Below are positions 1 to 64,000 of a stretch of 64,000 nt of DNA, piece by piece. The notes beneath the pieces are model-generated. The model saw only the letters and a program-made list of their open reading frames with translations. It searched no databases and was not told the DNA's origin. The stretch comes from Halorussus caseinilyticus (GTDB lineage Archaea; Halobacteriota; Halobacteria; Halobacteriales; Haladaptataceae). The stretch is from NCBI RefSeq assembly GCF_029338395.1, contig NZ_CP119809.1:2790001-2854000 (forward strand), in the 5' to 3' direction. The position numbers and the translations under genes are program-made. How positions within the stretch are numbered: the first letter of the stretch is position 1; the number at the start of each line of letters is the position of its first letter.

Positions 1-339
1 GACTTCCCGGTAGCCGATTTCGTACTCGCCCATGTCGTCTACCTCGCCGCCGAGAACGTCGGCGAGAAGTTGGTGGCCCCAACAGACGCCGAGACACGGG
101 AGTCCGGCGTCGATGGCGTTTCCGACCCACGCTTTCGTGGGTTCTATCCACTCTTCGTCCCAGTAGACCGACGAGCGAGACCCGGAGACCACAACTCCGT
201 CGAAGTCGAAGGTCTCGGGCAACTCGCCGCCCGTCGCGTCGAACTCCACGAGGTCGGCGTCCAACTCCCGCCGGAAGTTCCGCCGGGTGTCGGTGCCGTC
301 GTGGGCGGCGTTCACGAACGCGATTCGCAATCGGCTCAT
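1..339 (-). CDS. class I glutamine amidotransferase, 3' part outside the window
   Basis: The gene starts at an ATG on the minus strand and runs 113 codons to the left edge without a stop, so the C-terminal half with the expected His-Glu pair is not visible. What is seen is the class I amidotransferase core: a strand ending in VVVSGSRSSVYWDEE (the oxyanion-loop region) and CLGVCWGHQLLAD, with Cys86 as the expected nucleophile that releases ammonia from glutamine. The family includes GuaA-type GMP synthase subunits and stand-alone GATase-like proteins. The SGSRSSV segment suits the stand-alone haloarchaeal type better, but that choice is inference. It is divergent from the DHH gene. Confidence 0.85.
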   Translation of the reverse strand, partial: MSRLRIAFVNAAHDGTDTRRNFRRELDADLVEFDATGGELPETFDFDGVVVSGSRSSVYWDEEWIEPTKAWVGNAIDAGLPCLGVCWGHQLLADVLGGEVDDMGEYEIGYREV

Positions 340-480
340 TGTCGAACAACAAGCGTCGCTCGGTCAAAAGGGGTTTCGTTACCGGGAAACCTGCCGGTAC
401 CGCGTCAGGACGGCCAGAGAGCGGTTGAGAGATAATATCATGCATAACCTCTTGGCTCTGTAACGAGAACGTCGAACAGA

Positions 481-1530
481 ATGAGCAACGCGACGACCCT
501 CTACGACCTGCTCTCGGGCGGCGGAGAACTCAGCATCGTCTGTCACAACAATCCCGACCCGGACTGTCTGGCGAGTGCGCTGGCGCTGGGCCGCATCGCC
601 GCCGACGCGGGAATCGACGAGCGACGAATCCTCTACAGCGGCGACATCTCCCACCAGCAGAACCGGGCGTTCGTCAACCTGCTGGAGATGGACCTCAAGC
701 AGTTCGACCCCGAGAGCGTGCGCGACCGGCCGGAGGGGACCCTCGTCGCGTTCGTGGACCACTCCGTGCCCGGCGTGAACAACGAGGTTCCCGAGGACGT
801 TCCGATAGACATCGTGATGGACCACCACCCTGCCGAGGACATAGACGCCCGGTTCGTGGACCACCGCGAGTCGGTCGGCGCGACTGCGACCATCCTCACC
901 GAGTACGTCCGGGAGTTAGACGTGGAGTTCGACGAGATACTGGCGACCGGACTGCTGTTCGCCATCCGTCGGGAGACGCTGGGGTTCCTCCGCGGCGTGA
1001 CCCCCCACGAGTACGGGGCCGCCCAGACGTTGCACGACTACGCCGACGGGGACATGCTCCGGCGACTCTCGACCCCGGCGGTCAGCGGCGCGACGGTGGA
1101 CGCCATCGCCGACGCGGTGGACAACCGAATCGTCCGGGGGTCGGTCCTCATCTCTCACGTCGGCCGGACGAACGAGCGAGACGCTCTCCCGCAGGCCGCC
1201 GACTACCTCGCCACGCTGGAGGGCGTCGAGACGGCCATCGTCTTCGGTATCGTGGGCGACGAGATAGAACTCAGCGCGCGCTCGACCGACTCGCGGGTCC
1301 ACATCGGCAACGCCCTCCACGACATCTTCGAGGACGTTGGCAGTGCGGGCGGCCACCGCGAGATGGCGGGCGGCCAGATTCCGCTCGGGGTCTTCGCCGA
1401 CCTGACCGCCAGCGGGACCGACGCGGAACTCGTCGGCATCGTCGCGCGGGTCGTCACGAACCGCCTCGTCGCCGGTCTCCACCTCGGTGAGGAGTCCCCG
1501 GAGTCCGGTTCCGGGCCCGACGCGGCGTAA
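481..1530 (+). CDS. DHH/DHHA1 family phosphoesterase
   Basis: A 349-residue protein of the DHH superfamily (RecJ, NrnA and GdpP-like phosphodiesterases that use two metals to hydrolyse small phosphoesters or short oligonucleotides). Motifs are HNNPDPD at residues 22-28, VDHS at 92-95, the DHH signature in MDHHPAED at 114-116, and the DHHA1 glycine motif GGHREMAGG near residue 290. No membrane or RNA-binding extra domain is seen. The length matches NrnA-like nano-RNase/pAp phosphatases. It stands alone, divergent from the amidotransferase gene. Family assignment is firm; the physiological substrate is not shown by the sequence. Confidence 0.88.
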   Translation: MSNATTLYDLLSGGGELSIVCHNNPDPDCLASALALGRIAADAGIDERRILYSGDISHQQNRAFVNLLEMDLKQFDPESVRDRPEGTLVAFVDHSVPGVNNEVPEDVPIDIVMDHHPAEDIDARFVDHRESVGATATILTEYVRELDVEFDEILATGLLFAIRRETLGFLRGVTPHEYGAAQTLHDYADGDMLRRLSTPAVSGATVDAIADAVDNRIVRGSVLISHVGRTNERDALPQAADYLATLEGVETAIVFGIVGDEIELSARSTDSRVHIGNALHDIFEDVGSAGGHREMAGGQIPLGVFADLTASGTDAELVGIVARVVTNRLVAGLHLGEESPESGSGPDAA

Positions 1531-1552
1531 CTGTCGGTCTCTCCTCGTCAGG

Positions 1553-2749
1553 TCACTTCCCGTCGAGGCGCTCTTCGTCCGCCGACCCGAGGAGGTAGTA
1601 GTCGCCGCCCTCGCGGTGGGCGAGGTCCCCGGTCGGCACCCAGTCCGGGAACGTCTCGCCGTCTCTTCCGTCACCGCCCTCTCCGTCTCTTCCGTCGCTC
1701 GCCAGATAACCGCGGGCCGTCACCGGCCCGCGGAACCGGAGTTCGCCGACCGTACCCTCGGCGACCGGGTTCCCGTCCTCGTCGGCGACTCGGACCTCGC
1801 AGTCCGGGAAGGGTCGGCCCACGCAGTCGGCGTCCGGCGACTCGCCGGACGCCGACTGCGGCGGGCGATAGAGGTTGTTCGGCCCGGTCTCGACCCGACC
1901 GTAGGTCCGGACCACGGGTGCGCACCGGGCCAGTTCCTCGCGGGCGTCCGCGGGGAGCGCCGACCGCGTGCCGACCCACTCGACACTCCCGAAGTCGGTC
2001 GTCTCGAACGCCTCGCTCTCGACCACCTCGCGGTACTCGGTCGGTCCGGCGAGCAGTGCGGTCGCGCCCTCGGCGTCCACGGCGCGCATGGCGTCCTCGG
2101 GGTCGAACGCCCGGAGGACGACCACCCGGCCCCCGACGTAGAGTAGCGGCGCGACGAGGCAGAGGAGACCGTCGGCGTCCGAGAACGGCAACAGGGCGGG
2201 CGCGCAGTCGCCGCGGCCGAGACCCCACGCCGCGACCGCAGTGATGCAGTTCCACTCGACCGCCCGCGCCGGAAGGTCCACCACGCGCTCTCCCCCGTCG
2301 GTGTGGAGGTAGCAAAGCGACTCGTCGGGGTCCGGGTCGGCGCGTTCGTAGTCCGCCCCCTCGTGGCGGCCGAGGTCCTCGAAGGCGTGGGTCCGGTCGC
2401 TCGGGAGTTCCCGAACCAAGTCGCGCTGTGCCGTCTCGTGGACCACCGCCGCGGGGTCGATGGTCTCCAGCGGTCCCTCGACGGTCGCGGGCGTGAGTCG
2501 GTGGGAAATCGGCGCGAACACCGCCCCGAGTCGCCGGACCGCGAACAACAGCGCCAGCGTCTCGACCCGGTTGCGCGAGACGACCGCCACCGGGTCACCC
2601 GACCCGACACCGAGCGCCGAAAGCCTGCGCGCCATCGCGTCGGCCTCCGATTCGAGGTCGGCGTAGCTGACCCGCCGGTCGGCGCTCGCGTCCACTATCG
2701 CGGTTCGGTCCCCCCAGAGCGCGGCCCGGCGTTCGAGCGAGAGCGTCAT
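1553..2749 (-). CDS. shortened AMP-dependent synthetase/ligase-like protein
   Basis: 398 residues resembling the large N-terminal domain of class I adenylate-forming enzymes (acyl-CoA synthetases). Recognisable parts are the N-terminal helix region, YGRVETGP (position of the usual YGxTE) and PTGDLA (usual TGD). Two things are odd. The phosphate-binding Ser/Thr/Gly-rich loop is replaced by LHTDGGERVVDLPARA. The protein also stops at the hinge (DEERLDGK), so the about 100-residue C-terminal domain with the catalytic lysine is missing. It may be a substrate-binding or regulatory remnant, or an enzyme completed by another polypeptide. The start is the ATG after a 56-base gap from the MazF-like gene. 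Confidence 0.7.
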   Translation of the reverse strand: MTLSLERRAALWGDRTAIVDASADRRVSYADLESEADAMARRLSALGVGSGDPVAVVSRNRVETLALLFAVRRLGAVFAPISHRLTPATVEGPLETIDPAAVVHETAQRDLVRELPSDRTHAFEDLGRHEGADYERADPDPDESLCYLHTDGGERVVDLPARAVEWNCITAVAAWGLGRGDCAPALLPFSDADGLLCLVAPLLYVGGRVVVLRAFDPEDAMRAVDAEGATALLAGPTEYREVVESEAFETTDFGSVEWVGTRSALPADAREELARCAPVVRTYGRVETGPNNLYRPPQSASGESPDADCVGRPFPDCEVRVADEDGNPVAEGTVGELRFRGPVTARGYLASDGRDGEGGDGRDGETFPDWVPTGDLAHREGGDYYLLGSADEERLDGK

Positions 2750-2805
2750 GGCGAGTGGTTCGGCGTCTGCGACCGTAGGCGTTGTTGCAGGCGCAGTGAC
2801 CCACG

Positions 2806-3159
2806 TCAGTCGAGTCCGAGACTCAACTTCAGGGCCTCGTCTATCTCGGCCATCGTCTGGTCGTCGAGTCGTCCGGCGACCGAGTGAATTCGCGTTTCGA
2901 CAGAGACGACTCGAACTTGGTCGAGACGGACCGACGAGTCCTTCTCGAGCGGTGAACTGTCTGCTTCGACCAATACCTCGAACGGGTATCCCCGGTGAGT
3001 TCCCGTCGCCGGAGCGACTATCGTCGTGTTGGCGTTTCGGTTTCCAACGTCGTTCTGGACGACGACGGCAGGCCGAGTCTTCTTCATCTCACTTCCTTCG
3101 GCAGGGTCGAGTCGAACGACGACGACATCGCCACGACCAACCGTCACCTCGTCAGTCAT
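2806..3159 (-). CDS. MazF/PemK-like toxin
   Basis: 117 residues of the PemK/MazF endoribonuclease family. The beta-barrel start is GDVVVVRLDPAEGSEMKK, followed by TRPAVVVQND, TTIVAPATG and the late strand VRLDQVRVVS. In this family the Arg/Pro-rich early strand and the Thr/Ser-containing loop form the active site that cuts mRNA at short motifs. The ATG overlaps the TGA of the upstream small gene by four bases, the usual coupled antitoxin-toxin arrangement. The C-terminus (EIDEALKLSLGLD) matches the final helix of the family. Whether it is active is not known from sequence. Confidence 0.88.
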   Translation of the reverse strand: MTDEVTVGRGDVVVVRLDPAEGSEMKKTRPAVVVQNDVGNRNANTTIVAPATGTHRGYPFEVLVEADSSPLEKDSSVRLDQVRVVSVETRIHSVAGRLDDQTMAEIDEALKLSLGLD

Positions 3160-3395
3160 CTATCCAGTTCGTTCCACGCCTCACTCGACGTTTCCGCCCA
3201 CTCCTCCGCGAGGGTTTCCCCGCTTTCGGAAGCGTCACGGTACGCGGCGGCTAGTTCGTCCTCGTCGGGTCGGTCCGACTCGACTTCGACCACGGCGACG
3301 GTCACACGCTTGTTCGCGTATTCGGTTCCGAGATACATCCTACCTCTATCGTCCGTCTCGTTGGTTTGAAGCTCGTCAGCGTCTACTTTGGGCAT
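3156..3395 (-). CDS. putative antitoxin partner of the MazF-like toxin
   Basis: 79 residues from the ATG of MPKVDADEL. An ATG five codons upstream (3410) is possible but puts MLWRD before a typical start. The N-terminal half is beta-rich (DDRGRMYLGTEYANKRVTVA) and could be an AbrB/SpoVT-like swapped hairpin DNA-binding fold. The C-terminal half is acidic and helical (AAAYRDASESGETLAEEW), as expected for a toxin-wrapping tail. The stop codon overlaps the toxin start (ATGA), so the two are co-translated. The function is inferred from context and architecture, as I do not recognise the sequence itself. Confidence 0.7.
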   Translation of the reverse strand: MPKVDADELQTNETDDRGRMYLGTEYANKRVTVAVVEVESDRPDEDELAAAYRDASESGETLAEEWAETSSEAWNELDR

Positions 3396-3474
3396 ATCTC
3401 TCCAAAGCATTCGGCGACGAATAAGTTTTACCCACTATTACCCACAGTTCGCGACTACCGAGGTCCAAGTCCAG

Positions 3475-4296
3475 TTACTCCGCGTCGTGGTCGTCCAGAA
3501 ACCCGACCAGCGCGTCGTTGACCGCCTTCGAGCGCTCCACGAAGAAGAGGTGTTCGCCGGGGAACTCCCGGAACTCGCCCTTCGGCAGGCCGTCTGCGAG
3601 CAGACGGCCGTCCTCGACCGGAACCACCCGGTCGTCCGCGCCGTGGGCGACCAGCGCCGGAATCGTAATCTCGTAGAGGCGGTCGCTGGCGTCGAAGTCG
3701 GCCATCGCCTCGAAGTGGCCGCGTTGGGCCGCGGGGTCGGCGTCCTCGGCGCGTCGCCACGCCGCGATTCGCTCCACGAGGTCGTCGGTCTCCAGCAGTT
3801 CCCCGCTTGCGACCGGTTCGAGCGACCGGCGGAGCGAGTCGGCGTCGGCGGGACTCGCCATCAGGCGCTCCCGAACGCCGTCGGGAATCGCCGACGCTCG
3901 CGGACCGCCGGGCGAGGTCCCGAGCAAGGCGAGCGTCCGAGCGCGAGAGAAGTCGAGCGCGTACCGGAGCGCGACCATCCCGCCCATCCCCGCGCCGACG
4001 AGGTGGGCCTTTCGCGCGCCGTAGTCGGCGAGGACCGCTTCGAGGTCCGCGGCCATCGCCGCGATGCTGTAGGCGTCGGCGGCGTCCGGGTCGGGAGTTT
4101 CCGAATCGCCGGTTCCGCGTGCGCTCGGGACGATTACGTCGTGAGGACCCGCCAGCGCGGGAAACTGCCAACTCCACTGCCACGGGCCGTACCCCGCGTC
4201 CGCGAGGAGAACGACGGGAGTCTCGGCCGCCGCGGTTCCGTCGCCGTCGCCGACTTCGTAGTGGATAGAAACGCCGTCGCTGTCCGCGTAGGGCAT
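3475..4296 (-). CDS. alpha/beta hydrolase
   Basis: 273 residues from MPYADSDGVSIHYE. Typical alpha/beta-hydrolase features in order are an oxyanion segment VVLLADAGYGPWQW, a nucleophile elbow VGAGMGGMVA and PALVAHGADDRVVP with the acid Asp. A C-terminal GEHLFFVE supplies the catalytic His. The residue at the centre of the elbow is Met-flanked Gly-Met-Gly rather than the canonical Gly-x-Ser-x-Gly, so the usual serine nucleophile appears absent. It may be a non-hydrolytic or cofactor-free member. Longer reading frames upstream are open only because GC-rich antisense of the HD gene lacks stops. The gene converges with none and ends near the antitoxin promoter. Confidence 0.8.
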   Translation of the reverse strand: MPYADSDGVSIHYEVGDGDGTAAAETPVVLLADAGYGPWQWSWQFPALAGPHDVIVPSARGTGDSETPDPDAADAYSIAAMAADLEAVLADYGARKAHLVGAGMGGMVALRYALDFSRARTLALLGTSPGGPRASAIPDGVRERLMASPADADSLRRSLEPVASGELLETDDLVERIAAWRRAEDADPAAQRGHFEAMADFDASDRLYEITIPALVAHGADDRVVPVEDGRLLADGLPKGEFREFPGEHLFFVERSKAVNDALVGFLDDHDAE

Positions 4297-4443
4297 GGCC
4301 GGAAGTTCGAGGGACCGGGGCTTGAGTCGTTCGCTCTCGGTCGGTGAGGGTCGTCGCGCTCGCGCCCGTGAGAGCGGGCGCGAGCGCGACCGGGCCGAGC
4401 GACTACGCCAGAATTTTGTCGGCAGTGGGTCAACCCGCAGGGC

Positions 4444-5610
4444 ATGAAGGCCATCAAGGACAGCGTTCACGACCACATCCCTATCTGCGAACTCGCGGCC
4501 GACCTGCTCGAAACGCCCGAACTCCAGCGACTGCGCCACATCAAGCAACTCAGCACGGTCCGACTCGTCTACCCCTCGGCGAACCACACCCGGTTCGAAC
4601 ACAGCCTCGGCGTCTACTACCTCGCGCGGGAGGCCTGCTCCCTGCTCGACGTGGAGGGCCAGCGAGCGAAGGCGGTCCGGGCGGCGGCGCTCCTCCACGA
4701 CGTGGGCCACGGTCCCTACGGCCACCAGACCGAGGGCATCATCGAGCGCCGACTCGGGAAACACCACGACGAGGTAGACGACTTGCTCGGGGAGGGCCGA
4801 CTCGCCGACGTGCTGGAGTCGCACGGACTCGACCCCGAGGAGGTGGCGGGTCTCGTCGCGGGCGAGGGGAAACTCGGCCAACTCGTCGCCGGGGAACTCG
4901 ACGTGGACCGGATGGACTACCTCGTCCGGGACGCCCACCACACCGGCGTCCCCTACGGCACCATCGACCACTCCCGTCTTCTGGCGGCTCTCCAGTTCCG
5001 CGACGACCGCCTCGTCCTCTCGGAGGGCAACGTCCAGACCGCCGAGGGGACGCTGGTCGCTCGCGCGCTGATGAACGCGACGGTCTACCGCCACCACGTC
5101 TCGCGCATCGCGGGCGCGATGCTCGAACGCGCGGGCGAGCGCCTGCTCGACTCGACGGACCTCGACGCGACCCAGTTCGCCCGGATGACCGACGACCGAC
5201 TGCTCGCGGCGCTCCGGGACTGCGAGGCGACGGCCGACGCCGCCCGGCGTCTCGAACACCGGGACCTCCACAAGCGGGCGGCGTGGGCCAAACTCGACGC
5301 GGTACCCGAAGAAGTCGTCACCGCCGAGCGCGAGCGCGTCCGGCGGTTCGAGCGCGACATCGCCGAAGTCGCCGACGTGTCGCACGACGACGTGCTGGTC
5401 GATACGCCCGGCGAACCGAGCATGCCCGAGACTTCGACCCGCGTGGTCGTGGACGGCGAGGTGCGGCGACTCGCCGACGAGTCGCCGCTGGTCGAAGGGC
5501 TACGGGCCGCCGGGCGCGCCCAGTGGCGACTGGGCGTCTACGCGCCCGAAGAAAAGATTCCCGAGGTCGGCGCGGCGGCCGAGCGAGTGCTGGGCGTGGA
5601 AGTCGAGTAA
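4444..5610 (+). CDS. HD superfamily phosphohydrolase with altered 3' end
   Basis: 388 residues of the HD family related to SAMHD1/dGTPase-like hydrolases. The N-terminal pattern is KDSVHDHIPICELAADLLE, then TRFEHSLGVYYLAREA and LLHDVGHGPYGHQTE with the metal-binding His-Asp pair, then ELDVDRMDYLVRDAHHTGV. Expected activity is phosphoester hydrolysis of a nucleotide; the substrate is unknown. The last about 15 codons recur 1,120 bases downstream, at 6684-6727, where the copy continues to its own TGA beside the dps-like gene. This implies that the original gene ended there and that the PIN module between was inserted while restoring an end. The present stop is TAA at 5608-5610. Confidence 0.9.
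   Translation: MKAIKDSVHDHIPICELAADLLETPELQRLRHIKQLSTVRLVYPSANHTRFEHSLGVYYLAREACSLLDVEGQRAKAVRAAALLHDVGHGPYGHQTEGIIERRLGKHHDEVDDLLGEGRLADVLESHGLDPEEVAGLVAGEGKLGQLVAGELDVDRMDYLVRDAHHTGVPYGTIDHSRLLAALQFRDDRLVLSEGNVQTAEGTLVARALMNATVYRHHVSRIAGAMLERAGERLLDSTDLDATQFARMTDDRLLAALRDCEATADAARRLEHRDLHKRAAWAKLDAVPEEVVTAERERVRRFERDIAEVADVSHDDVLVDTPGEPSMPETSTRVVVDGEVRRLADESPLVEGLRAAGRAQWRLGVYAPEEKIPEVGAAAERVLGVEVE
5564..5607 (+). repeat. left copy of 44-bp direct repeat (3' end of HD gene)
   Basis: These are the last coding bases of the HD hydrolase gene. They match 6684-6727 with three mismatches, all in the first half; the final 30 bases are identical. The two copies bracket the PIN-domain module, as att sites or the ends of an inserted element would. 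Confidence 0.9.
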
Positions 5611-5633
5611 GAGGGCGGAACCCCGTTCGAGTG

Positions 5634-6275
5634 CTAAAGTTTCGGATACTCTTCGACCACCACGTTGTCGATTCCTACGGAAGACGGATTCACGTCCGAA
5701 AACGCACCATCGTTCGTGATGATACGGGACGTAAGGTTACTGACGCCGTTGTCCCGTAGTCGGTTGAAAAAGCGCATCTCTTCCGGTCGGCGGACGAGAA
5801 CAGGATTTGCTATCTGTTTTCGGTGCGTTCCGATACCTTGCTCGGAGAGAAGAGCCATCTTGTAGGCGTCGGCGAGAATCGGAGCGTCACCACGTTCTAA
5901 ACTATCGAACACCCCTTCAAGAAGAAGGCTAAACGGGTTGTGACGTAAGTGCGTTATCTGCAAGGGACTCGTCCGGCGTCGGTTCACCGGACCCCCGTAG
6001 AGGTCAGTCGTATCCGGCGGTGTGATGACTTCCTGCGGATGCGGCATAACGGTCGAATCGAGGTTCCAGAGTGTACTGAGATGTAACTGTGCATCTTCTG
6101 CTCCCTCTTTACCCCGTTCACGTAGCGAAACTTCGTAGATTTCAGAGACGATATACCGACTGAGATAAACGAAGCGTTGGTCAGCGACTACTTCGTCGTA
6201 TAATTTCTCCGCCCAATCAGTTTGCCAATTGATAGCTTGCACCCAGACGTTCGTGTCGATTACATCCAAGAACAT
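5634..6275 (-). CDS. PIN-domain protein (putative VapC-like nuclease)
   Basis: 213 residues starting MFLDVIDTNVWVQA, whose Asp residues match the first metal-binding acid of PIN ribonucleases. Later acids fit VSEIYEVSL, DAPILADAYKMA and the terminal ITNDGAFSDV. It is longer than classical VapC (about 130 residues) because of an insertion around residues 85-130. PIN proteins cut tRNA, rRNA or mRNA with Mg. It lies 12 bases after a small acidic gene that could be its antitoxin, and both sit inside the segment bracketed by the 44-bp repeat. The base composition is clearly more AT-rich than the flanks, which points to recent acquisition. The cognate target is unknown. Confidence 0.75.
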   Translation of the reverse strand: MFLDVIDTNVWVQAINWQTDWAEKLYDEVVADQRFVYLSRYIVSEIYEVSLRERGKEGAEDAQLHLSTLWNLDSTVMPHPQEVITPPDTTDLYGGPVNRRRTSPLQITHLRHNPFSLLLEGVFDSLERGDAPILADAYKMALLSEQGIGTHRKQIANPVLVRRPEEMRFFNRLRDNGVSNLTSRIITNDGAFSDVNPSSVGIDNVVVEEYPKL

Positions 6276-6287
6276 CCGAAAAAGACC

Positions 6288-6569
6288 TCAATGTTCGCTT
6301 CGTCGCTCGGAGGAGAATCCGTACTGGTGGAAATCGGTTGGGGAGACTAGTGATTCGGGAATCGAAGTCCACTGCATCATAGCGAGAGTTCGTTCGAAAT
6401 CCGACGACCGCTCCGGAAGTTCACTCCGGTACTCCGACAGCGCCGCGGACCAGTCGATTTCGGCGTCCCCGGTCGTGTGTTTGAGAGCTTCGTACCGTTC
6501 TCTGACCGTCTCGGAGGTCGAAGCACCGAGCGCGTCCGCAAGCTTCTCGCTCATCTGTTCGTGTTTCAC
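6288..6569 (-). CDS. small acidic protein upstream of PIN gene, putative antitoxin
   Basis: 93 residues, starting MKHEQMSEKLADALGA, with a helical N-terminal half and an acidic middle (DWSAALSEYRSELPERSSD). I do not recognise a family. Position suggests the antitoxin: it is 12 bases upstream of the PIN gene on the same strand, shares its lower GC content, and both are confined to the inserted segment. The C-terminus (QYGFSSERRSEH) could be a toxin-contacting tail. A DNA-binding ribbon-helix-helix is not evident, so the role is inference only. Confidence 0.6.
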   Translation of the reverse strand: MKHEQMSEKLADALGASTSETVRERYEALKHTTGDAEIDWSAALSEYRSELPERSSDFERTLAMMQWTSIPESLVSPTDFHQYGFSSERRSEH

Positions 6570-6683
6570 TACTTGACGTGAGTATATTAGTCTTTTCCGA
6601 CGACTGAACAGGCGGTACCCTGAAACTGGTGTCCGTCCTCACTTTCGGTATCGAGAGTCTCTCCCTCCGAAAAACGTTACTGA

Positions 6684-6727
6684 AGGTCGGCGTAGCCGCC
6701 GAGCGAGTGCTGGGCGTGGAAGTCGAG
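6684..6727 (+). repeat. right copy of 44-bp direct repeat; orphan 3' tail of HD gene
   Basis: The copy continues in the HD gene reading frame to GTC TGA at 6728-6733, four bases before the convergent dps-like stop. This reads as the original end of the HD gene, now separated from it by the PIN module. Confidence 0.88.
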
Positions 6728-6737
6728 GTCTGAGCCG

Positions 6738-7478
6738 TCAGTACCGCGTTCGTCCGCCGTAACCCTGCTGGCCGGTCTGCTGACCCTGCATCCGGTTGAC
6801 GCCTCGCTGAGACTGCGCTCCCTGCTGAGACTGCTGGCGGTACTGCGACGGCCGACCGCCCTGCGAGCCACCACCCCGTCGCATCGACGCCCCCGGACTG
6901 TCCGGAATCGCGTCGGGGTTCACTGCCTGCAAGTGAGCTTCGAGGAAGTAGAGTTGCTTGTCCACCTCCCGCGAGAGTTCGGTGTACATGTCGGCGGTGT
7001 CCTCGTCGTCGTGCTGGACCGCCGCCTCGATTTCGGACCGGAGGTTGTTGGCGTGGATGCCCACGCGTTCGACCAGCGCCGCGACGTACTCCGGTCCGGT
7101 GGTCGCGTCCGGCGGAATCTCCGGGATTCGGCTGGTGGCCGCCGCGGTTCGGACGGTACCGGTTGCCTCGCCGCCGAGCGCCGTCGTTCGCTCGGCGATG
7201 ATGTCGGCGTGGTCCTCGAAGACCTCGGCAATCTCGTCGAACAGCAGGTGCAACTGGTAGAAGTTCATCCCCTTGACGTTCCAGTGGGCGAACTTGCACT
7301 GGGTCATCAGGTCCGTCGTGTCGGCGAGGCTCTGGTTGAGCATCCCGACGACGGCTTGCCGCGTCTGGTCGGGGAGTCCCACCGCGGTCCGGAACGTCCG
7401 CGGTCGTCGCTGGCCCTGTTGAGACGGTCCCGATTGGCGTTGCTGTGACTGGTCGGTCGGTGTCGGTTGCGTATTCAC
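6738..7478 (-). CDS. Dps-like ferritin with low-complexity Q/R-rich tails
   Basis: 246 residues; the central about 150 are a Dps/bacterioferritin-like four-helix bundle. FAHWNVKGMNFYQLHLLFDE carries the ferroxidase His and Asp. VFEDHADIIAERTTALGGEA follows, then the second helix pair ending LSREVDKQLYFLEAHLQ. Dps shells oxidise and store iron and shield DNA. Both termini are unusual: the first about 28 residues and the last about 50 are rich in Gln, Ser, Gly and Arg (for example QSQQGAQSQRGVN) and are basic in an otherwise acidic proteome. They could bind DNA or promote condensation. The gene converges with the old end of the HD gene. Confidence 0.9.
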   Translation of the reverse strand: MNTQPTPTDQSQQRQSGPSQQGQRRPRTFRTAVGLPDQTRQAVVGMLNQSLADTTDLMTQCKFAHWNVKGMNFYQLHLLFDEIAEVFEDHADIIAERTTALGGEATGTVRTAAATSRIPEIPPDATTGPEYVAALVERVGIHANNLRSEIEAAVQHDDEDTADMYTELSREVDKQLYFLEAHLQAVNPDAIPDSPGASMRRGGGSQGGRPSQYRQQSQQGAQSQRGVNRMQGQQTGQQGYGGRTRY

Positions 7479-8129
7479 GAGTTCTCCCCCACGCCGAAGA
7501 CGGTGACTTCCGACAAGAAAGTTCGGGCAGGGTCGCCGGTGTTGGAGTTGTTGTTTCTGTCGTCGTCTCTGCTGTTTTTGTGGTCGCTGTCTCTGTCGTC
7601 GGAGTCAGAGTCGAAGAGTTTCGAAATCCTCCGTCTGCTCGCTACGCACCGCGACAGCTAGAACCGCGACGGTGAACACCTCGAAAGCCCCAGCCGGTCG
7701 CCGCCGGAAGACGGTCCTGCTCACTGCGTTGCGCGAGCGTGCGACTTCCGAGGTCTCGTTCACTCCGTTCACTCGCTCGGGTAGTGGTCGGTCAGACGAC
7801 CACGGGCCTATCGGCCACCGGCGGACAAACCGCGTCCGCCGAGGTCACACTCGCTTGCTCACGGTTGCACTGTTCGCAGTCGCGGCACTCCGCGCCGCGG
7901 ACCGCTCGCGTGACCCGCGACCGGGCGGCCCCTTTATCCCACCCTGTCGGTTGGTCGGCCGAGCGTTCGCCCGTGGTCAGTCGGGCACATCCCGGCGGGA
8001 GAACGTACGCTCGGTGCGAATGTAGAAATATTTTTGTGTCTTTAGCAAATAAATAGATTGTTCTAAGCACTATCGACGTTTCCCTATCGGGCGACGGCGT
8101 TTTGGCGCGCGCACCCGTGAAACGCTATC
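7479..8129. other. 651-bp intergenic region with degenerate repeat material
   Basis: I see no convincing gene here; the open frames are antisense-like and lack family resemblance. The stretch from about 7683 to 7985 begins with CTCGAAAGCCCC and ends with CCCTGTCGGTTGGTCGGCCG, both shared with the hairpin element at 59.65-59.73 kb. It contains several short inverted repeats. An AT-rich tract at 8025-8065 (TTTAGCAAATAAATAG) is a likely promoter for the downstream membrane protein. Confidence 0.5.
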
Positions 8130-9284
8130 ATGGGGGTTCGAAGTGAGGTGGAGAGAATCGTCCGCGAGTCGTGGCGGGAGACGCGCGAGGAGAACGTCAC
8201 GTTCATGGCTGGGAGCATCGCCTACTACGCGTTCGTCTCGATGCTCCCGCTGTTGCTGTTCGCGCTCGTCGTCCTCTCGGTGGTCGGCAACGAGACGTTC
8301 ACCGCGTCGCTCGCCGAGACCACCGAACCGTTTCTGACGCCCTACGCCCGCGGTCTGGTGGTCGAATCGCTCGACATTGCCACCGCCCAGACCGGCGTGT
8401 CGGTGGTCGGGGTCCTCACGCTCCTGTGGGGAATCTCCAAGATTTTCCGGGGTCTCGACGTTGCCTTCTCCAAGATTTACGGCACCGAGTCGAACAAGAC
8501 GCTGTTGCGCCAGTTCGAGAACGCGGTGGTCGTCTTCACCGCGCTCACCGTCGCCATCGTCGCCTTCGTCGCCGTCGGCGTGGTGGCCGCGCTCGTCCCC
8601 GACCTGCCGTATCCGCCCGCGCTCAACTCGCTCTTTCTGGTCGTCGGTCTCGCAGTCGCGTTCTTCCCCATCTACTACGTCTTCCCCGACGTGGACGTGA
8701 CCCCGCGGCAGGTCCTGCCCGGTACGCTGGTGGCGGCGGTCGGATGGGCCGCGTTGGAGGCGGGGTTTCAGGGGTACGTGACCTACGCCGCGCGGTACGA
8801 AGCGGTGTACGGGACGCTCGGGAGCGCGTTCCTCCTGTTGATATGGCTCTACTTCAGCAGTCTGGTCCTCCTGTTCGGCGGCGTCGTCAACGCCGTTCTC
8901 GCGAGACAGACCGGCGACGAACACGCGCTGGGAGACGCCGCACTCGAAGACGCCGTGCGGCGGGCCGGACCCGACGAGGCGTCGTCGGAGCGCGGCCACA
9001 GGGCCGCTAGCGCGTCCGACCGGCCGGACGGCGAAGTCGGACGGGCCAGCGCCACGGGCGGACCCGTCGTCGCCGAATCGGTCGAACGCGCGCGCTCCGA
9101 CGGGGAACTCGCGCGGGTCTACGACGAACTCGACGCCGACCGTCGGCGACTCCGCGAGGAGGTTCAGCGTCTGGAGACCCAGAACGCACGGCTCCGCCGA
9201 GTGAACGACGCGCTCACTCGGCGGTTGGCCCGTCGCCGCCGGTCTGTCGTGGCGCAGGCCAAACGCTGGCTGTTCGACCGATAG
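8130..9284 (+). CDS. YihY/virulence factor BrkB family membrane protein
   Basis: 384 residues. The first about 280 form the YihY/BrkB (formerly RNase BN) membrane domain with six hydrophobic segments. The signature EENVTFMAGSIAYYAFVSML comes near residues 23-42, and there is a late YLYFSS-type helix (LIWLYFSSLVLLFGGVVNAV). The remaining 100 residues are cytoplasmic and end in a coiled coil (RRLREEVQRLETQNARLR) with a basic tail (RRLARRRRS). The family is an inner-membrane protein of uncertain transport function; it is not a nuclease despite older annotations. The ATG follows an AT-rich promoter region by about 75 bases. A small minus-strand gene follows convergently. Confidence 0.88.
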   Translation: MGVRSEVERIVRESWRETREENVTFMAGSIAYYAFVSMLPLLLFALVVLSVVGNETFTASLAETTEPFLTPYARGLVVESLDIATAQTGVSVVGVLTLLWGISKIFRGLDVAFSKIYGTESNKTLLRQFENAVVVFTALTVAIVAFVAVGVVAALVPDLPYPPALNSLFLVVGLAVAFFPIYYVFPDVDVTPRQVLPGTLVAAVGWAALEAGFQGYVTYAARYEAVYGTLGSAFLLLIWLYFSSLVLLFGGVVNAVLARQTGDEHALGDAALEDAVRRAGPDEASSERGHRAASASDRPDGEVGRASATGGPVVAESVERARSDGELARVYDELDADRRRLREEVQRLETQNARLRRVNDALTRRLARRRRSVVAQAKRWLFDR

Positions 9285-9291
9285 GCCCGCG

Positions 9292-9537
9292 TCAGTCCGC
9301 GTAGAAATCGTCGAGCGCCCGTTTGAGGTCGCGGTCGGACGCGTCGTACTCCGTGTCTGGTATTCGAACGGGGTCGTCGGGTACGTCGATGGATTCGTCG
9401 TCTGGTATCGCACGCAAACCACCGCCACCCGCCGAACGAACCTCGTCCGCGTCGTCCGCGGGCGACGAGCGGAGTTGGTCGGTGTCGTCGGACGGCGTGC
9501 TACCGGATTCGCGTAACGAGGACTCGTCGGTCGTCAC
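9292..9537 (-). CDS. small acidic hypothetical protein
   Basis: 81 residues from a GTG start, very rich in Asp and Ser and probably disordered in the first half (STPSDDTDQLRSSPADD). A more ordered end is DREYDASDR-like: IPDTEYDASDRDLKRALDDFYAD. No domain is recognised. It ends seven bases from the convergent BrkB stop. Acidic composition and codon use agree with a real haloarchaeal gene, but the frame could also be fortuitous. Confidence 0.45.
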   Translation of the reverse strand: MTTDESSLRESGSTPSDDTDQLRSSPADDADEVRSAGGGGLRAIPDDESIDVPDDPVRIPDTEYDASDRDLKRALDDFYAD

Positions 9538-9680
9538 TGTTAGACTCCGTTGGAAGTGTTGCGACTCCTCCCACTTGAGCGTGTTGTAGAATCGGACACA
9601 TGAGAAGGGTAACCAATCGTGAGACGAGTCACCGACCGGTCGGTGCGAGCGGAGGCGTCGGCGTCCGACCCAGACCCGAC

Positions 9681-12221
9681 CTACTCGTCGGCCGAGTCGC
9701 CGTCTCGGTCGCCGAACTCCCAGTCGTCGGTGGGTCCGCCGTCGGCCAACGTCTCGGCGGTCGGACCGGTCTCCGATTCGGCCGACGACTCGACTTCGAG
9801 GTCGAACCCGGCGAGAATCTCGCTGAGTTCGTCCGAACGCGCCGAGAGTCGCTGGGCGCTCTCGGTGATTTCCGTCACCGCGGCCGTCTGCTGTTCGGCC
9901 GCCGCCGCCACCGACTCGGCCTCGGACGCCGCTTGCTCGCTGGTGGAGGCCACCTCGTCCACCATCGCCACGGCCTCCTCCGTCGAGGCGGCCTGTTCGT
10001 CCGTGGCGTCGTTGATGGACTGGATGCCCGCGTTCGCGTCCTCGACGTACTCGCCCACCTCGTCCAGCGCGGTCAGGGCCGACTCGACCGTCTCGGTCCC
10101 GTCCGAGATGCGGTCGCCCATCTCGCGCATGTCGGCGACCGCTCGGTCGGTCGCGGTCTGCACCTCGTCGATGAGCGCCTCGATGTTCTGGGTCGCCGTC
10201 GCCGTCTCCTCGGCGAGGCTCTTGATTTCGTCGGCGACCACCGCGAAGCCCTCACCGGCCTCGCCAGCGCGAGCGGCCTCGATGTTGGCGTTGAGCGCGA
10301 GCAGGTTGGTCTGTTCGGCGATGTCGTCGATTACCCCCACGATGTCGCCGATTTCCTCCATCTCCCGGTCGAGGCGCTCGACTTCCTCGACCGTTTCGTC
10401 GGCCGTGCGCTCGATTTCGTCCATCTCTCCGAGGGCGTCGGCGGCGTGGTCGCTCCCCGACTCGGTGACTTCGGCGGCCTGCTGGGAGGTCGTGGCCACC
10501 TCGTCGGACGACGCCGCAATCTCCTCGACCGTGACCGAGAGGTCGTCCATCTCGCTGGCCACTTGGTCCAGATTGTCGGTCTGCTCGGTGGCACCCTTCG
10601 AGATGTCCTGCATCGACTCGCTGACCTCCCGACTGGCGTTCTCGACCGACTCGGCGTTCTCGACCACGCGCTCGCTCGACTCGTCAACCGAGTCGGCGAA
10701 CTCCTGAATCCGAACCAGCGTCTCTTCGAGCGAGAGCATCATGGCGTTGAACTCCTCGGCGATGCGGGCCATCGCCTCGCTCTCGCTGTCGGTGTCCATC
10801 CGGCGGGTCAGGTCGCCCGACGCCGCCGCCTCCATCACCTCGCCGAACTCCGCGGCCTTGCGTTCGAGCGACTCGTTGAGCGCCTCGGCCTCGCGTCTCG
10901 CTCGCTCGGCGTCGTCCTTGGCGCTCTCGGCCTCGGCCTTCGCCCGTTCGGTCTCGGTGATGAGTCGCTGTAAGTCCGACTGCATCTCGGCGAGGGTCTC
11001 GCCGAACTCGCCGGGAACCTCCTCGTCGAGAACGTCGGCGTCGAAGTCTTGGGCCGCGAGCGCCTCTGCCTGCGCCGCGACCGTGTTCAGGTACGACTGC
11101 ATCGCCACGAACGAGTCCTGTAGCGTACCGATTTCGTCGGTCCGGTGCGACCGCTCGGGGTCCACGTCGAGTCGACCCTCCGCGATGGACGCGGCGTCGG
11201 CGGACACCGACTGGAGCGCGTTGACCGTGTTGCGCCCGAGGGTCGCGCCGATGAGACCTAAGCCGAGTATCACCGCGCCGACGAGGACGACGATGCTCGT
11301 CCGAACGTCGGTGACGACGCTGTAGGCGACCCGGTTAGGCGCGTGTACGAGGACGACCCAGTCGGTGTTCTCGACCGGTTTGTACGCGACGACGTGTCGC
11401 TCGTTCAGTAGCCCTTCACTCGCGTCGGCCTTCACGGTCCCCGAGAGCGCCTTTCGACCCCGTTCGAGGGCTTGCGAGTCGTCGGTGTACGTGTCGAGGA
11501 TGCGCCCCTCGCGCTGGGCGAGGACGACGGTCCCGTTGCCGTTGACGACCTGCGCGTAACTGTCGTTGTAGGGGCTTCGAAGGTGGTTGGATACGATTCC
11601 GGCGTCCACTTCCAGCACTACCGTCCTGTTTTGCTGGTTCAGGACTGGACTGACGAACGCGATAGTCGCCTCGCCGTCGCTTCGGTACGGCGCGGAGACG
11701 AAGACGGTCGCCGCGGTCTCTATCGACGACATCCGGTCGCGCCACGGCGTCTGAAGTCTGGAGTCCTGCATCTCCGACTCGGTACTCTGGACGACTTCGG
11801 CCGACTCGGTGTCCACGACGTGAATCGCGCGCACCTCCTCGGGAAGGCTCCGGAGTTTGGCGTTGAGAAGGATGTCGAGACGCTCGTAGTCGTCGGTCCG
11901 CATCACGGCGTCGTTCGAGAGCATCCGGGCCGTCTGCTTTCGTTCGGCGTACCACGAACTGAGTTGATGGGCCTCCAACTCCGCGACGGTGAGCAACTCG
12001 TCGTCCACCTGCTCGTGGAGTTGCGCGCTCGTCCGGTCGTACGTGTACAGGCCGAGCGCGCCCGTCAGGAGCGCGAGGACGACGAGCGCGAGCGCGAACT
12101 TCGCCAAGTAGCGTTCGCGCACCGCGTCGGGGAGGACGCGCCGGAGTACGCCCGCGAGTCGGCTATCGTCGCTCACGGGTGGGTCCCCCACTGGTCGGTC
12201 GTTCGGACGTTCCTCGGACAC
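9681..12221 (-). CDS. methyl-accepting chemotaxis-type transducer (Htr-like)
   Basis: 846 residues if translated from the GTG at 12221; an alternative GTG lies at 12176. TM1 is at about 41-60 ([19 protein letters not shown]). An extracellular Cache-like sensor of about 240 residues follows, then TM2 near 305-326, HAMP segments ([19 protein letters not shown]) and a long coiled coil. The conserved signalling tip contains [20 protein letters not shown]. The C-terminus is acidic. Such proteins sense a ligand outside and control the histidine kinase CheA; the ligand cannot be read from sequence. No che or fla gene is adjacent. A TATA box at 12281-12290 and a 27-codon upstream frame (12173-12256) precede it. 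Confidence 0.9.
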
Positions 12222-12256
12222 CGCCGCGCGTTCACAACCACCCTTTCGCGTGCCAT
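12173..12256 (-). other. possible leaderless leader peptide upstream of the transducer
   Basis: A 27-codon frame starts at the ATG (12254-12256) located almost exactly at the transcription start predicted from the TATA box at 12281-12290. It ends with a TGA that overlaps the alternative transducer start GTG (GTGA at 12173-12176). This geometry would allow coupled re-initiation, or it may be chance. Confidence 0.3.
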
Positions 12257-12280
12257 TTAGGTCCGATAACGAATGGCGAT

Positions 12281-12290
12281 TATATAAATA
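12281..12290 (-). promoter_or_regulatory. TATA box of the transducer gene
   Basis: TATTTATATA read on the minus strand, in an AT-rich patch in a GC-rich context, about 60 bases before the transducer start codon. Confidence 0.6.
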
Positions 12291-12391
12291 TCCATCAAAG
12301 TATAATCGTTGATAATCGCGGAGTGAGCGGCCGAAAGAGAACGGATGTGCGGTTCTCGACCGCCTTCGTCGGTTGTTCGAACGTCGATGTA

Positions 12392-15190
12392 TCAGGCGTT
12401 CTGGACCTGCTTCAGCACGTCGGGGGCCTCGTCCAGTGCGTCGTCTAACTTCTCGGCGTCGGGACCGCCGCCCTGTGCGAAGTCCGCGGGACCGCCGCCG
12501 CCGCCGCCGACCTTCCGGGCGAGTTCGCCGACGACTTCGCCAGCGTTGACGGCGACGCCCTCGGGGACCGCGACCACGAACGTCGCGCCGTCCGCGCCGC
12601 TTCCGAGAACTGCGATTTTGCCCTCCTCCACGAGAGCGTTGGCGGTCGCCCGGAGTTCGTCCATATCGCCGTCGAGTCGCTGGACGACGGCCACGGTGTC
12701 GCCGACTTCGACCTCTTGGCCACCGCCGCCGCCCGAGGCTCGGGCCTCGGCGAGTTGCTCTTTGAGGTCTTCGATTTGCTTGCCGCGGTCCTTCCACTCG
12801 TCGAAGAACCGCTGAGCGGTCTCGGGCACTTCCTCGGGGGCCACGTCGAGAACGTCGGCGGCCTCCGCGAGCGCAGTCTCGGTGCGCTGGGTCGCCTCGA
12901 TAGCGGCCTCACCCGCGGCGAAGGTGAGGCGTTCCACGCCGTCTTGGACGCGTTCGGTGTTCAGAATCTTGATGGTCCCAACGTCGCCGGTCCGCCGGAC
13001 GTGGGTCCCACCGCAGGCCTGCACGTCTTCGGCGACGTGGATGAGACGGATGTTCTGGCCCGCCGGGATGCCGCCTTGGTACAGGTCGAATCCGTACTCC
13101 TCTTCGGCCTCGTGGCGGTTGGGCCACTCCTGTTGGACCGACGTGTTCTCCATCACGAGTTCGTTGGCGACCATCTCGATTTCCTCTTTGGTCTCGCGGT
13201 CGATGCGCTCGTAGTGGCGCACGTCGATACGGGAACTGTCGATACCCTTCTGGGCACCCGCCTGCCGGATGTGGTCGCCGAGTACCTCGCGGGCGGCGTG
13301 GACGACGATGTGGGTCGCGGTGTGGTGGCGCATCAACCGACGCCGACGCTCCCGGTCTATCTTCCCGCGAACGATGTCGCCCTTGCTTACCTCGTCGTCG
13401 GTCCGGTGGAGGACGACGCCGTCTTCGACCTGCACGTCGCTGACCTGCACGCTCTTCTCGTCGGTGGTCAGCGTCCCGCGGTCCGAAGGCTGGCCCCCTC
13501 CCTCGGGGTAGAACATCGTCTGGTCGAGAACCACGTCGTAGACAGGTTCGCCGTCCACGGTCTCGCCGTCGCGTTCGAACACGTCGAGGACGACCGCCTC
13601 GAAGTCGGTGCCGTACTGGTCCTCGTAGAACTGGCGTTCGGTCTTGGGCAGGTCGGCGAGTCTGTCGTCTTCGTCCTCTTCCTCCTCGAAGGCCTGCCCG
13701 GAGTCGTGGCGGGAGGCGACGACGCTGTAGAAGTCGTCGGGCACCTCGACCTTCGTGCCAAAGTCCGCCGCGATTTCCTCGACCATGTCGGGTTGGATGC
13801 CGTGCGAATCGTAGAGTTCGACCAGTTCGTCGGTCGGGATGGGTTGGCCCTTCTCGGCGTACTCCTTGGCGAGGCGTTCGACCCGGCGGCCGCCCTGTTC
13901 GAGGGTCTCGCGGTACTTCTCGACCTCCGTGCGAACGATGTCCCGAACCGTGTCGCGGTTCTCGTAACCCAGTCGCTCGGCCTGCATGTCCACGAGTTCG
14001 TCCAACGGGGCGTCCACGCCCACGTTGTCACACAGGCGCTTGGTCCGCCGGAGGACCATCCGGGCGAGATACCCCGTGCCGACGTTCGAGGGGACGATGC
14101 CGTCGCCGAGCATGTACGCCAGCGTCCGACAGTGGTCGGCGATGGCGTAGATGTCTTCGAGGGGTTCGAGCAGGGCTTCGAGTTCCGAGGTGGACACGTC
14201 CAACTCGCGGGCGATGTTGTCGCGGGCGGCCTCCATGTCCTCGGCCTCGTCGATGTCCATGTGACCCGCGAGTTTCGAGGCGCGGTGGACCAACGTCTCT
14301 TCCTCGTCGGTGTGTTCGATTTCCGCGTTGTTCTTCAGGAACCCTATCATCTCGGGGTAGACCGCCTCGTAGACGGTCGGGGTGCCTTGCGAGACCCACG
14401 TCCAGCGTTCGAGACCGTACCCGGTGTCCACGATGTAGGTGTCCATCTTGGAGTACCGGTTGCCGTCTTTCATCTCGTACTCGCCGTCGGGGTCCTGTTC
14501 CATCGACATGAAGACCAGCGTGGCGAGTTCCGCGCCCTTGTAGATGACTTCGATAGCGGGTCCGGCGTTGCCGCCGCCGACCCACGGGTCCTCGATGTAG
14601 GTGATGTCTTCGAGGTCCGCGCCCATCGACTCGAAGAACTCGTCGCAGTACTGGACCGTCTCGTCCTTCCAGTAGACTTCGCCCTGATAGGCGTACTGGT
14701 CGGGGTCCTCGATGTCCTCGCGGGCGTTGAACGCGTGGTGGGCCATCATCTCGAACGCCATCGTGTGGCGGCCGGTCTTGCCCACGTTGTCGATGTCCTG
14801 CATCCGGATGCAGGGTTGGCTAATGGTGAGGGGGTTGGCGGGCGGCGGCGTCTCGCCCGAGGTGACGAGCGGTTGGAAGTCGTAGATGGACGCTTGGGTC
14901 AGCAGTACGTCGTCGCGCCAGCGGTTCGCGGCGACCGGGTAGGGGTCGATGCGCTCGTGGTCGTTGTCCTCGAAGAACGAGAGGAACGCCTCCCGCATCT
15001 CTTCGAGCGTGTGAGCCTCCGGAAAGCCGGGGTCGTCGATGAACTGGTAGTTCTCGCAGGGCGGTTCGCCGCAGGTCTCTCGCTCGGTGTCGCGCGTCCA
15101 GAAGAAGTCACCGCAGTCGGTACACTCCTTCCTGACGAAGCCCTCCTCCTCGAAATAGTCGAGGCGGTACTCCTCTTCGAGTTCACTCAT
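12392..15190 (-). CDS. alaS: alanyl-tRNA synthetase, archaeal type
   Basis: 932 residues, the archaeal AlaRS length. Visible in order are an N-terminal zinc site specific to archaeal enzymes ([19 protein letters not shown]) and the class II aminoacylation domain with [19 protein letters not shown] and [10 protein letters not shown]. Next come [11 protein letters not shown], the helical tRNA-recognition region, and the editing domain with [16 protein letters not shown] and [13 protein letters not shown], whose His and Cys bind zinc. A C-Ala domain with a Gly-rich hinge ([12 protein letters not shown]) ends the protein. It charges tRNA-Ala and clears mischarged Ser and Gly. A GTTTTAC box 31 bases before the ATG suggests a nearly leaderless transcript. 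Confidence 0.98.
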
Positions 15191-15217
15191 TATTATGCGT
15201 ATTTCGCCAACGAACGG

Positions 15218-15224
15218 GTAAAAC
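15218..15224 (-). promoter_or_regulatory. TATA-like box of alaS
   Basis: GTTTTAC on the minus strand centred about 31 bases before the alaS ATG, the spacing expected for a leaderless archaeal mRNA. Confidence 0.5.
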
Positions 15225-15368
15225 AGTTCCGCAACGGAGGTTGTGACCCGCTCCCGGCGTCGGCGGCGTGGATGACTGCAATTATATACATTTGCTTTAG
15301 CAATATTTACCTATCTTAAAAATACCCATATGATTCCCGCAACGGGACCCCGTCCCTGCGACGCCGTG

Positions 15369-17126
15369 TCAATCCAGCGCATACCCCTCGAACTTCCGCA
15401 CCGCCCACCGGTACGCCACCACCGGTCCCACCGCGCCGACGAGGACCGCCATCGCGCCACCCACTACTCGCACGACGACCTGCGAGACGCCGACTAGCGC
15501 GCCGACCAACCCGGCGACCGGTTCCACCGCCGCGACCATCGCGCCGACGCCGCCGCCGAGAAGCGCCAGCGAGTAGGCCGCGAACGCGCCCTTGCTCGGC
15601 ATCGTGACCTCCCTGCTCCGGAACACCTCGACCGTGCCGAACCGCGGGAAGAGGACGCCGACGCCCACCGCCAGCACCGTCCCGGCCACCACGAGGAGCG
15701 CGCTGGCCGCGGTCAGCGCCAGCGCGTCGGTCGGCGCGAGCGGACTCAGCGCGGCCGCCGCGCCGGTCGCCATCGTGACGACGGGGACGCCGACCAGCGC
15801 CGCCGACAGGACGTGCCCGGCGACGAACTGGCGGCCGTCGATGCCCGACAGCAGGGTCGTCGGCAGGACCGACCCCTCGTCGCCGAGGGGGTTCAACGCC
15901 AGCGCGCCCACCGCCCACGTGCCGTAGAGCGCGACCAGCACCGGCAGAGTGGTCGGCACGCCCGACTCGAAGGCGGTCCGAAGCGGCGCGTAGAGGAAGA
16001 ACAGCGGGTAGGCGACGTAGAGGATGCGAATCGGCGCGCGCCGGGTCCGCCGCCACACCGCCAGCGTTACGGTTCGGGTCGGCCGGGCGAGGAGCGGCGA
16101 AAACGGGGCGAGCGCGCGCTCGCCGACGCTCGCGCGCGTCTCGCGGGCCGTCGCGGGCGCGGACGGACCATGCGAGTCCGTACCTGCAAGCGCGCCCGCG
16201 TCCGTTCCCGTAGTTCCGCGCTCGCGCGTCTCACGCGCCTCGCCCGCGCCGCGCGCGAGCGAGGCGCGGTCATCTTCGGTAGAGTCGGGTCGCGCGCGGT
16301 CGGCGTACCACAGCGCCGTCGCCGACCGAATCCCGGCCGCCGCCAGCGCCGGAACGAGGACCGCCGCCAGCGCCGCCGCGCCGAGCGCGTGGGTCGGCAC
16401 CGCCTCGATACCCGGCAGGCCGAGCAGGGCGGCGTCGCCGAACCACGCCATCGGCGTGTCCCCGAGCGCGCGCTGGAGGAACGAAACCACGTCGTCGAGC
16501 GCTCGGGAGGTCACGGCGAGGAAGTAGAGACCGAACGCCACGACCAACAGGGCGGTCTTGTGGCGGGCCAACCACGGCGACCTGAGCGTGGCCCACTTGA
16601 CGCCGATGCCGACCGGAAAGCCGAGCGAGAGCGCCACCGCGAGGACGAGCGCCGCCGTCGCCGGAATCGCCGCCAGCGGAGCGACCGCACCCGCGCCGAC
16701 CGCGAGCGCGGTGGCAACCGTCAGGACCGGAATCGCCGCGACCAGCGCCATCCGGGCGTACTCCGCCAGCAGGAGGCCGAGCGCGGCGTCCCGCGCCGGA
16801 ACGGTCGTCAGAATCCCCTCGGGCGAGTCGAGTTCGCCCTTCTTGCCCGCGGTCCGGGCCGCCGCAAGTGCGGCGAGACCAACCCACCCGACCGCGCTCG
16901 CGCCGCGAACGAAGTCGAGGACCGGAACCGCCGCGGGCACCTCGGGGAGCGCCCGCCCGAGTCGGTAGGCCACGTACCCCCCGCCGACCGTCGGCAGGGC
17001 GACCCAGAACAGGAGCGCAATCCCGAACGCGGCGGTCCGGGTGTTGCTCGACCGGACCGCCCGGACGCTCCGGCGCACCTCGACGCGGGCGATTCGGACC
17101 GCGTGCGAGGCGTTCGGCGACCTCAT
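15369..17126 (-). CDS. ABC transporter permease (exporter type)
   Basis: 585 residues from MRSPNASHAVRIARVEVRRS, rich in Ala, Val, Leu and Gly with about 12 hydrophobic segments in two blocks. They are separated by a charged loop around residues 290-345 (ARPDSTEDDRASLARG to RASVGERAL). The first block begins NTRTAAFGIALLFWVALP. It resembles haloarchaeal ABC-2-like permeases that pair with a separate ATPase. The ATG overlaps the stop of the ATPase gene (ATGA at 17123-17126), so the two are translationally coupled and form one exporter. The substrate is unknown. A very long antisense-free frame continues upstream, but the ATG at 17126 fits the overlap and the hydrophobic start. Confidence 0.82.
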   Translation of the reverse strand: MRSPNASHAVRIARVEVRRSVRAVRSSNTRTAAFGIALLFWVALPTVGGGYVAYRLGRALPEVPAAVPVLDFVRGASAVGWVGLAALAAARTAGKKGELDSPEGILTTVPARDAALGLLLAEYARMALVAAIPVLTVATALAVGAGAVAPLAAIPATAALVLAVALSLGFPVGIGVKWATLRSPWLARHKTALLVVAFGLYFLAVTSRALDDVVSFLQRALGDTPMAWFGDAALLGLPGIEAVPTHALGAAALAAVLVPALAAAGIRSATALWYADRARPDSTEDDRASLARGAGEARETRERGTTGTDAGALAGTDSHGPSAPATARETRASVGERALAPFSPLLARPTRTVTLAVWRRTRRAPIRILYVAYPLFFLYAPLRTAFESGVPTTLPVLVALYGTWAVGALALNPLGDEGSVLPTTLLSGIDGRQFVAGHVLSAALVGVPVVTMATGAAAALSPLAPTDALALTAASALLVVAGTVLAVGVGVLFPRFGTVEVFRSREVTMPSKGAFAAYSLALLGGGVGAMVAAVEPVAGLVGALVGVSQVVVRVVGGAMAVLVGAVGPVVAYRWAVRKFEGYALD

Positions 17127-17911
17127 CGCGCGAACTCCGACGGTTCGTCTTCCGAACTCGCGGCGTCCTCCGGACGCTCGCTGGTGACTTCGAGGAACAC
17201 CTCTTCGAGGGTGGACTCCTCGCCCGACTCCGCCCGGTGGGTCAGCGACTCGGGCGACCCCTCGGCCACGAGTCGGCCCTCGTGGAGGACGCCCACGCGG
17301 TCGGCCAGTTCTTCCACGACCGGCAGGATGTGCGTCGAGAGGAAGACGGTCATCCCCTCCGCGCGCACCTCCGAGACCAGATTCCGGACGGTCCGGGCCG
17401 CCCGCGGGTCGAGTCCCGAGGTGGGTTCGTCCAGAAACAGCACGTCGGGGTCGTGGACCAGCGCCTGAATCAGCGCGGTCTTCTGTTTCATCCCCTTCGA
17501 GTAGGTCGAGATGCGGTCGTCGGCGTCGCCCGCGAGGTCGAATCGCGCGAGCAACTCGCGGATGCGCTCGCTCGCTTCGGTCTCGGGCAGGTCCCGGAGT
17601 CCCGCGACGTACTCCAGTTGCTCGCGGCCGGTGAGTTCGTCGTGAATCGGCGGTTCCTCGGGCAGGTACCCGAGGTGACCGACCACCGCGTCCCGGTCGC
17701 GCACCGATTCCCCGGCGACCCACGCCTCGCCGGAGGTGGGCCGAGTCAGCGTCGTCAGCATCTGCATCGTCGTAGTCTTGCCCGCGCCGTTCGGCCCGAG
17801 AAAGCCGAACACCTCCCCGCGCTCGACCGAGAAGGTGAGGTCCCGGACCGCGGCGTCGTCGCCGTACCGCTTGGTCAGCGACTCGGTGCGGATGGGCGCG
17901 TCCGGGGTCAT
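17123..17911 (-). CDS. ABC transporter ATP-binding protein
   Basis: 262 residues with the complete ABC ATPase set: Walker A GPNGAGKTTTM at about 40-50, Q-loop LGYLPEEPPIHDEL and a signature region (YSKGMKQKTALIQALVHDP). Walker B is LFLDEPTSGLD and the H-loop is FLSTHILP. The signature reads STYSKGMKQ rather than LSGGQ, as is usual in the drug/ABC-2 (CcmA) group. The C-terminal extension (EEVFLEVTSERPEDAASS) is typical of the group. It drives the permease encoded directly downstream, whose start overlaps its stop by four bases. Confidence 0.93.
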   Translation of the reverse strand: MTPDAPIRTESLTKRYGDDAAVRDLTFSVERGEVFGFLGPNGAGKTTTMQMLTTLTRPTSGEAWVAGESVRDRDAVVGHLGYLPEEPPIHDELTGREQLEYVAGLRDLPETEASERIRELLARFDLAGDADDRISTYSKGMKQKTALIQALVHDPDVLFLDEPTSGLDPRAARTVRNLVSEVRAEGMTVFLSTHILPVVEELADRVGVLHEGRLVAEGSPESLTHRAESGEESTLEEVFLEVTSERPEDAASSEDEPSEFAR

Positions 17912-18019
17912 GATAGCGCGGCGTCGGGACTGTCGGTCGTCGGAGCGAGAGCGCCGTGACTCATGACCAGCAATTGGACGACCAGCGACAAAAGTCTGAT
18001 TCGGGCGAGCGAGAGACGT

Positions 18020-18202
18020 TCAGTCGTCCGCAGGGGACGCGGTGTCCTCCGAGACCGACACCGTGGGGTCCGACCGCTCGCTGAGCGGTTCGGACCCGCA
18101 ACTGACGCAGGCGAAACGACCGTCTATCGTCTTGACCACGGGCGCGTTACACTCGATACACTTCACCTGCGCGCCCCGTGCCTTGCGTGGATACCGTCCC
18201 AT
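18020..18202 (-). CDS. small CPxCG-like zinc-finger protein
   Basis: 60 residues from MGRYPRKARGAQ with two Cys pairs, VKCIECNAP and ACVSCGSEP, spaced for one zinc ribbon, followed by an acidic tail ending SEDTASPADD. Small one-zinc proteins of this size are abundant in haloarchaea and several affect growth or biofilm regulation; this one is not characterised. The upstream continuation of the open frame is not credible because it is the antisense of a noncoding and rfcS region. It is preceded by the divergent ABC genes. Confidence 0.7.
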   Translation of the reverse strand: MGRYPRKARGAQVKCIECNAPVVKTIDGRFACVSCGSEPLSERSDPTVSVSEDTASPADD

Positions 18203-18354
18203 GATGTACTCCTCGCAGGATACGGGCCTTCGGAGTAAAAGCGAGTCGGCCGTTGCGGACCGTTTTCCGGAGCAACGCGGGCTTTCTCGGCGACAGCTGT
18301 TTTCTCGAACGCCACCGCCGACGAAACGAGCGATTGTTTCGGCCCAGTCCGAGG

Positions 18355-19473
18355 CTAACGGTCTTCGAGCGACAGCGACGCCAGCAGTGACTCCAACTGG
18401 ACTCGCTCGTTCGCGCCCTCGGTGATTCGGTAGTCCACTTCGCCCACGCGGTCCATCAGGCGCACGGTGGCCTCGTCGTCCAAGTCGAACTCCCACACCG
18501 ACCGGTGGAGTTGGTCGATGATGTCGCCGCCCGCCATCCCCTTGTTCGTGAGCAGGTCGTCGAGGACCTTTCGCGCCTTCGTGAAGTCGCCCTCGATAGC
18601 GTGCGTGACCATCTTCTCTATCTCCTCGGGACGGGCCGTGCTGGTGATGGTGAACACCGCGTCCTCGTCCACGACTTCGCCCATCACGGCCGCGGCCTGA
18701 AGCGCGTTGATGGCCTTGCGCATGTCGCCGTCGGCGGCGTAGACCAGCGCGTCCACGCCGTCCTCGGTCGTTTCGATGTCCTCCTCGGCCGCGACCTCCC
18801 GAATCTGCTCGGCGACCCCCTCCTCGGAAATCGGGCCGAACCGAAACGTCGCGCACCGCGACTGGATGGGGTCGATAATCTTCGAGGAGTAGTTACACGA
18901 GAGGATGAACCGGGTGTTAGACGAGAACTGCTCCATCGTCCGGCGGAGCGCCGACTGTGCGTCAGAGGTGAGTGAGTCGGCCTCGTCCAAGAAGATGATG
19001 CGGTGGTTGTACCCGCCGAACGACGACCGCGCGAAGTTCTTGATGCGGTCCCGAACCACGTCGATGCCGCGCTGGTCGGAGGCGTTGAGTTCGAGGAAGT
19101 TCTGCTCCCAGTCGTCGCCGTAGAGTTGCTTGGCGATGGCGACCGCACTGGTCGTCTTCCCGACGCCCGCCGGTCCCGAGAACAGGAGGTTCGGAAGGTC
19201 GTCGCGCTCCACGTAGCGTTTCAGTCGGGCCGTGATGTCGTCGTGGCCCGCCACCTCGTCCAACGTCTCGGGTCGGTACTTCTCTATCCAAATCTCGTCC
19301 CGCCCGGCGTCGGCCACCTCGTCGGACTCGGCCGCGTCCGCTGATTCGGCCGCGTCCGCTGATTCGGCCGCGTCCGCTGATTCGGCCGCGTCCGCTGATT
19401 CGGCCGCGTCCGCTGATTCGGCCGCGTCCGCTGATTCGGCCGCGTCGTCGGCCTCGTTTTCGACCTCGCTCAT
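18355..19473 (-). CDS. rfcS: replication factor C small subunit
   Basis: 372 residues from [10 protein letters not shown]. It is the clamp-loader small subunit that opens the PCNA ring on DNA (PCNA is encoded at 51.3 kb). AAA+ motifs are Walker [21 protein letters not shown], Walker [11 protein letters not shown], sensor 1 [14 protein letters not shown] and the SRC arginine-finger motif QSRCATFRF. The N-terminus carries an extra acidic-alanine tract of six perfect 18-bp repeats (SADAAE units), not present in ordinary RfcS, which starts near [25 protein letters not shown]-like GTGTTTAAGA about 29 bases before the ATG suggests a leaderless transcript. An ATG 12 codons upstream is less likely. 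Confidence 0.96.
19328..19435 (-). repeat. 18-bp tandem repeat, six perfect copies, in rfcS
   Basis: The + strand unit is TCGGCCGCGTCCGCTGAT. It is in frame (18 = 6 codons) and encodes SADAAE blocks near the N-terminus of RfcS. Perfect identity between units implies recent expansion by slippage or recombination. Confidence 0.97.
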
Positions 19474-19541
19474 GTGGAAAACGAGGTGCTTGCCGGTCTT
19501 AAACACCACGAGGTTCCCGCAGGCCGAACTGGGGATTACTC

Positions 19542-19571
19542 GCGGTCGGCCCGCGGGCGCGGGCCGACCGC
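19542..19571. promoter_or_regulatory. 13-bp perfect inverted repeat between rfcS and the bactofilin-like gene
   Basis: GCGGTCGGCCCGC (19542-19554) pairs with GCGGGCCGACCGC (19559-19571) around a 4-base loop. It lies in the region shared by two divergent genes, so it might be an operator rather than a terminator. This is inference from position only. Confidence 0.4.
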
Positions 19572-19652
19572 AGACTCGCGTAGGAGGGCTTAACCCCGGA
19601 GTCGGTGGTCAATCACGTAATTACTATCTTCCGGGCGACAGATAGGTCTCCC

Positions 19653-20708
19653 ATGGACAAGCGATTCGCACTCGCCGTCGCGGTTCTGCTGGTCGTCGCC
19701 GCGGTGCCCGCGCCGGTCGCGGCCGACGAGACCCGGACCGGCGGCACCGTCGTCGTCGAAGAGGGAGAGACCGTCGACGACGACCTGTCGGCGTTCGGCG
19801 GCACGGTAATCGTCCGCGGGACGGTGAACGGCAACCTCGACGCCTTCGGTGGCAACGTCTTCGTGAACGGCCGGGTGAACGGCGACCTGAACGCCGTCGC
19901 TGGCAACGTCCGAATCAACGGGACCGTGACCGGCGACGCCAGCGCCGTCGGCGGCAACGTCCTCCTCGCGCAGGGCGCGCGGGTCGGCGGCCAATTGGAG
20001 ACCGGAGCGGGCAACGTCGTCCTGAACGGCGAAGTCGGCGAGGACGTTCGGGTCGGCGCGGAGAGCGTCACCCTCGGGTCGAGTGCGGTCGTCGGCGGCG
20101 ACTTCGTGTACGACGGGAACTTAGACCGGGCCGAGGGTTCCCGAATCGACGGCGAAGTCCGGCAGGACTCGGACCTCGGCGTGAACGTCGGGTTCGACGG
20201 ACCGCTGGTCCCCAACTGGGTCGGGTGGGTGTACGGCTTTCTGGTGAATCTCGTCCTCGGGGCAGTCGTCCTGCTGCTCCTGCCGCGGTTCTCCGAGACC
20301 GTGGCGGAGCGAGCGACCGGGAGTCCCCTGCGGGCGGGCGGCGTCGGACTCGCGCTGTTCGTCGGGATTCCGATACTGGCGGCCCTGTTTTTCGTCTCGC
20401 TGGTCGGGATTCCGCTCGGACTGCTCGTCATCCTGCTCTATCCGCTCGCGCTGTGGTTCGGGTACGTCTACGGCGCGTTCGCGCTCGGAAGGTGGGCGCT
20501 CGGTCTCGCGGACTCGGACAACCGGTGGGCGGCGCTGGTGGTGGGTCTGCTCGCCGTCTCGGTGGTCGGATTCGTCCCGATTCTCGGCGGTCTCGTGCAG
20601 TTCTTCGTCCTCCTGTTCGGACTCGGCGCGTTCGCGCTCGGCCTGTGGGGTCGGTATCAGCGACGCCGGGAACGGCGCTCGGACTCCGATGCGGAGACGA
20701 CGATGTGA
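19653..20708 (+). CDS. secreted/membrane bactofilin-like (polymer-forming) protein
   Basis: 351 residues from MDKRFALAV. A Sec signal peptide ends about residue 28 (VAAVPAPVAADE). A beta-helical repeat region of about 130 residues follows, with repeating blocks such as FGGNVFVNGRVNGDLNAVAG and AGNVVLNGEVGEDVRVG, as in bactofilin/polymer-forming cytoskeletal proteins. At least four transmembrane segments and a basic-acidic tail (RRRERRSDSDAETTM) come last. The repeats would lie on the extracytoplasmic side. Bactofilins self-assemble; a role in the cell envelope is inferred. A palindrome at 19542-19571 lies upstream. Confidence 0.8.
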   Translation: MDKRFALAVAVLLVVAAVPAPVAADETRTGGTVVVEEGETVDDDLSAFGGTVIVRGTVNGNLDAFGGNVFVNGRVNGDLNAVAGNVRINGTVTGDASAVGGNVLLAQGARVGGQLETGAGNVVLNGEVGEDVRVGAESVTLGSSAVVGGDFVYDGNLDRAEGSRIDGEVRQDSDLGVNVGFDGPLVPNWVGWVYGFLVNLVLGAVVLLLLPRFSETVAERATGSPLRAGGVGLALFVGIPILAALFFVSLVGIPLGLLVILLYPLALWFGYVYGAFALGRWALGLADSDNRWAALVVGLLAVSVVGFVPILGGLVQFFVLLFGLGAFALGLWGRYQRRRERRSDSDAETTM

Positions 20709-20737
20709 GTCGCTCGATGGCGCTCGGGGGACCGCCC

Positions 20738-20780
20738 CCGGATTTCGAATGAATAGACACCGGATTTCAAATGAATTGAC
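20738..20780 (+). repeat. 21-bp direct repeat pair
   Basis: The segment 20738-20758 is repeated at 20760-20780 with two mismatches (core GGATTTC.AATGAAT.GAC). It abuts the left edge of dispersed repeat copy A and does not encode a recognised peptide. Confidence 0.7.
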
Positions 20781-20787
20781 GGACGAC

Positions 20788-21060
20788 TCCGGCGCGCGCT
20801 GGCGTCGTCGGCGCTCCGCGCCGACTGCTCGGGGGACGCGGGTTGTCCCCCGGCGTGAGTTCATCTCGCGCCAACTCGTGCGAGGGATGAGGCTTGCGAG
20901 ACGCTTCGCGTCTCGCTGATTTGTGAACGTCGTTCGCAAACATCGAGTGACCGGAGGGAGCGAGACGCGCAATCGGTTGGGGAGGCGTGTGGTCCGTGGT
21001 GGCGGCGCGGGTGCGGTGCTGTGCGGTCTGATTGGTTCAAGCCTGTCGCTAGCTTCCCCG
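20788..21060 (+). repeat. dispersed repeat family 1, copy A
   Basis: It begins with CCGGCGCGCGCTGGCG, then has CGCGCCAACTCGTGCGAGG, variable hairpins (GCGAGACGC/GCGTCTCGC at 20897-20917) and the shared core from TCGGTTGGGGAGG (20973) to GATTGGTTCAAGCCTG and GCTAGC (21051). The core recurs at 22.45, 36.07 and (reversed) 52.86 kb. No ORF is convincing. It fills most of the 463-bp gap between the bactofilin-like gene and the SAMP2 fusion gene. Confidence 0.8.
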
Positions 21061-21171
21061 ACCTGTTCCCCTTGACGAAGACCGACCGAACCGACTCCGA
21101 AGACGACCAAAGCGAACCCACGGCCGCGATTCCCGACACGCTTACCACTTGCGCCGCGAAAACCCTACTGC

Positions 21172-21930
21172 ATGAACGTCACTGTCGAAGTCGTCGGCGA
21201 AGGGAGCCACGACTTCGAAGTCGAGGACGCGACCTACGCCGACCTGCTGGCCGAGGTGGACCTCAGCCCTCACGAGGTGTCGGTGATGGTGGACGGCCGC
21301 CCGGTTCCCGAGGACCAACCCGTCGAGACCGACCACGTGAAGGTCCTGCGGCTCATCAAGGGCGGGAGCGAAGAAGCCGACGCCGAGCGACGAACCGGCG
21401 ACCCCGGCGTCCCGGACCGCCTCGGCGTCTCGGACCTCGACTTCGAGTTGCCCAACGCCGGGGTCGGGCCGGACCCCCTGCGACTCGCGGACCTCGCGGC
21501 CGACCCGAAGAACGACGCGCTCGTGGTGCTGTTCCAGCGCGATTATCACTCGCGGGCGTGTCGCCAGCAGGTGAAAGCGGTCGCCGACCGCTACCGGGAA
21601 TTCCGCGACCGGAGCGCCGCGGTGGTGTCGGTCCTGCCCGAGTCGAAGGGGAAGGCCCGGAAGTTCCAGAAGAAGTTTCACCTGCCGTACGCGCTGGTGG
21701 CCGACGCGGAGAAGACCGCGAGCGAGCAGTACGGCCAACCGACGCGCTTGGGCGGACTCGGCGCGCGCATCGACCTCGTGGGCCGGATGCCCGAGACGGC
21801 GGTGCTGGACGCCCGCGGCGGCGACCTGCGACTCCACGCCGTCCACCGCGGCGACAGTCCGTCAGACCACCCCTCGGTGGACGACGTGCTGGCGATGGTG
21901 GACCGGGCGCTCGAATGGGAGAGCGACTGA
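21172..21930 (+). CDS. SAMP2-like ubiquitin-fold protein fused to a peroxiredoxin-like domain
   Basis: 252 residues in one uninterrupted frame. Residues 1-65 read as the small archaeal modifier SAMP2: MNVTVEVVGE at the start, YADLLAEVDLSPHEV, DGRPVPEDQPVE, and KVLRLIKGG ending in Gly64-Gly65. In SAMP2 this is the C-terminus used for isopeptide attachment and tRNA thiolation. Here translation continues through an acidic linker into a peroxiredoxin/AhpC-like domain (about 85-250; LVVLFQRDYHSRACRQQV with a single Cys130, then RMPETAVLD). No ATG or GTG occurs in frame between residue 65 and about residue 117, so the second domain cannot easily be made alone. A GNAT gene follows with 11 bases spacing. 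Confidence 0.88.
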   Translation: MNVTVEVVGEGSHDFEVEDATYADLLAEVDLSPHEVSVMVDGRPVPEDQPVETDHVKVLRLIKGGSEEADAERRTGDPGVPDRLGVSDLDFELPNAGVGPDPLRLADLAADPKNDALVVLFQRDYHSRACRQQVKAVADRYREFRDRSAAVVSVLPESKGKARKFQKKFHLPYALVADAEKTASEQYGQPTRLGGLGARIDLVGRMPETAVLDARGGDLRLHAVHRGDSPSDHPSVDDVLAMVDRALEWESD

Positions 21931-21941
21931 CGGGACGCGAG

Positions 21942-22340
21942 ATGTCGGTCACAGTCCGCGAAGCGACCCGCGACGACCGACTCGGGGTGCGCCGGGTCCT
22001 CGACGCCGCGATGCTGGAGGTTCGCGCGAACCTCGGCGAGCGAACCGACGCCGGGGACGTGCTGGTAGCCAGCGAGGGCGACGACGCGCCGGTTCTGGGC
22101 GCGCTGGTTCTCCTAGCACCGGACGACGGCGCGCACGTCGACGCCGTGGCGGTCCGGCGCGCCCGGCGCGGGCAGGGCGTCGGGTCCGCGCTGGTCCGCG
22201 CCGCGGCGGAACGCCGCGGCCGACTCACCGCCGAGTTCGACCCGAGCGTCCGACCGTTCTACGAGTCGCTGGGCTTCGAGATTACGCCGGTCGAGGGCGA
22301 CGGGGACCGACTCCGGGGTCGCTACGACGGGGCGGACTGA
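21942..22340 (+). CDS. GNAT family N-acetyltransferase
   Basis: 132 residues from MSVTVREATRDDRLG, a classic GNAT start. Acetyl-CoA binding motif A is VAVRRARRGQGVGSALVRAA, with the Q/RxxGxG/A pattern, followed by FDPSVRPFYESLGFE, the usual motif B. The substrate amine is unknown. An in-frame ATG at 21915 would overlap the upstream gene by 16 bases and adds MGERLTGRE, so the later ATG is preferred. The close spacing to the SAMP2 fusion gene suggests one transcript. Confidence 0.85.
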   Translation: MSVTVREATRDDRLGVRRVLDAAMLEVRANLGERTDAGDVLVASEGDDAPVLGALVLLAPDDGAHVDAVAVRRARRGQGVGSALVRAAAERRGRLTAEFDPSVRPFYESLGFEITPVEGDGDRLRGRYDGAD

Positions 22341-22361
22341 CCGGGGTCGGCAGTTCGGACG

Positions 22362-22544
22362 CTACGGCGTCGGCGCGCGCTGGCGCGGTCGTAAACGTCC
22401 GCGCCAACCCGCGCGAGGGAGGACCGAACGACCGGAGGGAGTGAGGGAGTCGGTTGGGGAGGGCGTGGCCCGCGGTGGCGGGGCGGTTGCGGTGCTGTGC
22501 GGTTGCGGTCCGATTGGTTCAAGTCTGAAGCTAGCCGTCCCGAA
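22362..22544 (+). repeat. dispersed repeat family 1, copy B
   Basis: It contains CGGCGCGCGCTGGCGCGG with its partner CCGCGCCAACCCGCGCGAGG, then ACCGGAGGGAGTGAGG. The full core follows: GTCGGTTGGGGAGGGCGTGG (22449) to GATTGGTTCAAGTCTGAAG and CTAGC (22535). This is the most complete copy. The remainder of the gap to 22814 shows no gene; a short AT-rich tract at 22675-22730 may be a promoter. Confidence 0.82.
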
Positions 22545-22814
22545 TCGTCTGCCGTCGCGGTGCGGAGGGTGCTGTACGGAGCAGTCCCCCGTCTCGAACT
22601 CGCCCGCGGGTCCGAACGCCAGCAGTGCCGTCGCTCCACGCGAAACGCAGGGGTCGGCCATAGATACCGAGAGACAATTCTCTATAACCACTAAGCAACG
22701 ACTATAGTTTCTTAAACAAATACGTACACTGCTGAGCCACGTCCGAATACGGCCGCGGACGAACGCGGAGACCGTCCCAACAGAACCAACTTCCCCGAAC
22801 GCCCCCTATCGCGC

Positions 22815-23015
22815 ATGGACGAACAACGACGCCGACGAGTCGCCGTCATCTGGACCGCGTTCGCCCTCGTGATGGCCTACGTGACGATTTCCGACGGATT
22901 CTCGGTCGGAGCGAGCGACCTGCTCGGCGTGTTGGCCGTGGCGTTGGGACTCGGACTGGCGTACGTCTACTACGCGAATCCCGGCGGACTGCTCGACTTC
23001 GGGGAGGCGGAGTAA
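22815..23015 (+). CDS. small two-helix membrane protein
   Basis: 66 residues with a basic N-terminus (MDEQRRRRVAVIWTAFALVM) leading into TM1. A short polar loop (SDGFSVGAS) and TM2 (LLGVLAVALGLGLAYVYYA) follow, and the end is acidic. The positive-inside rule places both ends in the cytoplasm. No family is recognised. An AT-rich upstream region (22690-22730) can hold its promoter, and the start is the first ATG of the frame. Confidence 0.7.
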   Translation: MDEQRRRRVAVIWTAFALVMAYVTISDGFSVGASDLLGVLAVALGLGLAYVYYANPGGLLDFGEAE

Positions 23016-23069
23016 GAAAGTAGACTAAAATGCGAGATTTTACGAATCCGGACTATCATCGGGCAATCC

Positions 23070-23207
23070 GTGACCGACGACAACTGCTCAGCTACCGACA
23101 TGACCGAAGCCGAACGCCACCGAGAGGAGGTCAAAAACTCAGAGGGCCGCGTCCTGACGAATCGTCCCGACTGGTCTGCCCTGTTAGCGCGTGCGTTCGA
23201 CCGATAA
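23070..23207 (+). CDS. 45-residue hypothetical protein
   Basis: A short frame from GTG (VTDDNCSATD) or from the ATG at 23100 (MTEAERHREEVKNSEGR), ending VLTNRPDWSALLARAFDR. The C-terminal half looks like a compact amphipathic segment and the codon usage is haloarchaeal. I do not recognise a family. It sits between the small membrane gene and the convergent phosphohexomutase gene. Confidence 0.45.
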   Translation: MTDDNCSATDMTEAERHREEVKNSEGRVLTNRPDWSALLARAFDR

Positions 23208-23235
23208 TCTCGGCCTTCCGGCGAACCGATTGGTC

Positions 23236-24636
23236 TCACACCAGCGGTTCGACCAACTCCCGGCCCTCGTCCAGTAGTTCCTCGACGCGGGCCTCGCTGT
23301 CGGCCTCGGCGTAGATGCGCATCTTGGGTTCGGTACCGCTCGGCCGGACCAGCAACCACGACCCGTCTTCGAGCAGAATCTTGAACCCGTCGGTGTCGTT
23401 GACTCTCTCGACGCGCTCGCCCGCCACCTCGTCGGGGAGTTCGGCTTCGAGAGCGGACAGCACGTCCTGCTTCCGGTCGTCGGGGCAGTCCACGCTGACC
23501 TTGTGCTGGTGAATCTCGCCGAACTCGGAGAGCAGGGCGTCCACTCGGTCGTCGTAGGACCGCTCGCTCTCGACCGCTCCGGCGAGTAGCGCCATCAGCA
23601 CGCCGTCTTTCTCCCGGACGTGGCCCCGGATGGAGAATCCGCCCGACTCCTCGCCGCCGACGAGCGCGTCGGCGTCTTTCATCGCCTCGGCGACCCACTT
23701 GTAGCCGACTGCGGTCTCCACCACGTCCTCGCCGTGGGCCTCGGCCACGCGGTCCACGAGGAACGTGGTCGAGACGGTCCGGACCGCAGGACCCGAGTCG
23801 TCTTCGAGCAGGTAGTCGTAGGTGGCCGCGAAGAAGAGATTCTCGTCCAGAAAACCTCGCTCGGGCGTCACGACGGCGATTCGGTCCGAATCGCCGTCGT
23901 TGGCGATGCCGAGGTCGGCGTCTCGCTCGCGGACTTCCTCCGCGAGACCCTGCAGGTTCTCGGCGCTGGGTTCGGGGTTCGTGCCGCCGAAGTCGGGGTC
24001 CTGCTCGCACCGCCGCCGGTGGACGGTCGCACCGGCGCGTTCGAGCAGTTCGTCGGTGAACCCGCGGCCCGACCCGTGCATCGCGTCGTAGACGACTTCG
24101 AGGCCCGCCAAGTCCGCGTCGGCGTCGGGACCGACGCCGACGAGTTCGAAGGCGTGGTCGGCGTAGGCCTCCAGCAGGTCCTCCTCGCGGACGCTCCCGT
24201 GTTCCTCCTCGGGGAGCGCGCGGGGTTCCCCGATTCGGGCCATGATTTCGTCGGTGACTTCCGGCAGGGCGGGCGCGGCGTCGTGGGGGAAGAACTTCAC
24301 GCCGTTGTAGTTCGGCGGGTTGTGACTCGCCGAGACGACCAGCGCACCGGCCAACTCGCGGTCGGCGATGGTCCACACCGCCAGCGGCGTCGGACAGTCT
24401 CGCGGCGGAATCAGGGCGTCGAAGCCGTTGGCCGCCAGCACCCGGCAGAGTTCCTCGGCGAACCCGCGCGAAGTCTCGCGGGCGTCGTAGCCGACTGCGA
24501 CGGTTCCCCCTTCGCGGCCCTCCACCTCCCGGAGGTAGTCTGCGACCGCCTGTCCGACCATGCGGACCCGAGGCGCGGTGAACTCGTCCAGCGTCGCTCG
24601 CCAACCGTCGGTCCCGAACGAAATCGGCGTCTCCAT
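23236..24636 (-). CDS. phosphoglucomutase/phosphomannomutase family protein
   Basis: 466 residues from METPISFGTDGWRATLDEFT. All four alpha-D-phosphohexomutase motifs are present: the phosphoserine loop VSASHNPPNYNGVK, the Mg loop NDGDSDRIAV, the sugar loop GGEESGGFSI and the phosphate-binding loop RPSGTEPKMRIYAE. It interconverts sugar 1- and 6-phosphates; glucose, mannose and glucosamine are all possible. An ATG 21 codons further upstream adds an atypical extension (FFGGGSDGW), so the ATG just before the conserved TDGWR motif is chosen. The neighbours do not point to a pathway. Confidence 0.92.
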   Translation of the reverse strand: METPISFGTDGWRATLDEFTAPRVRMVGQAVADYLREVEGREGGTVAVGYDARETSRGFAEELCRVLAANGFDALIPPRDCPTPLAVWTIADRELAGALVVSASHNPPNYNGVKFFPHDAAPALPEVTDEIMARIGEPRALPEEEHGSVREEDLLEAYADHAFELVGVGPDADADLAGLEVVYDAMHGSGRGFTDELLERAGATVHRRRCEQDPDFGGTNPEPSAENLQGLAEEVRERDADLGIANDGDSDRIAVVTPERGFLDENLFFAATYDYLLEDDSGPAVRTVSTTFLVDRVAEAHGEDVVETAVGYKWVAEAMKDADALVGGEESGGFSIRGHVREKDGVLMALLAGAVESERSYDDRVDALLSEFGEIHQHKVSVDCPDDRKQDVLSALEAELPDEVAGERVERVNDTDGFKILLEDGSWLLVRPSGTEPKMRIYAEADSEARVEELLDEGRELVEPLV

Positions 24637-24760
24637 ACTCCAACCGTCGCTACCCCCGCCGAAAAAACCACCGCGTGGCTCTCTCACACGAACCTGCAAG
24701 CTCTTCTACAGAAACTCGCTTCCGCCGACAGTTTTGTAGCCCGGACCTGTAGCGCCGGAC

Positions 24761-25981
24761 GTGAGACCGGACGCGACTCGACCGACGGGCCACGTCGCCA
24801 AGTACTACCTCTATCGAGCGGCGATGGCCGCCGGGTTCGCCACGCCCATCTGGTACTACTACGTGAAGGTCAACGTCGAGTCCTACGCGCTGGTCGGCGT
24901 CGTGGACGCCATCTGGTGGGCCGGTCTGGTCCTGTTCGAGATTCCGACCGGCGTCGTCGGCGACCGAATCGGCCGCCGGAACAGTCTGCTCGTCGCCAGC
25001 GTCGCCATCACCGTCGCGCAGGTGGCGATGGCAGTCTCTCACAAATTCGTCCACTTCGCGGTGGTGTTCGCGTTCTGGGCGTTCGCCTCGACGTTCCGGT
25101 CGGGAACCGCCGACGCGTGGCTCTACGACACGCTGAAGGCCCGGATGGACGAGGACGACTTCGCTCGCGTCCGCGGGCGGGGCAACGCCGTCATGTACGT
25201 CGTGATGGGTGCAACCGGCGTTCTCGGAGGGTACATCGCCGAGGCGTGGATGCCCGCGGCCTACCTCGCGTCGGCGGCCGTGACCGCGACGAGCGTCCCG
25301 GTCCTGCTGTCGTTTCCCGAATCGACGCCCGGAAAGGGAGACGACGCCGACGCCGAGCGATTCACTGTCTTGGACGCGCTTCCAATCGTCCGCGAGCGGT
25401 TCTCGAAACCGCCGCTCCGGTCGTTCGTTCTCTACCTCGGTCTCTTCTTCGGGGTCTACTGGGGCGTCAACTTCTTCGTCCAACCGTTCGGCGTCGAGAC
25501 GCTCGGCCTGTCGGTCAGCGCTCTCGGGTGGCTCTACGGCGGGTTCACGGCCGTCGCCGCCGCGGTCAGCTACCGGACCGACTGGATTCGAAGGGTCGTC
25601 GGCATCCGACGGTGGTTCTCCGTCGCGCCGCCGTTGCTCGGCGCGCTGTTCGTCGTCATCGCGCTCCTCCCGGCCGCGGCGATTCCGGTCTTTCTCGTGA
25701 TGCGAGGCTCTCGGAGCGTGATGATGCCGCTGGCGAACCAGTACATCAACGACCGAGTGGAGTCGGTCGGGCGCGCGACGGTGCTGAGTACCGCGGGGAT
25801 GGTCTACAACCTCGTCACCGTCCCCTTCGAACTCGGGGCGGGCCGACTCGCCGACGCGCTCGGAATCGTCCCGACCATCGGTCTGTTCGGCGCGATTCTG
25901 GTGGTCGGGTCGCTGGCGGTCCTCGGCGTCGGGTCGCCGCTCGACGCGCCGACCCGGAGCGTCGAGGACGCCGCGGACTGA
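24761..25981 (+). CDS. MFS transporter
   Basis: 406 residues from a GTG start with about 12 hydrophobic segments. The loop between TM2 and TM3 is GVVGDRIGRRNSLLVAS, the hallmark G-x-x-x-D-R-x-G-R-R motif of major facilitator proteins. The segment around TM5, GATGVLGGYIAEAWMP, also fits. The central cytoplasmic loop is near residues 190-215 (ESTPGKGDDADAE). The substrate is unknown; the group contains many drug or sugar exporters. It is divergent from the phosphohexomutase gene and about 80 bases before the FMN reductase gene. Confidence 0.88.
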   Translation: MRPDATRPTGHVAKYYLYRAAMAAGFATPIWYYYVKVNVESYALVGVVDAIWWAGLVLFEIPTGVVGDRIGRRNSLLVASVAITVAQVAMAVSHKFVHFAVVFAFWAFASTFRSGTADAWLYDTLKARMDEDDFARVRGRGNAVMYVVMGATGVLGGYIAEAWMPAAYLASAAVTATSVPVLLSFPESTPGKGDDADAERFTVLDALPIVRERFSKPPLRSFVLYLGLFFGVYWGVNFFVQPFGVETLGLSVSALGWLYGGFTAVAAAVSYRTDWIRRVVGIRRWFSVAPPLLGALFVVIALLPAAAIPVFLVMRGSRSVMMPLANQYINDRVESVGRATVLSTAGMVYNLVTVPFELGAGRLADALGIVPTIGLFGAILVVGSLAVLGVGSPLDAPTRSVEDAAD

Positions 25982-26062
25982 GCGCGCCAGAAAAGTCTAA
26001 ATTTTTACAAAAATGTGGTTCCGGAAACTGTTTTCCCCTCTAGACCCCTACTCTCGTCCAAG

Positions 26063-26680
26063 ATGAAACAGACCCCTGTCGTCGTCGCTCTCGCCGGAAG
26101 TATGCGGGACGGAAGTTACACCCGCGCGGCCCTGAGACACGTCCTCGACGCCGCCGAGCAACGCGGTGCCGAGACCGAACTGCTCGACGTGCGCGAGTAC
26201 GACCTGCCCGTCTTCGACCCCGACGAGGACGAACCGCCGGAAGCGACCGAACTCAAGCGCAAGATTCGGGACGCGGATTCGGTCATCTGGGGCAGTCCGG
26301 TCTACCACGGGTCGTACTCGTCGGCGTTCCGGAACGTCCACGACTACTGTAGCTTCGACGAGTACGAGGACACCACCGTCGGCCTGCTCACGGTCGCTGG
26401 CGGCGGGTCGTTCGCCAGCACGCTCGACCACATGCGCGTGACCGCACGCGGCGTCCACGCGTGGGTCCTGCCCCATCAGGTCGGCATCCGGAACGCGCGG
26501 GACAAAATCGAGGACGGCGAAATCGTGGACGAGTCAATCGAAGAGCGCGTCCGGAAACTCGGCGAGCAGGCCGTCGAGTACGCCTTCATCCACCCGGACG
26601 TGACCGCGCCCGACGCCGGGGTGGACGAGGAGACCGCAGACCCGGAGGGCCAACAGGCCGAGGCCGACGCGGACGACTGA
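26063..26680 (+). CDS. NADPH-dependent FMN reductase (flavodoxin-like)
   Basis: 205 residues from MKQTPVVVALAGSMRDGSYT. The start GSMRDGSYT is the FMN phosphate loop of the NADPH-dependent FMN reductase family, followed by VIWGSPVYHGSYSSAFRN, the second flavin-contact loop, and TVAGGGSFAST. Members reduce FMN, quinones or azo compounds. The C-terminus is an acidic halophilic tail (EETADPEGQQAEADADD). The upstream in-frame ATG (26015) precedes an AT-rich promoter and is less likely. An SDR gene starts two bases after its stop, so they form an operon. Confidence 0.9.
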   Translation: MKQTPVVVALAGSMRDGSYTRAALRHVLDAAEQRGAETELLDVREYDLPVFDPDEDEPPEATELKRKIRDADSVIWGSPVYHGSYSSAFRNVHDYCSFDEYEDTTVGLLTVAGGGSFASTLDHMRVTARGVHAWVLPHQVGIRNARDKIEDGEIVDESIEERVRKLGEQAVEYAFIHPDVTAPDAGVDEETADPEGQQAEADADD

Positions 26681-26682
26681 AC

Positions 26683-27579
26683 GTGGCCCGAGTCGTCCTC
26701 CTCACCGGCGGGACGAGCGGTATCGGCCGAGAGGCGGCCCTGCGACTCGCCGAGGGAGGCGCGACGGTTCTCTTCACTGGACGGGACCGCGAGGCCGGAC
26801 GAGAAGTCCTGTCGGAAGTCCGGCGCGCTCATCCCGAGAGCGCGGGCGAGTTCTACCGGGCCGACTTCGCGGACTTCGACGCGGTTCGGGAGTTGGCCCG
26901 CGAGGTCCGGGCCGACTACGACCGCCTCGACGTACTGGTGAACAACGCTGGGACCTCCCATAGCGAACGCCGGACGACCGACGAGGGCGTCGAACTCACC
27001 TTCGCAGTCAACCACCTCGCGCCGTTCCTGCTCACGAACCTGCTCGCCTCGCGCTTGCGCGAGAGCGCGCCCGCACGAGTCGTCACTACGAGTAGCGCAC
27101 TCCACGAGGACGGGTCGCTGGCCGACCTCGAATCGGTCGTCCGGGGCGAGGACTTCGACGGACTCGACGCCTACGCCGACTCGAAACTGGCGAACGTCCT
27201 GTTTACCGTCGAGTTGGCCGAGCGACTCGCCGAGTCCGGCGTGACCGCAAACTGCGTCCATCCCGGATGGATTCCGAACACCAATCTCGTTCGGAACGCG
27301 ACGGGGTTCTCGCGGGCGTTCACGACCGCCGCGTCACTGGTCGCCAGCATCGCGCCCGTCGGTCCCTTCGAGAGCGTCGAAGGGGCCGCCGACGCGCTGG
27401 CCTACCTCGTAACCAGCGAGGAGGTGGCCGACGCGTCCGGCGCGTACTTCGACCGGCGCGAGCGAGCGACCCCCGCGTCGGCCGCCGCCGACGCGGGGTT
27501 GCGCGAGCGACTGTGGGAACGGAGCGCGGAGTTGGTCGGCCTCCCGGCGTCGGTGCCCGAGGACGACCCGTTAGCGTGA
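26683..27579 (+). CDS. short-chain dehydrogenase/reductase
   Basis: 298 residues from a GTG start almost touching the previous stop. The Rossmann motif is LLTGGTSGIGREAALR, with NNAG at about residue 88. Catalytic Ser is in VVTTSSALHED and the Tyr-x-x-x-Lys pair is in AYADSKLANVLF. The segment VHPGWIPNTNLVRN is the usual PG motif region. It resembles retinol dehydrogenase/WW-domain oxidoreductase-like SDRs acting on lipophilic substrates, but the substrate is not shown. It converges with the GIY-YIG gene. Confidence 0.9.
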   Translation: MARVVLLTGGTSGIGREAALRLAEGGATVLFTGRDREAGREVLSEVRRAHPESAGEFYRADFADFDAVRELAREVRADYDRLDVLVNNAGTSHSERRTTDEGVELTFAVNHLAPFLLTNLLASRLRESAPARVVTTSSALHEDGSLADLESVVRGEDFDGLDAYADSKLANVLFTVELAERLAESGVTANCVHPGWIPNTNLVRNATGFSRAFTTAASLVASIAPVGPFESVEGAADALAYLVTSEEVADASGAYFDRRERATPASAAADAGLRERLWERSAELVGLPASVPEDDPLA

Positions 27580-27583
27580 GTAG

Positions 27584-27835
27584 TCACCCCTCGTCCTCGA
27601 CCAACCGCTCTTTCTCGGCCCGAGACATCTGCTTGATTTCGTACTCGCGGGACATCGCCGCCGACTTCGAGTCGAACCGCTCGCGGTGGGCGAGTTCGAC
27701 CGGGGTTCGGCCGCGGGTGTACTTCGCGCCCTCGCCGCGGTCGTGTTCGCGGACGCGGCGCTCTACGTCGGTGGTGTAACCGGTGTAAAAACTGCCGTCG
27801 TCGCACTCGATAATGTAGACCCAGTGGACCGACAC
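27584..27835 (-). CDS. GIY-YIG domain nuclease-like protein
   Basis: 83 residues that make one GIY-YIG domain of the UPF0213/YhbQ group. The motifs are WVYIIECDDGSFYTGYTTDV, with the GIY-YIG pair written as VYI and YTG, then RRVREHDRGEGAKYT with the catalytic Arg, and AMSREYEIKQMSRAEK with the Glu. These small proteins are believed to be DNA-repair or DNA-processing nucleases. It converges with the SDR gene, separated by four bases. Confidence 0.92.
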   Translation of the reverse strand: MSVHWVYIIECDDGSFYTGYTTDVERRVREHDRGEGAKYTRGRTPVELAHRERFDSKSAAMSREYEIKQMSRAEKERLVEDEG

Positions 27836-27892
27836 GCCTTACAGGCTTCGCGTGGTGGTTCTTAGCGTTTCGATTCCCGCCCGTTGTGCGGG

Positions 27893-28048
27893 CTATGCTC
27901 GTGCCTCTCTGGCGCGTTGGCGCGCGACTTCCGCGATTCCGGCGTTCGCCGAACACGACACGCATGCGCGGACGCGGCCGTTCTCGTCGGCGAATACCCG
28001 TGCGAATCGGTCGGAGACGTGCGCGCCGCAGTGGTCACACTTTGGCAT
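27893..28048 (-). CDS. 51-residue zinc-finger microprotein (DUF7563-like)
   Basis: MPKCDHCGAHVSDRFARVF at the start and VRACVSCSANAGIAEV in the middle give two Cys pairs, CDHC and CVSC, spaced for one zinc ribbon; the C-terminus is basic (RQRAREARA). This matches the short haloarchaeal zinc-finger group that starts MPKC. It lies upstream of the GIY-YIG gene on the same strand. Confidence 0.7.
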   Translation of the reverse strand: MPKCDHCGAHVSDRFARVFADENGRVRACVSCSANAGIAEVARQRAREARA

Positions 28049-28244
28049 TGGGTTTCATCTGGCAGGGTAACTGCCAGCGTCCAAATCTTTGTCACGCAAC
28101 ACCAAAAATGCTTCCCAGTTGTGAGTCTCTTTTTCCGAAACCCAAAGAACGTTTTCGATAATTGGACCACCGACTCGTTCCTCCCGCCGAACTCCGCCGA
28201 GAGAAACCGCCCGTTGTCCGCGAGTAACGGCGGGTGGAGTATCG

Positions 28245-29048
28245 CTACTCGGGCGGTTTCCCGTCGTCGCCGTCAGTGTCGCCGTCGCTACCCTCGCCGT
28301 CGATGGCTCTGGCGACGAGTCCGGCCTGCGCGCCCGCGACGAATCCCGCGTCCACGTTCACGACCGACAGCACTGAACAGGACTGAAGCATCCCGGACAG
28401 TGCGGCCTCTCCCTCCCCGCCGTAACCGTATCCGGTCGAGACCGGCAGGCCGACGACGGGGGTGTTCACCAGTCCCGCGACCACGGTCGGAAGCGCGCCT
28501 TCCCGTCCGGCGGCGACGACCAGCACGTCGGCCTCGCGGAGTCGGTCGAGTTGGTCCACGATGCGGGTCAGCGCCGCGACCCCCACGTCCTCGATTCGCT
28601 CGACGCTCGCGCCCATCTCGTCGGCGAGGACCGCGGCCTCGCCCGCCGGAATCGCGTCGCTGGTCCCCGCCGTGACGACGCCCACCGTCGCGTCGAGGTC
28701 CGGCGGGCCGTAGTCGTCGGCGTGGACGACGACGACGCGCGCACGGTCGTGGACCGTCACCTCGGCGTCGGGGTGGTCGTCGGCGAGTCGCTGGCGTATC
28801 GCCCGGCGCTGGTCGTCGTCGGTCCGCGTGACGACGGCCCGACCGGTGGTCTCGACGGCGGTGTCGGCCAGCGACGCCACTTCCTCGGGCGTCTTGCCGT
28901 CGCCCAGAATCGCCTCCGGGACGCCCCTCCGAGTCTCTCGCGCCGCGTCGAACCGTCCGGCGTCGTCCGTGGCGTACCCCGCGAGTCGGGCCTCGGCGTC
29001 GGCCGGACTCACCTCACCCGCCGCGACTGCTTCGAGTAGTTCGCGCAT
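28245..29048 (-). CDS. larB: LarB, nickel-pincer nucleotide cofactor biosynthesis
   Basis: 267 residues of the LarB family, related at the C-terminal half to PurE (AIR carboxylase). LarB carboxylates nicotinic acid adenine dinucleotide and hydrolyses it to the P2CMN precursor of the lactate racemase nickel-pincer cofactor. Features are an N-terminal helical part (MRELLEAVAAGEVSPADAEA), FDAARETRRGVPEAILGDGK, and the PurE-like VVTAGTSDAIPAGEAAVLA with REGALPTVVAGLVNTPVVGL. The C-terminal tail is acidic. LarE is encoded at 39.7 kb; LarC is not in the window. A TATA box lies at 29116-29126. Confidence 0.93.
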   Translation of the reverse strand: MRELLEAVAAGEVSPADAEARLAGYATDDAGRFDAARETRRGVPEAILGDGKTPEEVASLADTAVETTGRAVVTRTDDDQRRAIRQRLADDHPDAEVTVHDRARVVVVHADDYGPPDLDATVGVVTAGTSDAIPAGEAAVLADEMGASVERIEDVGVAALTRIVDQLDRLREADVLVVAAGREGALPTVVAGLVNTPVVGLPVSTGYGYGGEGEAALSGMLQSCSVLSVVNVDAGFVAGAQAGLVARAIDGEGSDGDTDGDDGKPPE

Positions 29049-29115
29049 GTCCGACTCTGGGCGCTCTACGTACTCCTATCCACCGACCCGGCCGAACCGC
29101 GGCCACACAACCGCC

Positions 29116-29126
29116 TTATATTTATA
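29116..29126 (-). promoter_or_regulatory. TATA region upstream of larB
   Basis: The AT-rich stretch AAGTATAAATATAAGG on the minus strand lies about 70 bases before the larB ATG in otherwise GC-rich DNA. Confidence 0.5.
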
Positions 29127-29196
29127 CTTTTTGGCCTTCTTGATAGATGACCGGGAAGTGACCGACACGGGGCCGTTCGCACGAGAATTTGAGAAG

Positions 29197-29205
29197 CTTT
29201 ATTAG
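29197..29205 (+). promoter_or_regulatory. TATA box of the histone-fold gene
   Basis: CTTTATTAG, about 29 bases before the ATG at 29230, predicts a nearly leaderless transcript. Confidence 0.5.
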
Positions 29206-29229
29206 GGGTGGCAGGAAAGAAAAGGTCGT

Positions 29230-29397
29230 ATGGCAGACCTCATCGTCAAAGCCGCTGTCAAGGACGCACTGGACGACAAGAACGTGGCGTCGGACTTCTA
29301 CGACGCCCTCGACGAGCGCGTCGACGAACTCCTCGACGAGGCTGCCCGCCGCGCCGAGGCCAACGACCGAAAGACTGTCCAGCCCCGCGACCTTTAA
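29230..29397 (+). CDS. small histone-fold protein (DUF1931-like)
   Basis: 55 residues, MADLIVKAAVKDALDDKN at the start and NDRKTVQPRDL at the end. The helix-strand-helix pattern and the final R-K-T-V-x-x-x-D-L match a single histone fold, as in the DUF1931/archaeal histone-like family. The protein is acidic, as usual in halophiles. It is expected to be a small nucleoid protein or regulator. The ATG sits just after the predicted transcription start. It is preceded by larB, divergent. Confidence 0.8.
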   Translation: MADLIVKAAVKDALDDKNVASDFYDALDERVDELLDEAARRAEANDRKTVQPRDL

Positions 29398-29596
29398 ATC
29401 CGGGAGCTACTCAGTTTCTTTTATCGCGCACTCTCCGACGTAGCCGGAGGCTTGGTTCTGTACGCTTTAAGCGATTATTTAGTTTTCTTCGAGCAATCTT
29501 CGTATTTCTCTCGGCAATAATTTTGTTGTTCTCCGGTTCTGGTCGCTGTCGGCTCGCTATGCAGTACTATCGTGACCGGCAGAATCGTGGCGACGA

Positions 29597-29671
29597 AGAC
29601 CCGGAAAGCCCCCGCCCGCTCGTGGCCGCTCAGCGGGATATTTCGGGCGCGCAGTCCTGCGCGCCCGAAAT
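29597..29671. terminator. hairpin element after rpiA, with GAAAGC repeat half
   Basis: The sequence 29640-29671 is a perfect 15-bp inverted repeat with a 2-base loop (ATTTCGGGCGCGCAG and its complement), a few bases beyond the rpiA stop. It is a plausible terminator on either strand. Directly left is CGGAAAGCCCCCGCCCGCTC, a half copy of the GAAAGC hairpin family seen also at 59.65 kb. Confidence 0.6.
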
Positions 29672-29677
29672 CCGACC

Positions 29678-30364
29678 TCAGAAGCGTTTCACGTCCACGC
29701 CGTCGTCCGTGCCGACGTGAACCTCGTCGGCCATCCCGACGAACAGGCCGTGTTCGACCGCGCCCGGAAGTCCCGAGAGGTCGTCTGCGAGTTCCGCGGG
29801 GTTGGCGATTTCCCCGAAGTCGCAGTCCAGCACGAGGTTGCCGTTGTCGGTCACGACCGGGCCGTCCTTTCGCTCGGCGGTCCGGAGGGAGGGCGACCCC
29901 CCGAGCGCCCGCACGTCGTCGACCACGGTCGTTCTGGCGTCGGGCAGGACCTCAACCGGAATCGGGTGGTCGAGTTGGCCCGCGGCCTTGCTCGGGTCGG
30001 CCACCACGAGCAGGCGGTTGGCGGCCGCGTCCACGATTTTCTCGCGGGCGTGGGCCGCGCCGCCGCCCTTCACCAGATGCGGACCCGAGAACTGGTCGGC
30101 CCCGTCGATGGCGAGGTGGACCGCGTTCGCCTCGTCCAGACTCGTGAGCGGAATCGCGGCCTCCTTCGCCAGTTCCCGCGACTGGAAGGAGGTCGGGATT
30201 CCGCGCACGTCGAGACCGCTGTCCACCTTCCGGCCGATGGCCCGAATCGCGTGGGCCGCGGTCGAACCCGTGCCGAGACCGACCACCGTGCCGTCTTCGA
30301 CCGCCTCGGCCGCGCTCTCGCCCGCCGCCCGTTTTTCCGCGTCGCTTCCGCCGGTCGTCTTCAT
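29678..30364 (-). CDS. rpiA: ribose-5-phosphate isomerase A
   Basis: 228 residues from [15 protein letters not shown]. RpiA interconverts ribose 5-phosphate and ribulose 5-phosphate. Family landmarks are [16 protein letters not shown] (phosphate-binding loop), [21 protein letters not shown] with the catalytic Asp, and [14 protein letters not shown] with the catalytic Lys/Glu region. The C-terminal [18 protein letters not shown] is typical. Haloarchaea use it to supply ribose for nucleotides. A hairpin lies right after the stop; a divergent ABC gene starts 175 bases away. Confidence 0.96.
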
Positions 30365-30538
30365 ATCGCTACCTCCGCGGCGAGCGGTGAAAAGTCTGGT
30401 CGAACGGGCGCGAGGAGATTCGGCCCGACGAACGCGACGGGTCCCACTGGACGACGCCGACTGACCGAACCCAACGGGACGTTTCGGTGCGCAACGGGCG
30501 CTAGTGTTTTGGCGATTCCTCCCGTAAGTCTCAGAACA

Positions 30539-31321
30539 ATGCCTGCCAGCGACTCGGACGCCGAGTCCGACGCGGGGACCGAGCAGGGGGATTCGGAGGG
30601 GCAACCACGGGAGGAGGCCGTCTCGCTCCGGGACGTGCGCAAGACGTACTTCCTCGGCGAGCCAGTCCACGCCTTGGACGGCGTTGACCTGTCGATTCCG
30701 CGAGGGTCCTACACCGCGGTCATGGGACCGAGCGGGTCGGGCAAGAGTACGCTCCTGAACCTCATCGGATGTCTCGACACCCCCACCGAGGGCGAGGTGT
30801 GGGTCAACGGCCGGGAGGTGTCGGCTATCTCCCAGCGGAAGCGAACCACGGCCCGCGGCGAGGAAATCGGCTTCGTCTTCCAGACGTTCAACCTCATGCC
30901 GAAACTCACCGCCGCCGAGAACGTCGCTCTCCCTCTCGTCTTTCAGGGCGTCGGCAAGAGCGAGCGCATCGACCGGGCGAAAGACCTGCTCTCGCAGGTC
31001 GGACTCGGGAATCGAGGCGACCACCGGCCGAACGAACTCTCGGGCGGCCAGCGCCAGCGAGTCGCCATCGCCCGCGCGCTGGCGGCGGACCCGGCAATCA
31101 TCCTCGCCGACGAACCCACCGGGAACTTGGACCAAGAGACGGGCAAACAGATTATGGGCCTGTTCCAGCGACTCCACGACGAGGGCAACACGATTCTGAT
31201 GGTGACTCACGAGCGACCCATCGCGGAACACGCCCAGCGCGTGATTCACGTGTTGGACGGCACCGTCGAGAAAATCGAGGAAATCGACTCTCCTCGGCGC
31301 GTCGAACCCGACCTCCCCTGA
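30539..31321 (+). CDS. ABC transporter ATP-binding protein (MacB/LolD-like)
   Basis: 260 residues from [13 protein letters not shown] with an acidic N-terminal extension of about 27 residues. Conserved motifs are Walker [17 protein letters not shown], signature [16 protein letters not shown], Walker [13 protein letters not shown] and the H-loop MVTHERPIA. The Q-loop is in [15 protein letters not shown]. This belongs to the LolD/MacB/FtsE group that powers FtsX-like permeases. The stop codon overlaps the permease start by one base (TGATG). Function is probably export or lipoprotein/envelope handling. Confidence 0.94.
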
Positions 31322-32568
31322 TGGAGTTCGCAGAGAGCCTACGCCTCAGTTGGCGCGCAATCCGAAGCCACAAGCTTCGCTCGACGCTGACGACGCTCGG
31401 CGTCGTCATCGGCGTCGCGGCAGTCATCACCTTCGTCACGCTCGGAACCAGCCTCCGGGCCGACGTACTCGGACAGGTCGGGGCCGACCGTACGCCGAAC
31501 GTCTACGTCTGGGCCGGGCCGGAGGGACAGAACGGCGGGCCGGGAGCAGGCGCACAGCCGGTCTTCACCGCCCACGACATGGACCGCCTCCGGAACCTCT
31601 CGGGCGTCGGGTCGGTCGTCCCGCGGGGGGTGGTACCCACCGCGGCTATCTCGGCGGGCGGCGAGACGGTCGCTCAGCGACAGGTAATCGCCACCTCGCC
31701 GTCGAACTTCGACCCCGACGACTTCTCGGCGGGTCGGTCGTTCCGCGAGGGCCAGCGCGAAATCGTCGTGAACCGACAGGCCGCCGAGTTGTTCGACCCG
31801 ACGCTTTCGGTCGGGTCGAACGTCACGCTCCGACTCGCCTCCGGCGAGTCGGTCGATGCCGAGGTCGTCGGCCTGCTCAACGCCTCGGCCGCAGGCGGGG
31901 CCTTCGAGGGACTCGGCGGCGGGTCCCAGCCCCTCGTGTTCACGCCGACCGACCCCTTCTACCGGACGACCATCGAGAGTCCCGCGACCGGCCAGAACCA
32001 GCGCGTCTACCCGACGCTGACCGTCGTCGCCGAGGACTTCGCCGCGGTGCCCGACGCCAAAGACGAGGTGCGGGCGTACCTGACCAACGACTCGGACGCG
32101 GCCCGACTCGTCCCCGAGAGCTACGCCTTCTCGGTCGAGACCGACCAAGACCTCGTGGACCAACTAAGGGAGTTGCTGACCACGCTCACCAACTTCGTGA
32201 CGGGCATCGCGGTCATCTCGCTGGTCGTCGGGTCCATCGGCATCGCCAACATCATGCTCGTCTCGGTCACCGAGCGCACCAAGGAAATCGGCATCATGAA
32301 AGCCGTCGGCGCGCAGAACCGCGACGTACTCCAGTTGTTCCTGCTGGAGGCGGTCCTGCTCGGGACGTTCGGGTCGATTCTGGGCATCCCGGTCGGCGTC
32401 GGCGGGGCCTACCTCGCGGGCCAGTACATCGGCCTGAGCCTCGTCCTCCCCTTCGAGTGGTTCGCCATCGCCGTCGCGGTGGGAGTCTTGGTCGGCGTCG
32501 TCGCGGGACTGTACCCGGCGTGGAGCGCCGCGAAGACCGACCCCATCGACGCGCTCCGGTACGAATGA
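31321..32568 (+). CDS. MacB-like ABC transporter permease (FtsX domain)
   Basis: 415 residues. It begins SLRLSWRAIRSHKLRSTLTT, the usual cytoplasmic start, with TM1 near residues 20-45 (VIGVAAVITFVTLG). The large extracytoplasmic MacB periplasmic-core-like domain spans about 50-275. Three TM helices with the FtsX pattern follow (ISLVVGSIGIANIMLVSVTE, then RTKEIGIMKAVGAQNRDVL). The ending WSAAKTDPIDALRYE is typical of FtsX/MacB. It forms a complex with the ATPase encoded just upstream (one-base overlap). Confidence 0.93.
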   Translation: MEFAESLRLSWRAIRSHKLRSTLTTLGVVIGVAAVITFVTLGTSLRADVLGQVGADRTPNVYVWAGPEGQNGGPGAGAQPVFTAHDMDRLRNLSGVGSVVPRGVVPTAAISAGGETVAQRQVIATSPSNFDPDDFSAGRSFREGQREIVVNRQAAELFDPTLSVGSNVTLRLASGESVDAEVVGLLNASAAGGAFEGLGGGSQPLVFTPTDPFYRTTIESPATGQNQRVYPTLTVVAEDFAAVPDAKDEVRAYLTNDSDAARLVPESYAFSVETDQDLVDQLRELLTTLTNFVTGIAVISLVVGSIGIANIMLVSVTERTKEIGIMKAVGAQNRDVLQLFLLEAVLLGTFGSILGIPVGVGGAYLAGQYIGLSLVLPFEWFAIAVAVGVLVGVVAGLYPAWSAAKTDPIDALRYE

Positions 32569-32604
32569 CCGAGCGGAGAAGTCACGGCTCCCGACCCGGA
32601 CCTC

Positions 32605-32907
32605 TCACTCCACGCTGAGTTCGTCGCCGCCGCGGGGTTCCGTGAACTCGAACTCGACTTCTAACTCGGCCTCCCGGCCGCCCGCGAACTCGACTTCTAC
32701 TTCGACCGGTTCGCGGTACTCGAAGGGTATCTCCCACTCTTGGGAGGCGAGCGTGAGGCTGGTGTCGTTCTCGATTTGGTCGGCCAAGTCCCGGAGGAAC
32801 GTGGCGGTTGCCTGCCGCGAGAGGTGAATTTCCCGCTCGAAGAAGCCGTCGGTCACGGTGGTTCGCTGTCGGTCCCTGTCGTCGGGCAAGTTAACCCGGT
32901 CCCCCAT
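32605..32907 (-). CDS. amphi-Trp domain protein
   Basis: 100 residues with the amphi-Trp pattern: helix FEREIHLSRQATATFLRDLA, a strand with SQEWEIPFEYREPVEVEVE and ending FEFTEPRGGDELSVE. This small domain, common in haloarchaea, has an alternating Trp/hydrophobic face. Function is unknown. It is preceded by a short divergent gap to the winged-helix gene. Confidence 0.85.
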   Translation of the reverse strand: MGDRVNLPDDRDRQRTTVTDGFFEREIHLSRQATATFLRDLADQIENDTSLTLASQEWEIPFEYREPVEVEVEFAGGREAELEVEFEFTEPRGGDELSVE

Positions 32908-33033
32908 GTCGTCGGGTACGAGGCGGCGCGTCTAATAGCGTCCGGCCCCGGTTCGAGGTAGTCTCGGCGCGAACCGAACCCGGACCGATTCCGCCGATTC
33001 GCTTTTTGTGCGGGAGACCGTACCCGTCCTATC

Positions 33034-33342
33034 GTGTCGCTCATCGACCTCCTCGGGAGCAAAGCGCGAATCGGGATTATCCGGGAACTCTCGCGCGAAC
33101 CCCAGTACGTCACCCAACTCGCCGAGACGGTCGGCATGGACGGTAAGACAGCGGTTCACCACCTCTCGAAGATGGAGGAGGCCGGTCTCGTCGCCCACTA
33201 CGAGCGAGGCAACCGGAAGTACTACTACCTCGCCAAGACCGTCGAACTCCGGGCCGCGCCGCCGCCAGAGCGCACCTTCGTCCTCCAGACCGGCGAACGC
33301 GGCGACGACCCGGTGGAAGTCGAACCGGGGACCGACGACTGA
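33034..33342 (+). CDS. winged-helix (ArsR-type) transcriptional regulator
   Basis: 102 residues from a GTG start. The helix-turn-helix is LLGSKARIGIIRELSREP then YVTQLAETVGMDGKTAVHHL with a recognition helix, and the wing is AHYERGNRKYYYLAKTVEL. This is a compact ArsR/MarR-type regulator without visible metal-binding cysteines, so the inducer is unknown. The acidic tail is VEVEPGTDD. A promoter-like AT-rich stretch is upstream. It is divergent from the amphi-Trp gene. Confidence 0.88.
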   Translation: MSLIDLLGSKARIGIIRELSREPQYVTQLAETVGMDGKTAVHHLSKMEEAGLVAHYERGNRKYYYLAKTVELRAAPPPERTFVLQTGERGDDPVEVEPGTDD

Positions 33343-33589
33343 GACGGGGAGGCATCTCCGTCGGCGGGCGCATTTCGGACCGACTCACGACCTGCCTAAC
33401 GACAGGCCGCTTACTGTAACAGCCGGTTATCGACCGAGTACGCCAGTCCGTCCGAGCGCCGCCGAGACTCCGATACGACCCAGAGTTACGCGAGTTGCCG
33501 AGTAGAAAAAGGGGCTTATTCCGCCGAACAGTTCAAACAGTATCGTTGATTTATTTCAGTAACCGGAATAGCACTCCGGCGTGAGAAAC

Positions 33590-34561
33590 ATGAAACGGCG
33601 TCAGTTCGGCGCGATGCTCGCAGCCGCGACGTTCTCGCTCGGTGGGGTCGGGAGCGCGGCGGCCGACGCATCCGCACAGGAAACCGACCCGCTACAGATA
33701 GCAGACGTATCCGTCAGTCTCGGCGGCATCACCGCCTCTATCGGCCGCGCTACCTTCGCCTTCGACGAGGGCACGATGCTCCTCCGAGCGACCGACTGGT
33801 CGACGGAGGTCGCTGGAGAACCGATGTCGATAGGTGAAGCGCGCGTCGCCGTGGACGGCGCGGACGCCGAGACGTTTGCGACGGTTCGGGCGGCGATGGT
33901 CGAAGCGTTCGAGAGTCGCTCGGCATCGTCGCTGGTCTCGGCGCTCGCGGACGCGAACGTCAGCGAGGACGCTGGCGTTCGGACGTTCCTCGGGTCGGTC
34001 GAGACCGGCGGCCAACTCGTCGCCGACGAGATAGCGGCCACCGGAACCGTGGGAAGCGTCGTTCCCTCGGGAAGCGGCGAGTTGTTGCAAGACGGCGCGT
34101 CGCTGTCGGAGGTCACTGCCCTCGGCGCGTCGGAGTGGAGCAGACTGACCATCCAACTCGGCGACACCGAACTGGCCGCCAACGACGTAGTGATGCAACG
34201 CGACGGCACGGCGCTAGCACTCAGTTCGTCCGGCGGGAGCGCGACCCTCTCGGGCCGAACATTCGACTTCGAGGAGATGGCGATGACCGTCGCGCCGCCC
34301 GAGACGATACCCGCGGCCCACGTCGAGTTCGCTTCCCGACTCCGCGAGTTGGCCGACGAAGGGTCGTTGAGTCTGTCGTCGGTGCAGTCGGCCGCCGAGG
34401 ATTCGGGAGTCACGGTCGCCAACACGACCGAGGCGGTCCGGAACGCCCGGTTCGACCTGTCGTTCGCCAACGTCTCGGAGGGCGGCCGGACCGTCGTCTC
34501 GAACTTCGAGACCAGCGGAACGCTCGCGGAGTTGATGACGGTCCTCGGCCAGCGAGTCTGA
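33590..34561 (+). CDS. Tat-exported hypothetical protein
   Basis: 323 residues from MKRRQFGAMLAAATFSLGGV, a twin-arginine signal (RRQFGAML) with a cleavage region SAAADA. The mature part is Ala, Val, Ser and Asp rich with no recognised domain. It has repeated beta-like blocks such as AGEPMSIGEARVAVDGADA and RTFDFEEMAMTVAPPETIP. It seems to be a secreted protein of unknown role. A GTG at 33581 is an alternative start. The neighbour on the left is the winged-helix gene, and its convergent partner is orc1/cdc6. Confidence 0.7.
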   Translation: MKRRQFGAMLAAATFSLGGVGSAAADASAQETDPLQIADVSVSLGGITASIGRATFAFDEGTMLLRATDWSTEVAGEPMSIGEARVAVDGADAETFATVRAAMVEAFESRSASSLVSALADANVSEDAGVRTFLGSVETGGQLVADEIAATGTVGSVVPSGSGELLQDGASLSEVTALGASEWSRLTIQLGDTELAANDVVMQRDGTALALSSSGGSATLSGRTFDFEEMAMTVAPPETIPAAHVEFASRLRELADEGSLSLSSVQSAAEDSGVTVANTTEAVRNARFDLSFANVSEGGRTVVSNFETSGTLAELMTVLGQRV

Positions 34562-34613
34562 GCGGACGAAGGTCTGGACGACGCTCTTCTTTCGGTCGGC
34601 CCGAACTCGCGGC

Positions 34614-35747
34614 TTAGCTCCCTTCGAGACGGTTCAGCACCGCGTCGGGTTCGTAGCGAAGCGAGAGTTGCCGCGAACGCCCGCGACCCTCGACGTTGGT
34701 GTACGTCGCGTCGATGATGTCGAGTTGGTCGAGTTTGTTAATAATCTCCGAGTAGCGAGTGTAGCCCAGTCCGGTCTGGTCGTGGAAGGCGTCGTACACG
34801 TCGCCCGCGCGTTCGCCGTCGTGTTGGGCGATGACTTCGAGCAGTTCGATTTCGCTGTCCGAGAGGGCCTGAAGGCTGTGGCTGAGGTGGACGTACTTCG
34901 ACTTCTCGTAGGCTTCCTCCACGTCTTGGAGGCTGACGGTCCGACTCGCGCGCATCTCGGCGTTGAGACCCGCGCGCCGGAGCAGGTCGATGCCGACCCG
35001 CAAATCCCCGCTCTCGGCGGTGAGTTCGGCCACCTCGTCTAGGACTTCGGTCGAGACGACGCCCTCGTGGAAACCGCGCTCGACACGTTCGCGGAGGATG
35101 TCGGCGATTTCCTCGCGGTCGTACACCGGGAAGTACACCTCTTCGGGGCGGAAGACGCTCTGGACGCGGCCGTCCAAGTCCTCGATGACATCGAGGTTCA
35201 GGTCCGAGGAGACGACGATAACGCCGATTTTCGCGCCCGAATGGGCCTCGTGCGCCCGGAGGAGCGAGTAGAGGGTGTCGGAGGCCTCGCCCTCGTAGAA
35301 GAGGTAGTTCACGTCGTCGAGCGCGACCACGAGTACTTCGTCCTCTTCGACCAGTTTCTCGGTAATCTGGCGGAAGAGCTTCTTGAACGAGATGCCCGAC
35401 GACGGGGGTTCGTACTCGAAGATACCCTCGAAGATGCGGGAGAACACCGAGTAGCGCGTCGAATCGACCTGACAGTTGACGCGGACGGTCCGCACGTCGG
35501 TTTGGGCACCCAACTCGCCGAACACCTTCTGGACGGCGGTGGTCTTGCCGGTGCCGGGCGGACCGCGGGCGATGACGTTCAGCGGGCGGGAACCGCGGGC
35601 GGCGGGGCGGAGCGCGTACTTGAGGCTCCGCATCTCGCTCTCGCGGTGGGCGAACGTCTCCGGAACGTAGTCGATTTCGAATACGTGTTCGTTCCGGAAC
35701 ACGGATTCGTCCCACGAGAGCATCCCCTCTTCGGGGTCGTCTGCCAT
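34614..35747 (-). CDS. Orc1/Cdc6 family replication initiator
   Basis: 377 residues from MADDPEEGMLSWDESVFRNE. It is an AAA+ origin-recognition protein. Walker A is IARGPPGTGKTTAVQKVFGE, Walker B VVALDDVNYLFYEG, sensor 1 IGVIVVSSDLNLDV, and the sensor 2/lid VGIDLLRRAGLNAEM. A C-terminal winged helix is YSEIINKLDQLDIIDATYTN. Haloarchaea carry many Orc1 paralogues, so this need not be the main chromosomal initiator. I recognised no origin-recognition-box pattern in the upstream 557 bases. It is followed, on the other side of repeat copy C, by a MutS2-like gene on the same strand. Confidence 0.93.
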   Translation of the reverse strand: MADDPEEGMLSWDESVFRNEHVFEIDYVPETFAHRESEMRSLKYALRPAARGSRPLNVIARGPPGTGKTTAVQKVFGELGAQTDVRTVRVNCQVDSTRYSVFSRIFEGIFEYEPPSSGISFKKLFRQITEKLVEEDEVLVVALDDVNYLFYEGEASDTLYSLLRAHEAHSGAKIGVIVVSSDLNLDVIEDLDGRVQSVFRPEEVYFPVYDREEIADILRERVERGFHEGVVSTEVLDEVAELTAESGDLRVGIDLLRRAGLNAEMRASRTVSLQDVEEAYEKSKYVHLSHSLQALSDSEIELLEVIAQHDGERAGDVYDAFHDQTGLGYTRYSEIINKLDQLDIIDATYTNVEGRGRSRQLSLRYEPDAVLNRLEGS

Positions 35748-35942
35748 CACTTTCACCTCGCTGTCCCAGCTACTTAACCTTTCGGCGGACGAAAATACTA
35801 AAGCAGAGAGGGGTCTACGAAGGGGATTCGGGGCCTCTCGGCGCGCCCGCCGTGACTTCGGCCGGAGGGGTGTCAACCGGGGGACTTCTCGGACGACGGG
35901 AGGGTCCGCGGTCGGCCCGTCGGCGCTCGGTGGACCGGTCGG

Positions 35943-36120
35943 CCCGGCGCGTGCTGGCGCGCGCAGAACCGCGCGCGCCAACCGCGCGAGGTCGTCCGAA
36001 GCGAAGCGACGGACGGCTCGGCAGAGCTTGCTCTGCCGGTGGGCGAACGACCGCAGGGAGCGAGCGAGTCGGTTGGGGAGGGTGCGGTTGCGGTTCTCAT
36101 CGGTTCAAGCCCGAAGTCGG
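35943..36120 (+). repeat. dispersed repeat family 1, copy C
   Basis: It contains CCCGGCGCGTGCTGGCGCG, the partner ACCGCGCGAGG, two hairpins not shared by the other copies (36001-36015 and GGCAGAGC/GCTCTGCC near 36019-36037) and the core GTCGGTTGGGGAGGGTGCGG, shortened before ATCGGTTCAAGCCCGAAG. It lies in the gap between the orc1/cdc6 start and the MutS2-like stop. The rest of that gap (35748-35942, 36121-36304) shows no gene. Confidence 0.78.
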
Positions 36121-36304
36121 CTCTTCGTCCCGTTCATCCTCGACAGTCGCGGTGCCGTGCGGAGTAGTCACGATGCGGTCGCAGTGGGGCCGTCCGCGAC
36201 CGAGAAGAGACCGCCAGCAGAGCAATAAAAATCCACCTCTAACAAACAATACCCTATCTGTAAGCAACCCATACAAGTTTTTACCGAATAGAAAACACCC
36301 TCGC

Positions 36305-38329
36305 TCAGAACTTCTCCAGCAACCTGTCGTAGAACTGCCCGTCCGAGTCGCCCGCCAGTTTCTCCACGATGAGTTCCGGCGTCGAGCGCGCGAGGTGGTT
36401 CTTCACCGGCGAGCGGTTCACGACGAGTTCGCCGTCCTCCAGACCTTTCGCCTCGATGCCGTCCACCGGCACGTCGTAGTCGGCCATCTCCCGAATCTCG
36501 GCGGCGAGGTGCGAGACGAACACGCCGGTCACGTCCCGGCCGCGCAACTCTTCGAGGATGCCCGCGATAATCTTGGCGCTCGCACCGGGTTCGGTGATGC
36601 TCTCCAGTTCGTCCACGAGGACGAGGCGGTCCGCACCGCCGCCCGAACCGTCCGTGTGGCTCGCCGTCCGCTCGCCGCCCGTCGCCAGTCCCGCGAACTC
36701 CCGTAGCGTGGACTCGAAGGCTCCCGCGTCCAGCGTCCCCTGCGTCTTGGCGTGGTAGTGGAGTTCGCCGAAGCGTTCGACGCTGGCGTCCTCGGCGGGC
36801 ACCGGCAGGCCCATGTGGGCCAGAATAGTCACGAGCGCGACCAAATCCAGCGTCGAGGTCTTCCCGCCGCTGTTGACGCCCGAGAGGAGCGCCACGCCCG
36901 ACACGTCGTAATCGACCGGTTCCACGTCCGCGAAGTCAACGTCGAGGAGTGGCGAGCGCCCGCCCTCGATTTCGAACCCCGACGCTTCCGCGCCGTCACT
37001 CCCGAACTCCGGCATCACGCAGTCGAAGTCCTCGGCGAATCGCGCGACGGCCAACTCCACGTCCAACTCCAGCGCGGTCCGGACCAACTGCTCGGCGTCG
37101 GCCCGCCTGTCCGCGAGGTCCGCGGCGAGTTCGCGCTTCCGGCGGGTCGCCCGGCGGTCCTTCGCGGCCTGCAAGTCCTCGCGCAGTCGGTTGACGACTT
37201 CTTCGTCGCGCTCGACGGGGAACGCCGGTTCCTCTGGGAACGCCCGGCGAGCGACCGACGCCTCGCCCGAGTCGAGGTCCAGCGAATCGACGAGTTCCTC
37301 GCGGGCCTGTTCGACCGCAGTGGCGTACTCGTCGCTCAACTCCCGCGACAGCAGGGAATCGACGCCAGCGCCCTGTTCGACCAGCGAGAGCAGGTCCGAC
37401 CCCTCGACGGTCACGTCGCGCTCCTCGATGGCGCTCCGGAGTTCGTCGTTGGCGACGCTCTCGGCCGTCGAGACGGCGGCGTCGAGGTCGTCGATGGCCC
37501 GCGCGAGGCGGTCCAACTCGTCGTCGCCGACCACGGTCCCGTCCGAGTCCACGCGTTCGAGCGTCGATTCGAGCGCGTCCAAGTCGAGCGGCGGGTCGAT
37601 GCCCGCGGTGCGGTGGACTTCGGCGGCGGCGCGCAGGCAGTCGCGGTTCGCGGCGTAGAACGCCAGCACCCGCTCGGGGACGATTTCGGCGGGACGCTCC
37701 AGCGCGTCGGGTTCGACCCGCACGTCGCCGTCTACCGCCACGCCAGCGAACTCCTCGTCCAGCGCGACGACGGTCGAGTAGCCCCGAGCGAGGTCCGCGA
37801 GGTCACGAGTGTCTTCGACCACCTCGACGCTCAACTCGGGAATCGCCTGCTGTGCCTCAGTGTAGCGCTCGGCGTCGGTGGTCGCCAGACACCGGTCTCG
37901 GACCGACACGTCCCGCGGGTCGGCCAGCGGTTCCACGTCGGCCAGCGCCTCCAGCACCTCGTGTCCGGGGTCGCGGTCCGTCGCTCGCTCGGCGAACTCC
38001 CGAACTTCCTCGACGCGGGAGGCGACTCCGCTGGGATAGAGGGTTTCGAGGCGCTTCTCGCCGTAACTCGTGACCGTCCGGTCTTTCAGCAGGTCGAGCG
38101 CGTCCCGGTAGAGTTCCTCGGCGCGGTCGGTCGCCAGAAAGCCGCCGGGGTCGTCGTGGCGCTCCCGGATTGCCCCGCGCGCGATGGCCGCCGCCCGGCC
38201 CTCGGTGATGCCGGGCGCGCTGGCGAGTTCGGCCACGTCGCCCGTCCGGAGCGCGCGCTCGGGGTCGTCCAACTCCGAGAGCGCCGCCGCGGTCTTCGAC
38301 CCGACGCCGGGTATCGCCTCTAACTCCAT
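36305..38329 (-). CDS. MutS2-like ATPase with N-terminal HhH
   Basis: 674 residues from MELEAIPGVGSKTAAALSEL, a helix-hairpin-helix. Long helical regions, rich in Arg/Glu and likely to dimerise, occupy the middle. The C-terminal third is a MutS ATPase domain: Walker A LLSGVNSGGKTSTLDLVALV, Walker B LVLVDELESITEP with GASAKIIAGI, and a His switch FVSHLAAEI. It lacks the mismatch-recognition domain and a Smr nuclease domain is not visible, unlike bacterial MutS2. A role in recombination control or repair is inferred from the family. It precedes the orc1/cdc6 gene in the same direction. Confidence 0.85.
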   Translation of the reverse strand: MELEAIPGVGSKTAAALSELDDPERALRTGDVAELASAPGITEGRAAAIARGAIRERHDDPGGFLATDRAEELYRDALDLLKDRTVTSYGEKRLETLYPSGVASRVEEVREFAERATDRDPGHEVLEALADVEPLADPRDVSVRDRCLATTDAERYTEAQQAIPELSVEVVEDTRDLADLARGYSTVVALDEEFAGVAVDGDVRVEPDALERPAEIVPERVLAFYAANRDCLRAAAEVHRTAGIDPPLDLDALESTLERVDSDGTVVGDDELDRLARAIDDLDAAVSTAESVANDELRSAIEERDVTVEGSDLLSLVEQGAGVDSLLSRELSDEYATAVEQAREELVDSLDLDSGEASVARRAFPEEPAFPVERDEEVVNRLREDLQAAKDRRATRRKRELAADLADRRADAEQLVRTALELDVELAVARFAEDFDCVMPEFGSDGAEASGFEIEGGRSPLLDVDFADVEPVDYDVSGVALLSGVNSGGKTSTLDLVALVTILAHMGLPVPAEDASVERFGELHYHAKTQGTLDAGAFESTLREFAGLATGGERTASHTDGSGGGADRLVLVDELESITEPGASAKIIAGILEELRGRDVTGVFVSHLAAEIREMADYDVPVDGIEAKGLEDGELVVNRSPVKNHLARSTPELIVEKLAGDSDGQFYDRLLEKF

Positions 38330-38518
38330 TCGGGGTGGAGTACCGACGCCTCGCTTAAAAATATTCGCGGGACGAGTCCCGTCGGCGACGGTGCCGCCGC
38401 GACACCTGCGCGACTGTGAAGTCGCTGGGACGCCGCGATTCGGTCCAGCGAGGTCGGTCGAGACCGTCGGCACTCCAGTACGAACTGCTATCTCGCGGTC
38501 CAGACGTGGCGGGACTGG

Positions 38519-39103
38519 TCAGCAACTGCAACAGCCGTCTTGGGACCAGTCGTCACAGCGGTAGCCGTCCCCGTAGTTGCAACACTGGCGTTCGAGGTAG
38601 ACGCACCCGCTACCGTCGCAGGCGTAACTCGTGCAGTCGTGTTCGTAGTAGCAGTTCTGCACGCTCACGTCGTCGCTTCCGGCGGGAGACTCGACAGTGT
38701 ACACCTCGTCGCCGGTCCGCACGGTGGCGTAGGCACGGCCGGTCTGCGGGCGCACGGCGAGTTCGACCGTCGCCCCGTCGAGCGCCGTCTCGGTCGTCAC
38801 GTGAGCGACGGTCTCACCGTCGGCGTAGAACGGGTCGGCGCTCGCGTCCTCGAAGTCGAGTTCGGTGGCGTCGCCTCGGTCGAGGACGCCGCGGTCGGCG
38901 AGCTCGGCCAGCACGGAATCGGCGTGGCGAGCGGCGGCCCACCGCGCGCGAGTCGGCGAGTCGTACGCCGCGCTCGCCCGCTCCAGTTCCCGCGTCGGGA
39001 CTTCTCGGGCGCTGGAGACGCCGGTCGCGCCGAACGCGAGGCCGGTCGCGCCGATGCTCTTCAACAGTCGTCGCCGAGTCGTGTCGCCTCTGTCGGAGGA
39101 CAT
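38519..39103 (-). CDS. Tat-exported precursor with C-terminal ten-cysteine peptide
   Basis: 194 residues. The N-terminus TTRRRLLKSIGATGLAFG is a twin-arginine signal. Residues about 35-145 form a soluble acidic domain (HADSVLAELADRGVLDRGDA; VAHVTTETALDGATVELAV) without Cys. The last 45 residues hold ten cysteines: CYYEHDC, CDGSGC, RQCCNYGDGYRC and DGCCSC. This layout of Tat signal, pro-part and Cys-rich end resembles halocin C8-type microhalocin precursors, but I see no clear sequence match, so bacteriocin activity is an inference. Cys enrichment this strong is rare in haloarchaeal proteins. No immunity or transporter gene is adjacent. Confidence 0.75.
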   Translation of the reverse strand: MSSDRGDTTRRRLLKSIGATGLAFGATGVSSAREVPTRELERASAAYDSPTRARWAAARHADSVLAELADRGVLDRGDATELDFEDASADPFYADGETVAHVTTETALDGATVELAVRPQTGRAYATVRTGDEVYTVESPAGSDDVSVQNCYYEHDCTSYACDGSGCVYLERQCCNYGDGYRCDDWSQDGCCSC

Positions 39104-39327
39104 ACGGAGCGTACGTACATCCGGTCGGATATAAATCTAGTTGGCTAGTTGAAACAAATGGCGGGAGTCGGCGCGGACGCCCGTAGGCGTCCGCGCACGC
39201 CGGGACTACTGGCCACGCGGTAGCTCCGACTCGTCCGTTTATTCACCAACACCGTCGAAGGTAGCTATCTTCCGCTGAAGAGACGAAATCGTCACATCTA
39301 GATGTCGTCCGAAAATCCTGTACTAAC

Positions 39328-39663
39328 ATGAGTACGCCACGGACTGAGAAAGCGTCTTCCGAGCCGCTAGCGGAGAACACCGTCCTCACGGACGTTCTCG
39401 GCCCGCACGCCAAGGTTAGCATCCTCGTCGCTCTCCTGAGCGAAAACGACCGTGACCTCGACCCCACGGACATCTCTCGACTCGCGGGCATCGACCGAAG
39501 CACGTTCTACGACCACATCGACGACCTCGTGGCGTACGGACTCGTCGAGAAGACCCGCACCGTCGGCAACAGCCAGATGTACCGAATCGACCGCGACAAC
39601 CCCGCGGCCGAGGACCTCGCGCAGTTGGAGTGGGACCTGTTGGACTGCATCCCCGAGGAGTGA
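39328..39663 (+). CDS. winged-helix DNA-binding regulator
   Basis: 111 residues. The N-terminus is disordered (STPRTEKASSEPLAENT), then VLGPHAKVSILVALLSENDR and the recognition part ISRLAGIDRSTFYDHIDDLV, with the wing DLVAYGLVEKTRTVGNSQMY. This fits MarR/PadR-like winged helices in haloarchaea. The C-terminal IDRDNPAAEDLAQLEWDLLD may dimerise. The regulated genes are unknown. It lies about 65 bases upstream of larE on the same strand and could share or control that transcript. Confidence 0.85.
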   Translation: MSTPRTEKASSEPLAENTVLTDVLGPHAKVSILVALLSENDRDLDPTDISRLAGIDRSTFYDHIDDLVAYGLVEKTRTVGNSQMYRIDRDNPAAEDLAQLEWDLLDCIPEE

Positions 39664-39727
39664 CGAGTCGTCGCCCACGTCGCCGCGTTCAACGCGCTTT
39701 TCTCCCGCAGACTCCAACCATCGGGAC

Positions 39728-40612
39728 ATGGCTACTATCGAGGAGAAAGCGCGGGCGGTCCGCGAGGACCTCGCGGACCGCGAGGGGGTGCTGGTCGCGT
39801 TCTCGGGCGGCGTGGACTCGTCGGTCGTCGCGGCGCTGGCCCACGACGCACTCGGGGACGACGCCGTGGCCTGTACCGCCAAGAGCGAGACCCTGCCGGA
39901 GGCCGAACTGGACGACTCCAGACGGGTCGCCGACGAAATCGGCGTCCGCCACGAGGTCGTAGAGTTCTCGGAGTTGGACGACACCGACTTCGTGGTCAAC
40001 GACGACGACCGGTGCTACCACTGCCGGACGATGCGCCTCGGCAAGATGTTCGAGACCGCCGAAGAACTCGGCATCCCGGTGGTCTGCGACGGGACCAACG
40101 CCAGTGACGCCGACGGCGGCCACCGGCCGGGTCTCCGAGCAGTCGAGGAGTTAGACGCCTACTCGCCACTTCTGGCCCACGACATCGACAAGGAGGAGGT
40201 CCGGGAGCTGGCCGACGCCTACGACCTCTCGGTCGCCGACAAGCCCTCGATGGCCTGTCTCTCGTCGCGGATTCCCACCGGACTCGAAGTCACCGAGTCG
40301 AAACTCTCGCGGGTCGAACGGGCCGAGGCGCTGGTCCGCCAGTGGGGATTCTCCCAGTTTCGGGTCCGCGACCACGACGGACTCGCCCGCATCGAAGTCG
40401 GTTCGGACGAACTCGACGCGGCGCTGAACCCCGACTTCGCGGCGGCGGCCCGCGAGCGACTGACCGAACTCGGCTTCGACCACGTAACGCTGGACCTCCA
40501 CGGCTATCGGACCGGAAGCGTGAGTCCCGAAGGGGACGACGAACAAGCCGAAGAGACGGACGAACCCGTAGTCGAGAACGTCTTCGACTCCGAGTACCCG
40601 ACCGCGGAGTAG
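39728..40612 (+). CDS. larE: LarE, sulfur transferase for nickel-pincer cofactor
   Basis: 294 residues. The ATP-pyrophosphatase loop is VLVAFSGGVDSSVVAALA, followed by the CYHC pair at DDRCYHCRTMRLGKMF and PSMACLSSRIPTG with a third Cys. LarE activates and sulfurates the pyridinium mononucleotide carboxylate made by LarB. Some family members donate their own cysteine sulfur while others carry a three-Cys [4Fe-4S] cluster, and the three visible cysteines favour the cluster type here. The C-terminal tail is acidic. Its partner LarB is encoded 11 kb to the left; LarC is not seen. A structured DNA/RNA segment follows the stop. Confidence 0.93.
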   Translation: MATIEEKARAVREDLADREGVLVAFSGGVDSSVVAALAHDALGDDAVACTAKSETLPEAELDDSRRVADEIGVRHEVVEFSELDDTDFVVNDDDRCYHCRTMRLGKMFETAEELGIPVVCDGTNASDADGGHRPGLRAVEELDAYSPLLAHDIDKEEVRELADAYDLSVADKPSMACLSSRIPTGLEVTESKLSRVERAEALVRQWGFSQFRVRDHDGLARIEVGSDELDAALNPDFAAAARERLTELGFDHVTLDLHGYRTGSVSPEGDDEQAEETDEPVVENVFDSEYPTAE

Positions 40613-40644
40613 CGACTTACTGCTCGTCAGTCGGCGCGTAGAAA

Positions 40645-40765
40645 GTGGCATGGGCGTTCGCACCCAGGGTGGCAGTTTGCTGGCACGCGAACTGCGGTAT
40701 CGTAGCTGCTGGCACGCGAGCTATGTGGCAGGCGCGAACGCTACCTGATGTTGGTAGCCTTGGCC
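40645..40765. ncRNA. candidate structured RNA with repeated TGGCAC hairpin loops
   Basis: Hairpin 1 (40672-40695) has a nine-base-pair stem (GCAGTTTGC and GCGAACTGC, one G-T pair) around loop TGGCAC. Hairpin 2 (40701-40725) has stem CGTAGCTGC and GCgAGCTATG (one bulged G, one G-T pair) around the same loop. An 8-bp stem closes both (GCGTTCGC 40654-40661, GCGAACGC 40734-40741). A further hairpin GCTACC/GGTAGC follows (40740-40758). TGGCA occurs five times in 85 bases. It lies between the convergent larE and tatCo ends. A minus-strand TATA-like GGCATATAACT (about 40770-40779) could start transcription there, so the strand is unsettled. Confidence 0.55.
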
Positions 40766-40832
40766 CTTAGTTATATGCCGATTACGCCGAGGGAAACGAC
40801 ACATTGTCCCCGACGACGAACGCGGACGGGGG

Positions 40833-41666
40833 TCAGTTCCCGGTCCACTTCAGGAGGAACAGGGTGGACTCGAACAGGGTAATCATCGTCAGCGTGACCA
40901 GAATCGGTGCCATCCCGGTCGGGTCCGGCGTGAACAGGAACGAGACGCCGAGGAACCCGCCCCAGAACAGCAGGCGACGGTCGGCGAGCCATCGGCGAGT
41001 CGTCAGCCCCATCATGATGGCGAGCATGATGAACAGCGGAATCTGGAACACGACCGCGAGATAGCCCATCAGCATCAGGATGAGGTTGAACGTCTTCGTC
41101 AGGCCGAACGCCAACTGTGCGGCCCCCTCGGTGTAGGAGATGAAGTAGGTGAACACCGCCGGGAGGACGAGGAAGAACGCGAACGCCACGCCGACGACTG
41201 CCAGCACGAGGCTGGTCGGCACCGCCGCGAGGTAGTACCGACGCTCGTGGGGGTAGAGACCCGGACGCATGAAGAGATACGTCTCGTAGACGAACACCGG
41301 AAGCGCGACGATGACCCCCGCGAGGCTGGCGACCTTGAGTTCGGTCAGCACCAGCGCCAGCGGGTGGTAGAGTCGCGGCCGCGCTTGGTCTCCGAGTTGG
41401 TCGAACGGGATGATGTTGTACCAGAGGAAGTTGATGACGCGCTCGGAGAACGGCAGGGCGACGGCCGTGACGAGGCCCGCGACGGCGATGACGACTGCCA
41501 GTCGCTTCACCATCTCCTCTATGTGGTCGGCCAGCGGCATCTCCTCGTCTTCCAGCGGCTCGTCCGGCGTCGGGGCCGGATTGCTCAGCGTTTCCGTCTC
41601 TCGTGACCCGCCGGTGTCCTCCGCGGGCGTGAGATTGCTGGCCGTCGCCTCCGATTCGTCAGCCAT
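40833..41666 (-). CDS. tatCo: twin-arginine translocase subunit TatC (TatCo type)
   Basis: 277 residues. An acidic extension of about 45 residues ends at PLADHIEEMVKRL, the TatC start motif (signal recognition). Six TM segments follow, with FVYETYLFMRPGLYPHERRY in the first loop-TM region and VVFQIPLFIMLAIMMGLTTR and SFLFTPDPTGMAPILVTL near the end. TatC receives folded preproteins with RR signals. Haloarchaea have TatCo with one TatC domain and TatCt with two. It is divergent from the tatCt gene, sharing a 93-bp region with TATA-like motifs on both sides. Confidence 0.94.
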   Translation of the reverse strand: MADESEATASNLTPAEDTGGSRETETLSNPAPTPDEPLEDEEMPLADHIEEMVKRLAVVIAVAGLVTAVALPFSERVINFLWYNIIPFDQLGDQARPRLYHPLALVLTELKVASLAGVIVALPVFVYETYLFMRPGLYPHERRYYLAAVPTSLVLAVVGVAFAFFLVLPAVFTYFISYTEGAAQLAFGLTKTFNLILMLMGYLAVVFQIPLFIMLAIMMGLTTRRWLADRRLLFWGGFLGVSFLFTPDPTGMAPILVTLTMITLFESTLFLLKWTGN

Positions 41667-41759
41667 TCAGTCGGTCTAAGCGGTTCTGTCATTATAGGCT
41701 TTCTTCTCTTGGAAGGACGAGAAGATTGATAACTAAGACACGGCTACCCTTCCCAAAGA

Positions 41760-42959
41760 ATGTCTGGGACTGGAAGTAGCGTCGTGGACGAGGATACCGC
41801 CCGCGCCGTCAACAGCGGCCGCGAGACTATCGGAGCGATGCTCTCGACGGCGCAGGAGCATCTCCAGAAGGTGTTCATCGTCTTCCTCGTCGGCTTCGTC
41901 GCCTCTTTCTACGCGCTTCGCTCTGCAGGGTGGCCGTTCCTCAAGAGCGTCACGAAAGCCCAGATGCCGCCGTCGCTGGCCGATTCGGTCGATATTATCG
42001 CCGTGACGCCGTTCGACGTTATCCTCTTGCAGGCGAAAATCGGGGCCATCGCGGGCGGCGTCATCGCGCTTCCGGTGTTGCTCTACTACTCCCGAGACTC
42101 CCTGCGCAAGCGGTCGTGGTATCCGGGCGCGCCGATTGCGCGGTGGAAAATCGCACTGCTCGTCCTGCTCGCACTCGGACTGTTCGTCGGCGGCATGCTG
42201 TACGGTTACGGCGTGTTCTTCCCGCTGATGTTCAAGTTCCTCGCCAACAACGCCATCACCGCCGGGTTCGAGACGCGCTACTCCATCGTCAAGTGGACGG
42301 AGTTCATCGCGTTCCTCTCGCTGTCGTTCGGTCTGGCCGCGGAACTCCCGCTGGCGATGAGCGGACTCGGCTACACCGGCATCGTCCCCTACGAGACGTT
42401 CCGGGACAAGTGGCGCTACGCCATCATGGGCATCTTCGTGTTCGGCGCGGTCGCCTCCCCGCCGGACCCGTTCACTCAGATTATGTGGGCGACCCCGCTC
42501 ATCCTGCTGTACGCGTTCAGCCTCTATCTGACGAAAATCGTCGTGACGCTCAAGCGCGGGAGCGAGCGACTCAGTTTCGCTGGCGTGGTCCGGGACGACT
42601 GGATTCGGATTCTGGGCGTCCCCGCGCTGGCGTTCCTGCTCGTTCGGACGTTCTTCACCCGCGTCGGCGTGGCGTCGGTGAACGCCGAACTCCCCTCGAA
42701 GTACGCGCTCCCGACAATCGGTGAGGCGTTCGGGCTTCCGCGAACCGAGGCCATCCTCGTCGTCTCGGGTGCCGTCGCGCTAGTCACGTTCGTCGTCGCG
42801 TTCCTCTACTACCTCACGAAGGCGCTCGACGCGGCCGCGAGCGCCGCGCAAGCCGCGGGCGTCAGCGCGCCCGCGGCGGGCGCGCCGGGCGACATCGACC
42901 TCGAAAACCTCGACGCCGGTGGCGTCCGGGCGGCCCGCCCGAAGTCTTCGCGGACATGA
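41760..42959 (+). CDS. tatCt: TatCt, N-terminal half (first TatC domain)
   Basis: 399 residues: a complete TatC domain (STAQEHLQKVFIVFLVGF at the start; PFDVILLQAKIGAIAGGVIA; GLAAELPLAMSGLGYTG; SPPDPFTQIMWATPLILLYA) plus two further C-terminal TM segments. In haloarchaea TatCt is a single long protein with two TatC domains. Here the frame ends in VRAARPKSSRT at a TGA overlapping the ATG of the next gene. In the alternative frame the bases before that ATG read PPEVFADMSEDE, so one missing base in the C-run at 42934-42936 would join the two halves. The start is the first ATG after the divergent promoter. Confidence 0.82.
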   Translation: MSGTGSSVVDEDTARAVNSGRETIGAMLSTAQEHLQKVFIVFLVGFVASFYALRSAGWPFLKSVTKAQMPPSLADSVDIIAVTPFDVILLQAKIGAIAGGVIALPVLLYYSRDSLRKRSWYPGAPIARWKIALLVLLALGLFVGGMLYGYGVFFPLMFKFLANNAITAGFETRYSIVKWTEFIAFLSLSFGLAAELPLAMSGLGYTGIVPYETFRDKWRYAIMGIFVFGAVASPPDPFTQIMWATPLILLYAFSLYLTKIVVTLKRGSERLSFAGVVRDDWIRILGVPALAFLLVRTFFTRVGVASVNAELPSKYALPTIGEAFGLPRTEAILVVSGAVALVTFVVAFLYYLTKALDAAASAAQAAGVSAPAAGAPGDIDLENLDAGGVRAARPKSSRT

Positions 42960-44038
42960 GCGAAGACGAGGCCGTCGGCTACGCTGGCGAGGCGATGGAG
43001 AACGACGACGCCGAGAAAGCACAGGCCATCCTCGACCGGTACGACGAACTTCATCCGGACGACGAGGACGGCGAGGCCGAAGCAGACGCGGCGGAGGCGG
43101 CGGCCGGAGCGGGCGCGGAGGCCGCCGGTGGCGACGACGGCGAGGACCTGAACGAAGCGACGTTCCCCCGCGAACCCGACCGGCCGTCCGAGTCTTCGGG
43201 CAACGTCTTCGAGAGTACTGCGGCGGGCATGGCCGACGCGTTCACCGAAGACGAGACTACCGAGGAGGACATCGGCGGGTGGTTCTACGACCTCCGTTTC
43301 ATCTTCGAGAGCCTCACGTCCAAGATGTTCCGCATCGTGGCGGTGTTCATGGCGGTTCTCGCGGGCGTGTTCATGTTCCTCTACCGTGGCGGTATCGGAC
43401 TCATCCGCGAGGACTTCCTTTCGCGGCTTCCGGCCGAGGTCCGCCCCGAGATGGAGTCGGGCGAGACGGTGCTGAACATCGTGACGCTCCACCCCGTCGA
43501 GGCGCTGGTGTTCGAGGTCAAGATTGCGACCCTGCTCGGGGCCGTCGCGGTCCTGCCGCTAATCCTGTACTACGCGTGGCCCGCGATGAAAGAGCGCGGA
43601 CTCGCCGCCGGGGACCGCCGCGTGTTCGGTCTCTGGTCGGGAACCATCGCAGTCGGTCTCGTCGCCGGGAGCGCGCTCGGCTACGCTATCGTCGCGCCGA
43701 CAATCATCTCGTGGCTGGTCGGCGACGCGGTTCGGGCCGAGATGATAATCTCCTACCGGGTCAACAACTTCTTCTGGCTGGTGTTTTTCACCACGGCCGG
43801 AATCGGACTGCTGGCCGACGTGCCCCTCTCGATGTGGCTGTTCGAGCGGAGCGGACTCGTCTCGTTCGACGCGATGAAAGACCGCTGGCGCGAGGTGGTC
43901 ATCGCCGTCTTCGCCGTCGCCGGACTGTTCACGCCCGACAGCCTCTACACGATGTTCCTCATCGCCATCCCGATTTCCCTCTCGTACCTCGTCGGATTGG
44001 GCGGCCTGTGGGTCATCACGCTCGGCGGGCGGCGGTAG
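42956..44038 (+). CDS. tatCt: TatCt, C-terminal half (second TatC domain)
   Basis: 360 residues from the ATG overlapping the previous TGA (ATGA). The first about 100 are an acidic linker (SEDEAVGYAGEAMENDDAEK), normally the internal linker of TatCt. Then a second TatC domain follows with TLHPVEALVFEVKIATLLGA, GIGLLADVPLSMWLFERSGL and VAGLFTPDSLYTMFLIAIPI. The pair therefore looks like one broken gene, or two genes kept in step by coupled translation. If the break is real, the two halves may still assemble because each has its own membrane topology. Verify on reads before treating as natural. Confidence 0.82.
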   Translation: MSEDEAVGYAGEAMENDDAEKAQAILDRYDELHPDDEDGEAEADAAEAAAGAGAEAAGGDDGEDLNEATFPREPDRPSESSGNVFESTAAGMADAFTEDETTEEDIGGWFYDLRFIFESLTSKMFRIVAVFMAVLAGVFMFLYRGGIGLIREDFLSRLPAEVRPEMESGETVLNIVTLHPVEALVFEVKIATLLGAVAVLPLILYYAWPAMKERGLAAGDRRVFGLWSGTIAVGLVAGSALGYAIVAPTIISWLVGDAVRAEMIISYRVNNFFWLVFFTTAGIGLLADVPLSMWLFERSGLVSFDAMKDRWREVVIAVFAVAGLFTPDSLYTMFLIAIPISLSYLVGLGGLWVITLGGRR

Positions 44039-44113
44039 ACGCGACCGTTTTCGCTCGCTCTGGCACCGTTCCTGAAGACTTATTCCGACTCGCCGAACAG
44101 TTGCGTCTACGAC

Positions 44114-45709
44114 ATGTCGCGCTCCGCTCCTCCCGCCGCGGCCCTCGTCGCCCTCCTCGTAGCGTCGGCCGTCGTCCCCGCGCTGTCAGTCGGCGCGACT
44201 CCGCAGTCGGTCGCCCCGACTCCGGCGTCGGTCACCTCGCACCCGCAGAACGGCCCGCAGTCGCTGACCTGCGCGGTCGGAGTCGGGTCGGGACTCGCAA
44301 CCGCCGAAGACCCAGACCGGAACGTCTCCGTCTCGACGTGGGTCGCGCCGGGGTCGGCCGACGACGAGTTGACGGACGCGAGCGCGATTGCGGACGCGAC
44401 TTCGGCCGGTCGGGTGACGCCGCTTGACGGCGATGCGACCGTCGCACCAATCGACCTCGCGGTCCACCGAATCGACCTGAACGGGAGCGCGGTCGGTCTG
44501 CTCGACCGCCTCGGCGCGCAGGACCGGGGGTCGCCGACCGCGAACTTCCGGGCGCTCGTCCGCGAGGCGGGCGTCGAGTTCGAGTACTCGGGTCCGACCG
44601 CGTGCCCGCCGCGACTGGCGCTGAACGAGACGGTCGAACGCGGCGCGCTCCGGGTCGTCCCCGACCGGAGGGACGGCGCGCTCTTTCTGGTCGTGGACGT
44701 GGGCCGGGCGGCCTACTACGCGCTGGGGAGCGACACCGAACTCGCGCCCGACGACCGGTGGGACTACGGACATCACGCGGTCCGCCTCGGCCTTCGGAAA
44801 TCCAGCGGTCTCGTCGCGGAGAACGTCACCGCGGAGGCCCACTACGATGTCGGCGAGACGCGGGCGCAGTTCGCGGCCGAGACCGAGGGTCTCGTCCGCC
44901 TGTCACCCGGCGCGAACGCGACGATTCGGGGCCGTGCGACCGTCGCGCCGGGCACCGAGATTCGGGTCCGACTCCGGCCGGTCGAAGCCCCGACCGGCGT
45001 CCTGAACGCGACGGCGACGGTGAACCGTTCGCGCGGGTTCGCGGCCCGATTCGACCTCTCGGGAGTCGGTGACGACGCGCTCTACGCCGCCCGGATGGTC
45101 GAGGCCGAACGCGACGAGGACTACCGCCGGACGACGCTCGTCGCCGTCGGGAACGCGACCGGCGGGACGCTCTTCGTCGGGACGCCCGAGAGCGAGGGTC
45201 TCCGCATCGACGACGTGAGCGCGGCGACGACGGACGGCGGGTTCGTCGTGGTCCGGAACGCCTCGGGCGGAATCGTCGGCGTCAGCGAGTTCTTCGGACC
45301 CGGCAGGCGCTTCCCGAAACCCGACCTCCGACCCCCGATTCGGAGCGACCAGAACGCCAGCGTGACCCTCTACCGCGACTCGAACGGGAATCGGACGTTC
45401 GACCCGGCCGACGAACCGTACCGCGCGAACGGGTCGGTCGTGCGCGGAATCGCGAACGTCACCATCGAGGGGTCGCCGCCGGAGGTGCCGACGACGCGGA
45501 CGACCACGACGCTGGGGATGCCCGAGCGACGGACCGCGGCGGCGACCGAAACCCCGGAAGCGCCGACCCGAACCGCGGAGACGCCGACCAGCGCCACGGA
45601 GACGACGGACGGGGACACCACGGCTTCCACCACGAGGGTCCCCGGATTCGACTCGGCGGCCGCGGTTCTCGCGCTCCTCGCGTCGCTCGTCGCGCTTCGA
45701 CGGCGGTAG
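44114..45709 (+). CDS. PGF-CTERM cell-surface protein
   Basis: 531 residues. The signal peptide is SRSAPPAAALVALLVASAVV with cleavage near ALSVGA. The ectodomain has many N-glycosylation sequons (for example NRSRGF and NASGGI) and repeating beta-sandwich-like blocks. A Thr/Pro-rich stalk (PTRTAETPTSATETTDGDTT) is followed by VPGFDSAAAVLALLASLVAL and Arg residues. The final part is a PGF-CTERM signal that archaeosortase A cuts and lipid-anchors. The protein is probably a BGTF/S-layer-like surface protein. It is followed by a strong hairpin at 45736-45776. Confidence 0.85.
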   Translation: MSRSAPPAAALVALLVASAVVPALSVGATPQSVAPTPASVTSHPQNGPQSLTCAVGVGSGLATAEDPDRNVSVSTWVAPGSADDELTDASAIADATSAGRVTPLDGDATVAPIDLAVHRIDLNGSAVGLLDRLGAQDRGSPTANFRALVREAGVEFEYSGPTACPPRLALNETVERGALRVVPDRRDGALFLVVDVGRAAYYALGSDTELAPDDRWDYGHHAVRLGLRKSSGLVAENVTAEAHYDVGETRAQFAAETEGLVRLSPGANATIRGRATVAPGTEIRVRLRPVEAPTGVLNATATVNRSRGFAARFDLSGVGDDALYAARMVEAERDEDYRRTTLVAVGNATGGTLFVGTPESEGLRIDDVSAATTDGGFVVVRNASGGIVGVSEFFGPGRRFPKPDLRPPIRSDQNASVTLYRDSNGNRTFDPADEPYRANGSVVRGIANVTIEGSPPEVPTTRTTTTLGMPERRTAAATETPEAPTRTAETPTSATETTDGDTTASTTRVPGFDSAAAVLALLASLVALRRR

Positions 45710-45735
45710 GTCGGGTCTCGGGGAGCGCGTGCGAG

Positions 45736-45776
45736 GCGTTCGCGGGGGCGCGGCGTGTGCCGCGCCCCGCGAACGC
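45736..45776. terminator. 18-bp inverted repeat after the surface-protein gene
   Basis: GCGTTCGCGGGGGCGCGGC and GCCGCGCCCCGCGAACGC pair with one extra G and a GTGT loop, 27 bases after the stop codon. It is likely a transcription terminator or RNA-stabilising hairpin. Confidence 0.7.
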
Positions 45777-45908
45777 TCAGCCAACTCGATACGGCTCAGG
45801 AAAATACGATTCGTTCTAAAAGCACGGAAATGGTTTCCGAAGACGCCGCGACGTATCGCTCCACCGAACTCTCGAACGATTTAACACACCGAGCGATAAT
45901 ATCGCAGT

Positions 45909-46082
45909 ATGACCAAGATAAGCGTCGAAGTGCCCGACGAACTGCTAGACGACCTCGACGCCCACGTCGGCGAGGACGGCAAGTTCGTCAACCGGAGCGA
46001 GGCCATCCGCGCCTCGGTCCGGAAGATGCTGGACGTACTGGACGAAATCGACGAGCGCCACGGCCGACTCGAAGACGACTGA
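45909..46082 (+). CDS. ribbon-helix-helix (CopG-type) regulator
   Basis: 57 residues with the RHH pattern: strand MTKISVEVPDELLDDLDAHV and helices VNRSEAIRASVRKMLDVLDE. RHH proteins are dimeric DNA binders and often antitoxins or repressors. The stop is two bases before the transporter start, so it is co-transcribed with the queuosine-precursor transporter and may regulate it. The strand ISVEVPDEL is a confident match. An AT-rich promoter (ATTTAACACACC near 45878) precedes it. Confidence 0.85.
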   Translation: MTKISVEVPDELLDDLDAHVGEDGKFVNRSEAIRASVRKMLDVLDEIDERHGRLEDD

Positions 46083-46084
46083 CG

Positions 46085-46810
46085 ATGACCGACTACCGAG
46101 ACACCACGCCGCTCCCCACCGGCCGCGTCGCGCTGGTGGCGCTGTTCGTCACCGCGCTGGTGACGGCCCAACTCACGGCGTCGAAGCTACTGGGGTTCTC
46201 CATCCCCGTCTCGCTCCCGTTCACCGGCCGGATGCTCGTGATGCCCGGCGCGGCGCTGGCCTACGCGGTGACGTTCTTCGCCTCGGACTGCTACTCGGAA
46301 CTCTATGGTCCCGACGAGGCCCACAAGGTGGTCAACGTCGGGTTCGCCATGAACTTCGTCCTGCTGGCGCTGGTCTACTCGACCATCGCCGCGCCCGCCG
46401 CGCCGTTCAGTGCGGTGGACCCCGCGACGTTCGAGAGCGTCCTCGGCGCGAGTCTCAACATCGTGGTGGCGAGTCTGCTGGCGTACCTCGTGAGCCAACA
46501 CTGGGACGTGCGCGTCTTCCACGCCATCCGCGAGCGGACCGGCGGCGACCACCTCTGGGTCCGGAACGTCGGTTCGACGGCGACCAGCCAACTGCTCGAC
46601 ACCCTCATCTTCGTCACCGTCGGGTTCGCCATCATGCCCGCGCTCCGGGGCGGCGACCCGCAGGCGCTGAACGCTCTGCTCGGACTCGTCGTCGGCCAGT
46701 ACGTCCTGAAACTTCTCATCGCGCTGGCGGACACGCCGTTCGTCTACGCCGTGGTCGGCTACCTCCGTTCGCGGGGGTCGGCCGCGCCCGCGCCGCGAAG
46801 CGCCGACTGA
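46085..46810 (+). CDS. queuosine/archaeosine precursor transporter (YhhQ/QPTR)
   Basis: 241 residues, six TM segments, of the YhhQ (DUF165) vitamin-precursor transporter family. Landmarks are VTAQLTASKLLGFSIPVSLP, ALAYAVTFFASDCYSELYGP, RVFHAIRERTGGDHLWVRNV and STATSQLLDTLIFVTVGF. These proteins import 7-deazaguanine precursors (preQ0/preQ1) used for tRNA archaeosine or queuosine. The gene starts two bases after the RHH regulator stop and converges with nothing. Some members take up queuine instead; the ligand is not shown by the sequence. Confidence 0.88.
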   Translation: MTDYRDTTPLPTGRVALVALFVTALVTAQLTASKLLGFSIPVSLPFTGRMLVMPGAALAYAVTFFASDCYSELYGPDEAHKVVNVGFAMNFVLLALVYSTIAAPAAPFSAVDPATFESVLGASLNIVVASLLAYLVSQHWDVRVFHAIRERTGGDHLWVRNVGSTATSQLLDTLIFVTVGFAIMPALRGGDPQALNALLGLVVGQYVLKLLIALADTPFVYAVVGYLRSRGSAAPAPRSAD

Positions 46811-46862
46811 CGAACGGCCGGACCGACATCTCTTTGTCTCCCGTCACGCACCGTGGAGTCGC

Positions 46863-47624
46863 ATGCGAACCAAAGCCCTCCAGTTACTCGTCGTCAGTTG
46901 CCTCGTCGCCCTCGCAGGTTGCTCGGGCGCGCTCTCCGGCGGCGGTGGCGCAGGCGAACAAACGCTCGGAGACGTGTCGTACCCGGCGGGCGTCTCGGAG
47001 AACGGAACGGACGTATCGACGCTCGCGGACGCTCACGTCGAGGCGCTGAACGGGAGCAGTTTCACGCTCGAACTCGACGTGACCCAGCGCGGTGCGGGGT
47101 CGAACGCCGTGCGCGCGGCCGTCGGTCCGGACCGCGACAACGTGCGGGTGAACGTCTCGGCCGACGGTCAGTCGATGGAACTGTACACGACCGGCGAGCG
47201 GCGATACCTCCGAGTCGCCACGGGCGGCGACGTGACGTACCGGACGACGCGGCGCACGTCCGACGGGACGAGTTTCGTCCCGTCGTCGTACTCCGGCGCG
47301 ACGTACCTCGACCAGTTCGGCGTCCGGGCCGGAGCGAACTTCACCCCGACCGGCGTCAGACAACTCGACGGCACGAAAGTCGTCGTCCTCCGAGCGGACG
47401 GGAGCAACGTCTCCGCACCCGAGAGAGCGAACGTCGCGGACTACGACGCGACCATCCTCGTGGACGAACAGGGCGTCGTCCACCGGTTCGAAGCGTCTGT
47501 CGGGACCGAACGCGACGACACCTCGACGCGAATCTCGGTCACGATGAATATTTCCGACGTGGAGACCACTAGCGTCGAAGAACCGTCGTGGCTCGACGCC
47601 GCTAGAAACCAGACTAGTAGCTGA
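46863..47624 (+). CDS. haloarchaeal lipoprotein (DUF7537-like)
   Basis: 253 residues with a lipobox: LQLLVVSCLVALAGCSGA, lipid-modified at the Cys. A Gly-rich spacer follows, then a beta-rich domain with ALNGSSFTLELDVTQRGAGS and DGQSMELYTTGERRYLRVA and several N-glycosylation sequons. Domain shape (one long bent sheet of strands) is reminiscent of LppX/LolA-type carriers, but this is inference. The C-terminus is WLDAARNQTSS. It has its own promoter region of about 50 bases. Confidence 0.75.
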   Translation: MRTKALQLLVVSCLVALAGCSGALSGGGGAGEQTLGDVSYPAGVSENGTDVSTLADAHVEALNGSSFTLELDVTQRGAGSNAVRAAVGPDRDNVRVNVSADGQSMELYTTGERRYLRVATGGDVTYRTTRRTSDGTSFVPSSYSGATYLDQFGVRAGANFTPTGVRQLDGTKVVVLRADGSNVSAPERANVADYDATILVDEQGVVHRFEASVGTERDDTSTRISVTMNISDVETTSVEEPSWLDAARNQTSS

Positions 47625-47681
47625 TTAGTCTCTTTTCGGCCAAAAACGTTTCTTGAGTCTAGTGAAGTGGGACGGACGAAT

Positions 47682-47888
47682 ATGCGAAAGCTACTCGGTG
47701 GGTTGACTGCCTCCTTCGGTCTCGGCGTGTCCCTGTTCGGCGGTTGGATGCTCGTTCGCGGCCCGTTCCTCGGCGGTCCGTCGCTCGAATCGACTTCGAT
47801 GCTCGCGGCACTGACGGCGTTTCTGGTCGGCGTCGTCATCTTCTTCAGAGGCGTCGTGCGGTGGGCGGGCGTCGGCGCGCGAATCTGA
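47682..47888 (+). CDS. small two-helix membrane protein
   Basis: 68 residues: MRKLLGGLTASFGLGVSLFG enters TM1 and MLAALTAFLVGVVIFFRGVV is TM2, with a short loop (GPFLGGPSLESTS). The GTG five codons earlier (47667) is an alternative start. No family is recognised. It follows the lipoprotein gene by 57 bases and may share its transcript. Confidence 0.65.
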   Translation: MRKLLGGLTASFGLGVSLFGGWMLVRGPFLGGPSLESTSMLAALTAFLVGVVIFFRGVVRWAGVGARI

Positions 47889-47946
47889 CCGGCGAGACAT
47901 CCGTTCCGCCCGTCCGGTTTTTCCGCTTGCGACCCGACTTCCCGGC

Positions 47947-48156
47947 ATGGGAAGCGACGGTCTCATCGAACTCGACCAGTCGTGCTGGTCGGCGCTGGCG
48001 AAGTACAACCTCGTGCTGGCGACGGTGTTCGCGGTTCTACTGTTGGTGGTCAGACAGATAGAACCGGGGCAGGCCCAACTGTTTCTGCTGATAGAGAATG
48101 GCGTTCTCGCGCTCCTGTTCGGGGGGATTCAGACGTACTGTTGGATTTCGCGATGA
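47947..48156 (+). CDS. small membrane protein
   Basis: 69 residues with two hydrophobic segments (KYNLVLATVFAVLLLVVRQ and LFLLIENGVLALLFGGIQ). The start is acidic, MGSDGLIELDQSCW, and the end is CWISR. Unrecognised. The gene is in its own context between another small membrane gene and the AT-rich gene. Confidence 0.6.
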   Translation: MGSDGLIELDQSCWSALAKYNLVLATVFAVLLLVVRQIEPGQAQLFLLIENGVLALLFGGIQTYCWISR

Positions 48157-48225
48157 AGAGAGTTTAAGTTTTGAATTAATCCTAATTAGAAAGCGTTTAT
48201 AATTTTGTAATAGAAATGTCATCAC

Positions 48226-48891
48226 ATGGCTAAACTGAAAGAGGAAAAGAAGCGAGAGATATTGGATTTTATTGAGAAGAATGTAGAGGAAGACAATTTA
48301 CTCCCGCTGGAGATGGAGACCGTGGTCGAGAAATTTACGGATGAAACATATGATCGGGAGTCAATCGAGCAAATCGTAGGGGAGTTAGACGATAATGATT
48401 TGGTCGAGACTAAATCCGCAAAATTGGAAGTCGTTTATCCGAAGAATGACAAAAAATATATCGAGAGTAAGCTTGGGAATTTATCGACTTCATCGTCCGT
48501 ATTTGCTAACTACTTCACTGGAACGATAATCGCATTTTTCCTTCTCGACTACGAGAAATTATTTGGTTTTATATTCGGTGATGCTATCGGTGAACCACAA
48601 ACTCTTGTCGTACAAGGAATGCTCTTTGGCGTGGTTGCAAACTACTATCTCGGTAAGGGAGTTATTCACGGATATAGTATCGCACAAGAAAATATCGTGA
48701 TTCTACAGGAACAAAAGCATTTGATTTTGCCGATAGGTTTGATCGGAGCAGTCGTCGGAGGGTCACTAGTCTTGTATACTTCTTACACCTCTCAGCCCCT
48801 CACCACGGATCACGTTTTACAAATACTCTCGATAAGCGTTCTTGGCGGTATCGCACTCGGAAAGTTATTTGACAAAAAGCGTGAGGAGTGA
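48226..48891 (+). CDS. AT-rich membrane protein of unknown function
   Basis: 221 residues. Residues 1-85 are charged, Lys/Glu-rich and look helical or winged-helix-like (VEEDNLLPLEMETVVEKFTD; SIEQIVGELDDNDLVETKSA). Residues 86-215 hold four TM segments (ANYFTGTIIAFFLLDY; GMLFGVVANYYLGK; LILPIGLIGAVVGGSL; ILSISVLGGIALGKLF). Lys, Ile and Asn content and base composition are unlike the rest of the window, which points to acquisition from a low-GC donor. I do not recognise a family. The gene ends two bases before the convergent rlmE stop. An AT-rich promoter precedes it. Confidence 0.7.
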   Translation: MAKLKEEKKREILDFIEKNVEEDNLLPLEMETVVEKFTDETYDRESIEQIVGELDDNDLVETKSAKLEVVYPKNDKKYIESKLGNLSTSSSVFANYFTGTIIAFFLLDYEKLFGFIFGDAIGEPQTLVVQGMLFGVVANYYLGKGVIHGYSIAQENIVILQEQKHLILPIGLIGAVVGGSLVLYTSYTSQPLTTDHVLQILSISVLGGIALGKLFDKKREE

Positions 48892-48892
48892 T

Positions 48893-49651
48893 TTATTTCA
48901 GTTCCCCGAACCCGAACCGCGGTTTGACCTCCGTGACCTCGATTTCGACCGTCTCGCCCTCGTCAGCGCCGGGGACGAACAGCGTGTAGTCCTCGACTTT
49001 CGCCACCCCGTCGCCCTCCGACCCCTCGTCCACGATTTCGACTTCCATCACGTCGCCCGCCTCGACGGGCGCGGTCATCCGGCCCTTAGCGACGAGGTAG
49101 ACCTCCGACGAGGAGTCTCGCGAGGCGTCGGGCCGGAGCGTCCGGACGTACTGGAACTCGGGTTCGATGTCCTCCCGGAAGTCGTCCAAGTCTTGACCCT
49201 CGAACACCTTCACCGCGAAGTCGCCGCCGGTGTCCAACACGTCGAGCGCCGTCTCGAACGCTTGGCGGGCGAGGTGGACCGACCGGGCGTGGTCCACGCT
49301 GTACTCGCCGGTCATGTTCGGTGCCATGTCGGAGACAACAACGTCCACGGCGTCGCCCGCAATCGTCCGGACTTCCTCTCTCGTGGACTCGTCGGTCATG
49401 TCGCCGCGGACGGTCTCGACGCCATCCACGGGGTCGATTCGCTGGAGGTCCACGCCGATGACGGTGCCCGTCTCGCCGACTTCCTCGGCGGCGACCTGTA
49501 GCCATCCGCCGGGGGCGGCCCCGAGGTCCACGACGGTCTTGCCCTCGTGGAGCAGGTTCTCCTCGCGGTCGAGTTGCTTGAGTTTGTAGGCGGCCCGAGA
49601 GCGGTAGCCCTCCTGTTTGGACTTGTTGTAGTAGTGGTCTTTGTGGCTCAT
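48893..49651 (-). CDS. rlmE: 23S rRNA 2'-O-ribose methyltransferase RlmE/FtsJ with TRAM domain
   Basis: 252 residues from MSHKDHYYNKSKQEGYRSRA. FtsJ family: SAM loop VVDLGAAPGGWLQVAAEEVG; the K-D-K-E catalytic set is the Lys in RSRAAYKLKQLD, Asp in VVSDMAPNMTG, Lys in FAVKVFEGQD and Glu in SSSEVYLVAKG. The last about 60 residues form a TRAM-like beta-barrel (VEAGDVMEVEIVDEGSEGDG), which haloarchaeal RlmE proteins carry. It methylates a uridine of 23S rRNA. It converges with the AT-rich membrane gene. Confidence 0.95.
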   Translation of the reverse strand: MSHKDHYYNKSKQEGYRSRAAYKLKQLDREENLLHEGKTVVDLGAAPGGWLQVAAEEVGETGTVIGVDLQRIDPVDGVETVRGDMTDESTREEVRTIAGDAVDVVVSDMAPNMTGEYSVDHARSVHLARQAFETALDVLDTGGDFAVKVFEGQDLDDFREDIEPEFQYVRTLRPDASRDSSSEVYLVAKGRMTAPVEAGDVMEVEIVDEGSEGDGVAKVEDYTLFVPGADEGETVEIEVTEVKPRFGFGELK

Positions 49652-49771
49652 AGATGCGTAACTCGGTCGTTGACGGTAGTAGGGGGCGACAACTCGTAAG
49701 CATGGCGAATACGACCCGCTTCGGTTCCCCTCACGTCCTATCGGCCGCCTGTCAGTCTCGGGTTCAACCAC

Positions 49772-49782
49772 TTGGTTATATC
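49772..49782 (+). promoter_or_regulatory. TATA-like box of the thiamine-binding gene pair
   Basis: CTTGGTTATAT lies about 28 bases before the ATG at 49807, the expected distance for a leaderless archaeal transcript. Confidence 0.5.
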
Positions 49783-49806
49783 ACCATCAAATCCGCATCT
49801 CCCGCC

Positions 49807-50118
49807 ATGACCGTGACCGCGATGCTGACCGTCGCACCGTTGGACGACGCCGACCTCGACGCGGAAATCGCGGCGGCAATCGACGCGCTGGACGAGTTCG
49901 ACGTGCGCTACGAGACCCACCCGATGGAGACGACCATAGAGGCCGACGAACTCGGCGAAGTGTTCGACGCGGCGCAGGCGGCGACGGAGGCCATCGACGC
50001 CTCCCGAACGCTCACGAACCTGAAGATAGACCACTTCCGCGAGGATGACCTCACGGCCGAGGAGAAAGTCGAACGAGTCGAGACCCACCTCGGACGAGAC
50101 GCGCGGAGCGACCGATGA
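49807..50118 (+). CDS. MTH1187-family thiamine-binding protein
   Basis: 103 residues with the MTH1187/YkoF-like fold: MTVTAMLTVAPLDDADLDAE, FDVRYETHPMETTIEADELG, and SRTLTNLKIDHFREDDLTAE. This family binds thiamine or its pyrimidine moiety and occurs beside thiamine transporters. The next gene, a thiamine-type periplasmic-binding protein, overlaps it by four bases (ATGA). No riboswitch (TPP/thi-box) pattern is visible upstream. Confidence 0.85.
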   Translation: MTVTAMLTVAPLDDADLDAEIAAAIDALDEFDVRYETHPMETTIEADELGEVFDAAQAATEAIDASRTLTNLKIDHFREDDLTAEEKVERVETHLGRDARSDR

Positions 50119-51194
50119 GCGAGCGACGGGCGGTGACTCGCCGGAACTTCCTCGGCGGGACTGCGGCCGCGTTCGCCGCCGTCGGCACGAGCGGATGTCT
50201 CGGCGGCGCGCTTCGGTCCTCGCCGGACACGCTCCGCGTCGGCACGTACGGCTCGTTCGTGGACGCGCCGAGTACGAGCGCCGGGGCGTGGATAAAAGAG
50301 GAGTTCGAGAAGCGCCACGACGCCACGCTGGAGTGGGTCGTCCACGAGAACGAACTCACGAGTTTCGTCCAGCGCCGCAAAGAGGGCGTGGACCTCGGTG
50401 CCGACGCCTACGTCGGTATCACGCCCGAGGACCTCGTGCAGGCGAACGACGCGCTCGAGAAGTCGCTGTTCGCGCCGTTCGACACCGGGGCTGTCGAGAA
50501 CGCCGAGAACGTCGCCGACGCCTATCACTTCGACCCCGAACGGCGAATCCTGCCCACCGGCGCGTCGTACGTCTGTCCGGTCTACGACGAGCAGGCGGTG
50601 TCGGCCCCGCCGACCCTCGAGGCGTTGACCGGCGACTCCTACCGGGACTCGCTGTTGCTGGCGAACCCGCAGAACACGACCACCGGCCTGCTGTTCCTGC
50701 TCTGGACCGTAAAACAGCAGGGGCGGGACTCGTATCTCGACTACTGGAAGCGATTGATGGACAACGAGGTGCGGGTCCTCGGGTCGTGGAGCGACGCGTA
50801 CGCCGCCTACTCGAACGGCGAGGCCCCGATGGTGGTCTCGTACTCCACTGACCAAGTGTACGCCGCCAACGAGGGCAAGGATATGCGTCGCCACCAAATC
50901 GGGTTCCCGAACGACCGAGGGTACGCCTACGTCGACGGGGTAGGGAAGTTTGCGACGACAGACCGCGACGAACTGGTCCGGACGTTCGCGGAGTTCCTAC
51001 TGGACCCCGAAGTCCAGCGCGAGACCGCCGTCCAGAACGTCGGCGTCCCCACGGTGGAGAACGCTTCGCTCCCCGAGGAGTTCCGGCGGTACGCCCACGT
51101 CCCCGACGAACCGGTCCAGTTCAGCTACGACGTGCTGGCCGAACACGTAGACGAGTGGCGTGACGCGTGGGCGAGGCAAGTCGCCAGTCGGTAA
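50115..51194 (+). CDS. thiamine-type ABC transporter substrate-binding lipoprotein
   Basis: 359 residues from MSERRAVTRRNFLGGTAAAF, a Tat signal with lipobox Cys (GTSGCLGG), so the protein is exported folded and lipid-anchored. The mature part is a type 2 periplasmic-binding fold (TLRVGTYGSFVDAPSTSAG; VDLGADAYVGITPEDLVQ; SYVCPVYDEQAV; QNTTTGLLFLLWTVKQQGRD), matching TbpA/ThiB-like thiamine-binding proteins. It is coupled to the MTH1187 gene by ATGA. The permease and ATPase are not in the window. Confidence 0.87.
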   Translation: MSERRAVTRRNFLGGTAAAFAAVGTSGCLGGALRSSPDTLRVGTYGSFVDAPSTSAGAWIKEEFEKRHDATLEWVVHENELTSFVQRRKEGVDLGADAYVGITPEDLVQANDALEKSLFAPFDTGAVENAENVADAYHFDPERRILPTGASYVCPVYDEQAVSAPPTLEALTGDSYRDSLLLANPQNTTTGLLFLLWTVKQQGRDSYLDYWKRLMDNEVRVLGSWSDAYAAYSNGEAPMVVSYSTDQVYAANEGKDMRRHQIGFPNDRGYAYVDGVGKFATTDRDELVRTFAEFLLDPEVQRETAVQNVGVPTVENASLPEEFRRYAHVPDEPVQFSYDVLAEHVDEWRDAWARQVASR

Positions 51195-51278
51195 GACGGG
51201 GCGCTTCGAGACCCAAACCGAGAGCGACGACTCCGCGTTCGGGCCGCGTTCACACGCGCACGCGCCCGAACGAGTGAC

Positions 51279-51288
51279 TTTTTATGCC
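51279..51288 (+). promoter_or_regulatory. TATA-like box of pcn
   Basis: CTTTTTATGC centred about 28 bases before the pcn ATG. Confidence 0.5.
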
Positions 51289-51311
51289 GGGGGTTCGTAC
51301 CACTTTCCAAG

Positions 51312-52055
51312 ATGTTTAAGGCTATCGTGAGCGCCGACACGCTCAAGGATACTATCGACTCCGTGGGCGTGCTGGTGGACGAGTGTAAAATCCACCTCGA
51401 AGAGGACGGTCTGGCTATTCGCGCAGTAGACCCCGCCAACGTGGGGATGGTGGACCTCGAACTCGACGCGACCGCCTTCGAGTCCTACGAGGCCGACGGC
51501 GGCATCATCGGCGTCAACCTCGACCGACTCGAAGACATCGCGGGGATGGCCAGCGGCGACCAACCCATCCATCTCGAACTCGACGAGGAGACCCGCAAAC
51601 TCCACATCCAAATCGACGGTCTCGAATACACCCTCGCGCTCATCGACCCCGACTCCATCCGACAGGAACCCGACATTCCGGACCTCGACCTCCCCGCCGA
51701 AATCGTCGTGGAAGGTAAGGACATCGACCGCTCGGTCACGGCCGCCGACATGGTGTCCGACCACATCGCGCTGGCGGTTGACGACGACGCCGAGACCTTC
51801 GTCGTGGAGGCCGAAGGCGACACCGACGACGTGCGCCTCGAACTCGACAAGGAGGACCTCGTTCACCTGCAAGCCGGTCCCGCCCGCTCGCTCTTTAGCC
51901 TCGACTACCTCAAGGACATGAACAAGGCCATCCCGAGCGACGCCGAGGTCCGCGTCGAACTCGGCGAGGAGTTCCCCGTCAAACTCCACTTCGACATCGC
52001 AGAAGGCAAGGGCAACGTCACGTTCATGCTCGCGCCGCGCATCCAGAGCGACTAA
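51312..52055 (+). CDS. pcn: DNA polymerase sliding clamp PCNA
   Basis: 247 residues, one PCNA subunit; three form the ring. Landmarks are [20 protein letters not shown], the acidic [38 protein letters not shown], and the interdomain and loop segments [16 protein letters not shown] and [15 protein letters not shown]-terminal [10 protein letters not shown] ends the ring. It tethers DNA polymerases and other PIP-box proteins and is loaded by RFC. Surface charges are strongly acidic, as in other halophile clamps. It is a stand-alone gene with a TATA box about 28 bases before the ATG. Confidence 0.98.
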
Positions 52056-52145
52056 CCGCCCGCTCGCGGAACGCTCAGCTTCTCCTTCGACTCTCGAAAC
52101 GAACAGCGGGGACCACGAACGGCCCGGTCCGTCGCCGACGGAAGG

Positions 52146-52736
52146 CTACAGGCTCCGGTCGATGACCGCTTTCGCGGCCTCGGCCTTCTCCTTCCATCCG
52201 TAGCCCGACTCGTAGACGTGGCGCTTCTTGTTCACGAGTTCCTCGGGCGAGGACTCCTCGAACCCGCCGCGGGTCCACGTCCCCGTGTCTCGAAGCCAAT
52301 CGACGACGCGCTCGCGGGTCTCGTCCCACGAGAGACCCACCATCTCGTACCACGCAATCATGGCGAAGACGGCGTTGTCGTGGGCACCCGGCACCGAACC
52401 CTTCCGGGCGACGGTCTTGATGGGTTCGACGTTCGGGTCGGTGACGTGTTCCTTGTACTCCTCGGCGGTCAGCAGTTCGAGGTCCCCCTGCTCGTCCTCC
52501 ATCACGCGCTGTTCGCGCTGGAGGCGGTCTAAGGCGGCCTGATGGAGGTTGCTCCACCGCCCGTGGACCGCGTTCCGGAGCGCGTCGTCGGGAAGCGAGT
52601 CGCCCGACAGCACCGCCACGATGTCGGTGTAGGCCTTCTCGATGTCGGACCACGACTCGCCCTCGAACCCGCAGTCGGGACCGTGGAGGCTACTCGTCGT
52701 CCGGCAGTCGGGACATGGGTAGTCGAACCGCGGCAC
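52146..52736 (-). CDS. uncharacterised protein with N-terminal zinc-ribbon-like Cys
   Basis: 196 residues. The N-terminus has Cys at PCPDCRTTSSLHGPDCGFEG, which could bind one zinc. The rest is helical with LSWDETRERVVDWLRDTGTW and RWSNLHQAALDRLQREQRVM. I recognise no catalytic motif. The neighbour pcn on the left is convergent, and the repeat copy D region is upstream. A haloarchaeal conserved hypothetical protein is the safest call. Confidence 0.65.
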   Translation of the reverse strand: MPRFDYPCPDCRTTSSLHGPDCGFEGESWSDIEKAYTDIVAVLSGDSLPDDALRNAVHGRWSNLHQAALDRLQREQRVMEDEQGDLELLTAEEYKEHVTDPNVEPIKTVARKGSVPGAHDNAVFAMIAWYEMVGLSWDETRERVVDWLRDTGTWTRGGFEESSPEELVNKKRHVYESGYGWKEKAEAAKAVIDRSL

Positions 52737-52857
52737 GACTCGGAGTGTGTCTTTCCGAGTACAAAACTCGTCTGATTCGCTCCGATTCGGTTCGGTGTTG
52801 GGGTTGATTGTCTGGTCGTGGGTCGTCTGTGGTCCGGGAGCGACGAAGACGAGAAGT

Positions 52858-52990
52858 AGCTAGCTTCAGGCGTGAACCAATCAGACCGCCACCGCACCGC
52901 CACCGCGGGCCACGCCCTCCCCAACCGACTCGACGCCGCGCGAAACGGCTTCCCGTGAGACCGCCGCAGGCGCTCGCTCTCGGGAGACCC
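52858..52990 (-). repeat. dispersed repeat family 1, copy D (reverse orientation)
   Basis: Read on the minus strand, it contains GAGTCGGTTGGGGAGGGCGT then GGCCCGCGGTGGCGGTGCGG to GATTGGTTCACGCCTGAAG and CTAGC (52858-52883). The 5' part carries other short inverted repeats (GAGAGCGAGCGCCTGCGGC) and lacks the GCTGGCGCG arm seen in the plus copies. It occupies the gap upstream of the MOSC gene; the rest of that gap shows nothing else. Confidence 0.75.
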
Positions 52991-53037
52991 GCCGCGCGAC
53001 CGGAGCGAATTAAGTAGTTCGGCTTCGAGACCCGACC

Positions 53038-53478
53038 ATGAACGGAACCGGAACTGTCGAGGCGATTCACCTCGCGCCCGAGTCGGGCGCGGACACCGAG
53101 TCGGTCGAATCGGTCGAAGCACTCGCCGGACGGGGCCTGCGCGACGACCGGCACTTCGACGGCGACGGCGCGGACCTGACCCTCATCGAGGCCGAGGCCC
53201 TCGAATCCGCCGCCGAGGGAGACGGCATCTCGCTCGACGACGGCGACCACCGGCGCAACCTCACCACGCGGGACGCCGCGCTGAACCACCTCGTCGGCGA
53301 GCGATTCCGCGTCGGCGGAGTCGTCTGCGAGGGGGTCGAACTCTGCGAACCCTGCGGACACCTCGAATCGCTGACCGACGAGGGCGCGGTGTCGGCGCTC
53401 GTCCACCGCGGGGGTCTCGAAGCCGACATCGTGGAGTCGGGCAGTGTCGAGGTCGGCGACGAACTCGAACCGCTGTAG
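53038..53478 (+). CDS. MOSC domain protein
   Basis: 146 residues of a short MOSC (molybdenum cofactor sulfurase C-terminal) domain. The N-terminus is IHLAPESGADTESVESVEAL, then RDDRHFDGDGADLTLIEAEA, HRRNLTTRDAALNHLVGERF and the Cys motif VELCEPCGHLESL. MOSC proteins act on sulfur or Mo-cofactor-bound metabolites, and the C-x-x-C may hold the metal or a persulfide. It is a stand-alone single-domain version. It ends 40 bases before the next plus-strand gene. Confidence 0.9.
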   Translation: MNGTGTVEAIHLAPESGADTESVESVEALAGRGLRDDRHFDGDGADLTLIEAEALESAAEGDGISLDDGDHRRNLTTRDAALNHLVGERFRVGGVVCEGVELCEPCGHLESLTDEGAVSALVHRGGLEADIVESGSVEVGDELEPL

Positions 53479-53518
53479 GCGACCCAAGAACTTTGGTCCC
53501 GACCTGACGAGCGAACGC

Positions 53519-53944
53519 ATGAACGCTCCGCGCTCGCGCCGGTCGGTCGTCGGGTCGGCCGCGACAACGCTCGCGGTCGGACTGGCGGGATGCACCGACG
53601 AGTCGCCCGAGAACGTCGAGAGCGTCCACGTCTCGAACTGGCACGCCGAACCGCACATCGTCTCGGTCGCGGTGTCGGTGGACGGCGAGCGGCGCGTCTC
53701 CCGGACGGTAGACGTGCCGAGCGTGACCGAGAGAGACGACGCGACCGTACCCGGACAGGTGACAATCGACGAGACCTTCCCCGGACCGGGGTACGTCGGG
53801 AAGCGGACCTACGAGGTGACCGCCGCCCTCGACGGCGGGACGCCGACGACCGAATCCACGACGACCGGCGAGGGGTTCGACAGCATCGGCGTCCGCGTCG
53901 GCGAGGACGCCGCGCTCACCGTCGGATTCGCGGACGCGGTGTAA
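53519..53944 (+). CDS. Tat lipoprotein of unknown function
   Basis: 141 residues from MNAPRSRRSVVGSAATTLAV, with an RR motif and a lipobox LAGCTDE, so it is a Tat-exported lipoprotein. The mature part resembles a small immunoglobulin-like beta sandwich (VESVHVSNWHAEPHIVSVAV; VGKRTYEVTAALDGGTP), as seen in several haloarchaeal lipoproteins. No enzymatic motif is visible. It lies 40 bases after the MOSC gene, likely the same transcript. The pseudogene below converges with it. Confidence 0.75.
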   Translation: MNAPRSRRSVVGSAATTLAVGLAGCTDESPENVESVHVSNWHAEPHIVSVAVSVDGERRVSRTVDVPSVTERDDATVPGQVTIDETFPGPGYVGKRTYEVTAALDGGTPTTESTTTGEGFDSIGVRVGEDAALTVGFADAV

Positions 53945-53951
53945 TTACCCG

Positions 53952-54611
53952 TTACCCCTCGCTCTCGACGTATTTCAACAGCGTCTGCTGGACGTACCGG
54001 GTCTCGCCGTCCCAGTCAGTGAGGTACTCCTCCCGGGAGAGGGTCGGCACGAAGTGGAAGTTGTCGCGTCCGTCGGCCAGTCGCTCGAACTTCTCGCGGT
54101 AGGCGACGTCGTCTTCCCACCCGGTCCCGAGGAAGAGCCAGAAGTCCCGCTCGGTGCCCTCGTACACGTCGCGGCCCTCCTCAAAGGTGTACGCTATCGT
54201 GTTCCGGAATGGGGCGACCCCCGTGCCAGTACAGCGAAACACCACGTCCCGCTCGGAGGGTTGTCGCACCGTGAAGTCGCCGTTCGGTCCCCGGAGCGTG
54301 ACGTACTGGCCCGGCACGAACTCGATGTCGGTCTCGGACTCGTGAAACCAGACCTGCATCAGCGACGGAAACGTCCGTTGGGCGCGCTGTCGGAGCGCCG
54401 AAATCTTGGCGGTGAGCGCGTCCGAGAGGTCGTAGCCGTCCCACGCCTCGCGGAGTCGTTCTCACTCGAGACTGCCGTCGCTCCCCGCCTCGTCGAGTAG
54501 TTGCTATTCGTCCACGTTCCGGAGGGTCTGGCGCACCTCCTCGGCGATTTCGTCCGACCTGTCGCGGTCCATCGGTTCGGCCAGCACGACTTCCGCCCGT
54601 TCGGTAATCAT
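53952..54611 (-). pseudogene. decayed ferredoxin-NADP reductase-like gene
   Basis: A single minus-strand frame from the ATG at 54611 (MITERAEVVLAEPMDRDRSD) to the stop at 53952, with two nonsense codons in frame: TAG after NVDE (about 54504-54506) and TGA after GSLE (about 54468-54470). The remainder reads as an FAD/NAD-binding reductase (FVPGQYVTLRGPNGDFTVRQ; FRCTGTGVAPFRNTIAY; FLGTGWEDDVAYREKFERLA). A segment between the FAD and NAD parts seems deleted, and the C-terminal NAD-binding end is missing. The piece after the last stop (53952-54359) is still open but would lack the FAD domain. Confidence 0.78.
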
Positions 54612-54782
54612 CGGTAACTCCTCGGCCGCCTCGGGGTGAGACACGTGGTCCCGAACAGTCACGGGACGCTAGTGGGCGCGAAGCCGATTAAATCACGTGG
54701 TGAGCAGGGAGATAGGAACACTAGATTTTCATGCCCCTCGACTAGTTGTTTAGTCTATTATTTATTCCAAAGTTTATTGATA

Positions 54783-55904
54783 ATGTGTGGTAGATATGAG
54801 AGTATGAGTGATAATGGTTGGGTCGCATCTGATGCGACGAAGTACAAGTTTCACGACCAAAGACCGAACTGGATAAGTTTGGCGGCTGTTGCTGTCGCGG
54901 TAGATGATATCAAGTCCTTCAACGATTGCTATTTTGAGATAGTAAAGAAAAAGTCCGAGGAGTACGGTATCAAAACAGAGCATCCGATAATTAAAGATGA
55001 AGACATCACTCGGTGGGTGACGGACTGGGAGAGGGAAGATGCAAGACAAGATATCGTTACGGAACTACTCTCGATAGATACGATTCGGGAGGTTCAATTC
55101 GTCGAGACCTCACTTGACCCTCAGTGGGTCACTCTGTTCGACGAAAATGAAGACGATAAAAAGAGGATGGAATCTCAGAAGTTCATGAACGACTTTTTAG
55201 AAAAATACTACAACGTAGTTGCTATTTGGGAGTATCTTCGAAAAAAGAAGACTCGCCCCCAGCATCTACCGTATGAAGACTGGCCGATTCATAAAAACGT
55301 CCTTACAGATGACTTCGGAGGACAGATTTCGGAAGCATGGCTAGATGTAGGTAAGATAGCCGACGATATTCGCGTAATACCCCAAGGAGACAAGACCTAC
55401 CCCTTACTCTCGCTGGCTGATTTGACGATGGACATGGTGAAACAGCAGGTAGAAGAATGGGACGAACAAGAGATATACGAGTTCTTGAAGGAAATCACTC
55501 CGGAAGAATCTGCCTACGTGGATTCAAAAGCTATTGACCACGGGTCGGATTTAGAAAAACTAGTCCCGCACACGACCGAGAGCATCCGGACGATTCTCCA
55601 TTACCCGAGTCCAGTAGTTCACATCGAAACAGGAAACTCAATGAACGCAAAAAAGGCGAAGTCGCTTGACATCTTCGAACACGCCTGCAAATTCGCGCAA
55701 GAAAACGATGGTTGCGTGAAGTTCTTCAACGAAAACCACGACCGGGACTTCGTAACGAATGAGGACTACCTCATAACGTTAGACTCTCAAATTAGCTCTC
55801 TCGCGGACTATGAGGAATTGAACGACAGGAAATCCGTGACGGTAATGAACAGAAGCGAGGCGATGGCTTTTTTCGGAAATCGTCTATCCGATACGGACGA
55901 ATAG
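54783..55904 (+). CDS. AT-rich orphan gene of unknown function
   Basis: 373 residues from MCGRYESMSDNG, or 366 from the second ATG at 54804. Composition is Asp, Glu, Lys, Ile-rich with AT-rich codons, unlike neighbours. Possible RNase H-like fold of the DUF3800 kind is suggested by ISLAAVAVAVDDIKSFNDCY and a late segment YPLLSLADLTMDMVKQQVEE, but the usual Y-x-D-E-S/G signature is not clear, so this is a weak inference. The promoter region is strongly AT-rich (attatttattcc). Twin hairpins follow the stop. It may be a recently acquired, possibly defence-related gene. Confidence 0.6.
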   Translation: MCGRYESMSDNGWVASDATKYKFHDQRPNWISLAAVAVAVDDIKSFNDCYFEIVKKKSEEYGIKTEHPIIKDEDITRWVTDWEREDARQDIVTELLSIDTIREVQFVETSLDPQWVTLFDENEDDKKRMESQKFMNDFLEKYYNVVAIWEYLRKKKTRPQHLPYEDWPIHKNVLTDDFGGQISEAWLDVGKIADDIRVIPQGDKTYPLLSLADLTMDMVKQQVEEWDEQEIYEFLKEITPEESAYVDSKAIDHGSDLEKLVPHTTESIRTILHYPSPVVHIETGNSMNAKKAKSLDIFEHACKFAQENDGCVKFFNENHDRDFVTNEDYLITLDSQISSLADYEELNDRKSVTVMNRSEAMAFFGNRLSDTDE

Positions 55905-55931
55905 AGATGCGTCTGTGAGAAGCTTATTAAT

Positions 55932-55982
55932 GCGGTTCCGGGGAGGGAACCGCGAGAATACGCGTCCCGGAGAGGGACGCGT
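55932..55982 (+). terminator. twin hairpins with GG-A-G purine loops
   Basis: Hairpin 1 is GCGGTTCC (55932-55939) with GGAACCGC (55946-55953), loop GGGGAG. Hairpin 2 is ACGCGTCCC (55960-55968) with GGGACGCGT (55974-55982), loop GGAGA. They start 27 bases after the orphan gene stop. The purine-rich loops are nearly the same although the stems differ. It is a terminator or RNA-protein site. Confidence 0.65.
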
Positions 55983-56039
55983 CGTGTACGATACTTAGAC
56001 TTCTTCGTATAAAAAGGTTATCAAAATGCTTCCATGGAG

Positions 56040-56831
56040 TCAGTTCCACGCCGCGTCGTCGGGGTCCACCAGTCGCTCGCGTTCTTCGATGGCGTCGATG
56101 CGGGCCACCTCGTCGTCCGAGAGGTCAGGGACCTCGAAGTTGGCCCGGAGGTGGTCCTCGCCCGTGGCCTTCGGGATGGGGACTACGCCGTCGCGCTGGC
56201 AGAGCCACGCGAGACTCACGGTCTCCGGGGTGGTGTCGTGCGACTCCGCAATCTCGGCCAGCACGTCCACGTCGCCCGCCTCGCCCTGCATCAGCGGCGA
56301 GTAGGCGACGACGGCGATGTCGTGGTCGCGGCAGTACTCCAGCAGGTCGTCTTGGGGGAGCAGTGGGTGCATCTCGACCTGATTCGCCGCGACGGATGCG
56401 TCCAAAATCTCGCGGGCCTCGTCCAGCAGGTCGGTCGTGAAGTTACTGACCGCGACACGTTCGGTCTTCCCCTCCTCGCGCAACTCGTCGAACACCGGCA
56501 GGGTCGCCTCGGCGTCGTAAGCCTTCATCGGCCAGTGGACGTACAGCAGGTCCACGGACTCAACGCCGAGTCGGTCGAGGCTCTCTGCGGTCGTCTCACG
56601 GGCGTCCTCGGGCGCGAGGTTCGAGGGGTGGACCTTCGTGGCGAGGAACACGTCTTCTCGGGGGACCTCGCTCTCGGCGATGCCCTCGCCGACCGCTTTC
56701 TCGTTGTCGTACATCTGGGCAGTATCGATGTGTCGATAGCCGATTTCGAGCGCCTCGCGGACCGTCTCGGCGCACTGGTCGGGGTCGTCGTTGCCGGACG
56801 TGCCGAGACCCGGACTCGGAATGGTCGTCAT
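56040..56831 (-). CDS. aldo/keto reductase
   Basis: 263 residues of the AKR family. The catalytic tetrad is visible: Asp in HIDTAQMYDNEKAVGEG with Tyr, Lys in VFLATKVHPSN, and His in LLYVHWPMKAY. Later motifs are QVEMHPLLPQDDLLEYCRDH and VVPIPKATGEDHLRANFEVP, which bind NADPH. The start is MTTIPSPGLGTSG. A longer upstream frame from 57020 is unlikely, because it would be Arg/Ala-rich low-complexity with no family match. Confidence 0.93.
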   Translation of the reverse strand: MTTIPSPGLGTSGNDDPDQCAETVREALEIGYRHIDTAQMYDNEKAVGEGIAESEVPREDVFLATKVHPSNLAPEDARETTAESLDRLGVESVDLLYVHWPMKAYDAEATLPVFDELREEGKTERVAVSNFTTDLLDEAREILDASVAANQVEMHPLLPQDDLLEYCRDHDIAVVAYSPLMQGEAGDVDVLAEIAESHDTTPETVSLAWLCQRDGVVPIPKATGEDHLRANFEVPDLSDDEVARIDAIEERERLVDPDDAAWN

Positions 56832-56949
56832 GGTCGGTGGGTGTTCGGCCGGGAGGAAAAAGCTACGCGCGTCGGCAACCCGTCGGACGCTCGGGGAGAC
56901 GGACGCGAGCGAACCAAAGAGCGAAGGGCGCGCGCCGAGACGATAGCGT

Positions 56950-57174
56950 ATGACCCGAGACGGCGCTCCGTGGCGAGTCCTCGGCATCGGCGGCGTGGCG
57001 AGCCTCTGTTGCGTCGGCACTTCGGCCGTCGGCGGGGCGGCGCTGGCGAGCGGTGCGGTCGCTGGCGGACTGGGCGCGGGCGTCGTGCAGGTGCTGGTGA
57101 CGGTGCTGACGGTCGGGGTTTTGGGACTGGCGTGGAGCGCGTTCGGTCCGGACCCGAAGTGCGAGTGCGACTAG
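56950..57174 (+). CDS. small membrane protein with Cys pair
   Basis: 74 residues: MTRDGAPWRVLGIGGVASLC enters TM1 with adjacent cysteines (LCCVG), then TM2 (VVQVLVTVLTVGVLGLAWSA) and a Cys-containing tail (DPKCECD). The two Cys pairs might bind a metal, but no family is recognised. The stop codon overlaps the convergent cupin stop: both strands share TAG-type codons at 57171-57174. Confidence 0.65.
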   Translation: MTRDGAPWRVLGIGGVASLCCVGTSAVGGAALASGAVAGGLGAGVVQVLVTVLTVGVLGLAWSAFGPDPKCECD

Positions 57175-57635
57175 TCGAACCGGCCGGTCTCCGCGCCGCA
57201 GTCCTCGCAAGTCGTCACGAGACCCCCATCGTCGGCGCGTCCGATGGCGTTCGAGGTTCGGTCGCCGCAGTCGGGACACTCCCGGCGCAGGTCGAGTTCG
57301 CCGCCGTCCTGCGGTGCGCCGAGTGCGAGCGCGACGACTCGCTCGTCGCCGCGGTTGGTTCCCCGCTGGTACTCGCCGGGCGCGAACCGGACGGCTTCGC
57401 CCGCGGCGGCTTGCACGTCGCCGTCGTCGGTCTCGAAGGTGACGGTGCCCGACTGGACGTAGAAGACCTCTTCCTGCTCGGCGTGGGCGTGGTAACCGAA
57501 CGCGAAACTGTCGCCCGGCGCGAGTTCGAAGTAGTTCAGCGCGAGGTCCGTCGCGCCGAGCGCGCGGGTGAGGGGTCGTTTCACGTCCGCGGGGCCGGTT
57601 CGAGATTCGACGTGTTCGACGTTGACCTTCTCCAT
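57171..57635 (-). CDS. cupin with C-terminal zinc ribbon
   Basis: 154 residues from MEKVNVEHVES. The cupin core is LAPGDSFAFGYHAHAEQEEV (metal-binding His/Glu set, first cupin motif), then VFYVQSGTVTFETDDGDVQA and VRFAPGEYQRGTN (second motif). The final 40 residues form a zinc ribbon with CPDC and CEDC pairs (RRECPDCGDRTSNAIGRAD). Such fusions are known among haloarchaeal small cupins of unknown substrate. The ORF continues upstream nine codons to another ATG, and the later start is preferred because it begins MEKVN before the family start. Confidence 0.85.
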   Translation of the reverse strand: MEKVNVEHVESRTGPADVKRPLTRALGATDLALNYFELAPGDSFAFGYHAHAEQEEVFYVQSGTVTFETDDGDVQAAAGEAVRFAPGEYQRGTNRGDERVVALALGAPQDGGELDLRRECPDCGDRTSNAIGRADDGGLVTTCEDCGAETGRFD

Positions 57636-57819
57636 GAGCGTCCCGACGTAGGCCCGCGACAAAATCCCAGTGGAGTCGGGTCCGACGCGGAGCTTTCGGT
57701 CGCCGACCGCGCTCGGCCAACCCTATTTAAAACCTTCCGACCGCACTCGCGGCCGAAAGCCCCAAATCCGGCCCGTCACGCGATTTTAGCCCGACCTAAA
57801 CCCCGATGTCTCGTCGGTA

Positions 57820-57850
57820 GTTTTAAATGAAGGACCGTGTTTTAAGTACT
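57820..57850 (+). promoter_or_regulatory. AT-rich promoter region of the ferredoxin gene
   Basis: Two TATA-like motifs, GTTTTAAATG (57820-57829) and TTTAAGTAC (57841-57849), precede the ferredoxin ATG at 57882; the second fits a start of transcription near 57870. Confidence 0.5.
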
Positions 57851-57875
57851 CCGTCGCCGAAGCAGGTGTAGGTGA

Positions 57876-58202
<327 letters not shown>

Positions 58203-58257
58203 CTACGCACTCTTTCTCTCGAAGCGAAACCGAAAGCGCGAGCGACGAGCGAAGCGA

Positions 58258-58422
58258 CTACTCCGGTCGGTCCACGTCTAACTCTTGGCGGAGGTACGCC
58301 AGCGCGTCCGTCTCCGCGAGGTACTCGAACTGCTCGCGGAAGTGGGTCTCGCAGAGACCGACACGCACGCCGTTCAGTTCGGGGGCGAACGACGCGTCGC
58401 GGTCGCAGTAGTGACACCGCAT
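58258..58422 (-). CDS. small Cys/His protein (DUF6757-like)
   Basis: 54 residues, MRCHYCDRDASFAPELNGVR with CHYC, then VGLCETHFREQFEYLAETDA with a further Cys and His, giving one CCCH zinc site. This matches the short haloarchaeal protein family that ends in VDRPE. It stands upstream (minus strand) of a GC-rich gap with the last repeat copy. Confidence 0.7.
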   Translation of the reverse strand: MRCHYCDRDASFAPELNGVRVGLCETHFREQFEYLAETDALAYLRQELDVDRPE

Positions 58423-58559
58423 ATCACGGGATACTCGGTCACGGAATTTAACCCCTGCGTTCGGGCGGCCGAACCCGTCCGGTCGGCGAGCGTCGAACGT
58501 CGTCGTCGGCCGCGAACCGGTCCCTAACACGGGTTCGCGGATTGTTACCGACTACGGGA

Positions 58560-58690
58560 CGCGCACCGCGAGCGCCGTCGGCGCTCGCGGTGCGGGGAGG
58601 AACGGGGCGCGGTGCGGTGGCGGTCTCACTGGTGTCGGTATCAGTAGCGGTGCGGTGGTGGTCGTGATTGGCTCAAGCAGTCGTCCGCTC
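58560..58690 (+). repeat. weak copy of dispersed repeat family 1 (copy E)
   Basis: The segment contains GGTGCGGTGGCGGTCTCACT and TGCGGTGGTGGTCGTGATTG followed by GCTCAAGCAGTCG, similar to the GTGCGG...GATTGGTTCAAG end of the other copies, but the GGTTGGGGAGGG part is not found. It lies in the 357-bp gap between the small Cys/His gene and the PHP gene; otherwise that gap holds only an AT-rich tract (58725-58775). Confidence 0.4.
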
Positions 58691-58780
58691 CGGCGCTTCT
58701 CTCGTCGTCGGGAGAAGAAATAAGCGCGTTTAAGAAATATAAATATTTCTCAAAGAAATTTAAATATGGTCTAAAGACAG

Positions 58781-59572
58781 CTAAAGATTCACCGACGACC
58801 GGAAGTGCCGGTACTCGGGTTTCGAGAGACCCGCCTTGCCGAGTTCGTCGTCGTGGGCGTCGCTCCCGCCGGTCGGAATCAGGTCGTGGTCGGCGATGGC
58901 GCGCTCGACGGGACGGGAATCGAACTCCTCGCCGTAGGGGTAATACCGCTCGACGGCATCGAGGCGACTGGTCAACTCCAGCGCGGCCTCCGGGTCGTCG
59001 TAGCGGTACGGGTGGGCCAGTCCGACGAGACCGCAGGCGTCTTCGAGGAGTTCGACGCCGCGTTCGAACGATGTCACGTCGCGCGCGACGAAGCAGGGAC
59101 CGTCGTTGCCGATGAGGTCGTCGAACACCGCGGGCACCTCGTCGTACCCGCTGTCGGGATGTTCGACGACGGCGCGGGCGACGTGAGGCCTGCCGAGACC
59201 CTCGCGCGCTTCGATGCCGAGGTCGATGCCGAGACGGTCTTCGACGTTCTCGATGATTCGCCGCCCGCGGTCCTTGCGGTCGGCCTGAATCCGGTCGAGT
59301 TCGTCCACGAGGTCCGGCGTCGGGGTCACGCCGTAGCCCAGTAGGTCCACTCGCTCGCCGTCCTCGGGTTCGACTCGCAACTCGATGCCGTGGACCACCG
59401 TCACGCCCTCGAACGCCGTCACCGGCGTCGGGAGTTCCGGGTGGAGTCGGTCGTGGTCGGTGACGGCTACGACCGAGACGCCCGCGTCACGGGCGGCCGC
59501 GGGTACCTCCGACAGTTCCATCTCGCCGTCGGAGTTGGTCGTGTGGACGTGTAGGTCCGCGAAGACGCTCAT
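58781..59572 (-). CDS. PHP-domain phosphoesterase
   Basis: 263 residues from MSVFADLHVHTTNSDGEMEL. Metal-binding motifs of the PHP family are HVHTTNSDG, AVTDHDRLHPE, TVVHGIELRV, GLVGLAHPYRYDD and TGGSDAHDDE. PHP phosphoesterases use three metals; histidinol phosphatases and YciV-type 3',5'-nucleotide phosphatases share the pattern. The start is the ATG immediately before the first motif. The target is unknown. Confidence 0.9.
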   Translation of the reverse strand: MSVFADLHVHTTNSDGEMELSEVPAAARDAGVSVVAVTDHDRLHPELPTPVTAFEGVTVVHGIELRVEPEDGERVDLLGYGVTPTPDLVDELDRIQADRKDRGRRIIENVEDRLGIDLGIEAREGLGRPHVARAVVEHPDSGYDEVPAVFDDLIGNDGPCFVARDVTSFERGVELLEDACGLVGLAHPYRYDDPEAALELTSRLDAVERYYPYGEEFDSRPVERAIADHDLIPTGGSDAHDDELGKAGLSKPEYRHFRSSVNL

Positions 59573-59644
59573 ACCTTCAGAAAGAGGTGAGTCGCCGAAA
59601 ACGCTTCGTTCGACTCGTCGCAGTGACCGGGGAAGCAAAAGTGA

Positions 59645-59735
59645 GAGACTCGGAAAGCTCCCGCACGCTCGCGGGACCGCGAGCGGGCGGGGCTTTCCTC
59701 CCTGTCGGGTGGTCGGCCGGGCGCGTTCCGTAGTT
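59645..59735. repeat. GAAAGC hairpin family, complete copy
   Basis: It begins CGGAAAGCTCCCGC, has a central inverted part and ends GGGCGGGGCTTTCC, then CTCCCTGTCGGGTGGTCGGCC, a tail shared with the end of the 7.7-8.0 kb region. The outer ends form an inverted repeat. It lies just upstream of the PHP gene and far from the DUF5789 promoter. Confidence 0.6.
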
Positions 59736-59840
59736 TGTGGCACCGAGCGCCCGCCGTCAGTTGGTAGGCCCGCCGTCACGCCCCCGTCGGCTAGCCTTCC
59801 TTAGATACCTTAAATTCTGCAATGGCCTACCGCAGGAAGA

Positions 59841-59850
59841 TTTATAATTA
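59841..59850 (+). promoter_or_regulatory. TATA box of DUF5789 gene
   Basis: TTTATAATTA lies about 27 bases before the ATG at 59872, which supports that start over the upstream GTG. Confidence 0.65.
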
Positions 59851-59871
59851 ACTTTGATGTAGGTGCTGTCG

Positions 59872-60156
59872 ATGTCACTGAAGCAGGCGACGGAGCTACT
59901 CCGCGAACACGACTACCCTGCGACGACGAACCAACTCGCCGACTCCTACGGCGACTACCGACTCGAACACCCGAACGGGTCCGAGACGCTCGGCGAGGTA
60001 CTCCGGCGTGTCGGGTCCGAGACCTTCGGAACTCCCACGGAAGCCGAGGAGATGCTCTACTCGGCAGTCGGTAGCGCGGCTATCGGCCGGAAAGGGTACA
60101 GCGACCGCGACCCGACGACGCTCGGGACGCTCGGTCCGAATCAGGTCAGCTTCTAG
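59872..60156 (+). CDS. DUF5789 family protein
   Basis: 94 residues from MSLKQATELLREHDYPATTN. The pattern LREHDYPATTNQLADSYGDY, VLRRVGSETFGTPTEAEEM and SAAIGRKGYSDRDPTTLG belongs to the DUF2795/DUF5789-type small haloarchaeal proteins of unknown function. The ATG agrees with the TATA spacing; an upstream GTG (59863) is an alternative. Confidence 0.85.
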   Translation: MSLKQATELLREHDYPATTNQLADSYGDYRLEHPNGSETLGEVLRRVGSETFGTPTEAEEMLYSAVGSAAIGRKGYSDRDPTTLGTLGPNQVSF

Positions 60157-60210
60157 CCGACCGCGAGAACTCGTTTTTCACGTCCGCTCGACTCACGCCG
60201 CGTCCTCACC

Positions 60211-61224
60211 TCACACCCACTCGACGGTCCCGTCGAACTCCAGCGGAAGCGACCCCTTCCGGTAGGCCTCGACCTGTCCGGAAGGACGCGCCCGGAAGAC
60301 GACCGCGGGTCGGTGGCGAACCGCGGGTTGCTCGCCGCGGACCGCGGCCCACTCGTCGTCGCGGAACCCCGAGCAGTCCACGAACAGCACCGCGCCGCCG
60401 CCGTGTTTCTGGAGTTGGCCCGAGGTCTTGGTCTCGGCCGTCTCGCGCACCGCGGCGACGGGAGTGTCTGCGTGTCGTCTCGTCGGTGGTCGGGGCCGAG
60501 TGACTTCCACCAGCGGCGAGTCGGTACCAGACGAGTCCGCTCGGAAGTCCAGCGAGTGGCCCGTCGTCACCTCGATTTCGGGGGTCACGTCGTACCCGGC
60601 GTCGGTGAGAATCTTCGCGGCGGTGAACTCGCTCATCGCCGAGGCCATCCGCACGGGGTCCACCTGCGGACTCGTGCCGAGTTTCGACGCCATCTCGTAG
60701 CGATGGTCGTCCAGCGCGCCCGACCGGAGGAACTCGTCGTAGAACGTCAGCGCCTCGTCTCGGGAGGCGTCCGGAAACCCCGCGGCGTGTTCCCGGAAGA
60801 ACGTCCGCGAAGAGTGTCTGCCGTCCTTCGAGAACAGCACCGGCAGGAAGAACCACGCGAGGTGGTCGTAGTCGGCCAGCCACGGGGCCTCGGTCCGGAG
60901 GTCGGCGAGCAGTTCGCGCTGTGCCCACCGAGCGACCGAGTAGGGCACCTCCTCGAAGGTGTACTTCTCGGTACGCCAGAGCGCGGAGGGCGTCTCGGTG
61001 TTTCCGAGCCAGTAGGCGTCGCCGTCGTCGGACTTCCAGAGGAACAGCGCGAGGTCACCGTTCCCCATCTCGATGCGTCTCGCCTCGAATCCGGACGGTT
61101 CGACGTAGTGCGGCGTCGAGAGCTGCGCACCGAACTTCTCGTCTAAGGGGTCGTACAGGTCGCGTTCGACCTTCTCGTCAGTCCACCGCTCCGTAGAGCG
61201 GCGAAAGCGGAGCGGACTTGCCAC
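60211..61224 (-). CDS. DUF5784 family protein
   Basis: 337 residues from MASPLRFRRSTERWTDEKVE. It has no membrane segments and is acidic. I recognise the DUF5784 family of haloarchaea by its start and by LALFLWKSDDGDAYWLGNTE and WFFLPVLFSKDGRHSSRTFF. A nuclease-like C-terminal half is possible: VTPEIEVTTGHSLDFRAD and PLVEVTRPRPPTRRH resemble a PD-(D/E)XK layout (Asp, then Glu-x-Thr), but the Lys is missing. That is a guess. Function is unknown. Confidence 0.75.
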   Translation of the reverse strand: MASPLRFRRSTERWTDEKVERDLYDPLDEKFGAQLSTPHYVEPSGFEARRIEMGNGDLALFLWKSDDGDAYWLGNTETPSALWRTEKYTFEEVPYSVARWAQRELLADLRTEAPWLADYDHLAWFFLPVLFSKDGRHSSRTFFREHAAGFPDASRDEALTFYDEFLRSGALDDHRYEMASKLGTSPQVDPVRMASAMSEFTAAKILTDAGYDVTPEIEVTTGHSLDFRADSSGTDSPLVEVTRPRPPTRRHADTPVAAVRETAETKTSGQLQKHGGGAVLFVDCSGFRDDEWAAVRGEQPAVRHRPAVVFRARPSGQVEAYRKGSLPLEFDGTVEWV

Positions 61225-61545
61225 GGTGGAGTCTTGTCACGCGAGGAATTTACCTCTTGTGTCGCTCTCGCCGGGGTTTCGCGGCCGCGTTCGCTGGACG
61301 AACGCCCCCGTCCACTACGTCGAACTCGACGGAAACGATGACTGAACGGTCGTCTCGGATAAAACGAAAGGTCAGGCACGGGAAAATCCGGCTTTACTGG
61401 ACGGTCGAAATCGATTCGCCGCGGGAGGAGACCGAGGTGTCCGGGTTCGGTGGCGTAGATTTTGACCTGTTTTCGGGGAACGAAAAGAATGTTATTATCC
61501 GTTACATTCATTACCGGGCGAGACTAACCCATGAGTGTGGTTGTC
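61225..61545. other. 321-bp gap between DUF5784 and DUF5786 genes
   Basis: No convincing gene is seen. A plus-strand frame from about 61338 runs into the DUF5786 gene in another phase and has no recognisable family. The last 70 bases are AT-richer (ttattatccgttacattc) and are likely the DUF5786 promoter. Confidence 0.5.
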
Positions 61546-61722
61546 ATGTCAATGGGTGCCTATGACGAAGACGAACACGAGCGCCGCGAACGCAAGAACA
61601 ACACGGTCGATGTCAGCGACGACGACGAGCGCACGACGTACCACGGCTCGGTAGAGTACGACTCGGGCGACTCCACGGAGGAACTCCTCGACCAGTTCGA
61701 GGAGATAAAGTCCGGCAAATAG
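61546..61722 (+). CDS. DUF5786 family small protein
   Basis: 58 residues starting MSMGAYDEDEHERRERKNN and ending TEELLDQFEEIKSGK. The start and the acidic middle (VDVSDDDERTTYHGSVEYDS) match the short haloarchaeal DUF5786 family. An ATG five codons upstream (61531) would add MSVVV, which the family normally lacks. Function unknown. Confidence 0.8.
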   Translation: MSMGAYDEDEHERRERKNNTVDVSDDDERTTYHGSVEYDSGDSTEELLDQFEEIKSGK

Positions 61723-61791
61723 CGAACTTCTGATTCTGCTCGACGCTCACGCCGAGTAGCCACCGGTGTCTCGTGCCCGCCGACGGCCGAC

Positions 61792-62655
61792 TCACGCGTC
61801 CCAACCGGGAGTCTCGGGAGCGCCGCGTTCGTCTTCGACCCGCCGAGCAACCGCCGGGTCCGGGGCCGGGGAACCCACCTCGGCCGCGCGTTCTTCCCAC
61901 TCCGCGATGGCCCGGCCGACCCACGAGTCGGCCGCGCGCGCCTCCGAGAGCGCGGACTCGAACCGGTCGCGGTTCACCGTCGTCGTGCCGGGCGCGGACG
62001 CGACTGCGGCGGCGACGAACAGCGCGCGGTCCTCGTCGGTGAGTTCGTCGGCCGCGGCGCGGGCGACGACGCCCGTCAGTCGCTCGGGGTCCGGGAAGAC
62101 GAATACCTTTTCGCCGAGGGCCTGCGGGCCGAGCAGGAACCCGTCGAGGTCCTCGGGCGGGTCGCCGTCGGGGAGTCGGTCGTCGCCGAACACGGCTTCC
62201 ACGCGCTCGCACTCGGTCTCCTGCCCGAGGACGAGGTTGTGGCCCGGGTAGTCGGCGCACTCGTCGGGGTAGGTCTCCTCGTCGTGAATCCGACACTGGA
62301 GCGTCGTCGGGTCGAGAAAGGCGCAGGTCGGAAGCCACGTCGGGTCGGCGTCGAACGGACCCACCGGTTTCGGCGGTTTTCGGAGTCCGACGAAGAACGC
62401 GGGCCTGCCGTCGATAGCCGCGAGCGACACGCCGTCGGTTTCGACGCCGGACTCGTCGCGCCAGAGTCGCGGCGTCAGCGCGTCGGCCAGTCCCGCGTCG
62501 AGGAAGTCGCGGGCGTCCCCCCGAGTCAGCGGAACGAAGTTGTAGGCGTCGTCCAAGGGTTCGCGCGGCCCCCTGCGCTCGTGGTCGCTCGGGTCGGGCG
62601 CGAGCGCCCGCCAGTCGATGCAACACCCCGCACACCCCTCGCAGTTCACCTCCAT
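61792..62655 (-). CDS. YkgJ family cysteine-cluster protein
   Basis: 287 residues. The metal/Fe-S cysteines are NCEGCAGCCIDWRALAP at the N-terminus and TCAFLDPTTLQCRIHDEETY with DECADYPG, the typical pattern of the YkgJ/DUF YcgN-type family. The C-terminal half is long, Ala/Glu/Arg-rich and halophilic. The family is thought to bind zinc or an Fe-S cluster and has no known reaction. It is a single gene, divergent from the gene at 62779. Confidence 0.9.
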   Translation of the reverse strand: MEVNCEGCAGCCIDWRALAPDPSDHERRGPREPLDDAYNFVPLTRGDARDFLDAGLADALTPRLWRDESGVETDGVSLAAIDGRPAFFVGLRKPPKPVGPFDADPTWLPTCAFLDPTTLQCRIHDEETYPDECADYPGHNLVLGQETECERVEAVFGDDRLPDGDPPEDLDGFLLGPQALGEKVFVFPDPERLTGVVARAAADELTDEDRALFVAAAVASAPGTTTVNRDRFESALSEARAADSWVGRAIAEWEERAAEVGSPAPDPAVARRVEDERGAPETPGWDA

Positions 62656-62778
62656 GACCCCACGCTCTACGACGCGAACCGAGGTAAATCGTCCGGCAGT
62701 TCACTCGTCCGACGGTCCGATTCCCGGCGGCCGGGAGTCGGCCACACCGTTATCTCCCGCGAGCGAGTAGTGACGGCT

Positions 62779-63081
62779 ATGGAGACCGAAACCACCGCGG
62801 ACGACCGGACAGACGAGTCGGTCCGGGTCTGGTTAGTCGAGCGCACCTACTCGGACGACGAGCAGAACATCGTCATCCTCGTCTACGCGACCCCGGACGG
62901 GACGCGCTATCTCAGGAAGGAGCGTGCCCTGACGAGTTTCGGCGACGACCGGCCGACGACCGCCGCCCTCGACGCGTCCACCGACAACCTCGGTGTCGTG
63001 AACGACCCCGAGACCCGCGAGCGATACGCGACGGAAGCGACCCGACTGGCCGACGAGTACGACCCCGACGACCGGGTGTAG
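62779..63081 (+). CDS. small conserved hypothetical protein
   Basis: 100 residues from METETTADDRTDES. The core is VWLVERTYSDDEQNIVILVY, DGTRYLRKERALTSFGDDRP and ERYATEATRLADEYDPDDRV, which suggest a small alpha/beta fold. I do not recognise a family. A GTG three codons upstream is an alternative start. It is followed by a strong hairpin terminator. Confidence 0.65.
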   Translation: METETTADDRTDESVRVWLVERTYSDDEQNIVILVYATPDGTRYLRKERALTSFGDDRPTTAALDASTDNLGVVNDPETRERYATEATRLADEYDPDDRV

Positions 63082-63091
63082 CGAAACCGAC

Positions 63092-63120
63092 GCGGGACGC
63101 CGCGTTTCGCGGCGTCCCGC
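63092..63120. terminator. 13-bp perfect inverted repeat between convergent genes
   Basis: GCGGGACGCCGCG and CGCGGCGTCCCGC with loop TTT, between the stop of the gene at 62779 and the stop of the methyltransferase gene. It is a bidirectional terminator-like hairpin. Confidence 0.75.
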
Positions 63121-63138
63121 GCTCGATTCGTCCGACGG

Positions 63139-63951
63139 TCACGGACGACCGGATTTCCGAAACACGTAGGTACAGACCGCCGACGGCGAGTCGGACGGAA
63201 CGTCCTCCCGAAGCAACTCGAACGCGCCGTGTTCGCGGTCGAAATATCGCCGAACTTCCTCGGGAGACGCGAACTCGAATGGGTAGCCGCCCACCCAATC
63301 TCTGACATCCGTCCAGAAACTCATCCCTCGATTCTCCTCGTACTCCCGGACGTGTCGGACCGGGTTCTCCCCGAGTCTCACGGTCCGATACGCGAGGACG
63401 GCACTTCCCCACCCCAAGACGAGAAGCGTCCGAACGGGAGCGGGAGCGTCATTGTAGAAGCGTTTGAGCCGACGTGCCCGGTGAGAGTTCCACAGACCGG
63501 AATCCCGTCGCTGGTAGAGACCGAGACAGAGCGTTCCGCCGTCGGCGACGAGTCGGGTGAGATTGTCGATGGCGCGCCACATGTCGCCGGTGTGGTGGGC
63601 GACGCCCCAACAGTAGACGTAATCGAACTCGTCCAACGCCCGTATCTCGTCGGTGTCGAGGAGGTCCGCGCGCCTCACGTCCCAGTCGTCGGCGTCCACG
63701 TTCGCCCGCAGTCGTCTACAGCAATCGACGGAATCGGCGTCGTAATCCAGACTGACGATGCGGTCCGCGCCGAGGCGGTGGGCCGCGAGCGAGAAGAGAC
63801 CGCTACCGCATCCGAAGTCGAGAAACGTCTCGCCGTCGAGCGTTTCCGTCCCGAACCGCGACCGGAGTTCCCGCGTGGCCCGTTCGATTCGTTCCTCGTC
63901 GAGATGCGCTAAGAAGGTGTCCCAGTTCCTTCCAAAATCGAAACGGCTCAT
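63139..63951 (-). CDS. class I SAM-dependent methyltransferase
   Basis: 270 residues from MSRFDFGRNWDTFLAHLDEE. The SAM-binding motif is FLDFGCGSGLFSLAAHRLGA with ADRIVSLDYDADSVDCC, and motif IV is FDYVYCWGVAHHTGDMWRAI. Later segments include GTLCLGLYQRRDSGLW and a C-terminal beta part ending VCTYVFRKSGRP. It resembles class I methyltransferases of small molecules or lipids; the substrate is unknown. The whole gene is inside the window, 49 bases from the right edge. Confidence 0.9.
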   Translation of the reverse strand: MSRFDFGRNWDTFLAHLDEERIERATRELRSRFGTETLDGETFLDFGCGSGLFSLAAHRLGADRIVSLDYDADSVDCCRRLRANVDADDWDVRRADLLDTDEIRALDEFDYVYCWGVAHHTGDMWRAIDNLTRLVADGGTLCLGLYQRRDSGLWNSHRARRLKRFYNDAPAPVRTLLVLGWGSAVLAYRTVRLGENPVRHVREYEENRGMSFWTDVRDWVGGYPFEFASPEEVRRYFDREHGAFELLREDVPSDSPSAVCTYVFRKSGRP

Positions 63952-64000
63952 CTATCACCTACCTGCCCCACCACCGTATTAAATTCCGACGGAAGTCGGT

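Follow-up and report, generated by a model that had tools for sequence, protein, structure and literature searches.

A SAMP2-redoxin gene fusion in Halorussus as a probable precursor of the ubiquitin-like modifier SAMP2

At 21172-21930 on the forward strand of the window (the whole 64,000-nucleotide stretch of Halorussus caseinilyticus DNA analysed here), a single open frame encodes a protein of 252 amino acids, beginning with an ATG at 21172 and ending with a TGA at 21928-21930. The frame carries, in order and without an intervening stop, the modifier SAMP2 (residues 1-65), a linker of about 20 residues, and an AhpC/TSA-type redoxin (Table 1). A GNAT acetyltransferase gene follows and is probably in an operon with the fusion gene. 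At a Halohasta locus (L099), a GNAT-like reading frame likewise comes after the redoxin, and the operon may therefore be SAMP2-redoxin-GNAT. Elsewhere in the window, at 19328-19446, a perfect 18-nt repeat of 6.6 copies occupies the 5' coding part of the gene for the replication factor C small subunit (reverse strand), where it encodes an (AESADA)n N-terminal tail.

Table 1. Features of the fusion gene and its downstream neighbour, in window coordinates.
Feature	Position	Strand	Basis
SAMP2 (Urm1-like ubiquitin-fold modifier) domain, residues 1-65, end LRLIKGG	21172..21366	+	NF041919, PF21965, PDB 2l32
Predicted cleavage site Gly65/Ser66 (codons ggg/agc)	21364..21369	+	LRLIKGG invariance; Ser commonest residue after Gly-Gly
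Variable linker, residues 66-86, without in-frame ATG/GTG/TTG	21367..21429	+	12-50 aa among species
AhpC/TSA-type redoxin domain, residues 87-252 and stop	21430..21930	+	PF00578 53 bits, PF08534 35 bits
Degenerate redox motif S127-R-A-C130 (family C-x-x-C)	21550..21561	+	Alignment, Halorussus motifs, ResA profile match
GNAT acetyltransferase gene	21942..22340	+	PF13508 45.6 bits; 11 nt downstream of fusion

An earlier sequence-only reading had described this protein as SAMP2 ending in Gly-Gly, continuing without a stop into a peroxiredoxin-like domain, with Cys130 as its single cysteine and with no in-frame start codon between the Gly-Gly and the second domain, and all of these points hold. 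Residues 1-65 score 115.9 bits against the NCBIfam SAMP2 equivalog NF041919 (cut-off 70) and 105 bits against Pfam SAMP2, PF21965 (cut-off 27), and they match the solved Haloferax SAMP2 structures 2l32 and 4hrs at an E-value of about 1e-23. The C-terminal LIKGG of SAMP2 is present, within LRLIKGG at residues 59-65. The free C-terminal Gly-Gly of SAMP2 is absent from the gene product, in which 187 residues follow, and would exist only after cleavage. Residues ~90-240 match AhpC-TSA (PF00578) at 53.1 bits against a cut-off of 26, and also Redoxin (PF08534). An AlphaFold2 model based on 15 sequences has a pLDDT of 59 overall, with 85-89 over SAMP2, values below 50 for residues 63-110 and a poorly modelled redoxin, and thus faintly suggests that the junction may be disordered.

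A genome-wide family search found no second SAMP2 above the cut-off in the rest of the 99.7%-complete genome, where a stand-alone copy had been proposed as a check; SAMP1 and SAMP3-like genes are also present. Because the fusion gene is the only source of SAMP2 in this organism, free SAMP2 must almost certainly be cut from a precursor.

The same arrangement extends across the genus. A family search of 18 Halorussus species returned exactly one SAMP2 in each, and in 17 of them it is fused in frame to the redoxin. The fusion is a trait of the genus and has several separate origins elsewhere. The loci of Halorussus salinisoli, ruber, aquaticus, and marinus agree with those of the genus search; one of the 17 fused genomes (G398) is a 62%-complete assembly in which the redoxin part is apparently cut short. 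The idea that a sequencing or assembly error deleted a stop codon can be dismissed for all practical purposes, because 17 independent species assemblies, with differing linkers, are all open; it is refuted by them. In the one unfused species (G274), SAMP2 ends in KGGAV-stop and the redoxin lies in another frame, its GTG start overlapping the stop as GTGA. Since this species falls within the Halorussus clade of the redoxin tree, its arrangement is best read as a re-split of the fusion.

Such a split, together with the ATG or GTG codons found in the linkers of some species, might suggest that two proteins are made by translation, with an internal start past the Gly-Gly giving a separate redoxin and the fusion being incidental. 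Several fused species, like H. caseinilyticus, have no start codon in the linker, and an internal start would in any case leave the C-terminus of SAMP2 unfreed. This route is highly improbable, and it was rejected for want of a start codon in the H. caseinilyticus linker.

Conservation differs sharply along the fusion. The motif LRLIKGG is invariant across 16 aligned Halorussus fusions, and the linkers, 12 to 50 amino acids long, can barely be aligned. Pairwise dN/dS has a median of 0.09 in SAMP2, 0.35 in the redoxin, and 0.63 in the linker between them, values which indicate that selection maintains both domains and not the join between them.

The machinery that a precursor would require is encoded in the genome. 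Its desampylase scores 165.4 bits against NF041370 (cut-off 130), has an intact JAMM motif (HSH-x7-S-x2-D), and counts JAMM1 (5ld9) among its PDB relatives, while the SAMP-activating E1 UbaA scores 507 bits against NF047750 (cut-off 450). Desampylase occurs in 18/18 Halorussus, in each of the five genomes of other genera that carry a fusion, and in 295 of 391 haloarchaeal genomes overall. It was not found in the remaining 96, yet all of these except one retain SAMP2, and 55 of the 95 desampylase-negative genomes with a readable SAMP2 belong to a single family (f3).

Taken together, the sequence data make it very probable that the fusion is a SAMP2 precursor, cut by desampylase after Gly65 to yield mature SAMP2 and the redoxin in equal amounts. 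Translation gives SAMP2, Gly-Gly, linker, and redoxin as one chain. The desampylase, a JAMM/MPN+ protease, would then recognise the SAMP2 fold and cut after Gly65, freeing SAMP2 with an exposed Gly-Gly, which UbaA requires if SAMP2 is to serve in sampylation and tRNA thiolation. The redoxin would be released in equal amount, starting at Ser66 and keeping the linker as an N-terminal tail. In Haloferax, HvJAMM1 cleaves a linear SAMP1-MoaE fusion precisely after the terminal Gly, both in vivo and in vitro (PMC4443979). According to older work cited in PMC8832034, HvJAMM1 does not strictly require the Gly-Gly of SAMP1 to cut linear fusions, and the conservation of the Gly-Gly in Halorussus may therefore reflect the needs of mature SAMP2, not those of the protease.

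The precursor model makes a prediction that could be examined across haloarchaea. If trimming requires desampylase, genomes that lack the enzyme should end SAMP2 exactly at Gly-Gly. The position of the SAMP2 stop was read in 202 haloarchaeal genomes, comprising 107 desampylase-positive and 95 desampylase-negative ones (95 of the 96 negatives; G316, with no SAMP2 match, was left out). Residues follow the Gly-Gly in 43/107 positive genomes and in 0/95 negative genomes (Fisher p 1e-14), either as tails of 2 to 24 residues or as a whole redoxin, and Ser is the commonest residue directly after the Gly-Gly (25 of the 43 extended SAMP2s). High-scoring SAMP2s are over-represented among the sampled desampylase-positive genomes; without the 14 genomes fetched by their match to the fusion query, the counts become 29/93 versus 0/95 (p 1e-10). 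The association also persists when family f3, the source of 55 negatives, is left out (p 7e-8). The correction for kinship went as far as genus and family: extensions occur in 17/37 desampylase-positive genera versus 0/20 negative ones (p 1e-4), and the association remains under permutation within families (p 5e-5) and with genera collapsed within families (p 0.0016). Across the sampled genomes, every extension of SAMP2 lies in a genome with desampylase; the prediction could have failed, and it held.

Short tails of 2, 3, 9-11, or 24 residues are common on SAMP2 in desampylase-positive haloarchaea of several families (for example at L063, L082, L127, L138, L143, and L026). A second ubiquitin-like protein (Ubl) of the H. 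caseinilyticus genome, SAMP1/MoaD-like with 86 bits to NF041918 (L254, ~1501-1788; G000:C1 near 2471414-2471700), extends 12 residues beyond its Gly-Gly (AGG-SVRPDASADTGG-stop), so trimming would be needed there too.

Two readings had been offered from the sequence alone, a JAMM-cut precursor and a permanently tagged redoxin. The first has gained good, indirect support from the sole SAMP2 copy, the invariant Gly-Gly, the unconserved linker, the missing internal start, the presence of genes for desampylase and the SAMP E1, and the restriction of post-Gly-Gly residues to desampylase-positive genomes. The second, in which the chain stays uncut as a SAMP2-marked redoxin, would be a hard-wired version of the yeast Urm1-peroxiredoxin conjugate. 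The class of partner fits, as peroxiredoxins are targets of Urm1-family modifiers both in yeast, where Ahp1 is conjugated, and in Saccharolobus (PMC7016264, PMC12625751), and SAMP2-redoxin genes, fused or in tandem, recur in several families. As the sole state, however, a permanent tag would provide no SAMP2: 17 fused species would be left without the free modifier despite strong selection on SAMP2 and its Gly-Gly. Desampylase is, moreover, retained, and the strict co-occurrence of post-Gly-Gly residues with it would go unexplained. A permanent tag is accordingly improbable. Cleavage may still be partial, with a fraction of the molecules staying uncut and functional.

The genomic surroundings of SAMP2 in other haloarchaea suggest how the precursor could have arisen. 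In many other genera, SAMP2-Gly-Gly-stop and the redoxin are separate tandem neighbours, and the tandem order probably came first, with fusion later. A redoxin tree of 57 sequences, unrooted and built by a quick method, requires the fused state to have changed four times, and strongly supported branches force at least three of these changes. Gains can be read in Halorussus, in one further genome (G142), and in a group of four (G196, G098, G061, and G017), in addition to the reversal in G274. The tree thus indicates that fusion arose independently at least three times. Fusions outside Halorussus all keep the Gly-Gly, and each is likewise the one SAMP2 of its genome. Loss of the stop codon after SAMP2 would be nearly harmless where desampylase already trims residues beyond the Gly-Gly, and tails and whole fusions would therefore accumulate there, but would not build up in genomes without the enzyme. 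Once fused, the redoxin start codon would be free to decay. A scan of viral contigs with the redoxin found no relatives, and plasmid records gave matches to the redoxin part only.

The redoxin itself has a degenerate active-site motif. Its relatives carry a C-x-x-C that is profile-matched to the C-x-x-C of ResA in the PDB; in H. caseinilyticus, the first position of this motif is Ser127 and Cys130 is the second, more conserved cysteine. The earlier suggestion that a peroxidatic cysteine may have been lost is therefore partly right: the first cysteine has gone, but the one that remains is the better conserved. Among 17 diverse aligned redoxins, the second cysteine is invariant, while the first has become Ser or Ala several times. 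Within the fused Halorussus, ten species have CRNC, CRGC, or CRKC, six have S-x-x-C (including H. caseinilyticus), and one has CRKS; the nearest relative in the redoxin tree (G147) has CRNC. A pairwise match to the peroxiredoxin 3drn, too weak to settle the matter, places Cys130 near the peroxidatic position. Against the AhpC/TSA signature P-x3-T/S-x2-C, the segment Q122-R-D-Y-H-S127-R-A-C130 has the Ser and the Cys but no Pro at -7, and matches to the SelL-related redox protein model NF040769 are weak, at 41.6 to 55.6 bits (41.6 for the H. caseinilyticus protein), below its cut-off of 120. In a family f4 clade of redoxins that mostly stand in tandem with SAMP2 (L148, L082, L129, L026, and L068), the first cysteine is replaced by Ala (AGQC or AGNC). 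Fusion as the cause of the cysteine loss was considered and dropped, as the first cysteine has also been lost in the unfused tandem clade (AGQC).

Processing of the precursor might also be regulated, with the uncut form serving as an inactive store and oxidants or the level of desampylase setting the release of SAMP2 and redoxin. This mixed state is a refinement of the precursor reading, not its opposite, and is possible, if on balance doubtful. Molybdopterin synthase in the form of uncut SAMP1-MoaE has no activity until cleavage (PMC4443979), oxidants increase sampylation, Haloferax lacking SAMP2 is oxidant-sensitive (PMC5587910), and the partner here is a redoxin. The motif, however, decays repeatedly among the fused Halorussus (the first cysteine is lost in six species and the second in one), so a conserved redox switch is disfavoured.

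A further step, and an unlikely one, would be that the two products act together, with desampylase freeing SAMP2 and the redoxin, and with the single cysteine of the latter, Cys130, accepting the C-terminus of SAMP2 or controlling it. As a speculative part of the same idea, the step at Cys130 would involve a thiocarboxylate, an acyl-disulfide, or a persulfide. Attachment of yeast Urm1 to a peroxiredoxin needs the peroxidatic cysteine (PMC7016264, PMC12625751), and it is conceivable, though hardly probable, that Halorussus possesses an archaeal counterpart of Urm1-peroxiredoxin urmylation as a gene-encoded unit with regulated cutting. The findings on oxidants and on Urm1-peroxiredoxin conjugates make a redoxin partner meaningful, but they do not imply an interaction between the released products.

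With respect to known systems, fusions of a Ubl to MoaE (MoaD-MoaE and SAMP1-MoaE, with the proteases HvJAMM1 and DR0402) are, by analogy, the closest working likeness of the precursor. As described in PMC4443979 and PMC8832034, they share an N-terminal beta-grasp Ubl ending in Gly-Gly, an in-frame partner enzyme, and a cognate JAMM/MPN+ protease, whose cut at the last Gly is known there and predicted here. They differ in that the Ubl in Halorussus is SAMP2, on the Urm1/ThiS side (tRNA thiolation and sampylation; SAMP2 is required for tRNA-Lys thiolation in Haloferax, PMC4048286), that the partner is a redoxin instead of a sulfur-transfer partner enzyme, and that SAMP2 has no gene besides the fusion. 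Eukaryotic ubiquitin-ribosomal protein precursors and the Caldiarchaeum ubiquitin precursor, which is cut by Rpn11, are alike in that residues after the Gly-Gly are removed before activation, but they belong to another ubiquitin lineage. According to PMC12625751, Urm1 differs from most Ubls in being synthesised in its mature form, with no proteolytic step, and the Halorussus locus would be a Urm1-type exception. The Urm1-Ahp1 conjugate of yeast and the Urm1-peroxiredoxin conjugate of Saccharolobus likewise join a Urm1-family modifier to a peroxiredoxin-fold protein, but through a post-translational isopeptide bond to lysine, whereas in Halorussus the bond is a gene-encoded linear peptide bond. 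Other fusions, namely ThiS-ThiG, Ubl-Cgi121, and Ubl-Mut7C, also place a Ubl in frame with another domain, although with different partners; these and MoaD-MoaE are among the Ubl fusions treated in the available portions of PMC1779556 and PMC2948915, which make no mention of a SAMP2-redoxin fusion.

More broadly, no report of SAMP2-redoxin fusions or of SAMP2 tails was found in the openly licensed literature, which apparently contains no description of a SAMP2/Urm1-type precursor that has a redoxin as its partner. The earlier remark that no such SAMP2 precursor is known stands to that extent, although JAMM-cut Ubl-MoaE fusions are a known precedent.

These findings bear on the biology of SAMP2, the archaeal relative of Urm1, itself a modifier that has been proposed to link ubiquitin with the sulfur carriers. 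A whole genus, one species excepted, makes SAMP2 only within a fusion. The desampylase gains a predicted role in maturation, comparable to the processing of ubiquitin precursors, and extended SAMP2s offer a natural set of candidate substrates for it. If cleavage occurs as proposed, the statement that Urm1 is produced mature (PMC12625751) would be contradicted for an archaeal relative. Finally, a redoxin gene adjoins SAMP2 in many genera, and because this partner has the peroxiredoxin fold, the class of protein modified by Urm1 in yeast and Saccharolobus, gene order supports the view that the link between Urm1 and redox proteins is old.
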